This document shows, one piece after another, positions 1 through 64,000 of a stretch of 64,000 bases of DNA (positions within the stretch are counted from its first letter, which is position 1; each line of letters starts with the position of its first letter). This DNA is from Sutterella wadsworthensis 2_1_59BFAA. GTDB taxonomy: Bacteria; Pseudomonadota; Gammaproteobacteria; Burkholderiales; Burkholderiaceae_F. The translations under genes and the position numbers were made by a program. Below the pieces are notes generated by a model. It had not been told where the DNA came from. It saw only the letters and a list, made by a program, of their open reading frames with translations, and made no database searches. The stretch is from positions 62,001 to 126,000 of the forward strand of contig NZ_JH815517.1 of assembly GCF_000297775.1 (NCBI RefSeq). Direction: 5' to 3'.

Positions 1-660
1 AACCGCGGTCTCGCGATGACCGACCTGATTCAAGAGGGCAACCTTGGTCTGATGAAGGCTGTGGACAAGTTCGAGTATCGCCGAGGCTACAAGTTCTCGA
101 CCTATGCGACCTGGTGGGTCCGTCAGTCCGTCACGCGTGCCGTGGCCGACTTCGGCAACACCATCCGCATTCCGGTCCACATGACGGAGTCCTACAACAA
201 GATCCGCCGTCACAAGCAGCACTTCCTGCAGGAGCACGGCCGGCAGCCGACCGAGCAGGAGCTTGCCGATCTTGCCGAGCTTCCTCTCGCCAAGGTGCAG
301 CTTCTCACGCAGGCTATGCGCGGCGTCGAGTCCATCGACGCACCAATCGGTGATGACGAGGATGCGACGAAGCTCGACTTCGTGCGCGGCGATGAACATG
401 ACGATCCGAGCCGTGCCTTCCAGGACCGTTCGATGATCGAATGCATCAAGAAGTCGCTTGACGATCTCGCTCCCCGTGAGGCTCAGGTGCTTCGCCTGCG
501 CTACGGCATCGGGACGAACAAGGACCACACGCTTGAGGAAGTCGGCCATGCGCTCGGTCTTACGCGCGAGCGCGTCCGCCAGATCGAGTCGGCGGCCATC
601 CGCAAGCTTCGCAGTCCCGAGTTCCAGGAACGTCTGCGCGACTACCTGACTGAGAACTGA
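1..660 (+). CDS. rpoD: RNA polymerase sigma factor, RpoD (sigma-70) type, 3' part only
   Basis: The reading frame is already open at base 1 (the first codons give [13 protein letters not shown]), so the N-terminal half lies outside the window. What remains is region 2 ([22 protein letters not shown] and [11 protein letters not shown], the core-binding and -10-recognition segment), region 3, and region 4 with its helix-turn-helix ([19 protein letters not shown]), which reads the -35 element. [21 protein letters not shown] is characteristic of primary sigma factors rather than RpoS or RpoH. Two stretches differ from the usual RpoD consensus: [19 protein letters not shown] after region 2.4 and the C-terminus [16 protein letters not shown] second RpoD-like (group 2) sigma factor therefore cannot be excluded without the missing half. 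A tandem hairpin terminator follows directly. Confidence 0.85.
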
Positions 661-667
661 TCCCCTT

Positions 668-717
668 GACTCCGCCTCGTGCGGAGTCGCCTGAAAAGGC
701 TCCTTCGGGAGCCTTTT
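668..717 (+). terminator. Tandem intrinsic terminator after the sigma factor gene
   Basis: Two hairpins lie side by side. GACTCCGC (668-675) pairs with GCGGAGTC (681-688). AAAAGGCTCC (694-703) pairs with GGAGCCTTTT (708-717) around a stable TTCG loop. The second hairpin supplies the T-rich end. This separates the sigma factor from rhlE. Confidence 0.8.
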
Positions 718-869
718 CGCGTTTTCGGGAGGACGCGCCGCCCTGATGCGGGTGGCCGAAAACTGCGCCACGTGCGGAATCCCGCTAAAATAACGGTTTT
801 CAGGCGTTCAGCAAGTGCCCTTGCGACGCCGCCCACACTCAAGAGCCATTCCAAGAGAACGCCAGCAGC

Positions 870-2321
870 ATGTCATCGTTCGCACAATTCAATCTCGACT
901 CCCGCATCATGTCCGCCATCGAACGCATCGGCTACAAGGAGCCGACGCCGATTCAGCTTCAGGCCATTCCCGTGGTGATGAAGGGGGGAGACGTGATGGG
1001 CGCAGCCCAGACGGGCACGGGCAAGACGGCGAGCTTCGGTCTCCCGCTCATCGCCCGCATTCTTCCGCATGCGAACACCTCGATGTCGCCCGCCCGTCAT
1101 CCCGTGCGCGCGCTCATTCTGACGCCTACGCGCGAGCTGGCCGATCAGGTCTCTGCCAACATGACGCAGTATGCGGCGGACACGCCGTTGCGCGTCGGTG
1201 TGGTCTACGGCGGCGTCGACATTCGTCCGCAGTCCGACATGCTCCGCCGCGGCGTCGAAATTCTGACGGCGACGCCGGGCCGTCTGCTTGACCATATCGA
1301 GCAGCGCGCGACGAATCTCTCTCAGGTCGAGGTCGTCGTGCTCGACGAGGCTGACCGCATGCTCGACATGGGCTTCCTGCCTGACATCAGCCGCATCCTC
1401 AAGCTTCTGCCGGCCAACCGTCAGAGTCTGATGTTTTCGGCTACGTTCTCGCCCGACATCGCCAGGCTCGCGAAGAACTTCCTCAAGCCCGATCCGTTCA
1501 TGATCGAAGTCGCCCGTCAGAATCAGACGGCCGACACGGTTACTCAGGAGGTCTTTCAGGTCGCGGATCGCGAGAAGACGGACGTGCTGATCGACATCCT
1601 CAAGACGCGAGGTCCCGAAAACAAGCCGCTCGAGCAGGTCATCGTCTTCGTCAACGCGAAGATCACCTGCCGTCGCCTTGCCCGCACGCTTGAGCGCGTC
1701 GGGATCAATGCAGACGCCATTCACGGCGACAAGACGCAGGAGGAGCGTCAGGCGGCGCTCGACGGCTTCAAGTCGGGCGCCATCCATGTTCTCGTTGCGA
1801 CCGACGTCGCGGCACGAGGTCTGGACATCAAGGAGTTGCCCTGCGTCATCAACTATGATGTTCCGTTCAGCGCCGAGGACTACGTGCACCGCATCGGCCG
1901 TACCGGTCGAGCCGGTTCCCACGGCCTTGCCATCATGCTCGCGACGCGCGAAGACGGCCGTCTTGTCGACGCCATCGAGAAGCTCACGAGGCAGACCTTC
2001 GAACAGAAGCCTCTGCGCCCGCTCTCGCGTCAGGCTCGTTCGGAAATGCGCCGCGCCTCAGGAGAGCGTCCCGAACGACGTGGCGAGCGCGAGATCGAGC
2101 GCGTCGATACGCCCGAGGATGAACGTCTCGCCAAGGAGCGTGCCCGTGCATATGTGCCACCCTCCCAGCGCAACCGAGATCCGATCTTCGACACGCCCTA
2201 TCGTGAGCGCAGCGGCGCTTCGGGCAAGCCCGAAGAGCTTCGAGTCTTCGAGCGCGAGACCGTTCGAAAGCCCCGACAGGCGGCGGTTCTGCTTTGCGGC
2301 TTTCCCCGTCGACGCGATTGA
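870..2321 (+). CDS. rhlE: ATP-dependent DEAD-box RNA helicase, RhlE type
   Basis: This protein unwinds structured RNA in the cytoplasm, probably during ribosome assembly or mRNA decay. The 483 residues carry the full motif set in order: Q motif (F..YKEPTPIQLQAIP), motif I (AQTGTGKT), Ia (PTRELADQ), Ib (TPGRLLDH), II (VLDEADRMLDMGF), III (SATF), then the second RecA domain with IVa/V (VLVATDVAARGLDI) and VI (HRIGRTGRAG). DEADRMLDMGF and the short spacing fit RhlE better than DbpA, SrmB or CsdA. The last ~110 residues are a basic, Arg/Glu-rich low-complexity tail, normal for RhlE and probably RNA-binding. A TAAAAT box at 786-791 may be its -10 element, but I see no matching -35. It is a monocistronic gene with no partner. 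Confidence 0.9.
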   Translation: MSSFAQFNLDSRIMSAIERIGYKEPTPIQLQAIPVVMKGGDVMGAAQTGTGKTASFGLPLIARILPHANTSMSPARHPVRALILTPTRELADQVSANMTQYAADTPLRVGVVYGGVDIRPQSDMLRRGVEILTATPGRLLDHIEQRATNLSQVEVVVLDEADRMLDMGFLPDISRILKLLPANRQSLMFSATFSPDIARLAKNFLKPDPFMIEVARQNQTADTVTQEVFQVADREKTDVLIDILKTRGPENKPLEQVIVFVNAKITCRRLARTLERVGINADAIHGDKTQEERQAALDGFKSGAIHVLVATDVAARGLDIKELPCVINYDVPFSAEDYVHRIGRTGRAGSHGLAIMLATREDGRLVDAIEKLTRQTFEQKPLRPLSRQARSEMRRASGERPERRGEREIERVDTPEDERLAKERARAYVPPSQRNRDPIFDTPYRERSGASGKPEELRVFERETVRKPRQAAVLLCGFPRRRD

Positions 2322-2377
2322 TCGAAATGATCAGCTCGTCTAGGCACTTTGTCCATCACCTATCCATGGTAGGCGTG

Positions 2378-2407
2378 TTGCGACGAAGTGCCTCGGACGT
2401 GTATATT
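2378..2407 (+). promoter_or_regulatory. Sigma-70 promoter of the 2.4-kb small RNA unit
   Basis: TTGCGA (2378-2383), an 18-base spacer and TATATT (2402-2407) match the sigma-70 consensus reasonably well. Transcription would start near 2414, just ahead of the cluster of hairpins described next. No start codon with a ribosome-binding site follows closely. Confidence 0.6.
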
Positions 2408-2413
2408 AATTCG

Positions 2414-2586
2414 ACAGCATGAAGAGATGAGGACTTTCCTAAAAGCCCTCACGCCAACCTGCCCGCCTCCGGGCAAGGTGGTGGCCTCCGCGGGAGGCCA
2501 TGTGGCCGGTAGCTCATCGCGCACCGACAAACATACGGAGAATGGCAATGCCTCTCGACATGCGTGTACGCTGCGGGAGGCTTTTT
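2414..2586 (+). ncRNA. Candidate structured small RNA or leader RNA, unidentified
   Basis: About 173 nt lie between a good promoter and an intrinsic terminator, and they contain successive hairpins. TGAGG (2428-2432) pairs with CCTCA (2447-2451). TGCCCG (2460-2465) pairs with CGGGCA (2470-2475). TGGCCTCC (2482-2489) pairs with GGAGGCCA (2493-2500). CGGT (2507-2510) may pair with ACCG (2523-2526). The terminator hairpin comes last. No convincing reading frame lies here. I looked for the conserved cores of 4.5S RNA, tmRNA and RNase P RNA and found none, and the ends do not pair as in 6S RNA. It could be a free regulatory RNA, or an attenuated leader of the AbrB-like gene 100 bases downstream. 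The family is not recognised. Confidence 0.5.
2550..2586 (+). terminator. Intrinsic terminator of the small RNA unit
   Basis: GCCTCTCG (2550-2557) pairs with CGGGAGGC (2574-2581), including one G-U pair, and encloses an inner GCGT/ACGC hairpin (2562-2571). TTTTT (2582-2586) follows. A second stem further down, GCTTTTTCG (2580-2588) with CGAAAAAGC (2628-2636) plus TCAGG/CCTGA, shares only the last two bases and could form in read-through transcripts. Confidence 0.7.
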
Positions 2587-2685
2587 CGCATCAGGACCGT
2601 AGCTTCATCGAGGATGAGGCCCCTGACCGAAAAAGCTCCGCGGCATGCACATCCATCAACATTTATCTGCATGAAGGAGAAGCAT

Positions 2686-2946
2686 ATGTCGCATCGTCTT
2701 ACCATCAAGGGGCAGGTCACGATCCCCAAGGAAATTCGTGACTTTCTCGGACTCGAGGAAGGCTGCTCCTGCGTGGAGTTCGTCGTTGAAGCCGACGGCA
2801 GCGTCAGCGTGCGCAAGGCGGGCGAAAAGCCTCGTTCCAGTCGTTCCTCCCGCACTTCCTCCGTTCAAACCGTGCGCAAACCCGTGCACGGTGTTCGCAC
2901 GCGCGCCCATGGCGGCGTTCTCGCCCTGCTTGCGGGCGGTCTCTGA
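2686..2946 (+). CDS. Small AbrB/SpoVT-MazE fold DNA-binding protein
   Basis: This is an 86-residue protein. The first ~50 residues form a swapped-hairpin AbrB/SpoVT domain (RLTIKGQVTIPKEIRDFLGL, then CVEFVVEADGSVSV), the fold used by transition-state regulators and by MazE-type antitoxins. The rest is a basic, Ser/Arg-rich tail (KAGEKPRSSRSSRTSS) ending in a hydrophobic stretch (GGVLALLAGGL), which is unusual for the family. The ATG at 2686 is chosen because AAGGAGA lies 5 bases upstream. There is no toxin gene next door, so it is more likely a stand-alone regulator than half of a toxin-antitoxin pair. Its position after the structured RNA suggests possible control by that leader. Confidence 0.75.
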   Translation: MSHRLTIKGQVTIPKEIRDFLGLEEGCSCVEFVVEADGSVSVRKAGEKPRSSRSSRTSSVQTVRKPVHGVRTRAHGGVLALLAGGL

Positions 2947-3097
2947 TGGTATAACTCCCGTTGACGTCTCTGTTTCCGCTGCCTGAGAAGTGTTTCAGGC
3001 GGCGGTTTGGTTTGCGTTGGGAGAGGGAAGATCAGGCAGATGAGCGGGAGAAAAGAATGTCGGGGAGAAAAGCGGCGGGAGGAGAGGGCTTGCCGGA

Positions 3098-3137
3098 TAA
3101 AACAAAACCTCCGTCAGTTCAAGATACTGCGGAGGTT
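3098..3137 (-). terminator. Terminator of the tRNA-Glu transcript
   Basis: On the minus strand, AACCTCCG and CGGAGGTT (plus-strand positions 3130-3137 and 3106-3113) form a stem followed by TTTTGTTTTA. It lies directly after the tRNA-Glu 3' end. Confidence 0.75.
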
Positions 3138-3141
3138 GAGT

Positions 3142-3217
3142 TGGCGTCCCCAGCGGGGTTCGAACCCGCGTTAGCAACGTGAGAGGCTGCGGTCCTGGAC
3201 CACTAGACGATAGGGAC
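3142..3217 (-). tRNA. tRNA-Glu (anticodon CTC)
   Basis: Read on the minus strand, a full cloverleaf can be drawn. The acceptor GTCCCTA pairs with TGGGGAC, the anticodon stem GCAGC pairs with GTTGC around the loop CTCTCAC (anticodon CTC), the T arm GCGGG-TTCGAAC-CCCGC is standard, and CCA is encoded. The body matches bacterial tRNA-Glu. The CTC isoacceptor reads GAG only; most bacteria manage with TTC alone, so this is an accessory Glu tRNA suited to G+C-rich codon use. It lies directly downstream of gltX, which encodes the enzyme that charges it. Confidence 0.93.
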
Positions 3218-3236
3218 GTTGTTTCGTAGGGAATGA

Positions 3237-3265
3237 ACTATACGCCGTTTTTCCAGAAGTTGCAG
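3237..3265 (-). promoter_or_regulatory. Probable promoter of tRNA-Glu
   Basis: On the minus strand TATAGT (3242-3237) lies 20 bases ahead of the tRNA 5' end, and CTGCAA is 17 bases upstream of it. The -10 is good and the -35 is weak (3 of 6). Confidence 0.45.
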
Positions 3266-3302
3266 ATCGGAATTTGCGTTAAGTCAATGTTTTGCGTAAT
3301 AA

Positions 3303-3345
3303 GGATGAAAATAAAGCTCAGTCCGCATGCTTGCGGACTGAGCTT
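3303..3345 (-). terminator. Intrinsic terminator of gltX
   Basis: A perfect 14-bp stem (3314-3327 with 3332-3345) with a 4-base loop is followed on the minus strand by TTATTTTCATC. It lies 32 bases after the gltX stop codon. Confidence 0.85.
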
Positions 3346-3376
3346 CAACTGATCAGCCTTTTGCCTCTGTCGGCAA

Positions 3377-4768
3377 TCAGAGCGCGCGGGCGATGCGGGC
3401 GAGAACTTCTTCCTTGCCGATGAGGCAGAGCGTCTTGTCGATCTGCGGCGTGCGATCGGCGGCGCAGACACAGACGCGGAGCGGGTTGGCGAGCACCTTC
3501 ATCGCAATACCCTGCTCCTCCATCACGGCCTGAATGCAGCCGTAGACGGCCTCAGGCGTAACGTCGGAGATGGCCTCGAGCTTTTCACCGAAGAGCTTGA
3601 GGGCTTCGCGACCGCCGTCGGCGAGGACCTTGGCGGCTTCCTCTTCGTTGACCTTGGGTTCAACGTAGAAGAAGAGGGCGGCGTCGGCCAGCTTTTCGAG
3701 AGTGGTGGAGCGGGACTTCAGCAGTTCGCAGACGGCCGCGAGATCGGGACCGCCTTCAACCTTGCCGCCGCGGGCCTCGATGCGGGCCTTCGTGAGATCG
3801 GCCAGACGATTCGCGTCGGCTTCCTTCATGTACTGCTGGTTGAGCCAGTCGAACTTCTTCCAGTCGATGCGGGCGGCGGCACGGGAGCAGTCGGAGAGCT
3901 CGAACACTTCGGCGAGCTCCTCGCGGGTGAACTTCTCCATGTTGCCGTGGCCCCAGCCCAGGCGGGCGAGATAGTTGAAGACGGCTTCGGGGAGGTAGCC
4001 CTGACGTTCGTATTCGAGCACGGAGACGGTGCCGTGGCGCTTCGAGAGCTTCTGACCGTCCTGACCGTTGATGAGCGGCAGGTGGGCGAAGACGGGCACT
4101 TCAGCGCCGAGCGCGCGGTAGATGTTGATCTGGCGCGGGGTGTTGTTGATGTGGTCAGCGCCGCGGATCACGTGGCTCACTTCCATGTCCCAGTCGTCGA
4201 CGACGACGGCGAAGTTGTACGTGGGAATGCCGTTGCGCATGATGATCAGGTCGTCAAGTTCGCTGTTGGAGACTGTGATCGTGCCGTAGACGGCGTCGTT
4301 CCAGGTGACGGCGCCTTCATCGGGATTACGGAAGCGGATGACCGGCTTCACACCTTCGGGGATGGGCTTCCCCTGACAGTTCTCAGGACGCCAGCGACCG
4401 TCATAGCGGGGCTTGAGGCCCTTGGCCTTCTGTTCTTCGCGCATGGCGTCGAGCTCTTCGGGCGTGGCGTAGCAGTAGTAAGCGCGGCCGTCGGCAAGCA
4501 TCTGGTCGACGACTTCGCGGTAGCGCTCGAGGCGGTCCATCTGATAGACGGGACCCTCGTCGTAGTCGAGGTTGAGCCACTTCATGCCGTCGAGAATGAC
4601 CTGAACGGCCTCCTTCGTGGAGCGGACCTGATCGGTGTCCTCGATGCGAAGCAGGAACTTGCCGCCGAAGTGGCGGGCGACGGCCCAGCAGTAGATGGCC
4701 GTGCGGGCGGTGCCGAGATGCATCATGCCCGTGGGGCTCGGTGCAATGCGGGTGCGAATCGTCTTCAT
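3377..4768 (-). CDS. gltX: Glutamyl-tRNA synthetase
   Basis: This enzyme charges tRNA-Glu with glutamate in the cytoplasm. The 463 residues are the usual length for bacterial GltX. The class I signature is near the N-terminus (RIAPSPTGMMHLGTARTA, the HIGH equivalent) and KLSKRHG is the KMSKS equivalent. The C-terminal ~150 residues form the helical anticodon-binding domain. The frame stays open 37 codons further upstream, but the ATG at 4768 is chosen because MKTIRTRIAPSPTG is the standard GltX start and the extra residues are Pro/Arg-rich junk. tRNA-Glu lies just downstream on the same strand with its own promoter-like sequence and terminator. The related gluQ gene is at 53.6 kb. Confidence 0.96.
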   Translation of the reverse strand: MKTIRTRIAPSPTGMMHLGTARTAIYCWAVARHFGGKFLLRIEDTDQVRSTKEAVQVILDGMKWLNLDYDEGPVYQMDRLERYREVVDQMLADGRAYYCYATPEELDAMREEQKAKGLKPRYDGRWRPENCQGKPIPEGVKPVIRFRNPDEGAVTWNDAVYGTITVSNSELDDLIIMRNGIPTYNFAVVVDDWDMEVSHVIRGADHINNTPRQINIYRALGAEVPVFAHLPLINGQDGQKLSKRHGTVSVLEYERQGYLPEAVFNYLARLGWGHGNMEKFTREELAEVFELSDCSRAAARIDWKKFDWLNQQYMKEADANRLADLTKARIEARGGKVEGGPDLAAVCELLKSRSTTLEKLADAALFFYVEPKVNEEEAAKVLADGGREALKLFGEKLEAISDVTPEAVYGCIQAVMEEQGIAMKVLANPLRVCVCAADRTPQIDKTLCLIGKEEVLARIARAL

Positions 4769-4997
4769 CACTAAAACTCGTTGTTTGAAAAGGGTCCCGC
4801 CTGAGCGCTGCGGCTTCGGGCGCGGAGGAGCGGACGCGCGCGGGGTTGGACGCGCGGCTTGAAAGCTGAACAAAGTCAATATTTTACCCCGTTTGCTGAT
4901 ACTGACGTTAAGCGGAAGTCAAATCAGGAAGTGCGGGGAAAGAAAGGGGCCCGACGCGTGTGAGCGTCAGGCCCCGCCTGATGGATCAGGGATGCGG

Positions 4998-6224
4998 TCA
5001 GGCAGCCCAGGTGAGCCAGGTCCAGACCGAGAAGACGACGAGAACGATGGCTTCCGCAAGGATGACGGGCACCAGCGTCTTGAAGAAGTCCGACTTGAAG
5101 TAGTCGATCGTGATCGTGAGGCAGACGTGGGTGGGCGTGATCATCTGGCCTGCGACACCGAAGACCATGGCGACGCCGGCCAGATCAAGAGAGCCGGGCA
5201 TGAGGCCCGCCACGATCGGCATCACGATGGCAACGTGGCCCTGGCTCATGCCGGTGAGGATGCCGATGACGAAGCTCGTGAGTGCGATGATGACGGGCAC
5301 GGGAAGCGCCGAGCCTTCGAAGCAGGTGATGATCTGGTGCAGGATGCCCGTGGCCTCAAGAAGCTGGATGAAGAAGAGGATGCAGCCGACGTTGAGGAGA
5401 AGACGCCAGTCGGCGGCGCCGACGAACACGTCCTTGACGCTCACGCCGCGCTTCATCATCAGAAGTACGGGGATGAGCAGCACGACCACGGCGCCCATGG
5501 CGAGGGCGGCGGAGAGATTGAAGGCCATCATGAGAACGACGCTCAGAAGCACGGGCGCGATGGCGAGCACGACGTTGATGAGGTCTGTCCTGCGCTGCTC
5601 GGACGACAGTTCGGCCTTGCGGCGCTTTTCCTCAAACTTGAGCGGGCGGACCATGACGAACCAGCCTGCGGCGAAGGCGACGACGGACATCCAGAAAAGA
5701 TGGATGACGAGATCGGCGACGCTCACGTGAGCGATGGCGCAGCCGAGGATCATGCCGGGAATGATGGGGCTGGCGAACTCGCAGATGTGGCGGAACCAGA
5801 AGTTGATGGCGGCCTTGCTTTCGGGCTTGATGTCCATACCTTCGCAGGCCGTCTCGACGATCGGAGCGGAAAAGCGTGCGCCGCCGACAGAGGGCAGAAG
5901 ACCAAGGAAGGCGGGCATGCTGGAGATGACGACTTTCGTTGAGGAGAAGAAGCGGTTGAGCGCGTCGACCATGCCCTTGAGCGTGCCGGATCTGCGGAGC
6001 TGGATTTCAAGGCACATCACGAAGTAGAGCGCAAAGAGGAGGTCGTAGGTGCGGTTCATCGTTAGCATGTCGTGACCGGCTTCGGTGAGGGCGCGCAGAG
6101 TGGGGTCTTCAAAGAGCCAGAGAAGGGCGCCGCCGGCCAGAATGGCCGGTCCGATCGGACACTTGAAGCGAAGCAGGACGACGATGAGGATGATTGCCGC
6201 CGCAATGAGGAGGAAAACGTTCAT
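4998..6224 (-). CDS. DUF401 family multi-pass membrane protein
   Basis: The protein has 408 residues and about ten predicted membrane-spanning segments, starting with MNVFLLIAAAIILIVVLLRF. The stretch LLPSVGGARFSAPIVE followed by INFWFRHICEFASPIIPG is typical of the DUF401 (AF0261-like) family. This family resembles anion/dicarboxylate or gluconate-type permeases in layout but has no established substrate. The ATG at 6224 is chosen because AAGG lies 8 bases ahead and the longer frame adds only a non-hydrophobic leader. The gene stands alone between gltX (same strand) and a divergent sulfatase-fold gene, so context gives no substrate. A transporter role is inference from topology. Confidence 0.75.
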   Translation of the reverse strand: MNVFLLIAAAIILIVVLLRFKCPIGPAILAGGALLWLFEDPTLRALTEAGHDMLTMNRTYDLLFALYFVMCLEIQLRRSGTLKGMVDALNRFFSSTKVVISSMPAFLGLLPSVGGARFSAPIVETACEGMDIKPESKAAINFWFRHICEFASPIIPGMILGCAIAHVSVADLVIHLFWMSVVAFAAGWFVMVRPLKFEEKRRKAELSSEQRRTDLINVVLAIAPVLLSVVLMMAFNLSAALAMGAVVVLLIPVLLMMKRGVSVKDVFVGAADWRLLLNVGCILFFIQLLEATGILHQIITCFEGSALPVPVIIALTSFVIGILTGMSQGHVAIVMPIVAGLMPGSLDLAGVAMVFGVAGQMITPTHVCLTITIDYFKSDFFKTLVPVILAEAIVLVVFSVWTWLTWAA

Positions 6225-6503
6225 TGTTGTTGCCTTGGTGATGGGCGGTCCCTCCTGAATTCGGGGACCGCGAATGTGCATCCCGAAATTTTCCGCCTAT
6301 TCTCCGAATTTGGCAAAAAATACTTTCCGAACTCGCCATGGCCGGAGCGTGACGTGCTCGGAGCGCAACAGATTGAGGAGGTTTCGTGCAGAAAGGCGTC
6401 GTTCTTGGGGAAAAATGATCGCCCTGTGAACTGAAAAAAAGTTCGCGCCTAAGTAGAATGCACCCTTTGGCCTGCAACGGCACGGTGCCATGCGGGTCCT
6501 GCA

Positions 6504-8492
6504 ATGATTCAACGGCTCTTTCGGACAATGACAGAATCCTTTAACTGGCTCGGGCGGTGCGCCCGGGCAGCGGCTTTCGGCATCGCCGCACTCCTTCTGC
6601 TGACGATTGCGAGAATCGTCTTCTTCTTCGCCTATAAAAACGACGATCTCGGCTTTCTGAGCGACTTTGCACCTGCAATGGTGATGGGGCTTCGCGTTGA
6701 TGCCAAGTGGCTGGCAATCCTGCTGCTGCCCGCCTGGATCTGCGTTCTCCTTTCCTACTGGAAGGCCTTCTTCTGGAAGCTGGCGCGCATTCTTGCCTTC
6801 GTGGGCATGTTTGTGACGGCGCTTCTGACGGTCATCAACTTCGGCTTTTACGGCTTCTACGCAACGCCCATCAGCCCTATCATCTTCGGCTTCCTTCAGG
6901 ACGACACGAAGGCGATCGTCATCACGATCATGAAGGACTGGCCCGTGTTCACCTACCTGCTTTGTCTGGCGGGTTTCACGGCTCTGCCCTTTGCGTGCAC
7001 CATGCTTCTCGGTCGCAGCCGTGAGCGCAGGGTCGGCAGGGCCGCCTACGGCGTCCTTTCGATTCTTTCGATTGTCGTGATGGCGCTTGTCATTCGCGGT
7101 AGCCTGGGCACCTTCCCGCTTCGAATCCAGAGCTATTCCGTTACGAAGAACGCCTTCATCAACGCCACTGTTCCCAACGGCATGGCTGCCTTCCATGAGG
7201 CCCGAAAGGGCATGCAGGTGCTTGAACTCAAGGGCGGCGCCATTGCCGCCCTCCAGCAGATGGGCTTTGGCAAGGCATCAGATGCTGAGGCTCTCATTGC
7301 CGAGGTTCGCCCTGTACTGCCTCAGAGCAAGCCGCTCAAGTCGCAGCCTCATGTTGTTCTGGCCGTCATGGAGTCCATGGGGCGTGACGTGTTCGAGTCG
7401 CACAAGCCCGGTGTCAACGACACGCTGGGTGCTCTGGCAGGCGAACTCGATTCGGCGCTTGTCTTCAAGCAGTCGCTGTGTGTGGGACAGGCAACCTTCC
7501 CGACGCTCGAGGGCCTGCTTTTCGACTCTCCCCTGAATCCGATCACGCAGAGCCGCTACGGCCGGCACGTCTTCGATTTCTCCCGCATGCTTGAGTACAA
7601 GAAGGCGGGCTACAGGACGATCTTCTTGACGGCGGGTCCCGAGGCCTGGCGTCAGATCGAAACCAATTTTCCGCAACAGGGCTTCGACGAGATTGTCGGT
7701 GCGGGCAAGCTGTCGTCCCGCTATCCCGGCGTCGAGAACGGCACGTGGGGTGTCGGTGACGCCTGGATGTTCAAGCGTGCGGAGGAGATTCTGAAGGAGG
7801 CGGACCAGAAGGGGGAGAAGCTCTTTATCGTGATGCTCTCCACCGCCAATCATCCGCCGCACAGGGTGCCCGACGGCGTCAAGGTCAATCCCGTTTCCTA
7901 CAAGGAGTTGCCGCCCTTCATCACGGACAACAGGTACGACATCCTGACGGGTTCTCTTGAAACCTATCAGTACGCGGCCAATGCTCTGGGCGGATTCGTG
8001 CATGACATGAGACGCGGCGCGCTCAAGCGCGAGCTTCTGATCGTGGCGACCGGCGACCACAATCTTCGCATGTCGTACGCAGGCGGCTACGCCCATCATT
8101 TGCATGGCGTTCCGATTCTGATCTGGGCGCCAGAGAGCCTTGAGGCTGACGCCGGGAAGGTCGACGTCACGCGTTGGGCGGGGCATCGCGACATCTTCCC
8201 GACGATTGCAGGCGTCGTGTTGGGCAGGACGCCCGAAATTCACGAAGGCCGCAACCTGTTTGCCAACGAATCGATGGACCTCATCGTTTCCTATACGGGC
8301 ATCGCAGCGGGCAGCTGGGGTGCCGCCGAGATCAGGGACAACGGAAGCGTGACCTGCTATCGCTGGGAGAATGACCGCATGGTGCCTGAGGATGCCTGCA
8401 CGGGGCTTTCCAAAAAGATGGCCGATGCGGCCAGAGCCCAGAGGGCGCTCGCCGACTACAAGGTCAGGAAGGGGCTTCTCAACGAGAAGTAA
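6504..8492 (+). CDS. LTA-synthase-like sulfatase-family membrane enzyme
   Basis: This 662-residue inner-membrane protein has five predicted transmembrane segments in the first ~200 residues and a large periplasmic alkaline-phosphatase/sulfatase domain from about residue 280. Visible active-site elements are VVLAVMESMGRD (metal ligand Glu at about 290), a likely nucleophile Thr in QATFPTLEG (about 331-334), and metal ligands in ATGDHNLRMS and YAHHLHGVPILIW. The layout is that of LtaS/MdoB-type phosphoglycerol or phosphoethanolamine transferases. In Gram-negatives such enzymes decorate periplasmic glucans or lipid A rather than make lipoteichoic acid. The donor and acceptor here are unknown. 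The start is uncertain: ATG 6504 and ATG 6528 both lack a strong ribosome-binding site. Confidence 0.8.
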   Translation: MIQRLFRTMTESFNWLGRCARAAAFGIAALLLLTIARIVFFFAYKNDDLGFLSDFAPAMVMGLRVDAKWLAILLLPAWICVLLSYWKAFFWKLARILAFVGMFVTALLTVINFGFYGFYATPISPIIFGFLQDDTKAIVITIMKDWPVFTYLLCLAGFTALPFACTMLLGRSRERRVGRAAYGVLSILSIVVMALVIRGSLGTFPLRIQSYSVTKNAFINATVPNGMAAFHEARKGMQVLELKGGAIAALQQMGFGKASDAEALIAEVRPVLPQSKPLKSQPHVVLAVMESMGRDVFESHKPGVNDTLGALAGELDSALVFKQSLCVGQATFPTLEGLLFDSPLNPITQSRYGRHVFDFSRMLEYKKAGYRTIFLTAGPEAWRQIETNFPQQGFDEIVGAGKLSSRYPGVENGTWGVGDAWMFKRAEEILKEADQKGEKLFIVMLSTANHPPHRVPDGVKVNPVSYKELPPFITDNRYDILTGSLETYQYAANALGGFVHDMRRGALKRELLIVATGDHNLRMSYAGGYAHHLHGVPILIWAPESLEADAGKVDVTRWAGHRDIFPTIAGVVLGRTPEIHEGRNLFANESMDLIVSYTGIAAGSWGAAEIRDNGSVTCYRWENDRMVPEDACTGLSKKMADAARAQRALADYKVRKGLLNEK

Positions 8493-8512
8493 ACACCCGG
8501 ATTGAAATGACA

Positions 8513-8547
8513 GCGGGCCCGCAGCCGAGAAGACTGCGGGCCCGCTG
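8513..8547. terminator. Bidirectional hairpin between two convergent genes
   Basis: AGCGGGCCCGCAG (8513-8525) pairs perfectly with CTGCGGGCCCGCT (8535-8547). It lies between the converging LTA-synthase-like gene and queH, so it probably ends both transcripts, though neither side has a long T-run. Confidence 0.65.
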
Positions 8548-8561
8548 TCCATTGAAACTTG

Positions 8562-9182
8562 TCAGCCCTTTCCCGTAAGCCCCAGTGCTTCAAGATAAGG
8601 CTTCATGTGGGCGGGAAGGTCGGAGGGATCGCGTTCTCGAAGATGTCCCATGGAGAATTCGCAGCCGCACCAGAGCTGGTTGTAGAAGTTTTCCTCTCTG
8701 AGGATCTCGCCCCTGCGCTCCTGCAGACCGCCCTTGCGCCAGTTCTGATCCCAGTAGGTGGTGCCGGGGTGCAGGGCAGCCGCTTCGAGCGCGGCCTCTC
8801 GAATCTGATCAAGGCGCTTCCAGCGGCTTCCTGCGAGGGTTGTCGTAAAGCGCCTGATGCCGAGCTTTGCGGCCATGGCGGCGGTGGCCCTCATGCGCAC
8901 GCCGAAACACAGCCTGCAGCGTTCGCCGCGTTCTGGATCGCATTCGTGTCCCTTGACGGCGTTGCGCCAGCCTGCGTGGTCCCAGTCGCCGTCCGTGAAC
9001 GGAACGGCAAGCTTTTCACAGTAGCGGATGCACTCGTTCTTGCGAACGAGATACTCCTCTTCAGGAAATATGTTGGGATTGAAGTAGTAGACGTGAGGCG
9101 CGTAGTCGTTCTGCAGAAGCCATTCGAGAATGGCGGAGGAACAGGGCGCGCAGCAGCTGTGCAGCAGAATGGGTTCTTTCAC
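8562..9182 (-). CDS. queH: Epoxyqueuosine reductase QueH
   Basis: QueH performs the last step of queuosine synthesis, reducing epoxyqueuosine in tRNA to queuosine; it is the non-orthologous replacement of QueG. The 206-residue protein has the family's cysteine signatures: LLHSCCAPCSS at the N-terminus, GERCRLCFGVRM in the middle and YNQLWCGCEFSMG near the end. These bind iron-sulfur/metal centres. The Asp after the first third (DGDWDHAGWRNAVKG) is also typical. The minus strand has a perfect TATAAT at 9224-9219 upstream. The gluQ gene at 53.6 kb, whose product glutamylates queuosine in tRNA-Asp, supports an active queuosine pathway in this organism. Confidence 0.93.
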   Translation of the reverse strand: MKEPILLHSCCAPCSSAILEWLLQNDYAPHVYYFNPNIFPEEEYLVRKNECIRYCEKLAVPFTDGDWDHAGWRNAVKGHECDPERGERCRLCFGVRMRATAAMAAKLGIRRFTTTLAGSRWKRLDQIREAALEAAALHPGTTYWDQNWRKGGLQERRGEILREENFYNQLWCGCEFSMGHLRERDPSDLPAHMKPYLEALGLTGKG

Positions 9183-9218
9183 GGGCTCGGATCCCTTGCT
9201 GAGGATTGAAGTCCGCTC

Positions 9219-9224
9219 ATTATA
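9219..9224 (-). promoter_or_regulatory. -10 element of the likely queH promoter
   Basis: A perfect TATAAT on the minus strand lies 37 bases ahead of the queH start. No good -35 is visible at 16-18 bases, so this is only a partial promoter call. Confidence 0.4.
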
Positions 9225-9227
9225 GGT

Positions 9228-9965
9228 TCAGGAAAAGAACCCGTGGAGGTGCCAGCGGACCTCCGTCTTGTCGGAATCCTCCGTTCGGTAAAGCCAGACG
9301 CGGCGGCCGCTCGAACTTTCGGCCACAAAGTAGTCGCGGATCTCCGAGTCGTCGGCATGGCGCACGGGACCATCAACCAGACGCAGGGACTCTTGACGCC
9401 ATGCAAGTCCATCGTCCGAAGCGTGGAGCGGTAGCGGATCAGAGAGAAGCATCGTGGGCCTCACGTCTGCTTTGCCGGCAGGAGCGCTCATGGGCTTGCG
9501 CGCAAAGGCGTCCGCAACGGGAGCAAGACGGCTCGAGGTGGAGGGAAGGCCTTCATCGAGGTTGCTGAGACGGAAGACGCGTCCCGGACCAAGGCGTGCC
9601 TGAAGTCGGGCGGCAAGCCCCGTCGGGACGGAAGCGTTCGGCGTGTCCCTGATGAGATCAGAGATTTCGGGCTCAAGCGAGAGCGTCATGCGTCGCAGGC
9701 TTCCCGGAATGGGCGTGCGGATCAGTCGGTCGGTCAGGACGTCGGTGAAGGCGCGTGCGCTGCCGTTATTGACGCTGACGACGATCCTGCGGGTTTCGTC
9801 CAGCCCCTCGAGCGTGAGAGTGAGTTCGCCGCCTGAGCAGTCGGCGTTGCCCGCAATCCCTGCGCTGAGACTTTTGACCATTGAGGGAAGTTCCTGCAGA
9901 CGGATGCCGACGGGGACGCTGACGACGGCTTTGAGGGATGTTTTGGCGCAGGTGGCGATGTTCAT
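9228..9965 (-). CDS. Shortened ImuB-like protein (little finger and C-terminal parts only)
   Basis: ImuB is a catalytically dead Y-family polymerase relative that links ImuA and the beta clamp to error-prone DnaE2 during SOS mutagenesis. A normal ImuB has ~450-500 residues; this one has 245. It begins at what looks like the little-finger domain (VVSVPVGIRLQELPSMVKSL, then LTLTLEGLDE) and ends with the typical C-terminal region: LQARLGPGRVFRLS, RPTMLLSDPLPL, RLVDGPVR, IRDYFVAESSSGRRVWLYR and WHLHGFFS. The polymerase palm and fingers are absent. The ATG at 9965 has AAGGAG 8 bases upstream, so it is translated as it stands, 38 bases after imuA. It may be a degraded remnant or a deliberately reduced clamp/ImuA adaptor. 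Confidence 0.7.
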   Translation of the reverse strand: MNIATCAKTSLKAVVSVPVGIRLQELPSMVKSLSAGIAGNADCSGGELTLTLEGLDETRRIVVSVNNGSARAFTDVLTDRLIRTPIPGSLRRMTLSLEPEISDLIRDTPNASVPTGLAARLQARLGPGRVFRLSNLDEGLPSTSSRLAPVADAFARKPMSAPAGKADVRPTMLLSDPLPLHASDDGLAWRQESLRLVDGPVRHADDSEIRDYFVAESSSGRRVWLYRTEDSDKTEVRWHLHGFFS

Positions 9966-10003
9966 GAGCTGGACTCCTTGATGGACGAGCATGAGGGCTG
10001 CGT

Positions 10004-10711
10004 TCAGCAGGCGGGAGAGAGACGGGCCGAGGCGAGAGCCTGTTGCACTTTGCGGCGGCATGCGCGCGGGGCGGGAACGAGGGGCCTTTCCTCCAGACTG
10101 ACGTCTGCTTCCCGCGTGCGGTCGAAGAATGCGCCGCGTCGCGTAGCTCGAACGTGTACGGTGCCGGACCTGCCCGGCCGCAGCATCAGACGGAGTTCGG
10201 CAGGGGACGGCGTGCAGGCCATGCTCGAGGGGCGGATGAGGAAGATCGTCGTGCCCGTCGAGTGCGCGGCCATGTCGAGCCTTGCGAGGGCCGCACCGTC
10301 CTTCCCGTGAACGAGCGGATTGAGCCAGACGACGACGGCCGAGGTTTCTCCGCTGGCGGCGGCCTGTTCCGCGCACCAGAAGGCCTCTTCAGGCGTAGAG
10401 GGAATGGAAAAGAGCTGTCGGTCAAGATCGAGGCCGGCGTCGGCAAGGGCGGGCGCGTAGGGAGCCGCCTCCGAGTCGCAGGGCAGCACCCAGGTGACGT
10501 GCTTCAGGGATGCCAGAGCGGGAAGCAGCATGCGGACCTCTCCGATGCCGGCGTGCGGAATGAAAAGCTCGGTCAGGGCGTTCACGGGAAAGCCGCCCTC
10601 CGTCAGTTCGTCGAGCGCGGGAATGCGGCTTGCAAGGCTGGCAGGGCGTTCGGAACGAGCCTCTCTCAGGGCTGCGGTGAAAAAGTCGGAAAGGACTGCG
10701 GCGGTCGACAT
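10004..10711 (-). CDS. imuA: ImuA, RecA-like accessory protein of translesion synthesis
   Basis: This 235-residue protein matches the ImuA (SulA-like/RecA-fold) family: a short N-terminal helix, then IPALDELTEGGFPVNALTELF, the position of the degenerate Walker A region, then GIGEVRMLLPALASL, VTWVLPCDSEAAPYAPAL and LMLRPGRSGTVHVRATRRG. ImuA interacts with ImuB and RecA in the SOS mutasome. The ATG at 10711 has AGGAG 7 bases upstream. It is the first gene of a two-gene unit with the shortened imuB. No dnaE2 follows, although imuA-imuB-dnaE2 is the usual order in Burkholderiales. I searched the upstream 150 bases for a LexA-type CTG-N10-CAG box and saw none. Confidence 0.8.
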   Translation of the reverse strand: MSTAAVLSDFFTAALREARSERPASLASRIPALDELTEGGFPVNALTELFIPHAGIGEVRMLLPALASLKHVTWVLPCDSEAAPYAPALADAGLDLDRQLFSIPSTPEEAFWCAEQAAASGETSAVVVWLNPLVHGKDGAALARLDMAAHSTGTTIFLIRPSSMACTPSPAELRLMLRPGRSGTVHVRATRRGAFFDRTREADVSLEERPLVPAPRACRRKVQQALASARLSPAC

Positions 10712-11191
10712 GCTGGTACTCCTGAATTTGCTTGAACGTAACACTTGAACGATGCTGTCGTCGTAAGGTCAGTGTACTTTGAGTCTGTCTGTTGCGTATC
10801 GACTCGTGATCCTCTGGCGTGATCCACTTGTATTTCATTCTTGCTATCTTGTTGAAGAGTAAGTAAAAGATTTGTTTTGGTGGTTGATTGCGTGTCTTTG
10901 CAGGATCATGAAAGGATGCAGTGTGTCGCAAGTTGTGCGCCTTCGCAAATCCGCTCCGGGCTTCAGTTTGCGTAAAAGACAGCGTGAGCTGTGTTTGCGT
11001 CAGAACGGCGGGGACGGCTGTTCGGAGGGGGCTTCGAGAGGATCAAATCCGAAAAATGATGCATTTGAAAATTTGACGGAGGTCAAGAAATCGTCAATCT
11101 TCGTGCGATGCCGATGCGCCGCCACCCTTGCTAGACTGTCGTTGCGCACGAAGGACGCCTTTCCTTCGAACAGCTTTCAGGAGAATGCATC
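10712..11191. other. 480-base intergenic region between imuA and yggS
   Basis: These two genes are divergent, so both promoters should lie here. It is visibly richer in A+T than its surroundings. Weak candidates are TTGACG (11073-11078) with a poor -10, and TAGACT (11132-11137), both toward yggS. A 107-codon frame at 10872-11195 has no ribosome-binding site or recognisable family. I see no other clear element. Confidence 0.5.
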
Positions 11192-11920
11192 GTGAGCGAA
11201 CTCAAGCCGGGACTGCCCGAACGACTGGAACGGGTGCGGGGGGAACTTGCGGCCGCGGAGCGTGCGGCGGGCAGGCCTGCGGGCTCCGTCAGGCTCATTG
11301 CCGTCGGGAAGACCTTTCCCGTCGAGGCCTGCGAGGAGGCCTATGCCTGCGGTCAGAGGGCGTTCGGGGAAAACTACGTTCAGGAAGGGGTGGAGAAGAT
11401 CGTGCACTTTCGTGCGGTGCATCCGGAGGATCCCGGCGAGTGGCACTTCATCGGGCCGCTTCAGGCCAACAAAACCCGCCTCGTCGCCGAGCACTTCGAC
11501 TGGGTTCAGTCCGTCGACCGCCTTCGCATTGCGTCGCGGCTTTCCGCTCAAAGACCCGCTGGCATGCCGCCCCTCAACATTCTGATCGAGGTCAACATCG
11601 ACGGAGAGGAGACGAAGTCGGGGGTTGCGCCTTCCGAAGTCGAGGCCTTCGCGGACGAGATCGCCGGCTATCCGGGCCTGAGGCTAAGGGGGCTGATGGC
11701 GATTCCCGCGCCGGCGGCGGACAGCGAATCTCGTCGAAGGCCCCTTGCGGCCATGCGCGCACTCTTCGAGCGGCTCCGTGTGAAGCACCCCGGCATGGAC
11801 ACGCTTTCCATGGGCATGAGCGCCGACATGGACGAGGCGGTGTCGGAGGGCGCGACCATGGTGAGGGTCGGCAGGGCCGTCTTCGGACCGCGCGACTATT
11901 CGGCGAAGTGCGCCGTTTGA
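11192..11920 (+). CDS. yggS: PLP homeostasis protein, YggS/PLPBP family
   Basis: This cytoplasmic protein binds pyridoxal 5'-phosphate and helps balance B6 vitamers and amino/keto acids; it has no known catalytic activity. The 242 residues match the single-domain alanine-racemase-like TIM barrel. The PLP lysine is in RLIAVGKTFP, followed by FGENYVQEGVEK, WHFIGPLQANK, and the phosphate-binding segment LSMGMSADMDEAVSEGATMVRVGRAVFG. Translation appears to start at GTG 11192, with AGGAG 8 bases upstream. In many proteobacteria yggS sits with proC or pilT; here it is alone between the imuA locus and ugp. Confidence 0.93.
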   Translation: MSELKPGLPERLERVRGELAAAERAAGRPAGSVRLIAVGKTFPVEACEEAYACGQRAFGENYVQEGVEKIVHFRAVHPEDPGEWHFIGPLQANKTRLVAEHFDWVQSVDRLRIASRLSAQRPAGMPPLNILIEVNIDGEETKSGVAPSEVEAFADEIAGYPGLRLRGLMAIPAPAADSESRRRPLAAMRALFERLRVKHPGMDTLSMGMSADMDEAVSEGATMVRVGRAVFGPRDYSAKCAV

Positions 11921-12045
11921 GGCAGTTGGATGCAGAAAACGCCTTTCGTAGGGAAAATCCCATCATGATGCCGCGAAGGCCTGCCAGAGCGCACTTTGGA
12001 GGCGGCTTCAGCATCTGGTGGTAGGCGCATCCACCGATCGGCGTA

Positions 12046-12074
12046 TGGACAGGGGAGGGGGCATCCCCTATGAT
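12046..12074 (+). promoter_or_regulatory. Promoter of the ugpBAEC operon
   Basis: TGGACA (12046-12051), a 17-base spacer and TATGAT (12069-12074) each match the sigma-70 consensus at 5 of 6 positions. The start of transcription would be near 12081, leaving a ~125-base leader before ugpB. I found no convincing Pho box beside it, so phosphate control is not supported by sequence. Confidence 0.65.
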
Positions 12075-12204
12075 CCAAAATCGGGCGAAGGCTTTTCGTC
12101 CAAGGAGTTTGCCTTTCCTCCTTCATGGAAGTGCCCTCGGAGACCGGTGACGGATGCTGCTGACGGCGCCTGGCAAAGGCCCCCTCTGCTCAAAGGAGAA
12201 CAGC

Positions 12205-13521
12205 ATGAGCAAAAAGTTTGTCGCTGCCGGCGTGATGGCGGCTTCCCTTATGGCCGCGGGCGCGGCCTCCGCCGCTCCCACTGAAATCACGATGTGGCAT
12301 GCGATGGCCAATACGCTCGGCGACTGGGTTGCCGACGTGACCAAGGACTTCAACGCCAAGACCCCGCAGTGTCATCTCACGTCCACGTACAAGGGCACCT
12401 ACGACCAGACGATGACGTCGGGCATCGCAGCCCACCGCGCAGGACGCTCCCCGAACATTCTTCAGGTGTTTGAAGTCGGCACGGCAACCATGATGTTCAG
12501 CAAGGGTGCCATTGTTCCTGTCGGCGAGCTTCTCGACAAGGCAGGCTACGAATTCAATCCCAAGGACTACATCCCTGCCGTCTACGGCTACTATTCCACG
12601 GCCGACGGCAGGATGCTCAGCTATCCGTTCAACTCCTCCACCACCGTTCTCTACCTCAATCTCACCAAGTTCAAGAACGCAGGCCTGCCGACCGAGCCGG
12701 ACAAGCTCCCGCGCACCTGGCCTGAGATTGAAAAGGCCGCCAAGGCCCTCAAGGCCGCGGGCGAAACCTGCCCGATGACTACTTCCTGGATGGGCTGGAC
12801 CCAGCTCGAGAGCTTCTCCACCTGGCACAACGTCGAGTACGCCACGCTCAACAACGGCTTCGGCGGCACGGGCGCGCGCCTCATGGTCAACTCTCCGCTC
12901 CATCAGCGCCACCTTGAAAATCTGGCCCGCATGGCCAAGGAAGGCACCTTCGTCTACAAGGGCCGCGGCAATCTTGCCGACGCCACCTTCTACTCGGGCG
13001 AATGCGCGATCAACATGGGCTCCTCGGGCTCGCTCGGCAACATCCGCCGCAACGCGAAGTTCGAGTACATGACGATGCCGATGCCCTACTACGAGGGCGT
13101 GCCTGATGCTCCGCAGAACACCGCTATCGGCGGCGCCTCGCTCTGGGCCATGGCAGGCAAGTCCGACGAGCAGAACCGCTGCGTCGCCGAGTTCTTCCAC
13201 TACCTCTCCGACCCGCAGGTTCAGGCGAACAACCACATGCGCACGGGCTATCTCCCGGTGACGCAGAAGGCCTTTGAAATCGCCAAGGCCAGCGGCTACT
13301 ACGAAAAGAATCCGGGCGCAGACGTCGCCGTCAAGCAGATGCTCAAGACGACCGACAAGAGCCGCGGCATTCGTCTCGGCTACCTGCCCAACATCCGCAC
13401 GATCGTTGACGAGGAATTCGAAAAGATCTGGTCCGGCAAGGCGACCGCCAAGGAGGCCCTTGATGCCGTCGTCCGCCGCGGCAACGAGCAGCTCGTCCGC
13501 TTTGAACGCGTGACGAAGTAA
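12205..13521 (+). CDS. ugpB: sn-Glycerol-3-phosphate ABC transporter, periplasmic binding protein
   Basis: UgpB captures sn-glycerol-3-phosphate (or glycerophosphodiesters) in the periplasm and delivers it to UgpAE. The 438-residue precursor starts with a Sec signal peptide (MSKKFVAAGVMAASLMAAGAASA, cleavage after ASA). The mature protein begins TEITMWHAM, as in family 1 solute-binding proteins, and contains GGASLWAMAG and GYLPVT, typical UgpB segments. The ATG at 12205 is preceded by AAAGGAGAA. It is the first gene of ugpB-A-E-C, separated from ugpA by 157 bases with a long stem-loop. The gene order and similarity support G3P uptake, but closely related sugar importers look alike. Confidence 0.88.
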   Translation: MSKKFVAAGVMAASLMAAGAASAAPTEITMWHAMANTLGDWVADVTKDFNAKTPQCHLTSTYKGTYDQTMTSGIAAHRAGRSPNILQVFEVGTATMMFSKGAIVPVGELLDKAGYEFNPKDYIPAVYGYYSTADGRMLSYPFNSSTTVLYLNLTKFKNAGLPTEPDKLPRTWPEIEKAAKALKAAGETCPMTTSWMGWTQLESFSTWHNVEYATLNNGFGGTGARLMVNSPLHQRHLENLARMAKEGTFVYKGRGNLADATFYSGECAINMGSSGSLGNIRRNAKFEYMTMPMPYYEGVPDAPQNTAIGGASLWAMAGKSDEQNRCVAEFFHYLSDPQVQANNHMRTGYLPVTQKAFEIAKASGYYEKNPGADVAVKQMLKTTDKSRGIRLGYLPNIRTIVDEEFEKIWSGKATAKEALDAVVRRGNEQLVRFERVTK

Positions 13522-13593
13522 GCACGAGCCCTTTCCGACGACAGCTCGCGGACGCCCTCGAACCCCTGAAGGCGTCTGTCCTGCTGCGATACC

Positions 13594-13641
13594 GCATCCC
13601 GAAGACGTCAGGGCACACGGCCCTGCCGTCTTGCGGGATGC
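13594..13641 (+). promoter_or_regulatory. Long stem-loop between ugpB and ugpA
   Basis: Three stacked helices form one rod: GCATCCCG (13594-13601) with CGGGATGC (13634-13641), AAGACG (13602-13607) with CGTCTT (13627-13632), and CAGGGC (13609-13614) with GCCCTG (13620-13625), around a 5-base loop. That is 20 base pairs with one mismatch and one bulge. GGTTTTTAAT follows at 13651-13660. Such structures often protect the binding-protein mRNA or act as a partial terminator, so that UgpB outnumbers the membrane subunits. Confidence 0.65.
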
Positions 13642-13678
13642 TTGCGGTTAGGTTTTTAATATCCTCAGAGTCAACAAC

Positions 13679-14560
13679 GTGGAAAAACGAGTCGTATTCC
13701 AAAACCGCTGGCTGCCCTACCTGCTGGTGGCGCCGCAGCTCGCCATTACGCTCATCTTCTTCTTCCTGCCCGCCGGCCAGGCCATCTACCAGTCGGTGCT
13801 GATGCAGGATCCCTTCGGGCTCAGCACGGAATTCGTGGGTCTTCAGAACTTTGAAACGCTTCTGTCCGACCCGAACTATGTCTCGAGCTTCAAGATCACG
13901 ATGGTCTTCTCGGCGCTCGTGGCCTTCCTCGGCCTTGCGATCAGCCTTCTGCTTGCCGTCTGTGCGGACCGCGTGCTGCGCGGCGCCTCGGCCTACAAGA
14001 CCTTCCTCATCGTGCCGTACGCCGTCGCCCCCGCCGTGGCGGGCGTCCTCTGGATGTTCATCTTCAATCCGACGCTCGGCGTTCTCTCCTACGTGATGCG
14101 CATGTTCGGCATCGACTGGAACTATCTGGTCGACGCGGACCAGGCCCTGACGCTTCTCGTCATCGCGGCGGTCTGGAAGCAGGTGAGCTACAACTTCATC
14201 TTCTTCCTCGCAGGTCTGCAGGCCATTCCGAAGTCGCTGCTCGAGGCGGCGGCCATGGACGGCGCGGGTCCCTTCCGCCGCTTCTGGACGGTGGTCTTCC
14301 CGCTGCTGTCGCCCACGACCTTCTTCCTGCTCGTGATGAACATCGTCTACGCGTTCTTCGACACGTTCGCCATCGTCGATGCGACGACCATGGGCGGTCC
14401 GGGGCAGGACACGAACATCCTCGTCTACAAGGTGTTCGTCGACGGCTTCCGCAACATGGACTTCGGCGGCTCCGCCGCACAGTCCGTCATCCTGATGGTG
14501 ATGGTGATCATCCTCACGGTGATCCAGTTCCGCTTCATCGAGCGGCGCGTCAACTACTGA
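13679..14560 (+). CDS. ugpA: Glycerol-3-phosphate ABC transporter permease UgpA
   Basis: One of two inner-membrane subunits forming the translocation channel. The 293 residues contain six predicted transmembrane helices (first [20 protein letters not shown]) and the EAA loop that docks on the ATPase ([20 protein letters not shown]). The start codon is GTG at 13679. It follows ugpB after the stem-loop and is separated from ugpE by only 13 bases. Length, topology and gene order agree with UgpA of the MalF-type permeases. Confidence 0.9.
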
Positions 14561-14573
14561 CGGGAGACGACAG

Positions 14574-15422
14574 ATGGTTGAAAATCGTCCCTGGCTCAAT
14601 TTCTTCACGCACCTGATTCTGATTCTGGGCGTGATCGTGGTGGTCTTCCCCGTCTACGTGGCGTTCGTCGCGTCGACACAGACCGCCGTCGAAGTGGAAC
14701 AGGCGCCCATGAGCCTTCTTCCCGGCGCCCACTTCATCGAAAACTACATGCAGATCCTCACTGAGGGCGGTGGCACCGCTTCGCGCGCCCCCGTGGGCCG
14801 CATGCTCTTCGTCTCGCTCATGATGGCCATGGGCATCTCGATCGGCAAGATCCTGATCTCGCTCGTCTCGGCCTTCGCGATCGTTTACTTCAGGTTCCCC
14901 GGCCGCAAGCTCTGCTTCTGGCTCATCTTCATCACGCTGATGCTGCCCGTCGAGGTCCGCATCTCGCCCACCTATGAAGTGATGGCGGATCTGCACCTTC
15001 TTGACAGCTGGGGCGGCCTGATTCTTCCCGTGATCGCGTCAGCGACGGCGACCTTCCTCTTCAGGCAGTTCTTCCTCACCGTTCCCGACGAGCTCACCGA
15101 AGCCGCCCGCATGGACGGCGCCGGGCCGATGCGCTTCTTCTTCACGATTCTGATGCCGCTTTCCCTCACCAACATCGCGGCAATGTTCGTGATTCAGTTC
15201 ATCTACGGCTGGAACCAGTACCTGTGGCCGCTGCTTGTGACCACGTCCGAGGACATGTACCCGATCGTGATCGGCATCAAGCGCATGATCGGCGGCGGCG
15301 ACTCCGCCAACGAATGGAACCTCATCATGGCGACGGCCATGCTTGCAATGATCCCGCCCGCCATCGTGGTGACCGTCATGCAGCGCTGGTTCGTCAAGGG
15401 CCTCGTCGACACGGAAAAGTAA
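14574..15422 (+). CDS. ugpE: Glycerol-3-phosphate ABC transporter permease UgpE
   Basis: This is the second channel subunit, of the MalG type, with 282 residues and six predicted membrane helices. The EAA motif is [20 protein letters not shown]. The end [14 protein letters not shown] is close to the usual UgpE C-terminus (GLV.G.VK). It starts 13 bases after ugpA and ends 12 bases before ugpC, so the three genes are clearly co-transcribed. It acts with UgpA in the inner membrane. Confidence 0.9.
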
Positions 15423-15434
15423 GAGACAGACAAC

Positions 15435-16505
15435 ATGGCTAACATTCAATTCAAAGACATCCGAAAGAGCTACGGCGACGTGGCAGTCGTGCACGGCATC
15501 TCGCTCGACATCAGGGACGGCGAGTTCATCGTGATCGTGGGCCCGTCGGGCTGCGGCAAGTCGACCCTGCTGCGCATGGTGGCGGGCCTCGAGCAGATCA
15601 CCTCGGGCGAACTCATCATCGGCGAGCGCGTCGTCAACAATCTCGAACCCAAGGACCGCGACTGCGCCATGGTGTTCCAGAACTACGCGCTCTACCCGCA
15701 CATGACGGTCTTCGACAACATGGCTTACGGCCTCAAGATCCGCGGGGTTCCCAAGGACGAGATCGAGCGTCGCGTCAACGAGGCCGCGAAGATGCTCGAA
15801 CTCGGAGGCCTGCTTGCGCGCCGTCCTCGCCAGCTCTCCGGCGGCCAGCGCCAGCGCGTCGCCATGGGCCGCGCGATCGTGCGCGAGCCCTCCGTCTTTC
15901 TCTTCGACGAACCGCTCTCGAACCTCGACGCAAAGCTGCGCGTGCAGACGCGCCTGCAGATCCAGAAGCTGCACCGCCGTCTCAAGACGACGAGTCTTTA
16001 CGTCACTCACGATCAGGTCGAGGCCATGACGCTCGCCCACCGCATGATCGTGATGAACGCAGGCCGCGCCGAGCAGGTTGGCACGCCTCAGGAGGTCTAT
16101 GACGATCCCGAGACGATGTTCGTCGCGAACTTTATCGGCTCTCCTCCGATGAACCTTGTTCACGGCCGCGTCTCCGCAGACGGCAGTCACTTCGAGCACG
16201 ATTCGGGTGTCCTGTCGCTGCCCGAACCCTGCACGGCACTTGCCGGCAGGGCGGTGGTGCTCGGCGTGCGGCCCGAACACGTGACGCTCCGTCCCGAGGG
16301 CGGACTCGCCGCCTTCGAGGTGGAGACGGTCGAGGCCCTCGGCGCCGATCATCTGATCCACGGCGTCCTGCTGGGGCAGAACGTGGTCTTCCGCGTCGAC
16401 AACCACATGTACATCCCGGAAGTGGGCATCAGGGCGGGACTCGAGTTCTCGGCGGAACACGTGTACTGGTTCGATCCTGAAACGACGAAGCGCATCCGTC
16501 TCTGA
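15435..16505 (+). CDS. ugpC: Glycerol-3-phosphate ABC transporter ATP-binding protein UgpC
   Basis: This 356-residue cytoplasmic ATPase powers the Ugp importer. It shows Walker A (GPSGCGKST), the Q-loop ([13 protein letters not shown]), the ABC signature ([14 protein letters not shown]), Walker B ([16 protein letters not shown]) and the H-loop ([11 protein letters not shown]). The C-terminal ~120 residues form the MalK-type regulatory OB-fold domain (GVRPEHV). It is the last gene of ugpBAEC and is followed by two hairpins. The family also serves maltose and other sugars; the assignment to G3P rests on the operon. Confidence 0.92.
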
Positions 16506-16517
16506 CCCTGTACATGA

Positions 16518-16543
16518 GCAGGGACTGAAAGGACGGTCCCTGC
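16518..16543 (+). terminator. Hairpin after ugpC
   Basis: GCAGGGAC (16518-16525) pairs with GTCCCTGC (16536-16543), 13 bases after the ugpC stop. No T-run follows at once, so it may be a 3'-end stabiliser rather than the actual terminator. Confidence 0.5.
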
Positions 16544-16550
16544 TTCAGGC

Positions 16551-16597
16551 TATAATCGGAACGTCGCTCTCCTGTTGGGGGCGGCGTTTCGTTTTTT
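16551..16597 (+). terminator. Intrinsic terminator, with a TATAAT box just ahead of it
   Basis: An 11-bp stem with four G-U pairs (16561-16571 with 16577-16587) and a 5-base loop is followed by TTTTTT (16592-16597). It most simply ends the ugp transcript. A perfect TATAAT at 16551-16556 sits just before it. If that box works as a -10 element, the hairpin would lie in the leader of the yqaA-like gene and could attenuate it. No good -35 is visible. Confidence 0.6.
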
Positions 16598-16623
16598 GAA
16601 TTCCCACGAAGGAGCCGCGTCCG

Positions 16624-17064
16624 ATGCAGGACTTTCTTTTTGAATGGCTGTCGGGCGCAGGGGCCGAGGCTGCGGTTTTCGCGAGTGCCTTCATTTCCTC
16701 GACGCTGATGCCTGGCGGATCCGAGGCGCTCCTGGCAGGGGCGCTGTCGCAAACGCCTGACGACACGCCCCGCCTCTGTCGTCTCGTGCTCCTTGCAACG
16801 GCAGGCAATACGCTCGGCGCGATGACCACGTGGCTCATCGGTCGACTGATTCCCGAAAGGGAGAAGACGGACAGGGCGCTTGTGTGGCTCAGGCGATGGG
16901 GAGCGCCCGCGCTGCTTCTGTCGTGGCTGCCCGTCGTGGGAGACGCCCTGCCGCTTGCGGCGGGCTGGCTCAGGATGCCTGCTGCAAGCTGTGCAGTCTG
17001 GGTGGCCGTGGGAAAGCTTCTGCGCTACGTCGTCGTGGCGGCGGGCACGCTCTCGCTTGTCTGA
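16624..17064 (+). CDS. YqaA family (DedA-like) small membrane protein
   Basis: This 146-residue integral membrane protein has four hydrophobic segments. The pattern AFISSTLMPGGSEALLAGAL ... AGNTLGAMTTWLIGR ... WGAPALLLSWLPVVGDALPLAAG is the YqaA branch of the SNARE-associated/DedA superfamily (VTT fold), whose members are linked to lipid scrambling and membrane homeostasis. The ATG at 16624 has AAGGAG 9 bases upstream. The symporter gene follows after 38 bases, so the two may be co-transcribed. The exact function is unknown. Confidence 0.8.
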   Translation: MQDFLFEWLSGAGAEAAVFASAFISSTLMPGGSEALLAGALSQTPDDTPRLCRLVLLATAGNTLGAMTTWLIGRLIPEREKTDRALVWLRRWGAPALLLSWLPVVGDALPLAAGWLRMPAASCAVWVAVGKLLRYVVVAAGTLSLV

Positions 17065-17102
17065 GTCGGTCTGCCTGAAACAATGGAAAGGAAGAAATCG
17101 TC

Positions 17103-18437
17103 GTGAACATGCTTACAGGCCTTGTGCTCATTTATCTGATCGTTCTGATGTGGTTCGGCTTCTGCGGGGAGCGACATTCGAGCTCGGGGCGCGCCTTTCT
17201 TACGAGCGGCGGCCGAGCAGGCGCGCTTCTCTGCGCGCTCTCTCTCGTGAGCACCATCATTGGCGGGTCCGCAACGCTCGGCATGGGAAGCCTCGCGCAG
17301 AAGATTGGTTCGGGCGCCTTCTGGTGGCTCGGCGTAGGTGCGGTCGGCCTTCTTCTTCACGGATGGATCGCTCCGAAGATTCGTGCGCTTCCCGCCGTTA
17401 CGCTTCCCGAGGTGGTCGGCGTCGTGGCGGGCAGGAATGCTGAGCGCTGGGCGGGCGTCATCATTGCGGTCTCCTGGATCGCCGTCACGGCCGCGCAGTT
17501 CGTCGCGCTTCACACGCTCCTGCTGACGCTCTCGAGCCCGCTCGCCGCCGAGGTGCTCTATGTGATGATCGCGGGCGTTGTGATCGTGCATACCATCACG
17601 GGCGGACAGAGTGCAGTGATCCGCACCGACGCCTTTCAGGCCGTTCTGCTTCTGGGCGGATTCACGGCCGCCGCCTTCTGGCTGCTCGGCGATCGTCCCG
17701 ACGCCGTAATGGCGCTTGATCCCGTCCCCTTGGGCGACAGGTTCGGGCCGTGGGATTTGGGCAGGATGATGCTTCTCGTGGGCATCACCTATGTCGTAGG
17801 TCCCGACATGTTCTCACGCACCTTCACGGCCAGAGACGGACAGTCTGCTCGTTTCGCCGCCTGGATCGCCTCGCCCTGCCTCGTGTGGTTCGGCGTCGTC
17901 GTGACGGGGCTCGCGCTTCTCAATCTGCAGGATCCCCAGCCCGTGGCGGGCTGGCTCTCGAGTGCTTCGGAGATGCCCGCCTGGCTCAAGGGAGCGCTCG
18001 CGCTCGGCCTCATCAGCGCGCTCTGCGGGTCGGCCGACACGGTGCTTCTTTCGGCCTCCGGCATTGTCGAGCGAAGCCTTCTGGCGGGAGACCGTACGAA
18101 CGCCGTGCGCTTCTTCGTGGGCGTCTTCGGATTTGCCGCCGCTGCGGCCGTCTATGTCTCGAAGGACATCATCTGGCTGCTGCTCACAGCCTACTCTTTC
18201 TTCGTGCCGGGAGTGGCCCTGCCGCTTCTCATTGCGCTCATCGGGCGGGTGAGGCGCCTCAACGCACAGCTCTGGACGGCGGGCGCCGTCTTCGGCGGCA
18301 TCGGCGGCCTGGTGGGCAACGTCACGGGGGACGAGGTGTGGACTTTTGCAGGCATGGGCGTCTCGGCTGCCTTTGCCGTCGCCTCCCGTTTCAAGGCGCC
18401 TGCGGGCGGTTCGGACGCCTTCGGCTCGCTCCGCTGA
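17103..18437 (+). CDS. Sodium:solute symporter (SSS) family transporter
   Basis: This 444-residue inner-membrane protein has about twelve predicted helices. It shows the SSS/SLC5 layout: the first helix with LVLIYLIVLMWFG, the Na-site region LSLVSTIIGGSATLGMGS, YVVGPDMFSRTFTARD, and GLISALCGSADTVLLSASGIVERS, where the conserved Ser residues of the second sodium site lie. The start is GTG 17103. Helix 3 ends with LPEVVGVVAGRNAERW, like the proline/pantothenate branch, but I cannot name the substrate. It follows the YqaA-like gene closely and has no enzyme neighbours that hint at a ligand. Confidence 0.82.
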   Translation: MNMLTGLVLIYLIVLMWFGFCGERHSSSGRAFLTSGGRAGALLCALSLVSTIIGGSATLGMGSLAQKIGSGAFWWLGVGAVGLLLHGWIAPKIRALPAVTLPEVVGVVAGRNAERWAGVIIAVSWIAVTAAQFVALHTLLLTLSSPLAAEVLYVMIAGVVIVHTITGGQSAVIRTDAFQAVLLLGGFTAAAFWLLGDRPDAVMALDPVPLGDRFGPWDLGRMMLLVGITYVVGPDMFSRTFTARDGQSARFAAWIASPCLVWFGVVVTGLALLNLQDPQPVAGWLSSASEMPAWLKGALALGLISALCGSADTVLLSASGIVERSLLAGDRTNAVRFFVGVFGFAAAAAVYVSKDIIWLLLTAYSFFVPGVALPLLIALIGRVRRLNAQLWTAGAVFGGIGGLVGNVTGDEVWTFAGMGVSAAFAVASRFKAPAGGSDAFGSLR

Positions 18438-18552
18438 GCGCGGGCTGAGGGCATTGCGGAACCTGTGTTTCCGTGGGCAAAACGGCCTTTTCCTTAAGCG
18501 AAACGGGCGTTGAGTCCCGTTATAATTTCCCGCAAGTTGATTTTTCATGGAC

Positions 18553-18580
18553 GGCGCGCGCTTCAGGTTGAAGGCGCGCC
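18553..18580 (+). promoter_or_regulatory. Leader hairpin of etfBA, with a TATAAT box upstream
   Basis: GGCGCGC (18553-18559) pairs with GCGCGCC (18574-18580), and an inner CTTC/GAAG stem gives an 11-bp helix with one bulge, ending 14 bases before the etfB ribosome-binding site. A perfect TATAAT (18521-18526) upstream probably marks the promoter, though no -35 is obvious. The hairpin would be in the 5' untranslated leader. Confidence 0.45.
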
Positions 18581-18605
18581 CTCTCAATAGGACTGGAGTT
18601 TTTTG

Positions 18606-19355
18606 ATGAAGATCCTGGTCGCTGTCAAGCGCGTGGTGGACGCCAAGATCAAGGTGCGCCCGCTTCCCGATCATTCCGGTGTGGATGTCAAGCTCGCCAA
18701 AATGGCGATGAATCCCTTTGATGAAATCGCAATCGAAAAGGCCGTCACGCTTCGCGAGGCTGGCGTCGCCGACGAAGTCGTTGCCGTGACCGTCGGTCCC
18801 CTCAAGGCCGTCGACACCCTGCGCGTCGCCATGGCGATCGGCGCGGACCGCGCCGTTCACGTCCGCACCGACGAGTCCCTCGAGCCCCTCGCTGTCGCGA
18901 AGGTGCTTCGCGCCGTCGTCGAGCGTGAAAAGCCCGATCTGGTGCTTCTGGGCAAGCAGGCGATCGATGACGACGCCAACCAGACGGGGCAGATGCTCTC
19001 CGCCCTTTGCGACATGCCGCTGGCAACCTTTGCCAACGAGATCGTCCTTGAGGGCGGCCGCTGGGTCGTTACCCGCGAGACCGACGGCGGGACGCAGACC
19101 GTCTCGCTTGCAACGCCTGCCGTCGTGACGGCGGACCTGCGTCTTGCCGAGCCGCGCTACGTGACGCTGCCCGCCATGGGCAAGGCCCGCAAGAAGCCTG
19201 TCGAGGACATTGAGCTTGCCGGCCTCGGCATTGACACGGCTCCGCGCATCCGCATCCTCGGCGTCGAGGAGCCGCCCGCCCGCAAGGCAGGCGTCATGGT
19301 CTCCGGCGTCGACGAGCTCGTCGACCGCCTCAAGAACGAAGCGCACGTCATCTGA
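18606..19355 (+). CDS. etfB: Electron transfer flavoprotein, beta subunit
   Basis: EtfB pairs with EtfA to form the soluble ETF that carries electrons from acyl-CoA and other dehydrogenases to the quinone pool. The 249 residues match the family: MKILVAVKRVVDAKIKVR at the start, MNPFDEIAIEKAVTLRE, and the AMP-binding stretch ... VLLGKQAIDDDANQTGQML. The C-terminus carries the arm that embraces EtfA. The ATG at 18606 is preferred because GGAG lies 7 bases upstream (TTG at 18603 is the alternative). etfA begins 21 bases later. No ETF-quinone oxidoreductase or dehydrogenase lies nearby. Confidence 0.95.
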   Translation: MKILVAVKRVVDAKIKVRPLPDHSGVDVKLAKMAMNPFDEIAIEKAVTLREAGVADEVVAVTVGPLKAVDTLRVAMAIGADRAVHVRTDESLEPLAVAKVLRAVVEREKPDLVLLGKQAIDDDANQTGQMLSALCDMPLATFANEIVLEGGRWVVTRETDGGTQTVSLATPAVVTADLRLAEPRYVTLPAMGKARKKPVEDIELAGLGIDTAPRIRILGVEEPPARKAGVMVSGVDELVDRLKNEAHVI

Positions 19356-19376
19356 GAAAAGAGGGAGTAAAGCAAA

Positions 19377-20312
19377 ATGACAGCTCTTTTGATTGCCGAA
19401 CATGACAACGTGACGCTCAAGCCCGCAACGGCTCAGGCGCTCACGGCTGCGCTCAGGATGACGGACGTCGTCGACGTCCTCGTGGCGGGCAGCAACGGCC
19501 AGTCCGTTGCCGAGCAGGCCGCGAAGCTCTCGGGCGTGCGCACCGTCTACTACGCCGACCATCCCCAGCTCGCCCAGGAGGCGCCCGAAGTGCTCGCACG
19601 CCTCGTGCTTGACGAAGCCGAAGGCTATTCGCACGTGCTCTTCGTCGCCTCCGCCGTCGGCAAGTCCGCCATGCCCCGCGTGGCCGCGAAGCTCGACGTC
19701 TCCCCCGTTTCCGACGTTCTCGACGTCAAGGGCCCCAAAACCTTCGTGCGCGGCATCTATGCGGGTTCGCTTCTCGCGACCGTCGAGGTGACCGATCCCG
19801 TCGTCGTGGCCACGATCCGCACGACGGCCTTCGAGGCCGCCGCTCAGGAGGGATCCGCTGTCGTCGAGGAGGTCATCGCTCCGGAAGGCTATGACGCCTC
19901 CCGCTTCGTGCGCTTCTCCGAAGCCAAGTCCGACCGTCCCGAACTCGTCTCCGCCCGCATCGTCGTCGGCGGCGGGCGCGGTCTTCTCGACGAGGCCGGC
20001 TTCAAGACCCTTGAGGCCTTCGCCGACTCCATCGGCGCGGCCGTCGGCGCCACCCGCACCGCCGTCGACATGGGGCTCTGCCCCAATGACTGGCAGGTGG
20101 GCCAGACGGGCAAGATGATCGCCCCTGAGCTCTATATTGCCGTGGGCATCTCCGGTGCCATTCAGCATACCGCTGGCATCAAGGATGCCAAGACGGTCGT
20201 GGCGATCAACAAGGACGCCGAGGCTCCGATCTTCGAGGTGGCCGATTACGGTCTCGTCGCCGACGGCGTCGAGGCGCTTGAGGCTTTGCGCGCCAGACTC
20301 GGCACCAAGTAA
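19377..20312 (+). CDS. etfA: Electron transfer flavoprotein, alpha subunit
   Basis: EtfA holds the redox-active FAD. The protein has 311 residues, the normal length. The C-terminal FAD domain is clear: VVGGGRGLLDEAGFKTLEAF, VGATRTAVDMG, QVGQTGKMIAPELYIAVGIS, GAIQHTAGIKDAKTVVAIN and APIFEVADYGLVAD. The N-terminal domain contacts EtfB. It follows etfB by 21 bases and is ended by a strong terminator, so etfBA is a two-gene unit. ETF in a gut-type betaproteobacterium may serve amino or fatty acid oxidation, but that is inference. Confidence 0.96.
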   Translation: MTALLIAEHDNVTLKPATAQALTAALRMTDVVDVLVAGSNGQSVAEQAAKLSGVRTVYYADHPQLAQEAPEVLARLVLDEAEGYSHVLFVASAVGKSAMPRVAAKLDVSPVSDVLDVKGPKTFVRGIYAGSLLATVEVTDPVVVATIRTTAFEAAAQEGSAVVEEVIAPEGYDASRFVRFSEAKSDRPELVSARIVVGGGRGLLDEAGFKTLEAFADSIGAAVGATRTAVDMGLCPNDWQVGQTGKMIAPELYIAVGISGAIQHTAGIKDAKTVVAINKDAEAPIFEVADYGLVADGVEALEALRARLGTK

Positions 20313-20339
20313 GAAGAGGGAGTTTCCCCGCTTGCATGC

Positions 20340-20370
20340 CCGCCCGCCTTGCGCGGGCGGCTTCTTTTTA
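20340..20370 (+). terminator. Intrinsic terminator of etfBA
   Basis: CCGCCCGC (20340-20347) pairs with GCGGGCGG (20353-20360), followed by CTTCTTTTTA. It lies 28 bases after the etfA stop codon. Confidence 0.85.
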
Positions 20371-20400
20371 GAAAAGGCTGAAAAAATCGCGTTGACGGAC

Positions 20401-20429
20401 TTGCGTCCTGTGTTCCCGTGAGATAAAAT
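20401..20429 (+). promoter_or_regulatory. Promoter of the rpsP operon
   Basis: TTGCGT (20401-20406), a 17-base spacer and TAAAAT (20424-20429) fit sigma-70. Transcription would start near 20436, leaving a ~110-base leader before rpsP. That leader contains the palindrome GAAGAATTCTTC. Confidence 0.55.
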
Positions 20430-20545
20430 TCAGACCTTTCGCAACGGGCGGATTGACCGCGCGCTGCATGAAGAATTCTTCCGAACGCTCCTCGTGACGG
20501 GGGCTTCGGCTTTCAATTGAACCAATAAGTTAAAGAGGTAAACTC

Positions 20546-20794
20546 ATGGTTATCGTTCGTCTCGCCCGCGGTGGCTCCAAGAAGCGTCCGTTCTACAGCA
20601 TCAACGTCTGCGACAGCCGTTGCCGCCGCGACGGCCGCTTCATCGAACGCATCGGCTACTACAACCCGATGGCTGCCGGTCAGGCCGTCCGTCTCAACGT
20701 CAACCAGGAACGTCTGGCCTACTGGCAGAGCCAGGGCGCCCAGCTCTCCGAAACGGTTGCCCGTCTCGTGAAGGAAGCCAAGGCTGCCGCCTAA
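20546..20794 (+). CDS. rpsP: 30S ribosomal protein S16
   Basis: S16 binds 16S rRNA early in assembly of the small subunit. The 82-residue protein has the standard beginning [19 protein letters not shown] and the core [29 protein letters not shown] precedes the ATG. It is the first gene of the classic rpsP-rimM-trmD-rplS cluster. A 215-base gap with a branched, terminator-like structure separates it from rimM, which is unusually long for this operon. Confidence 0.97.
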
Positions 20795-20820
20795 TTTCCT
20801 GACGGAAAGCACTAGTCATT

Positions 20821-20974
20821 GCGCCGGACTTTAAACGGCGCGGAAACCCCGCAAAACCTCAAGTGCGGGCTCGCTCGCAAGCGGTCGTGCCTCTCGTGTC
20901 CAGCACATCGTGATCCGTTCGCAGCACCTGGAGCCCGGTATCTACGCCTGAGAGTCTGCGGGGTTTTGTTTTGT
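20821..20974 (+). promoter_or_regulatory. Branched RNA structure and terminator between rpsP and rimM
   Basis: GCGCCG (20821-20826) pairs with CGGCGC (20836-20841). A much larger closing stem then pairs AAACCCCGCA (20844-20853) with TGCGGGGTTT (20957-20966), followed by TTGTTTTGTT. Inside it, CTCA pairs with TGAG, CGGGCTC pairs with GAGCCCG, and a further imperfect GCAAGCGG/CCGTTCGC helix fits. The element looks like an operon-internal attenuator that would let S16 be made in excess of RimM, TrmD and L19. It could also be a processed RNA. I do not recognise a known riboswitch core. Confidence 0.6.
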
Positions 20975-21009
20975 TCGCAAAAAACGATTGATTTTCGGAG
21001 ACTGTTGTT

Positions 21010-21528
21010 ATGGACGATCTCGTCGAGCTCGGACGCACCGCCGGCGCCTACGGCTTCCGCGGCTGGGTGCGCATTGTGCCGCTGGAATCCGGCGAAGTGC
21101 TTCAGAAGGCCAAGACCTGGGTCCTCACGGACCTCAAGGGTGTGCGCACGACGCTCAGCATCGAGGCCTTCCGTCGTCACGGAGACGGCTTCATCGCCAA
21201 GTGGGCGGGCTGTGAAACGAAGGAGGCGGCCGACGCCGCCCGAGGCCGCGTGTCGGTCTCCCGCGCGGACTTTCCTGATGCGGGCAAGGACGCCGTGTGG
21301 GCCGTCGATCTGGTCGGCTGCAAGGTCGTCAACAAGGAGGGCACGGCCCTCGGCACGGTCGAGAGCATCGGCTCCAACGGCGCGCAGGATCTGCTCGTCA
21401 TCGCCTACGACAATGCTGACGGCAAGAAGGCCGTGTTCATGCTTCCGCTCGTGAAGGACGTCTATCTGATCGCCATTGATACCGACGTCCGCACGATCAC
21501 CGTCGACTGGCAGCCCGACTGGCGCTGA
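21010..21528 (+). CDS. rimM: 16S rRNA processing / ribosome maturation factor RimM
   Basis: RimM binds S19 and helps fold the head of the 30S subunit. The 172 residues show the N-terminal RimM domain (DLVELGRTAGAYGFRGWVRIVPLE, typical G..G..GE/GWV pattern) and the C-terminal PRC-barrel (DLVGCKVVNKEGTALGTV ... FMLPLVKDVYLIAIDTDVRTITVDW). It is placed between rpsP and trmD as in most proteobacteria and ends 11 bases before trmD. GGAGACTGTTGTT precedes the ATG. Confidence 0.95.
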   Translation: MDDLVELGRTAGAYGFRGWVRIVPLESGEVLQKAKTWVLTDLKGVRTTLSIEAFRRHGDGFIAKWAGCETKEAADAARGRVSVSRADFPDAGKDAVWAVDLVGCKVVNKEGTALGTVESIGSNGAQDLLVIAYDNADGKKAVFMLPLVKDVYLIAIDTDVRTITVDWQPDWR

Positions 21529-21539
21529 GGAGGCGGATC

Positions 21540-22280
21540 ATGCGCTTTGACGTCGTTACGCTCTTTCCGGAAATATTCGACTCGATCACGAAGTGCGGCA
21601 TCACCGCCCGTGCGATGAAGCGAGGCCTGTGGTCCTGCCACACCTGGAATCCCCGCGCCATGACCGAGGACGTGCACCGCACGGTCGACGACCGCCCCTT
21701 CGGCGGCGGTCCCGGCATGGTGATGATGGCCGATCCGCTCGCGAAGACGGTCGACATGATCCGTGCATCCGGCAACCGCGGCCGCGTCATCTCCTTTGCA
21801 CCCAACGGCACGAAGCTCACCGATGAGCGCGTTCGCCGCATGGTGGCCGAGGATGAGAGTGTCGTGCTCGTGTGCGGACGCTATGAGGGCATTGACGAGC
21901 GCTTCCTGTCGACCTATGTCGACGAGGTGGTGAGCCTTGGGGACTTCGTTCTCTCGGGCGGCGAGATCCCTGCATGCGCCCTGATGGACGCCGTAGTGCG
22001 ACAGCTCCCCGGCGCCATCAAGGATCTCTCCACGTCGGACGAGAGCTTTGCGACTGGGCTTCTTGACGCGCCCCACTATACGCGTCCCGAAGTCTGGCGC
22101 GGCATGGAGGTGCCCTCCGTGCTCCTTTCCGGGCACCACGCAAACATCAGCAGGTGGACGCGCGAAGAAAGTTTGCGATTCACCTTGCAAACTCGCCCGG
22201 ACTTGATTAAAATCGCGGATTCTTCTGGCAAGTTGAGCGATGCGGACCGCAAGTGGTTGCGCGCCAACGGCTGGAAGTAA
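21540..22280 (+). CDS. trmD: tRNA (guanine-37 N1)-methyltransferase TrmD
   Basis: TrmD methylates G37 next to the anticodon, preventing +1 frameshifts. The 246 residues begin MRFDVVTLFPEIFDSITKCGITARA and contain the trefoil-knot SAM site (VVLVCGRYEGIDERFLSTYVDE, then SLGDFVLSGGEIPA) and DRPFGGGPGMVMM. Its 3' end has an odd run of rare-looking codons (TTG, CGA, CAA, ACT) that coincides with a promoter-like sequence facing rplS. It overlaps nothing and is followed by rplS after 85 bases. Confidence 0.97.
   Translation: MRFDVVTLFPEIFDSITKCGITARAMKRGLWSCHTWNPRAMTEDVHRTVDDRPFGGGPGMVMMADPLAKTVDMIRASGNRGRVISFAPNGTKLTDERVRRMVAEDESVVLVCGRYEGIDERFLSTYVDEVVSLGDFVLSGGEIPACALMDAVVRQLPGAIKDLSTSDESFATGLLDAPHYTRPEVWRGMEVPSVLLSGHHANISRWTREESLRFTLQTRPDLIKIADSSGKLSDADRKWLRANGWK
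22185..22213 (+). promoter_or_regulatory. Promoter-like sequence inside the 3' end of trmD, facing rplS
   Basis: TTGCAA (22185-22190), exactly 17 bases, then TAAAAT (22208-22213). The surrounding codons are A+T-rich compared with the rest of trmD. Transcription would start near 22220 and give a ~145-base leader to rplS. This could supply extra L19 independent of rpsP-rimM-trmD. Confidence 0.55.
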
Positions 22281-22365
22281 GATTTTGGATTAATTTTGCC
22301 ATCCTCTCGGCGGTGGGCTCAGCTCCCTCAAAAACAGCCGCATGACGATGGTTTTGGAGAAAAAA

Positions 22366-22734
22366 ATGAATCTGATTCAGATTCTCGAACAGGAAGAAAT
22401 GGCCCGCGTCACCGCTGGCAAGACGATCCCCTCTTTCCGCGCCGGTGACACGGTTGTCGTGAACGTCAACGTCGTTGAAGGTTCCCGCAAGCGCGTTCAG
22501 GCCTTCGAAGGCGTCGTGATCGCCCGCCGCAACCGCGGTCTCAACTCTTCCTTCATCGTCCGCAAGATCTCTTCCGGCGAAGGCGTTGAACGTACGTTCC
22601 AGCTCTACGCCCCGACGATCGCTTCCATCGAAGTGAAGCGCTACGGCGATGTCTGCCGTTCCAAGCTCTACTACCTGCGTGACCGCTCCGGCAAGGCCGC
22701 TCGTATTAAGGAACTGCTGGTTCGCAAGAACTAA
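22366..22734 (+). CDS. rplS: 50S ribosomal protein L19
   Basis: L19 sits at the 30S-50S interface. The 122 residues match the family: [65 protein letters not shown] and the C-terminal [19 protein letters not shown]. The ATG at 22366 is chosen because it gives the conserved L19 start and GGAG lies 7 bases upstream; the frame is open 8 codons further. It is the last gene of the operon, ended by a terminator into which an ISL3 element has jumped. Confidence 0.97.
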
Positions 22735-22760
22735 TCTGAAGGCTCCGGCTGACAGACATG

Positions 22761-22797
22761 AAAAATCCCCGCGATTTCGGTTGCGGGGATTTTTTTT
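22761..22797 (+). terminator. Intrinsic terminator of rplS, bordered by the ISL3 insertion
   Basis: AAAAATCCCCGC (22761-22772) pairs with GCGGGGAT (22783-22790) and following Ts. The T-run reaches 22797, where the insertion sequence begins. Because the eight Ts were duplicated on insertion, the terminator is still complete on the rplS side. Confidence 0.85.
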
Positions 22798-22847
22798 GGT
22801 TCATCTCGGAAGTCCGTGGAACGCGGCCTTGACTTTTAAGAAAAAGT
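22798..22847. repeat. Left 50-bp terminal inverted repeat of the ISL3 element
   Basis: It begins GGTTCATCTCGGAAGTCCG and is the exact reverse complement of 24136-24185. The transposase stop codon and its last codons lie inside this repeat, three bases from the outer end. Confidence 0.92.
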
Positions 22848-24039
22848 ACTGATCGTCTCGGAAGCCATAAGCTCGTCGCTTAATTTGCTTGATTTTATTG
22901 TTGACACCTTCAAGCACAGAGGTGTTGATCTTAAAGTCCGCGGCTGCAATGATGCCCTGCACATAGCCCCTGAGGTTCTTGCCGAAATCTACCAAGGGCG
23001 TGATCCTGCTGTGAGTGGCTCGGTGAATCCAGTCCATAACCAAAGCAATTGCTTGTCCGCGCGTTCCCAAACTCCAGAGATGTCGAAGTTCGTCTCCCAT
23101 GAGATAGCATTTGAGCAACGGCGTATTAAGTTTCGAAAGCTCCGCCAGTTTTGTATGCTCCTTCTCCGTGAGGTTTTCAGGGCGCTTGTACAAGAGGTAC
23201 CGGGAGCTCTTCACGACTTTTCTTAACCAAGGCGCATGCCTGAGGGAATTGGCCGCGTCCACCCTGACTCTGTCGATCACCTTTCTGCCGAAGTTGGACA
23301 GGACATGAAACAAGTCGTAGACAACCACGCCGTTGGGACAGTTCTCTTTCACCTCAAGGTCGAAGGCAGAGTTTTGATCCATGGCAACAGCTCTTATCCC
23401 AGCTTTTTGCTCTGGCGTAAGTAAGTTAAAGAACTTTCGAAGCGTAGCTCTGGAGCGACCACGATCAAGCCAAAGGACTTTCTTTGTATCAATGGAGTAC
23501 ACAACTGTGGCGTAACGATGCCCGCGATGAATGGCGAATTCATCCACAGCCAAGCGGCGAGAGTTATCCCAATGGAAATGTTCGTACAATCGCCGCAACC
23601 GGGCCTTGTCGATCTCTTTCACTGTATCCCAGGAAAGATTCGTTTCTTGAGCAGCGTAAGCCACCGTTTCTTCAAGCGTTCTGTGCTCAACGTGCTCGCG
23701 CAATAGCTCGGTATACCGCTTGAACGGCGCAAGCCATTCTACGGCTTCCATTGGATGCCCTTTGCAATGAAGGCAGTCCACTCGTCGCAATGTCACGTTG
23801 AGCTCAACAAAATACCCTAAAAGGGAGCGCTCCTTGATTCTTCTGGAAACATAGCCGTGAACGAGCGGTGCCTCATGGCGGCAGCGCGAACATATCGGCA
23901 TTGATCCTTCGACAGGTCGCAAATCAAGAATTAGAGTCTTCCTGCCATCTACGGGCGAGACTTGAATCTTGAAGGAAGTGATCTGGAAGCCGGGCCATGG
24001 ATCGAGAGATTTGAACAGTTGCTCTACAATATTGGTCAT
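22801..24039 (-). CDS. ISL3-family transposase
   Basis: This DDE-type transposase has about 412 residues. The N-terminal part has the ISL3 zinc-finger pattern (CSRCRHEAPLVHG ... RRVDCLHCKGH) and a helix-turn-helix. The catalytic part follows: VDEFAIHRGHRY with the first Asp, VAMDQNSAFDLEV with the second, and VLEGVNNKIKQIKRRAYGFRD with the Glu. I prefer ATG 24039 (MTNIVEQLF) because AAGGA lies 8 bases upstream; an in-frame ATG at 24048 is possible. The frame has no interruptions. The C-terminus is encoded within the left inverted repeat. Confidence 0.92.
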   Translation of the reverse strand: MTNIVEQLFKSLDPWPGFQITSFKIQVSPVDGRKTLILDLRPVEGSMPICSRCRHEAPLVHGYVSRRIKERSLLGYFVELNVTLRRVDCLHCKGHPMEAVEWLAPFKRYTELLREHVEHRTLEETVAYAAQETNLSWDTVKEIDKARLRRLYEHFHWDNSRRLAVDEFAIHRGHRYATVVYSIDTKKVLWLDRGRSRATLRKFFNLLTPEQKAGIRAVAMDQNSAFDLEVKENCPNGVVVYDLFHVLSNFGRKVIDRVRVDAANSLRHAPWLRKVVKSSRYLLYKRPENLTEKEHTKLAELSKLNTPLLKCYLMGDELRHLWSLGTRGQAIALVMDWIHRATHSRITPLVDFGKNLRGYVQGIIAAADFKINTSVLEGVNNKIKQIKRRAYGFRDDQYFFLKVKAAFHGLPR

Positions 24040-24135
24040 AGCGCTCATCCTTTTTTCGCGGTTCTTCGCTTGTAATTTGAATCTGCCTGAAATTTGGAGT
24101 GAGCGCTACTTTTTTTCTTGGAGGGAGCCGACCAG

Positions 24136-24185
24136 ACTTTTTCTTAAAAGTCAAGGCCGCGTTCCACGGACTTCCGAGATGAACC
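24136..24185. repeat. Right 50-bp terminal inverted repeat of the ISL3 element
   Basis: This is the exact reverse complement of 22798-22847, ending CTTCCGAGATGAACC. It lies upstream of the transposase start, so any promoter for the gene must lie in or beside it. Confidence 0.92.
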
Positions 24186-24199
24186 TTTTTTTTCGCGCT

Positions 24200-24239
24200 C
24201 GAAAAACAGAGCCCCCATGCTGTGCACGGGGGCTCTGTT
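24200..24239 (-). terminator. Intrinsic terminator of the RlmL-like gene
   Basis: AACAGAGCCCCC (24205-24216) pairs with the GGGGG-CTCTGTT arm (24228-24239). On the minus strand the stem is followed by TTTTTC. It lies 20 bases after the methyltransferase stop codon, right next to the ISL3 element. Confidence 0.8.
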
Positions 24240-24258
24240 GCGAGGAGAACGGAGGGAC

Positions 24259-25452
24259 TTATTCGTCCGCCTCTTCGCGCGGCTTTCTGCGGTTGCTGCC
24301 CGCAACCATGTCAAAGCGGAAGAAGCGGCATTCAAGCGGTCCGTTGAAGAGAACTGTCTTGCGCGACTCCTTGAGGCGCATCTGCTGCGGGAGCGTGCGG
24401 TCGGAGGTGAGCATCCAGGCGGTCCAGCCTGCGAAGTTGGCCTTCAGATTGTCGGCGACGTGCTTCATCATCGACTGGATGGAGGCGGACTTCGGGTTGG
24501 ACTGTTCACCGTAGGGCGGGTTTGCGATGAGAAGTCCGGGCGCCATGCCTTCTTCGGGACAGGCTTCGCGGGCGTCGCCCTGACGGAAGGTAAGGCGTCC
24601 GTCGTCGAGCATGTCGCCGAGGCCCGCGCGGCGGGCGTTTTCCTCGGCCTTCTCGACGACGAGGGACGAGATGTCGCTGCCTGCAATGCGGATCCTGACG
24701 TGCCGATTGACGGCGGCGCGCGCATCTTCCTTCATTTCGGCCCAGAGGTCGACGTCAAAGCCCTCGAGCTTTTCGAAGGCGAAGCGGCGGTTGAGGCCAG
24801 GCGCCATGCCTGCAGCCATCTGCGCAGCTTCGATTCCGATCGTGCCCGAGCCGCAGAACGGATCGATGAGTGTTTGGGAGGGATCCCAGCCCGAGAGCAT
24901 CAGAAGACCTGCCGCAAGGTTTTCCTTCAGGGGAGCCTCGCCGTGGGTGAGACGCCAGCCGCGCTTGAAGAGCGCTTCGCCCGCAAGATCCAGATAGAAG
25001 GTGCAGGTGTCGTAGGTGAGGAAGGCGGCGATGCGCACGTCGGGGTTGTATCGCTCGACGTCGGGACGACGTCCCGCGAGGTCGCGGAAGCGGTCGCAGA
25101 TGCCGTCCTTGATGCGGAGCACGGCGAAGTCGATCGATTCGAGCGGACAGCGCTGGCCGTTGGCCGAGACCTTGATCGTCAGGTCGGGACCGAACCACTT
25201 CTCCCAAGGGGTGTCTGCAGCCATTTCATAAATGTCGCGGGTGTCCCAGTAGGAGGCCTCGGCGACCTTCATGAGCACGCGGCTGGCGAGGCGGGAGTTG
25301 AGGCATACGGCCATCGCCGTGGCGGCGGAGCCGGAAAAGGAGACGCCGCCACGCGCAGCGCGGATGCGTTCGGCGCCGCAGGCGGAGATTTCGCCAGCAA
25401 GCAGTTCTTCAAGCCCGAAGGGGCAGACGGCGTAAAAGGAAAGGTTGGCCAT
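24259..25452 (-). CDS. rlmL: THUMP-domain 23S rRNA guanine-N2 methyltransferase, RlmL-like
   Basis: The protein probably methylates a guanine of 23S rRNA (m2G2445 in E. coli). The first ~160 residues are the ferredoxin-like/THUMP RNA-binding part (FYAVCPFGLEELLAGEI ... ADTPWEKWFGPDLTIKV). A Rossmann methyltransferase follows, with DPFCGSGTIGIEAAQMAAG as the SAM-binding loop and LLIANPPYGEQ as the catalytic NPPY motif. At 397 residues it equals the RlmL half only; E. coli has a fused RlmL-RlmK of ~700 residues. It is the last gene of the minus-strand block after proA, 35 bases away. Confidence 0.85.
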   Translation of the reverse strand: MANLSFYAVCPFGLEELLAGEISACGAERIRAARGGVSFSGSAATAMAVCLNSRLASRVLMKVAEASYWDTRDIYEMAADTPWEKWFGPDLTIKVSANGQRCPLESIDFAVLRIKDGICDRFRDLAGRRPDVERYNPDVRIAAFLTYDTCTFYLDLAGEALFKRGWRLTHGEAPLKENLAAGLLMLSGWDPSQTLIDPFCGSGTIGIEAAQMAAGMAPGLNRRFAFEKLEGFDVDLWAEMKEDARAAVNRHVRIRIAGSDISSLVVEKAEENARRAGLGDMLDDGRLTFRQGDAREACPEEGMAPGLLIANPPYGEQSNPKSASIQSMMKHVADNLKANFAGWTAWMLTSDRTLPQQMRLKESRKTVLFNGPLECRFFRFDMVAGSNRRKPREEADE

Positions 25453-25487
25453 GGATTGTCAGTCGGTGTGTGTTCAGAAAGGGGCGG

Positions 25488-26771
25488 TCAGCGGCGGCCT
25501 TCGCCGTGGCCGAGCACGACGTACTTGAGCGAGGTGAGGCCTTCAAGACCGACCGGACCGCGCACGTGAAGCTTGTCGGTAGAGATGCCGATTTCAGCGC
25601 CGAGGCCGTATTCGAAGCCGTCGGCAAAGCGAGTCGAGGCGTTGACCATCACGGAGCTCGAGTCCACCTCGCGCAGGAAGCGGCGGGCGTTGTCGAAGTT
25701 CTTCGTGATGATGGCGTCGGTGTGGTGCGAGGAATGGAGGTTGATGAAGTCAATCGCCTCGTCGAGACTTTCGACAATGCGGATCGAAATGATCGGGGCA
25801 TTGTACTCGGTATCCCAGTCCTGCGGGGTGGCGTCGACGGCGCTCATGCCGCTCTGTTCGACGATGCGGCGGGAGAGCTCGTCACAGCGCATCTCGACAT
25901 CGTGGTCGTGGAAGACGCGGGCCATGGGAGGCAGAAAGTCGAAGGCGACGGCGCGGTGCACGAGCAGCGTTTCAGTGGCGTTACAGGGCGAGTAGCGCTG
26001 GGTCTTGGCGTTTTCAGTCACGCGAACGGCTATGTCGAGGTCGGCTTCGGCGTCGACGTAGGTGTGGCAGATGCCCTCAAGATGCTTGATCATCGGAACG
26101 GTCGCTTCGGCCGTGAGACGGGCGACGAGGCTCTTGCCGCCGCGCGGAATAAGCACGTCGACGTAGTCGCGGGCACGGATGAGCTCGCCCACCAGGGCGC
26201 GGTCGGAGGATTCGATGAGTTGGACGGCGCGTGCGGGGAGGCCTTTTTCGGCAAGGGCCCGGCCGACAAGCTCCCAGAGGACCGTGTTGCTGCGAAGCGC
26301 CTCATGGCCGCCGCGCAGGATGATGGCGTTGCCCGACTTGACGGCAAGGGCGGCGGCGTCGATCGTCACATTGGGACGGGACTCGTAGATCATGGCGAGC
26401 ACGCCGAGGGGCACGCGCATGCGGCCCACCTGAATGCCGCTAGGCCGGAAGGCAAGATCGGTGACAGTACCCACGGGATCCTCGAGTGCGGCGATCTGGC
26501 GGCATCCTTCGGCCATGGCGCGAAGACCTACGGCGCTGATCGTCAGACGATCGAGAAAGACCTCGTCCAGACCTTCGGCGCGGGCGGCCTCGAGGTCGGC
26601 CTCATTGGCGGCGCGGATGTCCGCCTCCTGTTCGAGCAGAAGCTCGGCGATGCGTTCAAGCACCGCATTCTTGGCGGCCGTGGAGGCGCGAGCCATGGAG
26701 CGCGAGGCTTCGCGGGCCTGACGGCCGATGCGGCTGATGTAATCGCTGGGAGTGATGGTGATTTCGGGCAT
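25488..26771 (-). CDS. proA: Gamma-glutamyl phosphate reductase
   Basis: ProA reduces gamma-glutamyl phosphate to the semialdehyde, the second step of proline synthesis, using NADPH. The 427 residues show the aldehyde-dehydrogenase fold: [53 protein letters not shown], the catalytic Cys in [14 protein letters not shown], and [31 protein letters not shown] near the end. proB is not in the window. It lies 161 bases after holA; the gap contains a GCCGCCC/GGGCGGC hairpin (26804-26827) and a minus-strand TAAAAT (26858-26853) that may give it its own promoter. Confidence 0.96.
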
Positions 26772-26803
26772 GATGCGCGGTTCCTGAAAAAGGGCCGGAG
26801 AAC

Positions 26804-26827
26804 GCCGCCCTCAAAGGACGGGGCGGC
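26804..26827 (-). promoter_or_regulatory. Hairpin in the holA-proA gap
   Basis: GCCGCCC (26804-26810) pairs with GGGCGGC (26821-26827), followed on the minus strand by GTTCTCCGGCCCTTTTT. It may end part of the holA transcript or sit in the proA leader. Confidence 0.4.
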
Positions 26828-26932
26828 ATGCATTTTCCGGGCATGTCTTTCCATTTTAGCCCGAACGACGGCATCTCTTTGATCTTTGCAGGACCTGCGG
26901 ATGCGCGAAGGCCTCCTCCCGTGGAGCCGGCT

Positions 26933-27934
26933 TCAGGAGGCGAGAAAGAGGACGACGCTCTTGAGCTCGATCCAGGGATCGGAGTCCCGCTTGGGAACGG
27001 GAAGCCCCTTGACGAGCCTGTCGATGTCGGCGCAGACGGAGAGGGCGCCGCAGAGCTTCTTCACGGTGAGGCGGCGGGCGGCCTTCTGAAGGGACGGCGT
27101 TGCGAAGACTCCGGTCACTCTGGACTGGCCGTTGTCGTAGCCCGTGCGCAGCTTGATGAGGGAACGGATTTCGGCAGTGAGCATGGCCAGCAGGAAGGGC
27201 AGGGCTTCGGCCTGCGCCTCAAGCCCGTCGATGATGCGCACGATGCGGTCGGCCTGACCGAGGCGCATGCTCTCAAAGAGCGTGTCGAAATCGAATCGGG
27301 CGTTGCTCGAGACGGCCTGACGGAGCTGTTCGGAGGTGATCTCGCCCTTAGGATGGAGAAGAGAGAGCTTTTCGATCTCTTGTGCGGCAGCAAAGAGGTT
27401 GCCCTCCATCATATCGGCGAAGTAGTCGAGCGTCTCGGGGGACATGACGAGCTCGTGGCGGGCGAGTCTTGCCTTGAGCCAGGAGGGGAGTTGTGCGCGT
27501 TCCACGGGCGAGCAGTCTACGACGGTGGCCTTGCGCTGAAGCGCCCCCCACCACGCCTCCTTCGTGACCGTCCAGTCGGGGGCGGGCATCGTGATGAGCG
27601 TGACGACGCCGTCGATCGGGTTGTCAAGATACTTCACGATGGCGGGCGCGCCGTTCTTGCCCGGATTCCCCGTGGAGAGACGCACGTCGACGATCTTGCG
27701 GTCGTCGAACATGCCGATGTCGGCGGCGGCCATCGGCAGGCGCGACCAGTCCGCTGAGGCGTTCATGTCGAGCACCTGACGGTCTGTGTAGCCCTGTCGG
27801 CGCGCTTCGGCACGGATGGCGTCGCCTGCTTCGACGGCGAGGAAGGCGTCCGAGCCCGTCAGAAGCCAGAAGGGATCCAGACGTCCGTCCTTCGCGGATC
27901 GCGCGAGGTAGCCCTGGAGCTGGTCGGCCTTCAC
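26933..27934 (-). CDS. holA: DNA polymerase III, delta subunit
   Basis: HolA opens the beta clamp within the clamp loader. The 333 residues fit the family: MKADQLQGYLARSAKDGRLDPFWLLTGSDAFLAVEAGDAIR at the start (the delta N-terminus that touches the clamp), the AAA-like core with FDDRKIVDVRL and VTLITMPAPDW, and the helical collar domain (LRQAVSSNARFDFDTLFESMRLG). It starts 3 bases after the lptE stop, so the two are translationally linked, as in most proteobacteria. Confidence 0.95.
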   Translation of the reverse strand: MKADQLQGYLARSAKDGRLDPFWLLTGSDAFLAVEAGDAIRAEARRQGYTDRQVLDMNASADWSRLPMAAADIGMFDDRKIVDVRLSTGNPGKNGAPAIVKYLDNPIDGVVTLITMPAPDWTVTKEAWWGALQRKATVVDCSPVERAQLPSWLKARLARHELVMSPETLDYFADMMEGNLFAAAQEIEKLSLLHPKGEITSEQLRQAVSSNARFDFDTLFESMRLGQADRIVRIIDGLEAQAEALPFLLAMLTAEIRSLIKLRTGYDNGQSRVTGVFATPSLQKAARRLTVKKLCGALSVCADIDRLVKGLPVPKRDSDPWIELKSVVLFLAS

Positions 27935-27937
27935 GGA

Positions 27938-28450
27938 TCAGCCTCCCGCCTGCTTCGGGGGCTTGATCGCCTCGATGCGGCGCATGAGCTGGTTGACGAG
28001 GTCGGCCTCCATGTCGCGGTAGAGGAATGCCTCCTCCTTTTCACGCGAGAGGAAGTCCGATTCGGAGTAGGTGAGGTCTCGGCTGGCGGTGAGCGTCACG
28101 GCTTCCATGTAGTCGATGCCGCTGGGGTTCGACACTCGGAAGGAGAGCGAGAGCGTGATCTCGTATTCACGGGCGCGGCCCGTGTCGTTGATCGAGAGGA
28201 CGTCGCGCGAACGGGAGTCGGAGAGGAGTTCAAGGATCGCTTCGGCCTCGGAGGGCGTGTTCACGATCGTGACGTCGGATCCTGCCAGAAGCTCCTGTCT
28301 GAGACGCACCGCAAGGTACGAGTTTTCCGGCATCTGGAGGTACAGGGTCCTGAACGGCGTCGAATAGGAGCCGCGCAGCCGGAAGCCGCAGCCTGTGAGC
28401 GGGAGTGCGCCGATGAGGGCGGCGCCGAGAAGATGACGACGGGAAGTCAC
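27938..28450 (-). CDS. lptE: LPS-assembly lipoprotein LptE
   Basis: LptE plugs the LptD barrel in the outer membrane and helps deliver lipopolysaccharide to the surface. The 170-residue precursor has a lipoprotein signal ending in LIGALPLTGC, with Cys as the acylation site, followed by GFRLRGSYSTPFRTLYLQMP, the typical LptE beginning. I choose GTG 28448-28450 as the start: it gives a normal signal peptide (VTSRRHLLGAAL) and AGGA lies 8 bases ahead; the frame is open 50 codons further without merit. It lies between leuS and holA, the usual order. Confidence 0.9.
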   Translation of the reverse strand: MTSRRHLLGAALIGALPLTGCGFRLRGSYSTPFRTLYLQMPENSYLAVRLRQELLAGSDVTIVNTPSEAEAILELLSDSRSRDVLSINDTGRAREYEITLSLSFRVSNPSGIDYMEAVTLTASRDLTYSESDFLSREKEEAFLYRDMEADLVNQLMRRIEAIKPPKQAGG

Positions 28451-28578
28451 GGAGATGATCCTCGGGATGGCAGGATGATGTTGGAGGCCCCTTGGAAGGG
28501 CTTCGGAATCATCAATTATAACGGCCGACCGCAGGAGTCGAGAAGGAGTCAAGAAGACGGGGGAGTGCGAAAGAACGA

Positions 28579-28606
28579 GGGCCTGCGTCCGGTCGGACAC
28601 AGGCCC
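28579..28606 (-). terminator. Hairpin after leuS
   Basis: GGGCCTG (28579-28585) pairs with CAGGCCC (28600-28606), with an inner GTCC/GGAC stem. On the minus strand TCGTTCTTTC follows, a weak T-run. It may partly end the leuS transcript or act as a leader hairpin of lptE. Confidence 0.5.
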
Positions 28607-28638
28607 CCTTAGGATGGTCAGCTTGAAGGTGCGGCGCC

Positions 28639-31275
28639 TTACTTGGCGACCACGACGTTCACGAGCTTGTTCTTCACGATGATGATCTTGCGGACCGTCA
28701 TGCCTTCAGTGAAGCGCTGCACGTCTGGATTGGCGAGTGCGGCGGCCTCGATTTCGGCCTGAGCGGCCTCGGCGGGTACGAGGATCTCGCCGCGGAGCTT
28801 GCCGTTGACCTGGACGACGAGCTTGAGCTCGTCGGCCTTGATTGCGTCTTCGCTGACTTCGGGCCACGGTGCGTCGATCAGGTCGCCGATGCGTTCGACG
28901 AAGCCGAGCTCCTGCCAGAGCGCCGTCGTGATGTGCGGGGCGATCGGGTAGAGCGTGCGCAGCAGGATCGAGGCACATTCGCAGAGAGCCGCCAGATCGG
29001 CGGGCGTCTCGCCCTTGAAGCCTTCGATCGTGTTGAACATCTTCATGCAGGCGGAGACGACCGTGTTGTACTGCATGCGGCTGAAGTCGTACTCGGCCTG
29101 GCGAAGCGTCGTGTGGACTTCGCGGCGCAGGGTCTTGGCGTCGTGCGGAAGCATCTGGCCTTCAAGGGCACCTGCACTTGCGATGAGGTTCTTCTTCGCG
29201 AATGCCCAGTTCCAGATGCGGCGCAGGAAGCGGTAGGTGCCTTCGGCGCCGGAGTTGGACCAGGCGGCGGACTGATCGGGAGGACCAGCGAACATCACGA
29301 AGCTGCGGGCCGTGTCGGCGCCGAATTTCTTGATGATGTCGCGCGGCTCGACCACGTTGTTCTTCGACTTGGACATCTTTTCGATGCCGCCGAGGGTGAC
29401 GGGCTGACCGTCGGCCTTGCAGACGGCACCGACGGGGCGGCCCTTCTCGTCGTACTGGACCTCAACCTCGTCCGGGTAGAACCAGACCTTGCGGCCGTCG
29501 TCGCCGTTGCGGTAGTAGCAGTCGGCCATCAGCATGCCCTGGGTGAAGAGGTTCTTGAACGGCTCGTCGTACTTGACGAGGCCGAGATCGCGCATCACCT
29601 TCGTCCAGAAGCGGGCGTAGAGCAGATGGAGCACGGCGTGCTCGATGCCGCCGATGTACTGGTCCATCGGCATCCAATAGTCGGCGCGCTTGTCGACCAT
29701 GGCCGTGGAGCAGTCGGGCGAGCAGTAGCGCTGGAAGTACCAGGAGCTGTCGACGAATGTGTCCATCGTGTCGGTTTCGCGCTGGGCGTCGCCGCCGCAC
29801 TTCGGGCACTTGACGTTGAGGAAGGATTCGCACTTGGTGAGCGGGTTGCCGGAGCCGTCGGGAATCAGGTCTTCAGGCAGCACGACAGGGAGATCCTGCT
29901 CGGGGACGGGCACGGGGCCGCAGCACGGGCAGTTGATCATCGGGATCGGGGTGCCCCAGTAGCGCTGGCGGGAGATGCCCCAGTCGCGCAGACGGAATTG
30001 GACCTGTTTGTCGCCGAGGCCGCGGGCCTTGAGGTCGGTGGCGATGGCGTCGAAGGCTTCGTGGATACCGAGGCCGTCGAACTTGCCGGAGTTGACGAGA
30101 CGGCCGTCAAGCGTCTTGTCGCCGTACCAGTCTTGCCATGCTTCGGTGGAGTAGGTCTCGCCCTCGACGGCGATGACCTGACGGATCGGAAGACCGAACT
30201 TTTTGGCGAAGGCGAAGTCGCGCTCGTCGTGGGCGGGCACGCCCATCACGGCGCCCTCACCGTAGCTCATGAGAACGTAGTTGGCGATCCAGACCTCGAC
30301 GTTGTCGCCCGTGATCGGGTGGCGGACGTAGAAGCCGGTGGGCACGCCCTTCTTTTCCATGGAGGCCATGTCGGCTTCGCTCACGCTGCCCTTCGAGCAT
30401 TCCTCGATAAAGGCCTGAAGGTCGGGGCGGTTGCGGGAGACGTAGGCGGCGAGCGGATGCTCGGCGGCGATCGCAACGAAGCTCACGCCCATGAGCGTGT
30501 CGGGGCGGGTCGTGTAGACGCGCAGAAGCTTCGGGGTGCCCTCGAGTTCGTACGGGAAGGAGAGGTTCACGCCTTCGGAGCGACCGATCCAGTGCTCCTG
30601 CATGCGGCGGACCTGCTCGGGCCAGCCCTGAAGCTGGTCGAGGTCGTCAAGGAGTTCCTGAGCATACTGCGTGATGCCGAGGTAGTAGCCGGGGATCTCG
30701 CGCTTTTCGACGACGGCACCAGAGCGCCAGCCGCGGCCTTCAATCACCTGCTCGTTGGCAAGCACGGTCTTGTCGACGGGGTCCCAGTTGACGATCTGGG
30801 TCTTGCGGTAGGCGATGCCCTTCTCGAGCATCTTGAGGAACATCCACTGGCTCCAGCGGTAGTATTCGGGCTTGCAAGTGGCGACTTCGCGCGACCAGTC
30901 GAAGGCGAGGCCGAGCGGCTCCATCTGGCTCTTCATGTCCGCGATGTTCGAGTACGTCCAGGCGGCGGGAGCAACCTTCTTGGCGATGGCGGCGTTTTCA
31001 GCCGGCAGGCCGAAGGCGTCCCATCCCATCGGGGTCATCACGTTGTAGCCTTTCATGCGGTAGAAGCGGTACATCACGTCGTTGAGCGTGTAGTTACGGA
31101 CGTGTCCCATGTGAAGCTTGCCGCTCGGGTAAGGGAGCATGGAGCAGACGTAGAACTTGGGTTTGGGCTGTCCGTTGTTGTCGACCGCGTTCTCGACGGC
31201 ACGGTAGACGTCCTTGGCCTTCCACATGGCCTGGACTTCGGATTCCACTGCCTGAGCAGAGTAAGTCTCGCGCAT
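28639..31275 (-). CDS. leuS: Leucyl-tRNA synthetase
   Basis: This cytoplasmic class I synthetase charges tRNA-Leu. It has 878 residues. HIGH is present as [23 protein letters not shown] as [15 protein letters not shown]. The CP1 editing domain lies between ([35 protein letters not shown]), and the leucine-specific zinc-like module contains [10 protein letters not shown] and [10 protein letters not shown]. The C-terminal domain ends [12 protein letters not shown]. The ATG at 31275 gives the standard start [12 protein letters not shown]; the frame is open 33 codons upstream. It is the first gene of the leuS-lptE-holA group. Confidence 0.97.
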
Positions 31276-31318
31276 AACGCCTTCCAAAGAAGAGGGTTCA
31301 AAAAAAGAATAATTGCCT

Positions 31319-31324
31319 AGTATA
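31319..31324 (-). promoter_or_regulatory. -10 element of the likely leuS promoter
   Basis: TATACT on the minus strand, 44 bases ahead of the leuS start. A 17-base spacing points to TGCCGA as a weak -35. Confidence 0.35.
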
Positions 31325-31505
31325 CCTGTTGCGGAGCGCCTTCGGCATTGCAGGGACTGCCTAGCGGACGGCATCCAGGTCGTGATTTCGGGCGTTTGGG
31401 AGGGGAGCGGAGCGGGGGCGTGAGCCTGTCGTCGAAATGTGCTACCTTTTAGCCCGTCCGGCCCTTCCTGCCGGCTTCCGAATTCTTCGCCGGAGGTTTT
31501 CCCGC

Positions 31506-33959
31506 ATGTCGTCCGATCTTCTTCAGTCCCTCAATCCCCGCCAGCTGCAGGCCGTCACGGCCCCCGAAAAGAGCGTACTCATTCTGGCGGGCGCGGGTTC
31601 GGGCAAGACGCGCGTGCTGACGACGCGCATCGCCTGGCTCTTGAGCGAGCACAAGGCCCAGACGGGAGACATTCTGGCTGTGACCTTCACGAACAAGGCC
31701 GCCAAGGAGATGCTCGTCCGACTGGAGGCTATCCTGCCCTACGATCTGCGCCGCATGTGGGTCGGAACCTTCCACGGCCTGTGCAACCGCATTCTGCGCA
31801 CCCACGCCCAAGACGCGGGGCTCCCGAAGACCTTCCAGATTCTTGACTCGAGCGATCAGCTCTCCATGGTCAAGCGCGTCATGAAGGCGCTCAACATCGA
31901 TACCGAGAGCTACGATCCCCGTCAGGTGGCGAACGTCATCAACTGGTACAAGGAAAACGGCATGCGTGCGTCGCACGCCGCAGGCCAGCAGGGCGGCGAC
32001 GAGACCGCCGTCAAGGTCTATCAGGCCTACGAGCAGCAGTGCCAGCGCGAAGGCGTCGTGGACTTTGCCGAGCTTCTTCTGCGCTGCTACGAGCTTCTCG
32101 ACCGCAATGAAATCGTCCGCTCGCATTATCAGAACCGCTTCCGTCACATTCTCGTCGACGAGTTCCAGGACACGAACGTCCTGCAGTACCGTTGGCTTCA
32201 GATGCTGGCGGGGTTCGGACGAGGCCCCGGCGGCGCACCGATGAACGCCGTCTTCGCCGTGGGTGACGACGACCAGTCGATCTACGCCTTCCGAGGTGCG
32301 AACGTGGGGAACATGAGCGACTTCCTCCGCGACTTCGGCGTTGAGGAGCCCATCAGGCTTGAGGAGAACTATCGCTCGACGGGGACGATTCTTGACGCGG
32401 CCAACGCGCTCATTGCACACAATTCGAACCGTCTCGGCAAGAATCTCTGGACGTCGGGCAGCCGCGGCGACCGCATCTGCGTGGCAGAGCTTGACGACGA
32501 CCGCGCTGAAGCAGAGTGGATCGCCCGCGAAATCGAGGCGGACCGCTCCCGAGGCCGCGCCTGGCGCGACCATGCGATCCTCTATCGTGCGAACGCGCAG
32601 TCGCGCGCGCTCGAAAGCGCCTTTACTGCCCGAGGGATTCCCTACCGCATCTACGGCGGACAGCGCTTCTTCGAGCGTGCCGAAGTCAAGCACGTGCTCG
32701 CCTATCTGCGCCTGATGGACAACCCGGGCGACGACACGAGCTTTCAGCGCGTCGTCAACTTCCCGCTTCGCGGGATCGGTGCGCGCACGATCGAGACGCT
32801 GGCGGAGGAAGCCGCCGCACGCGGACTCACGCTCTTCGGCACACTCTTTGCGCCCGACTACAAGGTGCCCCCGAAGCTCGCGGCCTTCCGCGAGCTCATC
32901 ATGAACATGCGCGAGGAAGCGGATTCCCTCAGCCTTCAGGACGCCATCAAGCTCGTCATCGTGCGCTCGGGTCTTGAGGCCCACTACAACGCCGAGAAGG
33001 ACGGCGAGGACCGCATTGCGAACATGCGTGAAATGATGTCGGCTGCGGCGGGCTACATCGCCAACGAGGGTCTGCCCGACAGCATGCCTGCCTTCAGGCC
33101 CGCCGATGAAGGCGGTCAGACGCCGCTTCAGGGCTTTCTGACTCAGGCGACGCTCGAGGCGGGTGACAAGAACGAGCAGGGTGATGTGGACGCCGTTCAG
33201 CTCATGACGGTGCACGCCGCCAAGGGTCTGGAGTTCCCGCAGGTCTTCATCGCCGGTGTCGAAGAAGGACTCTTCCCGCACTTCTCCGCCCTCAAGGACG
33301 AGCGGGGTCCAGGCGTCTCCGAAGAACGCCGCCTGATGTACGTGGCCATCACGCGCGCCAAGCAGCGTCTGGTCATCACGTATTGCAAGAGCCGCATGCA
33401 GTACGGCGAATACCGCAGGAACGAACCCTCAAGCTTCCTTGACGAGATTCCTGAGCAGCTGGTCGACAACAAGGACCTGACGGCCGAAGCACAGGGCTAC
33501 AGGAGTTCGTACGGCGGGCAGAGTCGTGCAAGTGGTTACGGATGGGAGCGTCCGTCCTTCGGCGGATCGCGCGGTGGCGAGCGAAGTTACGGCCGCTCGT
33601 CCTCTTCCTCCCGCAGCTGGAGTTCGTCTTCGTCGTCCCGCGGTGGCTCGTCCTCCTACGGTTCCTCGCGCTCGTCCGCTTCTCAGGATAAGGACGACTG
33701 GCGCAGGGGACTCTCGGGCGCAGGCGGCACTTACCGCTCGGGTGAGGATCCCGTCGTGAAGAAGGCGGCCGCGCGCGCAGCAGGCTCTACATTCGGCTAC
33801 GAGGCGGGCGACAAGGTAGAGCACAAGAAGTTCGGTCGCGGCGTGATTGAGTCGATCACGGGCTCGGGCAATGATGCCCGCGTCTACATCCGCTTCAACG
33901 ACGTTGGCCGCAAGGAGCTCCTCCTTGCGCTTGCAGCGAAGAACATGCAGAAGAAGTGA
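31506..33959 (+). CDS. uvrD: DNA helicase II, UvrD/PcrA type
   Basis: This SF1A 3'-5' helicase works in nucleotide excision and mismatch repair and in removing RecA. The 817 residues contain all motifs: I ([13 protein letters not shown]), Ia ([10 protein letters not shown]), II ([10 protein letters not shown]), III ([16 protein letters not shown]), IV (LEENYRST), V ([18 protein letters not shown]) and VI ([13 protein letters not shown]). [13 protein letters not shown] is the UvrD/PcrA signature rather than Rep. From about residue 660 a ~70-residue Ser/Gly/Arg-rich linker precedes a Tudor-like C-terminal domain ([17 protein letters not shown]) that binds RNA polymerase in PcrA/UvrD. The ATG 31506 ([10 protein letters not shown]) is preferred over an upstream ATG at 31437. 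Confidence 0.94.
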
Positions 33960-34046
33960 TGCACGGGACTGGCTTTTTGCAAGGACTTCACTGCAATCGG
34001 TCAGGATCTGCTAGAATTCACTACCCTGACGCAAGACAGGACGGTG

Positions 34047-34122
34047 GTGGCCATAGTTCAACTGGATAGAACTGTCCCCTCCTAAGGGACGGATCTGGGT
34101 TCGAGTCCCGGTGGCCGCACCA
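34047..34122 (+). tRNA. tRNA-Arg (anticodon CCT)
   Basis: The cloverleaf is complete: acceptor GTGGCCA pairs with TGGCCGC (one T-G pair), the anticodon stem GTCCC pairs with GGGAC around the loop CTCCTAA (anticodon CCT, reading AGG), the T arm CTGGG-TTCGAGT-CCCGG is standard, and CCA is encoded. TAGAAT (34012-34017) upstream is a likely -10 element. Its terminator has been split by the IS3 element about 120 bases downstream. Confidence 0.93.
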
Positions 34123-34243
34123 GGCACATCTTGACGTCAAAACGAAGTGGCTCGTTCAATGTGAACGGGCCATTGCCGTTTCTGGAGAGTCCCTGTATTT
34201 GTTCAACAGCTGCCTTGGCTGCGGCCGTGCCGCCGCTGTGATG

Positions 34244-34256
34244 AAAAAAGCCCTGA
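34244..34256. other. Left half of a terminator split by the IS3 element
   Basis: AAAAAAGCCCTGA. Joined to 35912-35923 it would form a 12-bp bidirectional terminator with a 10-base loop, serving the converging tRNA-Arg and ansB. The two halves are now 1.65 kb apart. Confidence 0.8.
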
Positions 34257-34340
34257 ACCTTTTGATCTGGACCCCGAAACTTGGACTACAAAATAAACTC
34301 CAAGTTGAGTGCGGCCGATTTTAACGCTCGCCGCTTGGCA

Positions 34341-34366
34341 TAGCCGGGACAAGCAAGTCCCGGCTA
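34341..34366. terminator. Hairpin inside the IS3 element, downstream of orfB
   Basis: TAGCCGGGAC (34341-34350) pairs with GTCCCGGCTA (34357-34366), extended by GGC/GCC. It lies in the ~230-base non-coding segment between the left end and the orfB stop. It may block transcription entering or leaving the element. Otherwise I see nothing in that segment. Confidence 0.55.
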
Positions 34367-34497
34367 CGCCGATAGCGTATTTTATCTGGGGCGCGTCAAG
34401 GGACGACCGAACAACTTAGATCCTCCCAAAGGGCCCCTCCAACTTCTTCGGTCAACCCTTGACCCGACTCATCGCTCTCAGACCGCTGAGAACGCTC

Positions 34498-35379
34498 TTA
34501 TTCCGCTTTAACATAACGCTGACGGTACTCGGATGGTGCGTATCCATCCAAACGCTCCTGAGGTCTCTTCGTGTTCCAATGGGCGATATAAGCCGTCAGA
34601 TCGCTCTTGAAGGCGTCAAAGCTATCCCAGCACTGCCCCCTGAAGAACTCGTCCTTCATATGGCCAAATGCCTGCTCTGTTGCCGCATTGTCCAAACAGT
34701 TACCCTTGCGAGACATGCTTCGCGTGACGTTGTGCTCCTTGGTCCATTTAATCCAATCAGGATTCTGATATTGCCATCCCATATCGCTGTGAAGGATGGG
34801 ACTAGCCCCAAGGGGTAACGCCTTCACCAACGCGTCGAACATCTCTTCTTGCTGATCCATGTTGGGCGATCGACTGATGGAGAAAGCCAGAATCTCATTG
34901 GAGTAAAAGTCAACGACCTGAGCGAGGTATACCTTACCGAAGGACAAAGCGAACTCTGTCACATCGGTACCGATCTTCGTGAAGGGGCAGGCTGTTTTGA
35001 AATCGCGTGCCAAGAGATTGGGAACGGTACGATTGTCGCCTTTATAAGAGCTGTACTTTCCAAACCCCTGTCGCCTAATCTTACAGATCAACCCCAATTC
35101 TCGCATTACCTTCAATACCGTCTTTTTCGCGATGACGATGTTGAACTCACGACGTAAACGCATGAAGATCTGGCGATGGCCGCAACCATTTGACGTGCGG
35201 TTGAAGATTTCCTTGACCTTCTCATGAACGTCCGGGCGTGTAGCTGCCTTCGGATGTTTACGGGCATAGTAGTAGCTCGACCGGGGCAACCCAATGATCT
35301 TCAACAGAAGATCAAGATCATGTTGCCCTGAAAGAGAATAAACGATCTCTGCTTTCTCTCGATTGCTCAGTTTCGCCAA
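34498..35379 (-). CDS. IS3-family transposase OrfB (catalytic part)
   Basis: This frame carries the DDE integrase core: an N-terminal HTH_21 segment (GLPRSSYYYARKHPK), NGCGHRQIFMRLRREF, the first Asp in KIGTDVTEFAL, the second in ILHSDMGWQYQNP, and Glu in AATEQAFGHMKDEFF. It is in the -1 frame relative to orfA. The run of seven As on the minus strand (plus positions 35397-35403) is a plausible slippery site, and the -1 frame is open from there into orfB. The functional protein is therefore probably the OrfAB fusion; a TTG at 35379 could start OrfB alone. Confidence 0.92.
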   Translation of the reverse strand: MAKLSNREKAEIVYSLSGQHDLDLLLKIIGLPRSSYYYARKHPKAATRPDVHEKVKEIFNRTSNGCGHRQIFMRLRREFNIVIAKKTVLKVMRELGLICKIRRQGFGKYSSYKGDNRTVPNLLARDFKTACPFTKIGTDVTEFALSFGKVYLAQVVDFYSNEILAFSISRSPNMDQQEEMFDALVKALPLGASPILHSDMGWQYQNPDWIKWTKEHNVTRSMSRKGNCLDNAATEQAFGHMKDEFFRGQCWDSFDAFKSDLTAYIAHWNTKRPQERLDGYAPSEYRQRYVKAE

Positions 35380-35858
35380 TCTTTCAGGGCCGCGACTTTT
35401 TTTAAGATGGCATTCTCCGCTTCAAGTTGCTTGATACGAAGTTCCAGCTTCTCCATGGGGGTCAACTCTTGCACGGGCTTCTGCTTGGCCCCTAACTGAC
35501 GTCCCCTTTTCTTCGGTTGCAGACCTGCTTCGCCATGTTCACTATAAATCTTGCACCAACGTCGAAGAAGCTTGGGAGCAACGCCATATGCAGCCAAGAT
35601 GTCTTGGTACGAGACCTGATCTTCAATGCGAGCTTTGACTGCTGCCAGCTTGGTTTCGTAGGAATGTGTCGTTTTGACGGTATGTGACATTAGAAATCGA
35701 GAAACGCCCAAAATACGAATTGTAGCGCGCCAATCCCTAAGATCATGCTCATCCAGCCCAAGCTGGGTCATTATCTCTTGATAGCTTGCGCCATCCTCAT
35801 AGAGCTCGAGAAACCTCAGCTTTCTAGCTTCAACTGTTCCCTTCCATTTATGTCCCAT
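35367..35858 (-). CDS. IS3-family OrfA (DNA-binding part of the transposase)
   Basis: This 163-residue protein contains two helix-turn-helix modules (FLELYEDGASYQEIMTQLGL and YETKLAAVKARIEDQVSYQD...VAPKLLRRW) and a C-terminal leucine-zipper stretch (MEKLELRIKQLEAENAILKK), which is the layout of the IS150 subgroup. The ATG at 35858 has GGGGA 9 bases upstream and lies just inside the right inverted repeat. It ends 12 bases into orfB; the A7 slippery run lies within its last codons. Confidence 0.88.
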   Translation of the reverse strand: MGHKWKGTVEARKLRFLELYEDGASYQEIMTQLGLDEHDLRDWRATIRILGVSRFLMSHTVKTTHSYETKLAAVKARIEDQVSYQDILAAYGVAPKLLRRWCKIYSEHGEAGLQPKKRGRQLGAKQKPVQELTPMEKLELRIKQLEAENAILKKVAALKDWRN

Positions 35859-35911
35859 ACAGATGGTCCCCAATTCTTTGTCCAAGAATCGGGGACCACA
35901 TCACTTTCGGA

Positions 35912-35923
35912 TCAGGGCTTTTT
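35912..35923. other. Right half of the terminator split by the IS3 element
   Basis: TCAGGGCTTTTT, complementary to 34245-34256. It lies 55 bases beyond the ansB stop codon, so ansB has lost this terminator. Confidence 0.8.
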
Positions 35924-35978
35924 CAAGACTTGAGTCATGCGCTTCAGCAATCATGTGAAGCGCAGGCGGAGACTTCGA

Positions 35979-37022
35979 TTAGTAGAGGTCGAAGTACTTC
36001 TGGACTTCCTTCCAGTCGGAGGTCTTCGTCAGGGCGAGCTGCAGGAGGACGCGGGCCTTCTGCGGATTCAGTTCGCCGGAGGAGACCCAGTGCTGGGCCT
36101 TGTCGTCCACTTCAGCGTCCTTCGTGGTGGCGCCCGTCGGAACGCGGGAGGAGCGAACAACGACGGCACCGTTCTTCGTGGCCTGTTCAAGAACCGGCCA
36201 GATGGACTTGTGGATGTTGCCGTTGCCGACGCCGGCGTTCACGATGCCCTTGTAGCCGGCCTTGACGAGCGCTTCAGCCTGGAGGCCTTCCACGCCGGCG
36301 TGGTTGTAGACGATGCCGACCTTCGGGAGTTCCTTCAGACCCGTGACGTCGAACGGCGTGGCGGTCGTGTGAGCACGAACCGGGAGCGTGGAGTACGTCA
36401 CCTTGTTGTTGAAGATCGTGCCGACCTTGCCGAAGTTGGCGGCCTGGAACGTTTCGGGCTGAACCGTGTTGGTCTTGATGACTTCACGAGCGCCGACGAC
36501 GATGTTGTCCATGGCGACCACGACGCCCTGCTTGGCGGTTTCAGGCGTGGCGGCGGTCAGAACGGCGTTGTAGAGGTTGCGCGGGCCGTCAGCACCGAGG
36601 CCCGTGGACGGCAGCATGGCGCCGACCATGGCGACGGGCTTGTCGCACTTGAGCGTGAGGTTCAGGAAGTAGGCGGTTTCTTCCATCGTGTCCGTGCCGT
36701 GCGTGATGACGAAGCCGTCATACTTCTTGCAGTCGGCGTTGATCGTCTGGGCGAGCTTGAGCCAGACTTCGTCGGACATGTCCTGAGAGCCGATCTGGGC
36801 GACCTGCTTCGGGGTCACGTTGGCGATGTTGGCAAGTTCCGGAACGGCGGCAACGAGATGGTTGACGCTCACCTTGCCGGCCTGATAGGCAGTGCCCGTA
36901 GCGGAGGCGCCGGCACCGGCGATTGTGCCGCCGGTAGCGAGAACGGCGATGTTCGGAAGGGCGAGGGCGGCGCCGGAGGCGGCGACGAGGCCGAGGCCGA
37001 TCAGGGTCTGCTTCATGGACAT
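35979..37022 (-). CDS. ansB: Type II (periplasmic) L-asparaginase/glutaminase
   Basis: The enzyme hydrolyses L-asparagine to aspartate and ammonia in the periplasm. The 347-residue precursor has a signal peptide (MKQTLIGLGLVAASGAALA, cleavage before LPNIAVLATGG). The first catalytic Thr is in IAVLATGGTIAG and the second in FVITHGTDTMEETAYFL, with the catalytic Lys in GADGPRNLYNAV's vicinity as in the family. The ATG at 37022 has AGGAG 9 bases upstream. A long palindrome overlaps its likely promoter (37179-37210), as might suit anaerobic or carbon-source control. Periplasmic asparaginase commonly feeds aspartate/fumarate respiration, which is inference here. Confidence 0.94.
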   Translation of the reverse strand: MSMKQTLIGLGLVAASGAALALPNIAVLATGGTIAGAGASATGTAYQAGKVSVNHLVAAVPELANIANVTPKQVAQIGSQDMSDEVWLKLAQTINADCKKYDGFVITHGTDTMEETAYFLNLTLKCDKPVAMVGAMLPSTGLGADGPRNLYNAVLTAATPETAKQGVVVAMDNIVVGAREVIKTNTVQPETFQAANFGKVGTIFNNKVTYSTLPVRAHTTATPFDVTGLKELPKVGIVYNHAGVEGLQAEALVKAGYKGIVNAGVGNGNIHKSIWPVLEQATKNGAVVVRSSRVPTGATTKDAEVDDKAQHWVSSGELNPQKARVLLQLALTKTSDWKEVQKYFDLY

Positions 37023-37178
37023 GGTTGTTTGCTCCTCTAGTTTGGAGCGCGTCAGTTGAATGGCGCTCCTGTTGTTTGAGTGTCCGCCGCTTGAAAAGTG
37101 GCGGACTGGCCGTCAGGGGTACCCTGCAGTTCGTTTTCATGGTCCTGAAACCGCAGTACCTTCAGGTAACTCGTTCAG

Positions 37179-37210
37179 TCTATACGGATTGATTGAGGTC
37201 AAGCAATCAA
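37179..37210 (-). promoter_or_regulatory. Candidate ansB promoter with an overlapping palindromic operator
   Basis: On the minus strand TTGCTT (37206-37201), 16 bases, then TATAGA (37184-37179). A palindrome TTGATTG-N8-CAATCAA (37189-37210) covers the -35 and spacer. The arms are perfect over 7 bases. It resembles the binding sites of CRP/FNR-family dimers (TTGAT...ATCAA) but with a wider gap. The remaining ~200 bases of this 424-base gap hold only the pEtN transferase terminator. Confidence 0.5.
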
Positions 37211-37390
37211 CAGTGCATTGCGTTTGATCTTGGACTAGAAAGATTGAAAAATAGGAAAACCCCTATGGAAAAAAGTAAGAGTGTCACTCTGGACTGTTTG
37301 TAACGGAATATTGGTTTTGCCTCTTGTGTAGGCGAAAGGACGGAGATGTCGTCGATAAGCGGCAGTGTGAAAGGAACGTGGAGGGAAGAA

Positions 37391-37428
37391 AGCCATGTCG
37401 GCAGCCTTTGGAGGTTGCCGACATGGCT
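37391..37428 (-). terminator. Intrinsic terminator of the phosphoethanolamine transferase gene
   Basis: A 13-bp perfect stem AGCCATGTCGGCA/TGCCGACATGGCT (37391-37403 with 37416-37428) is followed on the minus strand by TTCTTCCCTC. It lies 18 bases after the stop codon. Confidence 0.8.
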
Positions 37429-37446
37429 TGTGAGTCGAAATCGACT

Positions 37447-39248
37447 TTAGAGGTTTGGATCGCTGTCAATGCGAATATCTCCGTACATGGTGCGAAGCTC
37501 CGAGACAGGGCGGTCGTATGTAAAAGAGGAAATGTCGTTTTTGGGGTTGTAAAACGGCCATTCCTTGAGACCGAAGACGCCGCAGAGCGAGTCGAACATC
37601 ATGTCGTTCGTAAACGGTTTCACTGCGTTTTCCTTGAGCGCGGCGACGGTCTGAGGGTGCTTTTTCACGAAATCGTCCGACATGGCAAACCACAGGGGAA
37701 TTCTGGCCATGTCCCAAGTGAAATGAGCCGGCCTGTGTCCGAGCTTTGGATTCTCTCCGTGGTCGGCCATATAAATCATGACCTGAAAGTCGGGACGTGC
37801 CTTGAAAGCCTCATAAAGTTGGGAAAGCACCCAGTCGTTGTACCTGAGGGAATTGTCGTAGGCATTCGTCCTGTCCTGCTCGTCCCAGAACTTGTATTCC
37901 GGGGGGTAACGATTGGGGTAGTCGGTATGACTGCCAACGAGATGGATGAAGATCACAGTAGGCTTCCCGTCTTGGGTGGGAAGATGCTTGAGGAGTTCTC
38001 CGTCATAAGTTTCCCCAAGCCAGACGTGATGATCCGCGTTGCTTGAAATGATCGATATGGGTGTGGACCAAGCGAGATTTTGCTCTGATTGCTCAGCCAA
38101 TACGTTTCATAGCCGGAGGCCCTGACGACCTCGACGATGGAAGGACTGTCGTCATAGCTGATGTCGTTGTATTGGTTTTTGGCCGTGAGTGCATAGGTGA
38201 GCGCTGACACGGTTGCGACATACGACGTATACGCCTTGTCGAACAGAATGAAGTTTCTGTCGGAACGCATGTCCTTCAGCCAGGGAGTCGTTTCGTGTTC
38301 CTGAGGGCCGTATGCCGTCATGCGGTCACGGGTATGCGACTCGCCGATCACGAATACGAATAGACCGCTTCGACCTTTCTGACCGGCTTTGGCCAGTTCT
38401 TCAAGAATCGCCTTGCGTTGTTCATATCCTTCTTCGAAGCGACCTGTTTCCCTGATGTGGATGTAGGCGTTATAAAACGCGTAAAGCGATACGTTGTTGG
38501 CACTTTTGAAACTGGAGATGGCCGCCAGACAGCAAGTTGTCAAAACGGCAATCCTGAAGGCGGTCGTCTGGGGCAGGGAGCGGGAGTGCATTCCTTTTTT
38601 GAAGGCTGCTACGGACAGGGCAAGGAGTGTAAGGCACGCAAGCGCAACAACGCCCATCATGAACGGTCCCATAAAGGTCAGGTATTCCCAAGCTTCATTC
38701 GGATGGGTCTGAGCAAGCGCGAGCACGATGTCCGGAGTCAGAAGTGCGTCAAAGCCGATCAGGTAGACCAGAAAGCTCGCGATTGGCAGGAAGGCGAGAA
38801 TCCAGCAGCAGGTCATGAGGGCGGCAGCGGAAAATCTGACGGCACGATGTCGGATCAGGCCCGTCAACCCAGTTCCCGCAATGAGGAGGACGGCTTGAGT
38901 CATGGCCCAGACATTGTTCTCAGCAATGTCAAGGGTTGAGAGAGGCTTTGTTTCGAGAAAGGCAGTTGTAATCGGAGGGATGCTGAGGATAAGCCAAAGA
39001 ACAAAGCCAAGGGCCAGATCGCGGTGGTTATTTCTATAGAGGCAAAGAAAGGCGGCGAGAGGGACGGCTCCTAGAGCCGTGTGAGAAGCCTTGCCGAGCA
39101 GACCATGGAGAGAACCCGTCAGTGCTGCATTTGAGGCGACGAGCAGAAAAACGGCGGCGATAAAGTACATCAGGCACTGTCCCAGAACAGGCAGCAGTTG
39201 CCTGATGCGGGCAAGCAACGGATAGGCTTCGAGCTTGAGAAAATTCAT
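37447..39248 (-). pseudogene. Phosphoethanolamine transferase (EptA/CptA-like), split by a -1 frameshift
   Basis: Two adjacent frames together make one inner-membrane transferase of ~600 residues. The first (ATG 39248) has five hydrophobic segments, then the start of the sulfatase-type domain (FVIGESHTRDRMTAYGP, with the GES nucleophile region) up to YETYWLSNQSK. The second continues with NLAWSTPISIISSNADHH, IFIHLVGSHTDYP, MIYMADHGEN and AHFTWDMARIP. They join if one A is restored in the run of four (plus-strand TTTT at 38078-38081). The enzyme would modify lipid A or core with phosphoethanolamine and so affect polymyxin sensitivity. Base composition is nearer 50% G+C than its neighbours, suggesting transfer. 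Alternatives are a sequencing error or phase variation. Confidence 0.8.
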
Positions 39249-40925
<1,677 letters not shown>

Positions 40926-40993
40926 GTCCTGTCGCCGCCCGAGGGCATGCCTGACGGAGGCGGAGGCTTTATAATCCGTCTCAAATCAGAACA

Positions 40994-41027
40994 AAGGCCC
41001 GGACAGCCCTGAGGATGTCCGGGCCTT
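40994..41027 (+). terminator. Terminator-like hairpin between argG and the CDF transporter gene
   Basis: A perfect 12-bp stem AAGGCCCGGACA/TGTCCGGGCCTT (40994-41005 with 41016-41027). No T-run follows. A TATAAT at 40970-40975 lies before it, so it may also be in the leader of the transporter gene. Confidence 0.55.
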
Positions 41028-41072
41028 GCGCTTGTCTGCGCGCAGCAGAGGTCAACAACGGCACCATTCATC

Positions 41073-42134
41073 ATGTCCGAACAGAAGCATTTCGACGACG
41101 TTTTTCAAAAGCCCGAGCCCAACTCCGAGTTCTCGAGTCACGGCCGAGGAGACAGCCACTGGCTTCATGCGGCCGAAAAGACGAAGACGAGCGTGCTGGG
41201 CTTCGCGGTTGCGCTCACGCTCAGCTTCTCCGTCATCGAGCTTGTGGGCGGCCTCTGGGGCAATTCTCTTGCTCTGATCGGCGACGCCGGGCACATGGTG
41301 ACCGACTCGGCGAGCCTGCTTTTCGCGTTAGTTGCCAACAAGATCGCCCAGAAGGGGGCGGACGACGACCACTCCTTTGGTCACGGCCGCGTCGAGGTGC
41401 TTGCCGCCTTCATTAACGGTCTCGTGATGCTCTGCGTCGTGGGATGGATCTTCTTCGAGGCCGTCTCGCGCATCATGACGCCCGAACCCGTCTCCGGCCT
41501 TTCCGTCATGGCGATCGCGGCTGTGGGTCTGGTGATCAACATTCTCGTTGCCTGGTCCCTCTCCCGAGACCGCAAGAATATGAACACGCGCGCGGCGCTT
41601 CTGCACGTGATGGGCGACCTGCTCGGCTCCGTGGCGGCCATCGTTGCGGGCGCCGTCATCTACTTCGGCGGTCCGACGATTGCCGACCCGATTCTCTCGC
41701 TCGTCGTCTGCTGCCTGCTTCTGCATGCAACCTGGGAGATCCTCCGCGACTCGACGCGCGTTCTTCTTGACAGCGTGCCTGAAGGCGTCAACTATTTCAG
41801 CGTCGGTCGCACGATCGAGGCTATCCCAGGCGTCAACCGCGTGCACGACCTGCACGTCTGGACGATGAGCCCCGGTCACGGCGCCATCCAGTGCCACGTG
41901 CACATCGAAAGCCCCGAGTGCTGGCCCAAGATCCTCGACGTGTTGCGCAGGCAGCTTCATGAGGAGTTCCAGATCGACCACGTCACCGTGCAGCCCGAGT
42001 GGGACTTTCGCGGCAGCGACGAAGAGTGCGAGGTCTGCCGCTATGCGGAGTTCGAGGCCGCCTGCCGCGCGGACTTCGACGATCCGAGGGCCGCGCCTGC
42101 GGCGCCCGTGCTCGATGCGGAGAAGCTTCTCTGA
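41073..42134 (+). CDS. Cation diffusion facilitator (CzcD/ZnT-like) metal exporter
   Basis: This 353-residue inner-membrane protein exports Zn2+ or similar divalent cations in exchange for protons. Six predicted helices are present. The metal site is formed by HMVTDSAS in helix 2 (GDAGHMVTDSASLLFAL) and HVMGDLLGS in helix 5 (LLHVMGDLLGSVAAI). FGHGRVEVLAAFINGL and the C-terminal cytoplasmic domain (NRVHDLHVWTMSPGHGAIQCHVHI) are typical of CzcD. The last ~40 residues add a Cys/Asp-containing tail (DEECEVCRYAEF) with a CxxC that may bind metal. The metal specificity is not certain. Confidence 0.9.
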   Translation: MSEQKHFDDVFQKPEPNSEFSSHGRGDSHWLHAAEKTKTSVLGFAVALTLSFSVIELVGGLWGNSLALIGDAGHMVTDSASLLFALVANKIAQKGADDDHSFGHGRVEVLAAFINGLVMLCVVGWIFFEAVSRIMTPEPVSGLSVMAIAAVGLVINILVAWSLSRDRKNMNTRAALLHVMGDLLGSVAAIVAGAVIYFGGPTIADPILSLVVCCLLLHATWEILRDSTRVLLDSVPEGVNYFSVGRTIEAIPGVNRVHDLHVWTMSPGHGAIQCHVHIESPECWPKILDVLRRQLHEEFQIDHVTVQPEWDFRGSDEECEVCRYAEFEAACRADFDDPRAAPAAPVLDAEKLL

Positions 42135-42301
42135 GCCCGAGGGCTTCCTCCGTACGCGTAGGCCGGGCGGGGAAGCCCTTCGGGAGTCCCGGCAAAAAGT
42201 CGTGTCGGCGTCGGGAGAATTCTCGTACAATGAATAATCGGCCTGATTCGGAGGCGGCGCGGAAGCGGAGACGTTTTTCGGGCGGTATGCCGAACTTCAG
42301 G

Positions 42302-42307
42302 TATAAT
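42302..42307 (+). promoter_or_regulatory. -10 element of the likely pyrG promoter
   Basis: A perfect TATAAT, 48 bases before the pyrG start. The -35 region is poor. A pyrimidine-type attenuator (G-run at the start site and a hairpin) is not evident. Confidence 0.4.
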
Positions 42308-42318
42308 CTCGGCTTTAA

Positions 42319-44010
<1,692 letters not shown>

Positions 44011-44034
44011 GCCGGACTGATCCGACCTAGACGC

Positions 44035-44078
44035 AAGGCAGCTCAACGGGCACTGCAGTTCGTGGGGCTGCCTTTTTC
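44035..44078 (+). terminator. Intrinsic terminator of pyrG
   Basis: AAGGCAGC (44035-44042) pairs with GCTGCCTT (44067-44074), with an ACTGCAGT palindrome in the loop, followed by TTTC within a run of five Ts. Confidence 0.7.
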
Positions 44079-44144
44079 ATTTCGGGCGCCGTCTTGTCTG
44101 GACGACTTTTCCGGGGCGCGCCCTCCTGCAAGAGGACAACAAAC

Positions 44145-45002
44145 ATGAAGCTCTGCGGCTTTGACATCGGGCTCGACCGTCCGTTCTTCTTGATCGCCGG
44201 CCCCTGCGTGCTCGAGGGCGAGCAGATGGCCGTCGACATCGCCTCCGCCATGAAGGAGATCACGGACGAGCTCGGCATTCCGTATCTCTTCAAGGCGAGC
44301 TATGACAAGGCGAACCGCACGTCCGCCCATTCCTTCCGCGGTCCCGGCATGGACGAGGGCCTTCGCATTCTCGCCGCCGTTCGCGAGAAGGTCGGCGTGC
44401 CCGTTCTCACCGACGTGCATACCGAAGCAGAGGTCCCCGTCGTCGCCTCCGTCGTCGACATGCTCCAGACGCCCGCCTTCCTCTGCCGTCAGACGGATTT
44501 CATCCGCGCCTGCGCAGTTTCTGGCAAGCCCGTCAACATCAAGAAGGGCCAGTTCCTTGCACCGGGCGACATGCTCAACGTCGTCGAGAAGGCCCGTGAG
44601 GCCGCCTCGGCTGCAGGCCTTGACCCCGACGTCTTCACGGTCTGCGAGCGCGGCGCCTCGTTCGGTTACGGCAACCTCGTGTCCGACATGCGAAGCCTTG
44701 CGATCATGCGCCAGACGATGGCTCCCGTGGTCTTCGACGCCACACATTCCGTGCAGCTTCCCGGCGGCAACGGCACGTGCTCCGGCGGTCAGCGCCAGTT
44801 CGTTCCCGTGCTCGCGCGAGCTGCGGTCGCAGCGGGCGTCTCCGGCCTCTTCATGGAAGCCCATCCGACGCCCGCCTCCGCCAAGAGCGACGGTCCCAAC
44901 CTCGTTCCGCTCGGCCGCATGCGTGAGCTCCTCGAGAGCCTTGTGGAGATCGACCGCCTCGTGAAGGCCCGCCCCTTCCTTGAAGATACGATCAACGGGT
45001 AA
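44145..45002 (+). CDS. kdsA: 3-Deoxy-D-manno-octulosonate 8-phosphate synthase
   Basis: KdsA condenses arabinose-5-phosphate with phosphoenolpyruvate to give KDO-8-phosphate for the lipopolysaccharide core. The 285 residues show the family's TIM-barrel landmarks: [77 protein letters not shown] and [13 protein letters not shown] 44145 has GAGGA 8 bases upstream; the longer frame is not supported. The order pyrG-kdsA-eno-ftsB is common in proteobacteria. Confidence 0.96.
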
Positions 45003-45067
45003 AATATTCTGATGTGCCCGCGATCCGCACGCAACGTCGTCGAACCGCGGGAATCTTCTTTCCTTGA

Positions 45068-46390
<1,323 letters not shown>

Positions 46391-46408
46391 GACGGACGCC
46401 TTGAAGCG

Positions 46409-46843
46409 ATGACGCGCATCTTCATGCTCGTGCTGGCGGCAGGCATCTGCGTCGTGGGGTTCCAGCTCTTCGGGCCCGGCGGCGCATGGTTTCGTGCCGC
46501 CGAGCTTGAGGAGGCGCTCGCGCTTCAGAATGAGGCCAACCGCGTTCAGCAGGACCGCAACGAGGCTCTGGGCGCAGAGCTTTATTCGCTTGAGCACCGC
46601 AGGGACGCCATTGAGGAGCGCGCCCGCAGGGAGCTCTACATGGTGAAGGCCGACGAGGTGCTTTTCCGCCTTGAGACGCCGGGAGAATATGAGCAGAGGG
46701 CCCGCGAGCTCGCGAGCATGCCTGACTACCGCTCTCCCAACATCAAGCCGGGCTCCGCGCCGACGTTCTCCGCGAAGCGCGCCGACCTCTACCATGCGCC
46801 CAAGAACCTTCGCGCGCCTCCGTCCCGCACGAAGCGCCAGTAA
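46409..46843 (+). CDS. ftsB: Cell division protein FtsB
   Basis: FtsB is a bitopic inner-membrane protein that forms the FtsQBL complex at the septum. The first ~22 residues are the membrane anchor (IFMLVLAAGICVVGFQLF), followed by a periplasmic coiled coil (LEEALALQNEANRVQQDRNEALGAEL) and the conserved EERARRELYMVKADEVLFRL near the FtsQ-binding part. At 144 residues it is longer than E. coli FtsB (103) because of a basic Pro-rich tail. It lies directly after eno, as in many proteobacteria. Confidence 0.92.
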   Translation: MTRIFMLVLAAGICVVGFQLFGPGGAWFRAAELEEALALQNEANRVQQDRNEALGAELYSLEHRRDAIEERARRELYMVKADEVLFRLETPGEYEQRARELASMPDYRSPNIKPGSAPTFSAKRADLYHAPKNLRAPPSRTKRQ

Positions 46844-46849
46844 GGCAAG

Positions 46850-46891
46850 AAAAAAACGCACGATCCGCCGCAATCGGACCGTGCGTTTTTT
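46850..46891. terminator. Bidirectional terminator between ftsB and hslO
   Basis: ACGCACG (46856-46862) pairs with CGTGCGT (46880-46886), and TCCG/CGGA extends it inward past one mismatch. Runs of As before and Ts after (46886-46891) make it work in both directions for the converging genes. Confidence 0.85.
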
Positions 46892-46944
46892 CTTTGCTCG
46901 TGAAGTAGGGAGGAAAGTGAAGCTTTCCTCCCTGGAAGACCTGA

Positions 46945-47853
46945 TCAGTTGAGCGTTCTGGGCTGGGCGGGAGCGCCCGCGAAAAGAGAGGCAACATCAG
47001 CGCTGTCGAAGGAGCGTACCTGACCGCAGAAGTGGCAGGTGATGTCGATCGAGCCGCGTTCGGCGATGATGGCTTCGGCCTCCTCCCGGCCCAGAGAAAG
47101 GATCATGCTCCGCACGCCTTCGTCGGAGCAGCGGCATTTGAATTCGGGCCTGGCTTCGAGCGTGACGTTCGGGGATTCCTCCCAGAAGAGACGGCGGTTG
47201 ATCTCTTCGGGATCGAGCGTGAGAAGCTCTTCGCTCTTGACGGTGTCGGCGAAGATCTTGAGACGCTGCCAGCCTTCCTCGTCGAAGTCCTCGGGAAGGG
47301 CCTTGCCGCCGAGAAGCGGCATTTTCTGCAGCATCAGACCGCCGACGCCGGATTCGTCGCTTGCGAGCTTGATCTTCGTTTCGACCTGTTCGCTCGTCGC
47401 GAAGTAGTTCGTCATGGCTTCGGCGAAGGTTTCACCTGCAAGACTCACCACGCCCTGATAGGGCTGGGTGTCGGGATCGCGCCCCGTCTGGTCGAGAATG
47501 AGCGCGCAGCGACCGCGGCCGCCTGCGTTGACGAGTTCGGTCATGCCTGCGTCGGCGCTGATCTCGCCAGCGTCCTCTCGCATCGTCACGGAGACGCGGA
47601 AGAGGAGGCCGGGACGGACTTCCGCCACGAGTAGCTTGATGGGACCGTCGCCCGCAATCTGCAGAAGCACCGTGCCGTCAAACTCGAGGGCGGCTGCCGC
47701 AAGAAGTGCGGAGGCCGTCACTTCGCCCGCCAAGCGGCGAACGGCGAGGGGCAGATGCTGATGCTCGACCGAGCGGCTGAATTCGTCGTGAAGCACGACG
47801 GTCTCGCCGCGGACGGCGGCACGCTGGAAAAGCAGTTTCTGAAGGGCGTCCAT
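46945..47853 (-). CDS. hslO: Redox-regulated chaperone Hsp33
   Basis: Hsp33 is a cytoplasmic holdase switched on by oxidative unfolding. The 302 residues contain the substrate-binding N-terminal part (LLQIAGDGPIKLLVAEV, YQGVVSLAGETFAEAMTNYFATSEQ) and the C-terminal zinc switch: CRC followed 31 residues later by CHFC (the CxC...CxxC pattern). The ATG at 47853 (MDALQKLLFQRA) is preferred; the frame is open 31 codons upstream, without merit. It converges on ftsB. Confidence 0.94.
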   Translation of the reverse strand: MDALQKLLFQRAAVRGETVVLHDEFSRSVEHQHLPLAVRRLAGEVTASALLAAAALEFDGTVLLQIAGDGPIKLLVAEVRPGLLFRVSVTMREDAGEISADAGMTELVNAGGRGRCALILDQTGRDPDTQPYQGVVSLAGETFAEAMTNYFATSEQVETKIKLASDESGVGGLMLQKMPLLGGKALPEDFDEEGWQRLKIFADTVKSEELLTLDPEEINRRLFWEESPNVTLEARPEFKCRCSDEGVRSMILSLGREEAEAIIAERGSIDITCHFCGQVRSFDSADVASLFAGAPAQPRTLN

Positions 47854-48075
47854 ATGAATTCCTGTGTGTTCGCGCGCAGTGCGGGCGGCGCAGGCGGGAT
47901 CATGCGCCCGCCGCGGCCGGAGCGGGCCCGCGCGCAATTGAAGCAATACGCTTTATATGGGGGCAAGGGGACGCCTTTTCAAGTGAGCCGAATACCATGT
48001 CCGCCTCAAGCGGTCCTGAACGCGCGGCCGTATAATCAAAAAATTACTACGTACTTCCCGCGCAAGGCTCTTCTG

Positions 48076-48921
48076 ATGATCATCGACCTGCACATGCACT
48101 CCAATGTTTCCGACGGGAAGCTTTCGCCCGCCGACCTCGTGCGTCTCGTGCATGCAAACGGCGTGGAGCTCATGGCGCTGACGGACCACGATACGATGGA
48201 CGGCGTCAGGCAGGCATCGGCCGCCGCCGAGGAGCTCGGCGTCGGGTTCATTCCCGGCGTGGAGATCTCGACGGGATGGGGAGGACGCGTCGTGCACATC
48301 GTGGGGCTCGGAGTCGATCCTGATGCGCCAGGCATCGACGCATTCTTCAGCAGCATCTGCACCAAGCGCGACCGGCGCGGCCGCCTTATCGGCGAACGAT
48401 TCGAGCAGCTCTACGGCATACGCGGCGCCTACGAGGGCGCGCTTTCGCTTGCCGACAACAAGGACAACCTTTCCCGCACTCACTTCGCACGCTGGCTCAT
48501 GCAGGAGGGCGTCGTGAAGGAGTATCAGGAGGCCTTCGACCGCTTTCTCAAGACGGGGAGGCCTTGTTGCGTCGACATCGACTGGCCGGGACTCACCGAA
48601 GTGGTCGACGTCATCCACAATTCGGGCGGCGTCGCGGTCATTGCACATCCCGGACGCTACAGCTTCAGCGAGTCCTGGATGCTCGACGAGTTTCTCAAGG
48701 CCTTCAGGGACGCGGGCGGCGAGGCGATTGAGGTCTGCTCAGGATCCCAGTCCCGCGATGCGGACGTCTTCTTTGCGGACGTCGCGCGCCGCATGGACTT
48801 TCTCGCGAGTTCGGGCTCCGACTGGCATGCGCCCGGCACCGTGCGTCCCATGCCCGGCACGCAGCTGCAGATTCCCGAGGATCTCACGCCCGTCTGGCGC
48901 ATCATTCCGCGTCGCCGTTGA
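48076..48921 (+). CDS. PHP-domain phosphoesterase, RNase AM (YciV/TrpH) type
   Basis: This 281-residue metal-dependent phosphoesterase has the PHP motifs: MIIDLHMHSNVSDGKLSP (HxH), LMALTDHDTMDG, FIPGVEIST, GGVAVIAHPGRY and ASSGSDWHAPG (DxH). The family includes the 5'-3' exonuclease RNase AM, which trims 5' ends of rRNA, and 3',5'-nucleotide bisphosphatases. ATG 48076 gives the conserved start. In related genomes it lies near an M50 protease gene and trpS, as here with the M50 gene 146 bases downstream. Confidence 0.88.
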   Translation: MIIDLHMHSNVSDGKLSPADLVRLVHANGVELMALTDHDTMDGVRQASAAAEELGVGFIPGVEISTGWGGRVVHIVGLGVDPDAPGIDAFFSSICTKRDRRGRLIGERFEQLYGIRGAYEGALSLADNKDNLSRTHFARWLMQEGVVKEYQEAFDRFLKTGRPCCVDIDWPGLTEVVDVIHNSGGVAVIAHPGRYSFSESWMLDEFLKAFRDAGGEAIEVCSGSQSRDADVFFADVARRMDFLASSGSDWHAPGTVRPMPGTQLQIPEDLTPVWRIIPRRR

Positions 48922-49067
48922 CACGTTTTCAAACAGTCTGTCGACATTTACGCGGATCGGTCGGCGTGCACGGCGCGGGTTTGTGGCAGACTTTCACGAT
49001 TGAACCCCTTCCGTAAATCCATCCGGGCGCAGTCTTTCCACTGCACCCCGAAGCCTTTGCTCCCTCC

Positions 49068-49718
49068 ATGATTGAAAACGCCATTCAGATCATCTGCGTC
49101 TACGCCATTCCGCTCATCTTCGCCATCACGCTCCATGAGGCCGCGCACGGCTGGGCGGCGAAGAAGCTTGGCGACGACACCGCCTGGATTCTCGGCCGCG
49201 TGACGGCCAATCCCGTTCCCCACATCGATCCCGTCGGCACCGTGCTCGTGCCCGGGGCGCTTGTCCTGATGTCCGCTCTCACGGGCGGCGCGGGCTTCGT
49301 CTTCGGCTGGGCCAAGCCCGTGCCGATCAATCCGCGTTACTTCAGGCACTTCAACCGCGACATGATGCTCACGGCGCTTGCGGGGCCCGCCTCCAACCTT
49401 TTGCAGGCGATCGCCTGGGCCGTGGTGCTCAAGCTCGTCGTGATGCTCGGGATCTCCGAGCGGTTCGTGATCAGCGTGTGCGCGGCCGGCATCTCGGTCA
49501 ACCTGATGCTGATGGCCTTCAACCTCATTCCGATTCCGCCGCTCGACGGCGGCCGCATCCTGAGGGGACTTCTGCCCTCGAGCGGCAGGAGCCTTCTGGA
49601 CAGGATCGAGCCCTACGGCATGGTGATCCTCGTCGTGCTGATGGCGGGCGGAGGCCTCGGGTTCTTCGCCCGTCCCTTCCTCGAGGCGGGACGCTGGCTC
49701 GTCGAGCTCGTGCTGTGA
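49068..49718 (+). CDS. Site-2 protease family (M50) membrane metalloprotease
   Basis: The protein has 216 residues and about five predicted helices. The zinc site is ITLHEAAHGW (HExxH) in helix 1-2, and the third ligand is in NLIPIPPLDGGRILRGLLP. This is the short, PDZ-free M50B class that is often called YwhC-like. Members cut membrane proteins within the bilayer, but no substrate is known for this branch. The stop is 11 bases before the next gene, so the two are co-transcribed. Confidence 0.9.
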   Translation: MIENAIQIICVYAIPLIFAITLHEAAHGWAAKKLGDDTAWILGRVTANPVPHIDPVGTVLVPGALVLMSALTGGAGFVFGWAKPVPINPRYFRHFNRDMMLTALAGPASNLLQAIAWAVVLKLVVMLGISERFVISVCAAGISVNLMLMAFNLIPIPPLDGGRILRGLLPSSGRSLLDRIEPYGMVILVVLMAGGGLGFFARPFLEAGRWLVELVL

Positions 49719-49729
49719 CGGGAGGTGCC

Positions 49730-50308
49730 ATGGCGCGCAACGACTATTCCGAATGCTTCACGAGGCCTTCGCCCTGGGTGCTTCGCTGGAAGCACCTGCT
49801 GCCCCGTCAGGGCGAGGTGCTGGACGTGGCCTGCGGGCCCGGAAGGCATACGGCGCTTCTGGCTCTTGAGGGCCGCAGGGTTCTAGCCTGCGACATCGAC
49901 CTGACGGGCGTCGAGGCCCTTGCGGAGCTCCCGAACGTGACGCTCGAGTGCAGGGATCTCGAGGGAGAGCGCTGGCCATGGGAGGCGGAGCGGTTTGCGG
50001 GGATCGTCGTGACGAACTACCTGCACAGGCCGCACTTTCCGCATTACTGGGATAGCCTGATGCCGGGCGGCGTCCTCATCATGGAGACCTTCACGGAAGC
50101 CAATATGATGATCTGGGAGCATCCGCGCAATCCCGACCACTATCTGACGGAGGGGGAGCTCATTCGCCTGGCTCCTGCCGATGCGCGAGTCGTCGCCTAC
50201 GAGGAGGGACTCACTCCCGCTGATACGTGCGTCGCGAGAATCGTCCTCATGAAGCACGCGCCTGCGGAGTGCTACGCCGCTCCGCTTGAGGCGGGACTCG
50301 GTCTCTGA
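49730..50308 (+). CDS. Class I SAM-dependent methyltransferase (TehB-like)
   Basis: The 192-residue protein shows a small Rossmann methyltransferase: motif I VLDVACGPGRHTALLALEG, the acidic residue in VLACDID, then LPNVTLECRDLEG and IVVTNYLHRPHFPHYWDSLMPGGVLIMETF. This resembles TehB/UbiE-type small-molecule methylases. GGAGG lies 4 bases before ATG 49730. It follows the M50 gene by 11 bases. The substrate is unknown. Confidence 0.82.
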   Translation: MARNDYSECFTRPSPWVLRWKHLLPRQGEVLDVACGPGRHTALLALEGRRVLACDIDLTGVEALAELPNVTLECRDLEGERWPWEAERFAGIVVTNYLHRPHFPHYWDSLMPGGVLIMETFTEANMMIWEHPRNPDHYLTEGELIRLAPADARVVAYEEGLTPADTCVARIVLMKHAPAECYAAPLEAGLGL

Positions 50309-50523
50309 TGGCGGACCTCCGTAATTACCGCAATCGGCCGCTTTCAAAAGCGCCTTGAGGCGGTCAAGTTTGCTAAACTCTTCAGGATATTGTCGGTCGC
50401 CCTGCGGCCGGAGGTCTTCGCACGGCGGAGACGTTTTTTCGCGGAGCTATTCCGGACGGGGCCTTCCCGGCCTGTGTTCGACGCACGGTTCCGCATTGGT
50501 TTCTCTAGCAAAGGATTACCCCG

Positions 50524-51681
50524 ATGAATAAGCGTACGCTGCGTGCCGCCGCTCTCTGTCCTGCTCTGCTGGTCCTTGGCGGCTGCTCGGCTCTCGGCAT
50601 CAACTTTACGGACGACAAGGTTCAGTACGAAGCCTCCAATACGCGTGCCAATCTCGAAGTGCCGCCTGATCTTGCGCCTGTCGCCAATGAAAACCGCTTC
50701 GAGGTGCCGTCCCGTCCGGGCGTCGTCAGTGCCAACACCGAGATGGCAAGGGCTCAGGTCGCAGGCGAAGCCACTCAGGAGCGCGGCTCCATCGTGCAGC
50801 GCACGGTCGTTGCCAAGCTCATGCGCGACGGTAACGAACGCTGGCTTCGCGTCAACGCCGACGCCGAGCCGCTCTGGACCGTCGTCACCGACTTCTGGCC
50901 GAGCGTCGGCCTCACGATTCGTCGTCAGGACGCCAAGACCGGCTACCTTGAGACCGAATGGGCCGAAAACAAGGCAAAGCTTCCGCAGGACATCATCCGC
51001 GGCACGATCGGCAAGGTGCTCGACTTCGCCTACTCCACGGGCGAACGCGATCAGTACCGCTGCCGCATCGAGCGCAATGACGACGGCACGAGTGACATCT
51101 TCCTGACGCATCGTTCGATGGTTGAGGTCGTCACCGGCTCTCAGAGCGACTCCACGGTCTGGCAGCCCGGTCCCTCCGACCCGACGATGGAGGCCGAAAT
51201 GCTTCAGCGTCTGGCCATCCGCATCGACGAGGAGTTCAATCCCGATGCTCTGCCGATCAAGAAGGCCGATGCGGCCGTTGTTGAGGACATCACCAAGCGC
51301 GAGTCCCGCAGCGATGTCGTGAAGGCTGCCGACGGCACGCTTGAGGCAGTCGTCCTCAAGGAGCCGTTTGACCGCGCCTGGCGCACCACGGGTCTCCTCA
51401 TCGACCGCATGGGCTTTGAGCTTGTCGACCGCGACCGTGCCGCCGGCAACTTCATCGTCCGCTACCTTGACCCCGCCTATGAAGTCAAGGTCAAGTCCGA
51501 ACGCGGTTTCTTCAAGCGTGTCTTCGGTTCCGACGAGGCCATTGAGGCGCCCGAATACCGCATCCATCTGGGCGATGAAGGCTCCGTGACACGCATTCAG
51601 GTGCTCGGTGCCGATGGTGGCGCCGATACGACCGGTTCCGCCGGAAGCATCCTGACGCTTCTCGCCGAGCAGCTCCGCTGA
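50524..51681 (+). CDS. bamC: Outer membrane protein assembly lipoprotein BamC
   Basis: BamC (NlpB) is an accessory lipoprotein of the BAM complex that inserts beta-barrel proteins. The 385-residue precursor has a lipobox (LLVLGGC) and then the unstructured stretch that binds BamD (VQYEASNTRANLEVPPDLAPV). Two helix-grip domains follow (WLRVNADAEPLWTVVTDFWPSVGLTIRRQ and AVVLKEPFDRAWRTTGLLIDRMGFELVDRDRAAGNFIVRYLDP). In betaproteobacteria bamC usually follows dapA; here it follows a methyltransferase after 215 bases. A strong terminator ends it. Confidence 0.9.
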   Translation: MNKRTLRAAALCPALLVLGGCSALGINFTDDKVQYEASNTRANLEVPPDLAPVANENRFEVPSRPGVVSANTEMARAQVAGEATQERGSIVQRTVVAKLMRDGNERWLRVNADAEPLWTVVTDFWPSVGLTIRRQDAKTGYLETEWAENKAKLPQDIIRGTIGKVLDFAYSTGERDQYRCRIERNDDGTSDIFLTHRSMVEVVTGSQSDSTVWQPGPSDPTMEAEMLQRLAIRIDEEFNPDALPIKKADAAVVEDITKRESRSDVVKAADGTLEAVVLKEPFDRAWRTTGLLIDRMGFELVDRDRAAGNFIVRYLDPAYEVKVKSERGFFKRVFGSDEAIEAPEYRIHLGDEGSVTRIQVLGADGGADTTGSAGSILTLLAEQLR

Positions 51682-51727
51682 CCGCCGAAAGGCGCATCCG
51701 GCCTGCGGCTTGCCGCAGGTGCGTTCA

Positions 51728-51780
51728 AAGCCTCGGATCCGGACTCTCTCGTAGAGGTCCTCCGGGGCTTTTCAAGTTTT
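51728..51780 (+). terminator. Intrinsic terminator of bamC
   Basis: AAGCCTCGGA (51728-51737) pairs with TCCGGGGCTT (51761-51770), then GGAC/GTCC and CTCT/AGAG extend the stem inward. TTCAAGTTTT follows. A smaller hairpin CCTGCGGC/GCCGCAGG (51702-51719) lies just before. Confidence 0.75.
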
Positions 51781-51810
51781 GGACCGCTTGCCTTCAGGGA
51801 TTGATGAACG

Positions 51811-52515
51811 ATGAGTGTGGCCGTCAATGAGATCCTCTCTCTGTCCTTCAAGGGACGTGCGAGCCGCGGTGCCTACTGGCGCACGCTTGCGGCGCTGGCC
51901 GTGCTTGCGGCGGCAGGCGGATTGGCGCTCGATTCGCTTTCGGGCCTTGCGGGCGGAGGCGCCGCGCAGAAGGGACTCGATCTTCTCATATGGGGGTGGC
52001 TCCTCTTTCTGGCCGCCTTTCTGGTGTCGGCCGTCGTGCGCCGGCTGCACGACATCAGCTATGGGGCTGTTGCGGCGGTATTTCTGATCGTGCCCGGCCT
52101 TCAGATCATCGTGCTCGTCATCCTCGGTCTGATGCCGGGCAAGAAGGGGCTCAACCGCTTCGGTCCGGATCCGCTTGCCGTGATGACGGTGAGGGATGCC
52201 GCGCCCGTGCGTCGAACCGAACGGAGCGACACCGTCAGGTGTCCTGCGCGCGAAGTGCGCGAGACGCTTGAGGGCGAGGTCGTGGAGCCGGGGCCCGATC
52301 TGGAGGGCACGATCATTCGCGAACGCATGAGTGCCGAGGCCGAAGACTGGGCCTCCGATCTCATCGCAGGAGCGAAGGCGCGCATCGAAGCTTCGCCTGA
52401 AAGCCGTGAGGGTGAGGTTGCCGCCGTCAGGGCGGGGCTTGTTGCCGCGCGCAACGAGGGGCGTCTCACCCAGTCTGCGTTCGTGCGATGGGTGCAGATC
52501 CTCGAGGGGCTCTGA
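51811..52515 (+). CDS. DUF805 membrane protein with a C-terminal helical (SHOCT-like) tail
   Basis: The first ~120 residues form a four-helix DUF805 domain (SLSFKGRASRGAYWRTLAAL, then SAVVRRLHDISYGAVAAVFLIVPGLQIIVLVILGLMPG). The cytoplasmic rest is charged and ends with VAAVRAGLVAARNEGRLTQSAFVRWVQILEGL, which looks like a SHOCT-type short helical hairpin (a domain found at the C-termini of many membrane proteins and involved in oligomer contacts). No function is known. A second DUF805 gene follows after 11 bases. Confidence 0.78.
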   Translation: MSVAVNEILSLSFKGRASRGAYWRTLAALAVLAAAGGLALDSLSGLAGGGAAQKGLDLLIWGWLLFLAAFLVSAVVRRLHDISYGAVAAVFLIVPGLQIIVLVILGLMPGKKGLNRFGPDPLAVMTVRDAAPVRRTERSDTVRCPAREVRETLEGEVVEPGPDLEGTIIRERMSAEAEDWASDLIAGAKARIEASPESREGEVAAVRAGLVAARNEGRLTQSAFVRWVQILEGL

Positions 52516-52526
52516 GGCGGGGCATC

Positions 52527-52922
52527 ATGCGCTGGAGCAGGCTCGCCATGGGATTCTGCCCGCAGTTCCGAAGCGGGAGGAGGCTTTACGCCCAGGAGAC
52601 GACGGGCGCGCTTCTGGCGGGGCTTTTTCTCTGGCTCATGATCAATCCGATAGCCGACGCCGAGTTCATCAGCGACGAGATGCTGACTTGGATCGGCCGC
52701 TTCGTCTATCCTCTCCTCATCAATCTCATTCTTATCTTCATGACCGTGTCCGCGGCGCGCAGGCTGCACGATGCCGGTCATTCGGGGGCCTGGGCACTGT
52801 TCGTGATGTGTCCGGGCGCAAATATTTTTCTGATGCTGTACCTGCTGCTGCGCCCCGGCGTCTCACGGCCAACGGGTTGGAGACGTCTGGAAGAGGCGGC
52901 TGCCGAGTGCGGCTGGGAGTGA
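52527..52922 (+). CDS. DUF805 family small membrane protein
   Basis: The protein has 131 residues with three or four hydrophobic segments and the DUF805 core SAARRLHDAGHSGAWALFVMCPGANIFLMLYLLLRPG. The beginning FRSGRRLYAQETTGALLAG matches the domain's N-terminal helix. ATG 52527 follows the previous stop by 11 bases and the slyD-like start comes 4 bases after this stop, so the three genes are one unit. It may be a paralogue of the preceding gene; the function is unknown. Confidence 0.72.
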   Translation: MRWSRLAMGFCPQFRSGRRLYAQETTGALLAGLFLWLMINPIADAEFISDEMLTWIGRFVYPLLINLILIFMTVSAARRLHDAGHSGAWALFVMCPGANIFLMLYLLLRPGVSRPTGWRRLEEAAAECGWE

Positions 52923-52926
52923 AAAC

Positions 52927-53553
52927 ATGGCGCTTGCCGTCAAGAAAGACATGCTCGTAACCCTGTCCGTTCGCATGGCGGACATGTCCGGAAAGATTCT
53001 TGAGGAATCGGGCCCCGAGGGGCTCACCTATCTGCACGGGCACGGCGACATCTTCCCGAAGCTCGAGGCTGCGCTTGAGGGCCGCTTTCCCGGCGAAGGC
53101 TTCTTCATCAAGCTTGAGCCCGAGGATGCCTTCGGGGAATACGATCCCGATTCGCTCGTCATGGTGCCGGTTGAACGTCTGGGCAACCCCGAGACCGTGG
53201 TCCGTGGTCTTGTCTTCGAGGGCGTGCCCGGCGAGGCCAATGACGGCCGACGCTGGCACGTGACCGACATTGCCGATGGCATGGCGGTGCTCGAAACCAA
53301 TCATCCGCTCGCAGGCATGGCGCTTCAGTTCGAGGTGAAGGTGATGGAAGTCGCCGAACCTTCCGACGAGGATGCCGTGGGCGACGACAATGTCGTCGTG
53401 CCGGGCTTCCTGTCTATCGCAGACCGCATCGTGAGCGAGGATGAAGAGGACGAAAGCGACGAGACGATGGACCGCATGCTTGAGGAGCATGCGCACCCGG
53501 ACGACTCGGCCATGGCCCGCATGGCTTCGGCGGCGCCGCGCATCATCCGCTGA
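52927..53553 (+). CDS. FKBP-type peptidyl-prolyl isomerase, SlyD-like
   Basis: The 208-residue protein has the split FKBP domain with an inserted chaperone (IF) domain: VKKDMLVTLSVRMADMSGKILEE, YLHGHGDIFPKLEAALEGRFPGE (FKBP half), then the IF domain (GFFIKLEPEDAFGEYDPDSLVMVP...VEGVPGEANDGRRWHV region), and NHPLAGMALQFEVKVMEV. Unlike E. coli SlyD it lacks the His/Cys-rich metal tail; the C-terminus is acidic (SEDEEDESDE). It therefore resembles FkpB/SlpA-type proteins too. It probably acts as a cytoplasmic folding helper. Confidence 0.86.
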   Translation: MALAVKKDMLVTLSVRMADMSGKILEESGPEGLTYLHGHGDIFPKLEAALEGRFPGEGFFIKLEPEDAFGEYDPDSLVMVPVERLGNPETVVRGLVFEGVPGEANDGRRWHVTDIADGMAVLETNHPLAGMALQFEVKVMEVAEPSDEDAVGDDNVVVPGFLSIADRIVSEDEEDESDETMDRMLEEHAHPDDSAMARMASAAPRIIR

Positions 53554-53574
53554 TCGTCACCACGATTTCCTTTC

Positions 53575-53609
53575 AAAAGGCGGTTGCTCTTCTTGAGAGC
53601 GCCGCCTTT
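53575..53609. terminator. Bidirectional terminator between the slyD-like gene and gluQ
   Basis: AAAAGGCGG (53575-53583) pairs with CCGCCTTTT, and GCTCT/AGAGC extends it inward (53586-53600). A-rich and T-rich flanks serve the two converging genes. Confidence 0.8.
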
Positions 53610-53637
53610 TGTCGCATCTGCGCCTTCTTCGGAGGCA

Positions 53638-54501
53638 TTACGGGACGGCGTGCCTCGACTTCCAGAGGGGGAGCGCCGCATCCCAGAAGGCATGAATCGA
53701 GTCTGCACCAAGTCTGTCGAATCCGAGGTGCATCCATGCACGCTCGAGTTCGCCGAGCGGATCGTCTTCATCAAGGGGCGTTGCCCCCTGCTGCTTAGAG
53801 AGCTTCTGCCCCTCGGGGTTGAGCACCAGGGGCAGATGCATGTAGCAGGGAGCTTGGGCACCGAGCGCCTCGATGAGCTGGATCTGACGAGGCGTGTTGT
53901 CGAGCAGGTCGGCGCCGCGCACCACGTCGGTGACGCCCTGATGAATGTCGTCGACGATGGCGGCGAGCTGATAGGCCCAGAGGCCGTCCGCACGCTTGAG
54001 TACGAAGTCGCCGACTTCGTGTTCAACGTCCTGTGTGAAGTCGCCGCAAAGGCGGTCGGTGAAGGTGGTGGTTCCTGAAGTCGTCAGAAAACGCATGGCG
54101 CGCACGGGGCGACCGTGCGTTCCCAAGCGGCATGTGCCGGGATAGACGCCGGCGGGAAGACCAAGCTCGGCGGCCCGAAGGGCAACTTCCTTGCGGGAGC
54201 AGGCGCAGCCGTATACGCGCCCTTGGGCGATCAGGCGATCGAGGGCCGCCTGATATGCTTCGTGTCTGTCGTGTTGCCAGAGAACGGGCTCGTCCGATGC
54301 AAGGCCGAGCCTTGCGAGGGTGCGGATGATGTGTTCGCCTGCGCCCGGAATGTCCCTGGGCGGGTCGATGTCCTCGATGCGAACGAGCCAGACGCCGTCG
54401 TGGGCGCGCGCATCGAGAAAGCTCGCCATGGCAGCGACAAGACTGCCTGCATGAAGGGCGCCTGTGGGAGAGGGGGCAAAACGGCCTCGGTAGGACGACA
54501 T
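53638..54501 (-). CDS. gluQ: Glutamyl-queuosine tRNA(Asp) synthetase
   Basis: GluQ attaches glutamate to queuosine at position 34 of tRNA-Asp. It resembles the catalytic half of GltX without the anticodon domain; this one has 287 residues. The class I motifs are YRGRFAPSPTGALHAGSLVAA and GQKLSKQQG. The zinc site CAC...Y...C (VYGCACSRKE ... GVYPGTCR) is intact. ATG 54501 (MSSYRGRFAPSPTG) is preferred over a 33-residue-longer frame. Together with queH it shows that this organism uses queuosine. Confidence 0.93.
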   Translation of the reverse strand: MSSYRGRFAPSPTGALHAGSLVAAMASFLDARAHDGVWLVRIEDIDPPRDIPGAGEHIIRTLARLGLASDEPVLWQHDRHEAYQAALDRLIAQGRVYGCACSRKEVALRAAELGLPAGVYPGTCRLGTHGRPVRAMRFLTTSGTTTFTDRLCGDFTQDVEHEVGDFVLKRADGLWAYQLAAIVDDIHQGVTDVVRGADLLDNTPRQIQLIEALGAQAPCYMHLPLVLNPEGQKLSKQQGATPLDEDDPLGELERAWMHLGFDRLGADSIHAFWDAALPLWKSRHAVP

Positions 54502-54609
54502 GGTGCGGGAGACAGAGGTGAAGATGATTGTAGAAGAAAAAGGGCGCCGCACGCCTTGAAGCGTTCGGCGCCCTTGTGGGCTCTGACCGGGGTCAGTCAT
54601 CAGGGCTCA

Positions 54610-57600
54610 TCAGGCCTCGCGGGTGTGAACCTGCACGAGCGGCTCTTCGTTGAGAGCAGCAGGAGCCTGATAGGGACGACCGGGATAGCGCACGGCCTCG
54701 TAGACGACGGGGCGGCAGAGCTCGGGACGGGTATGAACCTGTTCGAGCGGGCCCTCGGTCTCGCCTTCAGCCTTGACGGGCATCGGGCGGCCGCTGTAGC
54801 GGACGACGTCGTAGCCCTTGAAGGTCACGAGCTCGGGCTTGGTGTGCACCTGCTCGAGGCCAGCGCGGGCGAGGTTGGCTTCGAGGCCCTCGGCCACGTC
54901 GCCCATGAGCGGCGCGTGCACGACGGCTTCGGTCCCGACAGCGGGAGCGGCTTCGACGACGGGGGCGGCTTCAACAGCGGATTCTGCAGCGGCTTCGACA
55001 GCCTCGGCCTTGAGTTCGACAGCTTCAGCCTGAACCTGAACCTTTCCCGCCTCTTCCTCCTTGGTCTCAAGGGCCTTGGCGGTGACGGCGATCTTCCCGA
55101 GCGGATCGGGCTCGGCGACGATGCCGGCGACGGCTTCGGCGATCGGCTTCAGGTGGGTCTTCACTGTTTCGTCCGGCTTGACCTTGCTGCGACGGGAGCG
55201 GCGCGGACGGCGGTCGGACTTCTCGAAGCTTTCCGTAATGAGCTGGGCCACGTCGGCCATGTGCTCGGGGCTCTTCAGCAGGTCGGCTTCCGTCTTGGGG
55301 GCTTCAGCCTCGGCAGATCGGGTTTCGATCTGCACGAGCGGCTCTTCGGCGGCTTCAACGGCCTGATGAACGGGCTTGCGGCCGCGCGGCTGGGCCTCGA
55401 CGTAGTCGGAGGGCTCGGCCTTGGCCGTCGTCTCGACCTGAACGAGTTCAGAGGCGCCGACGTCCATGCCTGCGAAGAGATCCTCTGCGGGCTTGAGGTC
55501 TTCGGCGGGCCGGGACTCGACCTGAGCTTCAGGCTTGGCCTGCGCCTGTTCCTCGGCCTTCACTTCGTCAGGAGCCTCGACGACAGCTTCGGGAGCGGCA
55601 TCGGCGGTCGTTTCGGCGGCGCCTTCGGCAGTCTCGCCTGCGGCCTTGCCGCTGCGACGGCGGCGGCGCGGACGACGGCGGCGGGTTTCGCCCTGAGCTT
55701 CGTCGACGGCTTCCTCGCCTTCGGGACGAACGGCTTCAGCTTCGTCGGCCTTCGGTTCCTTGGTCACCGCTTCGGCGGGCATCTCGACAACGGGGGCGGC
55801 CTTGACTTCGGTCTTGACCTCTTCCTTCACCTCGGGAGCGACTTCAGCCTGAGCGGCGGGGGCGACCTCTTGGGCTTCGGAGACAATGGTCTGAAGGGCT
55901 TCGGGCTGTGCGGCCTGAGCTTCGGCTTCGGCAGGACGACGGCGGCGGGAGCGGCGGCGCTGGGTGCGTTCGCCCTCGGCCTTTTCGACGGATTCGTCAC
56001 GGGCGTCCTGAGCCTGCGGGGCGGCCTCGGCGACCGGACGGCGGGCGGGACGCTCGCGGCGCTTCTTCTCTTCGATGCGCTCTTCGGGCTTTTCAGTCTT
56101 GTCGGCTTTTTCCTCGGTGCGTTCCGTGCGGCGGGTGCGGGAGGAGGCGTCACGACGGGAGTCGCGGCGGCCACCGCGACGACGGCGGTCTTCGCGGCCG
56201 GCGTCCTTGGACTTTTCCTTGCCTTCGGTCTTGTTTTCCTCGACCTTCTTTTCCTCTTCCTTCTTTTCATCCTTGCTGCCGAAGAGGAAGCTCATGATGC
56301 GAGAGAAGAGGCCCTTTTCCTGCGTGACGGGCTGGAGCTGGGCGGACTTGCCGGCCTCGGCCTTGGCTTCCTCGGCCTTTTGCGGATGCACGGGAGCGGG
56401 ATCACGCGGGAGTACGTTCTTGATGACGGGAACCTGCTTCGGACGCTGGGGCTTGTCCTCCTGGCTCTTCAGGGCGTACGGATCGTCGGCCACCTGGGCG
56501 ACGTCCTCGGCGCGGTTGAAACTCGGCGTCGTGTCTTCGAGGCGCTCGTCGTCCTGACGCAGGCGCTCGATGTGGTAGTGCGGCGTCTCGAGCTTGGTGT
56601 TCGGGATGAGCACGATGGGCACGCGGTGGCGTGCCTCAAGCTTCGTGATGTCGTTGCGCTTCTCGTTGAGGAGGAAGGTGGCGACGTCGACGGGAACCTG
56701 CGCGTGCACGGCGCCCGTGCCTTCCTTCATGGCCTCTTCCTGAAGGATGCGCAGGACCTGCAGGGCGCAGCTTTCCGTGTCGCGGATCACGCCGACGCCG
56801 TTGCAGCGCGGGCAGGTGACGTGGCTGCCTTCGGAAAGGGCAGGACGCAGGCGCTGGCGGGAGAGCTCCATCAGGCCGAAGCGGCTGATCTTGGCCATCT
56901 GGACGCGGGCGCGGTCGTACTTGAGGGCGTCCTTGAGACGCTGCTCGACGGCGCGTTGGTTCTTCGTGTCGGCCATGTCGATAAAGTCGATCACGATGAG
57001 GCCGCCAAGGTCGCGCAGGCGCATCTGGCGGGCCACTTCGTCGGCAGCCTCGCAGTTGGTGCGGAAGGCCGTCTCCTCGATGTCGGCGCCGCGCGTGGCG
57101 CGTGCGGAGTTGACGTCGACGGCGACGAGGGCTTCCGTATGGTCGATCACGATCGCGCCGCCGGAGGGCAGCGGGACCGTGCGGGAGTAGGCTGTTTCGA
57201 TCTGGTGTTCGATCTGGAAGCGCGTGAAGAGCGGAATGTCCTCACGGTAGCGCTTGACGCGGCCGACCATGTCGGGCATGACGTGCGACATGAACTGGCG
57301 GGCCTGTTCATAGATCTCGTCCGTGTCGACGAGCACTTCGCCGATGTCGGGCTGGAAGTAGTCGCGGATGGCGCGCACGACGAGGTTGGATTCCTCAACG
57401 ATCAGGAAGGGCGGAGGATTGGCGCGGCGAAGCGGGCGGCCTTCGACGACGCTCGTCTTGACGAGCTGCGTGGTGCGGCGGCCGTTTTCCTCGCGCACGA
57501 GCTCATACTGCGGCGCAGCGGCTTCGGAGATGGCCTCCCAGAGCTTGAGGAGGTAGTTGAGGTCCCACTGGAGCTCTTCGGTCGTACGGCCGATGCCGGC

Positions 57601-58107
57601 CGTGCGGGCGATGGTGGACATGCCGCCAGGCAGGTCGAGCTTTTCCATGGCCTCGCGCAGTTCCTGACGTTCCTCGCCTTCAATGCGGCGGGAGACGCCG
57701 CCACCGCGCGGATTGTTCGGCATGAGGACGAGATAGCGGCCGGCAAGGCTGATGAAGGTCGTGAGGGCGGCGCCCTTGTTGCCGCGCTCTTCCTTTTCGA
57801 CCTGAACGATCAGTTCCTGACCTTCCGTGATGGCTTCGCGGATGGAGGCCGAACGGACGTCGACGCCTTCCTTGAAGTAGGCGCGGGAGATTTCCTTGAA
57901 GGGAAGGAAGCCGTGGCGCTCTTCGCCGTAGTTGACGAAGCAGGCTTCGAGGCTGGGCTCGATGCGGGTCACGACGCCCTTGTAGATGTTGGACTTGCGG
58001 GCTTCGCGGCCCACGGTCTCGATGTCGATGTCGATGAGCTTCTGTCCATCGACGATGCCGACGCGGGTTTCTTCCGCGTGCGTGGCATTGAAAAGCATGC
58101 GCTTCAT
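54610..58107 (-). CDS. rne: Ribonuclease E
   Basis: RNase E is the main endonuclease of mRNA decay and rRNA processing, and the scaffold of the degradosome. The 1165 residues comprise the S1 domain (about 38-120), the catalytic DNase I-like part with Asp331 (ALVAVDVNS) and Asp374 (LIVIDFIDM), and the zinc link Cys432/Cys435 (TCPRCNG). The acidic/basic low-complexity C-terminal scaffold runs from about residue 530, with Arg-rich stretches such as [11 protein letters not shown]. Its last ~330 residues carry a repeated short motif of the form L-(V/E)-Q-(V/I)-(E/H)-T. A 1347-codon frame lies on the opposite strand and is only a shadow. rluC is divergent, as usual. Confidence 0.96.
54622..55461 (-). 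repeat. Short repeated motif in the RNase E C-terminal scaffold
   Basis: Five copies of a peptide motif are visible, in order: [37 protein letters not shown] and [11 protein letters not shown] at the very end. The spacing is irregular; the last three are closest, each followed or preceded by a similar VxYxGRP segment ([16 protein letters not shown]). Such linear motifs in RNase E usually bind partner proteins such as enolase, PNPase or RNA helicase. Confidence 0.6.
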
Positions 58108-59259
58108 GGCATTGCACTCCGGCCGCCACTGACGCGGGCGGACTTTGGCGTGCCTTGAAGTGAAATGGCGCCTGTCCCTGCATTCGCTGCGGGCAACGGC
58201 AAGCGCGCCTCAGCCGCATCGAAGGACGCAGGCCCGTCATGCCGGACCTCGTTGAGGTCGGCACGGGTGGCGTCTTCCGCGCGTTTCGGCGCCGACGGCA
58301 CGCGTGCTCCCATGGTGCGTGTGACGCACCTTTTGGAGCCCTGCGGCCGGCCATCCTGGTTGCTGTCGGGTGCGTCAACGGCGCTGTGTCTGCCCCGATC
58401 GGGGCAACTGGGGAGAGTCTTCACGAGCGGACGCGGGAGCGTTCGAACGGGCTCAATCCCTCACAGCATTCCGAGCCTTCTCCATCGTGCGGAGCACGAG
58501 GAAAAGCCCGCCGGTGCATACGCTGATAAGCGCGGCCGGAGCATTTTTCAGACCCGTCGGAGGCTTCGGGCGCAGATGACTCTACGCAGCGCGCTCAACA
58601 CCCGAAGGGAAGACGGGGGAGCTGCGCCAGTGCGTGCTGCGCGGCGGGAAAGAGGGACCTCCCTCGAATTTCCCGGTCCGGGGTCCGCTCAGGCCGGGCT
58701 GACAGCCCGGAGCGGCAGACAAGTGAATTTCAGCTTCAAAGGCAACGGCATCGGGGATTGTCGCCCTGATGCCGCCTGCATCCCTCTCTCGGCAGGAGCC
58801 GTCGCAGGCGCGGGCTGCTCGGCCGGCGGACCGGTCGCGATGCTTCTCCGCTCGTCTCGCTTCGGTTCCGGACACGACCGCCGCAAAGGGGGCGGACAAG
58901 CGCTCAAGCTGGCCTCACGGCTTTGCCGGGGCTGCGAGCCTAATGTCGGGGAGCCGTTTCGAGAACGGTGCGGCGCATCGCGGAGGTCCTGTCGGACGGC
59001 GCGGACGCCTTGGCGAGGGCTCGGTACGCCGGGTACCGGGACGCCTGTTGAACAAAATGGGTTTTAGCCCGACGCTTCGCCAGTGGGGCGGCGGACACAA
59101 AAATCGATGAAAACGTGAGAGAATGCGCGTCATGACGCGGCTTCGGGCCGCATCAATGCCTGACGGGGCGCTTTCAAGCCTCGTCACGTCTGAAACCTGA
59201 CCGCCTGAAGCCGTCGAGCGGACGGTGGTTCAAACGATCATAGCCGACAAGTATAAACG
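58108..59259. promoter_or_regulatory. 1152-base rne/rluC intergenic region: likely RNase E leader, rich in hairpins
   Basis: No convincing gene lies here; the open frames on both strands lack start signals and family features. At least five stable hairpins are visible: GACCTC/GAGGTC (58245-58259), GGTGCGT/ACGCACC (58314-58330), TGCCCCGA/TCGGGGCA (58391-58406), a 12-bp CGGGAAA-GAGGG/CCCTC-TTTCCCG rod (58645-58675) and CCGCT-CCGGGCT/AGCCCGG-AGCGG (58685-58715). CCGTT/AACGG and CGGTAC/GTACCG follow near 58961-59041. In E. coli RNase E cuts its own long leader to regulate itself, and this region could do the same. I cannot locate the promoters. Confidence 0.5.
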
Positions 59260-60282
59260 ATGAGTGGAGAAAACAAAGCGGAAATTTCCATCCTGCCTTC
59301 GTCCGGGATCACGTCTTTGCGTACTGACGGCGTCAACTGGATTGCGGTCGGCCCGGATGCGGACGGCCAGCGTGTCGACAACTATCTTGCACGCGTTGCC
59401 AAGGGCGTGCCCAAAAGCCACATCTACCGCATCATCAGGGCTGGTGAGGTGCGCGTCAACAAGGCGCGCGTCAAGGCGGAGACGAAGCTCGTCGAGGGTG
59501 ACCTGCTGCGCGTGCCTCCGATCAGGATTTCTCAGAAGCCCGCAGGCAGGCCTGCGGCCGTGCCCCTTGCTGAAGGGACGGTTCCCGTCCTGTACGAGGA
59601 CAGACATCTTCTCATCGTCAACAAGCCTTCGGGCATTGCCGCCCACGGCGGCTCGGGCATTTCGCACGGTCTCATCGAGCGCCTGCGCGCCTCGCGTCCC
59701 GACGAACCCTTTCTTGAGCTTGCCCACAGGCTCGACCGCGAGACCTCCGGCGCCATCATCGTCTGTCGAAGCCGCAAGGCACTCGTGCGCCTTCACGACA
59801 TGATGAAGGAGAGCGGCGGCATTGAGAAGCACTACCGCCTGCTCGTCAAGGGCGACTGGGTCAACGACCGCCAGCACGTGAAGCTTCCGCTCGTGCGCTA
59901 TCTGTTGCCCTCGGGCGAGCGTCGCGTGCGCGTCGATCAGGTCGAGGGAGTTCCCGCCCACACGATCTTCACGCTTCTGAAGCGCTACGGCTCCGTCAGC
60001 TATCTTGATGCGGAGCTCAAGACGGGGCGCACGCACCAGATTCGCGTCCATGCGCTCTCCCAGGGCTTCCCGCTCGTGGGTGACGACAAGTACGGGGACT
60101 TCGACTTCAACAGGGAGGTGTCGCGAGGCCTGCTCGGTGCGCCTCTCAAGCGCATGTTTCTGCACGCCGCCCGCCTGCGCTTCACGCATCCCGTGACGGG
60201 CGAGCAGCTCGACATTCAGGCGCCGATGCCTGAGGACTGTGCTGCGCTTCTAAAGGTTCTTGATGAGAAGGGAGGCCGCTGA
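59260..60282 (+). CDS. rluC: 23S rRNA pseudouridine synthase RluC
   Basis: RluC makes pseudouridines 955, 2504 and 2580 in E. coli 23S rRNA. The 340 residues have an N-terminal S4 RNA-binding domain (GQRVDNYLARVAKGVPKSHIYRIIRAGEVRVN) and the catalytic core with the essential Asp in LAHRLDRETSGAIIV. YLDAELKTGRTHQIRVHALSQGFPLVGDDKYGD is the second family signature. The ATG is at 59260. A HAD phosphatase gene starts 1 base after its stop. Confidence 0.95.
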   Translation: MSGENKAEISILPSSGITSLRTDGVNWIAVGPDADGQRVDNYLARVAKGVPKSHIYRIIRAGEVRVNKARVKAETKLVEGDLLRVPPIRISQKPAGRPAAVPLAEGTVPVLYEDRHLLIVNKPSGIAAHGGSGISHGLIERLRASRPDEPFLELAHRLDRETSGAIIVCRSRKALVRLHDMMKESGGIEKHYRLLVKGDWVNDRQHVKLPLVRYLLPSGERRVRVDQVEGVPAHTIFTLLKRYGSVSYLDAELKTGRTHQIRVHALSQGFPLVGDDKYGDFDFNREVSRGLLGAPLKRMFLHAARLRFTHPVTGEQLDIQAPMPEDCAALLKVLDEKGGR

Positions 60283-60283
60283 C

Positions 60284-60976
60284 ATGACGGGCTTTGCACC
60301 CAAGTACGATCTTTTTGTCTTTGACTGGGACGGCACCGTCATGGACACGACGGCTCTCATCGCGAAGGGCATCCAGCATGCCGCGCGCGAAATGGGCTAT
60401 CCCGTGCCGTCCTTTCAGGACGCCTGTGGCGTGATCGGCCTCGACTGGCGAAGCGCCATCCTCAAGGTCGTGCCTGACTGTCCCGAGTCCGAGCACATGA
60501 GGTTCGGTGAAATCTACCGCGCGTGGTACATCCCGCACGAGGCGGACGTGATCCTCTTCCCCGGCATGCGCGAGTTGATCGTTGGACTTCATGCAAGAGG
60601 CCTCAGGACGGCGGTTGCAACGGGCAAGAGTCGTGAAGGCCTTCGGCGCGTATTCGAGCGTACGGGATTGGAAGGCTTCTTCATGACGACGCAGACGGCG
60701 TCCGAATGTCTTCCCAAGCCCAATGCCGAGATGCTCGAGAAGATCGGCATTGAGCTTGATGTTCCTGCCGAACGAACGGTCATGATCGGCGATACGACCC
60801 ACGACGTGATCATGGCGCACCGCTACGGCTGCGATGCTGCGGCCATGACTTACGGCGCATCGACGCTTCAGGACCTCATCGCCTCGAAGCCTGCCGTGCT
60901 TTGCCCTGACGTCAGGGCGCTTGCCGAATACTTGGGAGTGTCCGAGTTGGTGAAGGACGTTGACTTTACACGCTGA
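60284..60976 (+). CDS. HAD-IA family hydrolase (phosphoglycolate-phosphatase-like)
   Basis: The 230 residues show the HAD motifs: I LFVFDWDGTVMDT (nucleophile and acid Asp), II in GLRTAVATGKS, III Lys in CLPKPNAEML, and IV in VMIGDTTHDVIMAH. The cap is the helical C1 type. It follows rluC by one base, a widespread arrangement (rluC plus an HAD gene) in Burkholderiales. The substrate is not known; Gph and YieH-like enzymes are the closest by pattern. ATG 60284 with GGGAGG upstream is preferred over an ATG at 60260 that overlaps rluC. Confidence 0.87.
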   Translation: MTGFAPKYDLFVFDWDGTVMDTTALIAKGIQHAAREMGYPVPSFQDACGVIGLDWRSAILKVVPDCPESEHMRFGEIYRAWYIPHEADVILFPGMRELIVGLHARGLRTAVATGKSREGLRRVFERTGLEGFFMTTQTASECLPKPNAEMLEKIGIELDVPAERTVMIGDTTHDVIMAHRYGCDAAAMTYGASTLQDLIASKPAVLCPDVRALAEYLGVSELVKDVDFTR

Positions 60977-60998
60977 GTGTTTTCTCACCTGACTTGAA

Positions 60999-61040
60999 GA
61001 AGCCCTGCGGGGGTGATCCTGCAGGGCTTCGCTTTCTTTT
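60999..61040. terminator. Terminator after the rluC-HAD unit
   Basis: GAAGCCCTGC (60999-61008) pairs with GCAGGGCTTC (61021-61030), followed by GCTTTCTTTT. It lies between the HAD gene and the converging sbcC, so it may serve both. Confidence 0.8.
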
Positions 61041-61063
61041 GAGCTTGTTGTGGAACTGTACAG

Positions 61064-64000
61064 CTATTCTGCGTCAATTTTCGTGACTCCAGGTCCTGAC
61101 AGCGTGCTTCTGCCGCTTCCGGGACGCTTCGTCACGACGATCTGCGCATCAATGCGTTCACGAATGCTCTTGACATGGGAGATGATGCCGATGAGCTTGC
61201 CGCTCGACTTCTGGAGCGTCTCGAGGGCGTAAAGCGCTTTGTTGAGCGTGTCCTCGTCGAGAGTGCCGAAGCCTTCGTCGAGGAACAGTGTGTCGACCCT
61301 CAGATTTCGGCCGCCCATGCGTGAGAGCCCGAGGGCAAGCGCCAGACTCACCATGAAGCTTTCGCCACCGGAGAGGTTCTGGGAGGTGCGCACCTGACTT
61401 CCCATCTCGTGGTCGATGACGTCGAGAGAAAGTCCCGACGGCCCGCCCGTCCTGAGCTGGTAGCGGGGCGACATGGTCTTCATGGCCTCGTTGGCGAGCT
61501 TGAGGAGGATGCGGAACGTGATCTTCTGGGCGGCCGCCCTGAACTTCTTGCCGTCATGGCTGCCGAGCAGCATGTTGAGCTGCTCCCACTGACCGGCAAG
61601 TTCACGAAGCCGTTCGATTTCCCTGCGTGCGTCGTCGGCTTCAAGTCTACGACGGTCATCCTCGGCCATCGACTTTTTCGCTGCGCTCAGTTCATCCCTG
61701 CCTGCAAGGAGCTTGGTGGCGGCATTCGCCGCCTTGGGCGCAAGCGCTTCGGCCGTCTCTGTTGTCAGAGACTTGGCGGATTCTTCCTTCACCTGTCTAT
61801 CAAGCTGCGCGACCTCGCCGGAAAGACGCACGCGCTCTTCGACGAGCTTTTGCATTTGCGTTCTGCAAGCTCTGATCGTCTCAGCCGGCAGAGCGGCGCC
61901 TCTGGCTTCGTCGATCGTTTCAAAATCTGCATCCTCAAGTGCCTTGGCAAGAGCAGTGCGCTTCTCTGTGATCTGGGCGTCCAGATCCGCCGAGGTTTTT
62001 CTGAGCGTTTCGGCACGGGCAGTGCCTTCCCTTTCGTTTGCCTGCGCCTTTGAGAGAGCGTCTTGCGCGACGTGCAGGCGGGCGCGGGCCTCGTTGAGGG
62101 CCCGATCGTGAGCGGTGAGCTCTGCTTCGGGATTGCGTTCTCCGAAGGCTTCCGCTCTCAGAGCGACAGCGTCGGTGCATGCCTTCTTCGCTGCGCCGCA
62201 CGCTGCCTCCGCGGTGTTCTTCGCTTGTGTTGCCCTGGCGGCATCGGACTGACAAACGGCAAGCGTACGGTCGGCGCGGGTGAGTGCGTCGGCAGCCTGG
62301 CTTGCCTGAGCTTCGAGCTTCCTTCGGTTTGCAACGCGGGCTTCGAGCGCGGTGCAGAGCGCGGGGAGATCGAGTTCGGCGTCGCTGTCAGGAAGCTGTG
62401 AGCGAAGTTCCTGAGCATGCGTCTTTTCAGCCTCCAAAGCCTTGGAGGCGGCGTCACGGTTCTCGCGGGTATGCCTGAGCTCTCCCTCAAGTTTTTCGAG
62501 AAGAGCCTGCGCCTTCCGGAACCTTTCTGCGGATAGGCTTTTGTTTTCCAGCGCCTCGCGCTCCTTGAGCTCTGCGGCACGGCAGGCGCGCTCGCCTTCT
62601 GCAAGATCGCTCGTCCACTTGTCCAGTGCGTTTCGTTCTTCACTGAGAGACTTGAGGTGCGTGTTGTCAGGTGTCGACAGCACGGTGCAAAGTCCCGGAT
62701 GGCGCTTCTCGATGGCATCAAGGCGCTCTTCGAGACGGTGCAGAAGCCCCTGCATTTCGGGAGCACCCGAGGCCTCCCACCAGATGGGGTCGGCCGATGC
62801 GGCCATGCGTGCCGTGCTAGCCTCAATCGTGGCCTTCTGCTGAAGGAGCGTCTCGACGTGGCGTGCGAGTGCCATCTCTTCGGTCAGAGTCTTCATGCGA
62901 AGCAGTGTGGCTTCGTAGGAGCTCTTTGCCTGCATGGCGGCAAGGGTCTTGCGAGCCTGTTCCAGAGTGGTCTGACACGCGGCATGGGCTTCGACGGCGG
63001 CCTTCACCTCTGCTTCGAATGACGCCGTCTTGACGCGGCCGAGCTCAAGACGTCCCACGAGGGTGTCGGCATTCTGCTCCTCCTGCCGCAGGCGGGTGGA
63101 GAGCGCTTCAATCGCAGCGGCAGACTGCTTCAGAAGCGCAAGCGGAGTCTCGAGCTGTGCATCGGCAGAAGTGGTGGTCATGCGTTCCTGCAGGCGGGCG
63201 GACTCATCGGCGGCCTTCTTTTGTCGGGCGGCTGCTGTTTCGAGGTCCGCGCATGCGGTCTTCTCAGCCTCGAAGGCTGCTTCGGCAGTCTTTTGTGCGG
63301 TTGACGCCTGATGAGAGAGTCGTCTGATGCCTTCGTCAGCCTCGAGCATGCGGCGGTATTCGGGCATGAAGCCGTCTCTGGTGGCTGCGGCTCCTCGCTC
63401 CGCCGTCGCGGCGGTCTTCAGGGTAGCTTCCAGATCAGGGAGGGCAGTGCGTACCGCTTCAAGCTGAGATTCCGCTTCGGCCAGTTCGGACTTGTTGCGT
63501 GTGAACAGAACCTCGGTCTTGAGAAGCTCTTCATGGCGCTCGACAGGCTTTGCGGCCTGCTCGGCGCGTTCGGCCTTCCTGAGCTCGGGCTCGAAGGCAG
63601 CCTCGGCCGCCTTTGCGGCGGCTTCGACCCTGACGCGGTCTGCAAGGTCGCAGGTCAGTCTGTCGAGTCCCCTGCGCCAGCGCAGTGCTTCGTCCAGCTC
63701 TTTCGAGGCTTTTTCCATGGCGGGCACCTTGAGCGAGAGCTCGGTCACCGTTTGTTCCAGCGCCCGACGATCCTCGTCGGAGAGAATCTGCATGCCCTCG
63801 AGTCTGGCGACGGCCATGTCAAGACTGTCGCGGGCGCTTCGGTTTTTCTCGAAGATCTTCATGCTGACGGCCGAATAAAGATCCGTCCCCGTGATCTTTT
63901 CGAGGAGATTTGCACGCTCGTCGTCGGCAGCCTTGAGGAAGTTGGAGAAGGCGCCCTGCGCAAGCAGCACCGAGCGGGTGAAGATCGGGAAGGACATGCG
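61064..64000 (-). CDS. sbcC: Nuclease SbcCD, ATPase subunit SbcC (5' end outside the window)
   Basis: SbcC with SbcD opens hairpins and trims DNA ends. The visible ~978 residues lack the first ~100 (Walker A), since the frame runs off the window at 64000. The Q-loop region is present (FTRSVLLAQGAFSNFLKAADDERANLLEKITGTDLYS). Long coiled coils follow, and then the C-terminal ATPase lobe with the signature NLSGGESFMVSLALALGLSR, Walker B VDTLFLDEGFGTLDEDTLNKAL and the H-loop IGIISHVKSIRERI. The centre, where a CxxC zinc hook is expected, has isolated Cys residues but no CxxC. sbcD would be further upstream, outside the window. Confidence 0.92.
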   Translation of the reverse strand, partial: RMSFPIFTRSVLLAQGAFSNFLKAADDERANLLEKITGTDLYSAVSMKIFEKNRSARDSLDMAVARLEGMQILSDEDRRALEQTVTELSLKVPAMEKASKELDEALRWRRGLDRLTCDLADRVRVEAAAKAAEAAFEPELRKAERAEQAAKPVERHEELLKTEVLFTRNKSELAEAESQLEAVRTALPDLEATLKTAATAERGAAATRDGFMPEYRRMLEADEGIRRLSHQASTAQKTAEAAFEAEKTACADLETAAARQKKAADESARLQERMTTTSADAQLETPLALLKQSAAAIEALSTRLRQEEQNADTLVGRLELGRVKTASFEAEVKAAVEAHAACQTTLEQARKTLAAMQAKSSYEATLLRMKTLTEEMALARHVETLLQQKATIEASTARMAASADPIWWEASGAPEMQGLLHRLEERLDAIEKRHPGLCTVLSTPDNTHLKSLSEERNALDKWTSDLAEGERACRAAELKEREALENKSLSAERFRKAQALLEKLEGELRHTRENRDAASKALEAEKTHAQELRSQLPDSDAELDLPALCTALEARVANRRKLEAQASQAADALTRADRTLAVCQSDAARATQAKNTAEAACGAAKKACTDAVALRAEAFGERNPEAELTAHDRALNEARARLHVAQDALSKAQANEREGTARAETLRKTSADLDAQITEKRTALAKALEDADFETIDEARGAALPAETIRACRTQMQKLVEERVRLSGEVAQLDRQVKEESAKSLTTETAEALAPKAANAATKLLAGRDELSAAKKSMAEDDRRRLEADDARREIERLRELAGQWEQLNMLLGSHDGKKFRAAAQKITFRILLKLANEAMKTMSPRYQLRTGGPSGLSLDVIDHEMGSQVRTSQNLSGGESFMVSLALALGLSRMGGRNLRVDTLFLDEGFGTLDEDTLNKALYALETLQKSSGKLIGIISHVKSIRERIDAQIVVTKRPGSGRSTLSGPGVTKIDAE

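Follow-up and report, generated by a model that had tools for sequence, protein, structure and literature searches.

A stretch of 64,000 nucleotides from Sutterella wadsworthensis 2_1_59BFAA (the window) carries a SAM-I/IV riboswitch with a terminator that is likely to control a VapB-like AbrB-domain protein, itself most likely an activator of the methionine regulon. When SAM is low, antitermination would allow the regulator to be made, and methionine uptake and synthesis would be turned on. Comparison between genomes supports the assignment of the riboswitch to its family and its covariation, the linkage to the gene, and an operator that co-occurs with the regulator; the family, the riboswitch-gene linkage and the operator at metQ genes are the robust parts, and we infer that the RNA binds SAM, in which direction it switches, that the protein binds DNA and that it activates. 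Most riboswitches control enzymes or transporters. The riboswitch here appears to gate a transcription factor, so that the metabolite signal would reach a whole regulon, and if this is true the protein is a candidate methionine-uptake regulator for a common group of gut bacteria.

What identifies the leader? A preliminary description of the window had noted a promoter, four hairpins and a strong terminator, recognised no RNA family, and proposed a covariance-model search of Rfam and a check for compensatory changes. The promoter is present: a sigma-70 type TTGCGA-18-TATATT on the plus strand, from 2378 (start of TTGCGA) to 2407 (end of TATATT), with a probable start site near 2413; a promoter scan found two promoter-like sites between 2200 and 3200, against a mean of 0.2 in shuffled sequences. 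The leader (2406-2592) folds more stably than its shuffles (z -2.45, equalled by 2 of 200). The family had been overlooked, as the Rfam search places positions 2412-2544 of the plus strand in the SAM-I/IV aptamer family RF01725 with 43.4 bits, exceeding the gathering score of 41.1 by 2.3 bits only, and the hairpins are P2, P3, P4 and P5 of this aptamer (P4 by eye). A threshold of E up to 1 gives no second RF01725 match in that genome; an SAH riboswitch match there scores 26.5 bits, under the cut-off of 37. With the same threshold, 18 of the 67 genomes of the family match RF01725, 13 over the cut-off and the weakest, G057, partially with 24 bits, and in an order-wide sample of 399 genomes 29 match at E up to 0.01.

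The structure was compared across 19 Sutterellaceae loci, the nineteenth being that of G053, which a P3-loop insertion hides from RF01725; nested pairs came from the Rfam model and were placed by hand, with the pseudoknot, on a MAFFT alignment. The 31 pairs are formed in 90.4% of cells, and both sides have changed in 68 cells against 23.0 in shuffles, a signal lost on sliding the partners; genome relatedness inflates the significance of this and all other shuffle and permutation counts. The conserved P1-P3 core (CCAACC, AAGGUG) is present and supported by covariation, with two-sided changes in P1 (2417-2421/2499-2503, plus strand), which is expected to close the aptamer with SAM, and in P2 and P5; six of the nine P3 pairs are invariant across the 19 rows. 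In the pseudoknot of the SAM-IV kind, between the P3 loop (2467-2471) and the 3' tail (2536-2540) on the plus strand, four of five pairs have changed on both sides (12 such cells, 3.7 in shuffles). Helices and pseudoknot show the compensatory changes that it had been proposed to look for. The covariance-model match, the core sequences and the SAM-IV-type pseudoknot are shared with SAM-I/IV as given in the available text of Weinberg et al. 2010 (PMC2864571). The gene differs: here the riboswitch lies 5' of a DNA-binding regulator gene, whereas at other Burkholderiales loci the genes are metK-, metY- or carbonic-anhydrase-like (by eye). Some SAM-I variants sense spermidine instead, according to the available part of PMC10853860.

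How might the leader switch? The strong terminator is borne out as an intrinsic terminator at 2550-2586 of the plus strand (-19.7 kcal/mol), with arms 2550-2557/2574-2581 followed by U2582-2586, and a hairpin with a T-run stands at the matching place in most relatives (by eye). A simple terminator scan, with a loop limit of 8 bases, missed it and called a terminator 3' of the AbrB gene. A predicted antiterminator (2414-2567, plus strand) pairs the P1 5' strand with the 5' arm and loop of the terminator (2414-2416/2565-2567, 2417-2421/2559-2563 and 2424-2427/2553-2556). Over 16 non-redundant loci, P1 5' strands pair with their own terminators at a mean of -11.4 kcal/mol and with swapped ones at -8.8 (0 of 5000 permutations), means that include G013 and G057, where the segment was cut wrongly, and G062, whose terminator is doubtful. 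An antiterminator made from the P1 3' strand was rejected, there being no preference for the own terminator (1656 of 5000 permutations). Classical SAM-I switches use the P1 3' strand in the antiterminator, whereas here the 5' strand is predicted to serve.

P1 is compatible with the terminator and incompatible with the antiterminator, which points to an off-switch. With SAM bound, P1 would be closed and the transcript ended by the terminator; without SAM, the P1 5' strand would take the terminator's 5' arm and loop, giving read-through into the regulator gene. In the window, the ligand-free antiterminated fold (-73.2 kcal/mol) and the P1-plus-terminator fold (-71.3 kcal/mol) are only 1.9 kcal/mol apart, so that bound SAM could be enough to favour termination; both SAM binding and this direction of switching in the window's leader are what we infer. 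A terminated leader of about 174 nt would be expected at high SAM, and could give a band of the size that had been predicted.

The second stem reported beyond the terminator exists, with its position slightly shifted: the post-terminator hairpin spans 2570-2644 of the plus strand (2570-2576/2638-2644 and 2579-2588/2628-2637), reuses the terminator's 3' arm and U-tract, and contains in its 3' arm the ribosome-site complement CUCC (2636-2639). The 2570-2700 segment folds with z -3.06, equalled by 1 of 200 shuffles. The ribosome-binding site of the regulator gene is AAGGAG at 2674-2679, plus strand. That the unit has no coding frame was not strictly right, since the list of open reading frames has frames across it, and a predicted frame from 2500 continues in frame into the regulator gene. 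A long inverted repeat at 2338-2400, 3' of an rhlE-like gene, includes the -35 of the riboswitch promoter; it is probably the rhlE terminator, and scores in Rfam as a sub-threshold mir-722 match.

The gene downstream of the leader (2686-2946, plus strand) encodes an 86-aa AbrB-domain regulator, VapB-like and toxin-less, that matches TIGR01439 (38.5 bits, cut-off 28.3) and PF04014 and is assigned by NCBIfam to the AbrB-family regulators. A small AbrB-domain gene lies directly 3' of the RF01725 match on the same strand at 18 of 18 loci (17 relatives and the window), after a gap of 127-289 nt that is largest at the truncated match; all the encoded proteins have RLTIKGQV close to the N-terminus. 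A riboswitch without a gene was rejected, as the regulator gene is there in each correctly oriented locus. The preliminary description had weighed a ligand- or protein-sensing leader against a new stand-alone small RNA. The RF01725 match, the covariation and the same gene type at 18 of 18 loci favour the ligand-sensing leader of the AbrB-like gene, and the idea of a new stand-alone RNA gives way to a known family with a gene at each locus examined. A trans-acting RNA, with the downstream gene read from its own promoter, would fit the strength of the terminator, from which a short transcript is expected, and trans-acting RNAs derived from SAM riboswitches are known in Listeria; it is nevertheless highly improbable given the constant position and orientation of the regulator gene and the presence, in 16 of the 18 loci, of a SAM-II-like element at that gene's ribosome site.

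This second element, GGAUUU...AUUGCCG...CGGCUAAANAGGAG, which we take to be SAM-II-like, lies between the terminator and the start codon in most relatives, and overlaps the ribosome site in 17 genomes while remaining sub-threshold in Rfam. An alignment of 18 rows, its structure set by hand, was used to build a model, R1. Both sides of a pair have changed in 33 cells against 10.2 in shuffles, mostly in an extra hairpin and P1; P1 is paired in 88.9% of cells, with two of four pairs changed on both sides, and the P2 pseudoknot in 94.4%, with two-sided change in only one sequence. Own P1 halves form 4.9 pairs against 3.6 when swapped, a weak control because 48% of swaps reach 4. At E below 1e-9, R1 matches 19 of the 67 genomes, always 5' of the regulator gene, and G062 among these was outside the training set; weaker matches lie elsewhere in other genomes, the best (4.4e-6) in G035. 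Both switches occur in 17 genomes (counting G053), SAM-I/IV only in the window's genome and G058, and the SAM-II-like element only in G052 and G055; no R1 match was found in the window, the rest of its genome or G058 at E up to 0.1. A known Rfam family for the element was sought and rejected, as a scan of 18 loci with a limit of E 1 did not report it. A narrow scan of one relative's locus (L022) with RF00521 gave 9.3 bits against a gathering score of 36, SAM-V scores were also sub-threshold, and 12 other Burkholderiales loci reached at best 24.1 of the 36 bits.

The element has the GAUUU, UUGC and GCUAAA motifs (by eye), the P1 helix and a putative P2 pseudoknot as in SAM-II and SAM-V (RF00521, RF01826); the relatives' version has one more hairpin, which covaries and is placed between P1 and GCUAAA, and no such element was found in the window. 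In most relatives the pseudoknot would gate translation as well, after the terminator has gated transcription. The window and G058 have in common a long hairpin that is built in part from the terminator's 3' arm and contains the ribosome-site complement, and in the window's genome this plain hairpin switch may stand in for the absent SAM-II-like element, a replacement that for both genomes is a guess. The tandem order, SAM-I/IV then SAM-II, is not new, as two examples appear in the available text of a review (PMC9481103). The same order is found in 17 Sutterellaceae genomes, with the terminator first and the ribosome site second; compared with those reviewed examples, the window has no second element, the relatives' element is sub-threshold with an extra hairpin, and the target is a regulator. 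Outside the family, 12 of 26 loci (L117, L119, L121, L123, L124, L125, L127, L128, L130, L132, L133 and L142) have SAM-I/IV followed by a SAM-II-like element below Rfam thresholds, some with an intervening gene; the genes 3' of them are, by eye, metK-like (L124), O-acetylhomoserine sulfhydrylase-like (L128) and carbonic-anhydrase-like (L132, L133). In one other family of the order, SAM-I/IV with a T-rich terminator-like stretch lies just 5' of metK-like genes (L134-L136, L139-L141).

Where might such a regulator come from? We fetched 58 loci with LTIKGQVT proteins, 33 of them outside the Sutterellaceae genera. GTATTAC or its complement lies within 120 nt of the protein's own start in all 33 (background 21 of 990), and the next frame is PIN-like by eye in 26; six of six picked from these are PF01850, and a PIN pattern was present within 300 nt in 20 of the 21 VapB loci tried. 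The own-promoter motif and the PIN-like neighbours suggest that the outside homologues are mostly VapB antitoxins with an adjacent vapC. The Sutterellaceae regulator shares with VapB antitoxins the AbrB-fold domain, the LTIKGQVTIPK motif and the operator core GTATTAC; it differs in riboswitch or leader-peptide control, in its predicted role as activator of metabolic genes, and in that no PIN-like motif was found within 900 nt downstream (0 of 18 riboswitch-linked loci) and no operator self-site within 120 nt of the gene start (0 of 18). Its autoregulation via GGTATTAC is thus not supported; a self-site lies within 300 nt 5' of the aptamer in one of 18 loci, and the abrB promoter has no perfect inverted repeats with arms of 6 or more. 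In a tree of 73 columns, few enough to make it weak, the Sutterellaceae proteins cluster together (97/92) and are separated from 21 outside homologues, the exception being the gene of G024, placed among the VapBs. Close protein matches in the family are confined to genera g1 (11 of 12 genomes), g4 (10 of 10, one gene being truncated where its contig stops) and g15 (5 of 5). An Rfam scan of 20 of the 33 outside loci found no riboswitch, and R1 gave no convincing match in all 33 (best 13.7 bits). A defence-system reading was rejected, with no PADLOC hit.

A reasonably likely history is that an antitoxin was domesticated in the Sutterellaceae: toxin and autoregulation would have been lost and GTATTAC specificity kept, while the protein became an activator of methionine uptake with its input rewired to RNA sensors, mostly SAM-I/IV and SAM-II-like riboswitches and, in others, a Met/Cys leader-peptide attenuator. 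If true, the path from antitoxin to metabolic activator could be traced here, since the relatives, the operator and the lost partner are all visible. No paper linking a SAM riboswitch to an AbrB/VapB regulator was found by title and abstract start, in a search that left subscription journals mostly uncovered and so does not prove absence.

The proposed targets carry the operator. Of 76 metQ genes in 16 regulator-carrying genomes, 60 (27 of 32 plus 33 of 44) have the core GGTATTAC in the 600 nt 5' of them, and each of these genomes has at least one such metQ; the other 16 genes have no core within 600 nt, and three of the 76 had under 310 nt to search. In six regulator-less genomes the core occurs at one of 16 usable metQ upstream regions (17 regions, one with only 2 nt; 10 further genomes had no metQ), and in random windows at 10 of 620. 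Comparing the first 32 genes with the 16 regions by Fisher's test gives 1.9e-7, relatedness ignored. In the window's genome there are four metQ genes that score above the family cut-off, two of them with no core within 600 nt, and four sites at one mismatch or less to TTGMGGTATTACC, the reversed-pattern control giving one. Two of the sites stand before metQ genes; one is 2.1 kb before a third metQ, one of the two with no nearby core (the other of the two has no site), at the start of a presumed metNIQ operon (metN and metI by eye); and one lies about 108 nt upstream of a MetE-like gene (NF005085, 492.7 bits). A MetE-like gene of the NF005085 family in G054 also has a one-mismatch site. Sites number 11 against 6 for the reversed control in G058 and 6 against 2 in G054, so the one-mismatch sites of these genomes are partly chance; three of the four exact sites of G058 are at metQ or metN-like genes. 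At L263 (C1:1107280) in G058, an exact operator and a weak SAM-II-like match (25.2 bits) are separated by about 60 nt, with no recognisable methionine gene nearby. G045 and G046 have three metQ genes in a row with the core before each (L291, L292, L297, L300, L315, L316), and up to nine metQ genes occur per genome.

In our proposal the regulator would bind GAGGTATTACCTC-like sites 5' of metQ, metNIQ and the MetE-like gene and turn these genes on. Its DNA binding is predicted, the link between protein and operator being one of correlation and homology. This indirectness leaves room for an unlikely alternative, that the riboswitch acts as described and the AbrB-like protein has another regulon, while the GGTATTACC sites near metQ are bound by a different methionine regulator; any other regulator distributed in this way would fit, and further genes will share the three-genus distribution of the close regulator matches. 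Antitoxins of the VapB kind normally bind their own promoters, and the independent homologues, most of them PIN-adjacent, have the same core in theirs without exception, which argues for the AbrB-like protein as the one that recognises it. So does G059, a same-genus draft genome (89% complete) that has no match to the gene and has the site at 0 of 2 metQ genes.

Does the regulator activate or repress? GGTAWTACC at one mismatch or less is found in 31 of 35 upstream regions of metQ, metN and MetE-like genes, and dropping one near-duplicate left 30 regions. Candidate -10 boxes, taken as consensus matches (4 of the 30 sites have none and three have two), number 29 and start at these distances after the operator centre: 29 nt (5), 49-51 (8), 59-61 (4), 70-73 (6) and elsewhere (6). 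The spacing has a period near 10.5 (R 0.75), and none of 20000 uniform draws was as strong. Helical phasing of operator and promoter is known for activators such as CRP, and this spacing suggests that in gut bacteria of the Sutterella type the regulator activates genes for methionine uptake. Activation also fits the logic of the switch, in which low SAM would lead to synthesis of the regulator and so to methionine uptake. AbrB-type antitoxins are usually repressors of their own promoters, and this general knowledge favours a quite unlikely reading in which the protein represses methionine uptake, or SAM turns the switch on; against repression, the operator-to-(-10) distances fall in activator-like helical clusters with the operator clear of the candidate -10, and against a SAM-on switch stands the compatibility of P1 with the terminator rather than the antiterminator. 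An activator of this kind would serve the same methionine pathway as MetJ, MetR, SahR and the metXZ RNA element, as far as the available text of PMC4239095 describes them; it differs from these in being an AbrB-type protein with a different operator, SAM being sensed by an RNA upstream of the regulator.

A third input is seen where the regulator genes have no RF01725 or R1 match, namely those of G012, G015, G044 and G047 and second copies in G045, G046 and G048. These seven loci (L097, L100, L101-L105; at most five distinct sequences are independent) have, by eye, a short frame with many Met and Cys codons (e.g. DSMCMCMCQM) and a strong terminator 5' of the gene. Such leaders look like ribosome-mediated attenuators with methionine as the signal, and their presence at other orthologues and second copies points to the same methionine signal. 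A limited literature search found no matching paper for a Met/Cys leader attenuator before such regulators. The second copy in G056 (L107) and the VapB-like gene of G024 (L108) have neither leader type, and in G014 the contig ends at the regulator gene, so that its leader cannot be judged. Because the RNA inputs are of two dissimilar kinds, SAM riboswitches at some loci and Met/Cys leader peptides at others, the proposed signal is open to direct test. A manganese (yybP-ykoY) riboswitch match of 43.9 bits, just below the cut-off of 45, lies at 1717-1854 of the G048 locus L014.
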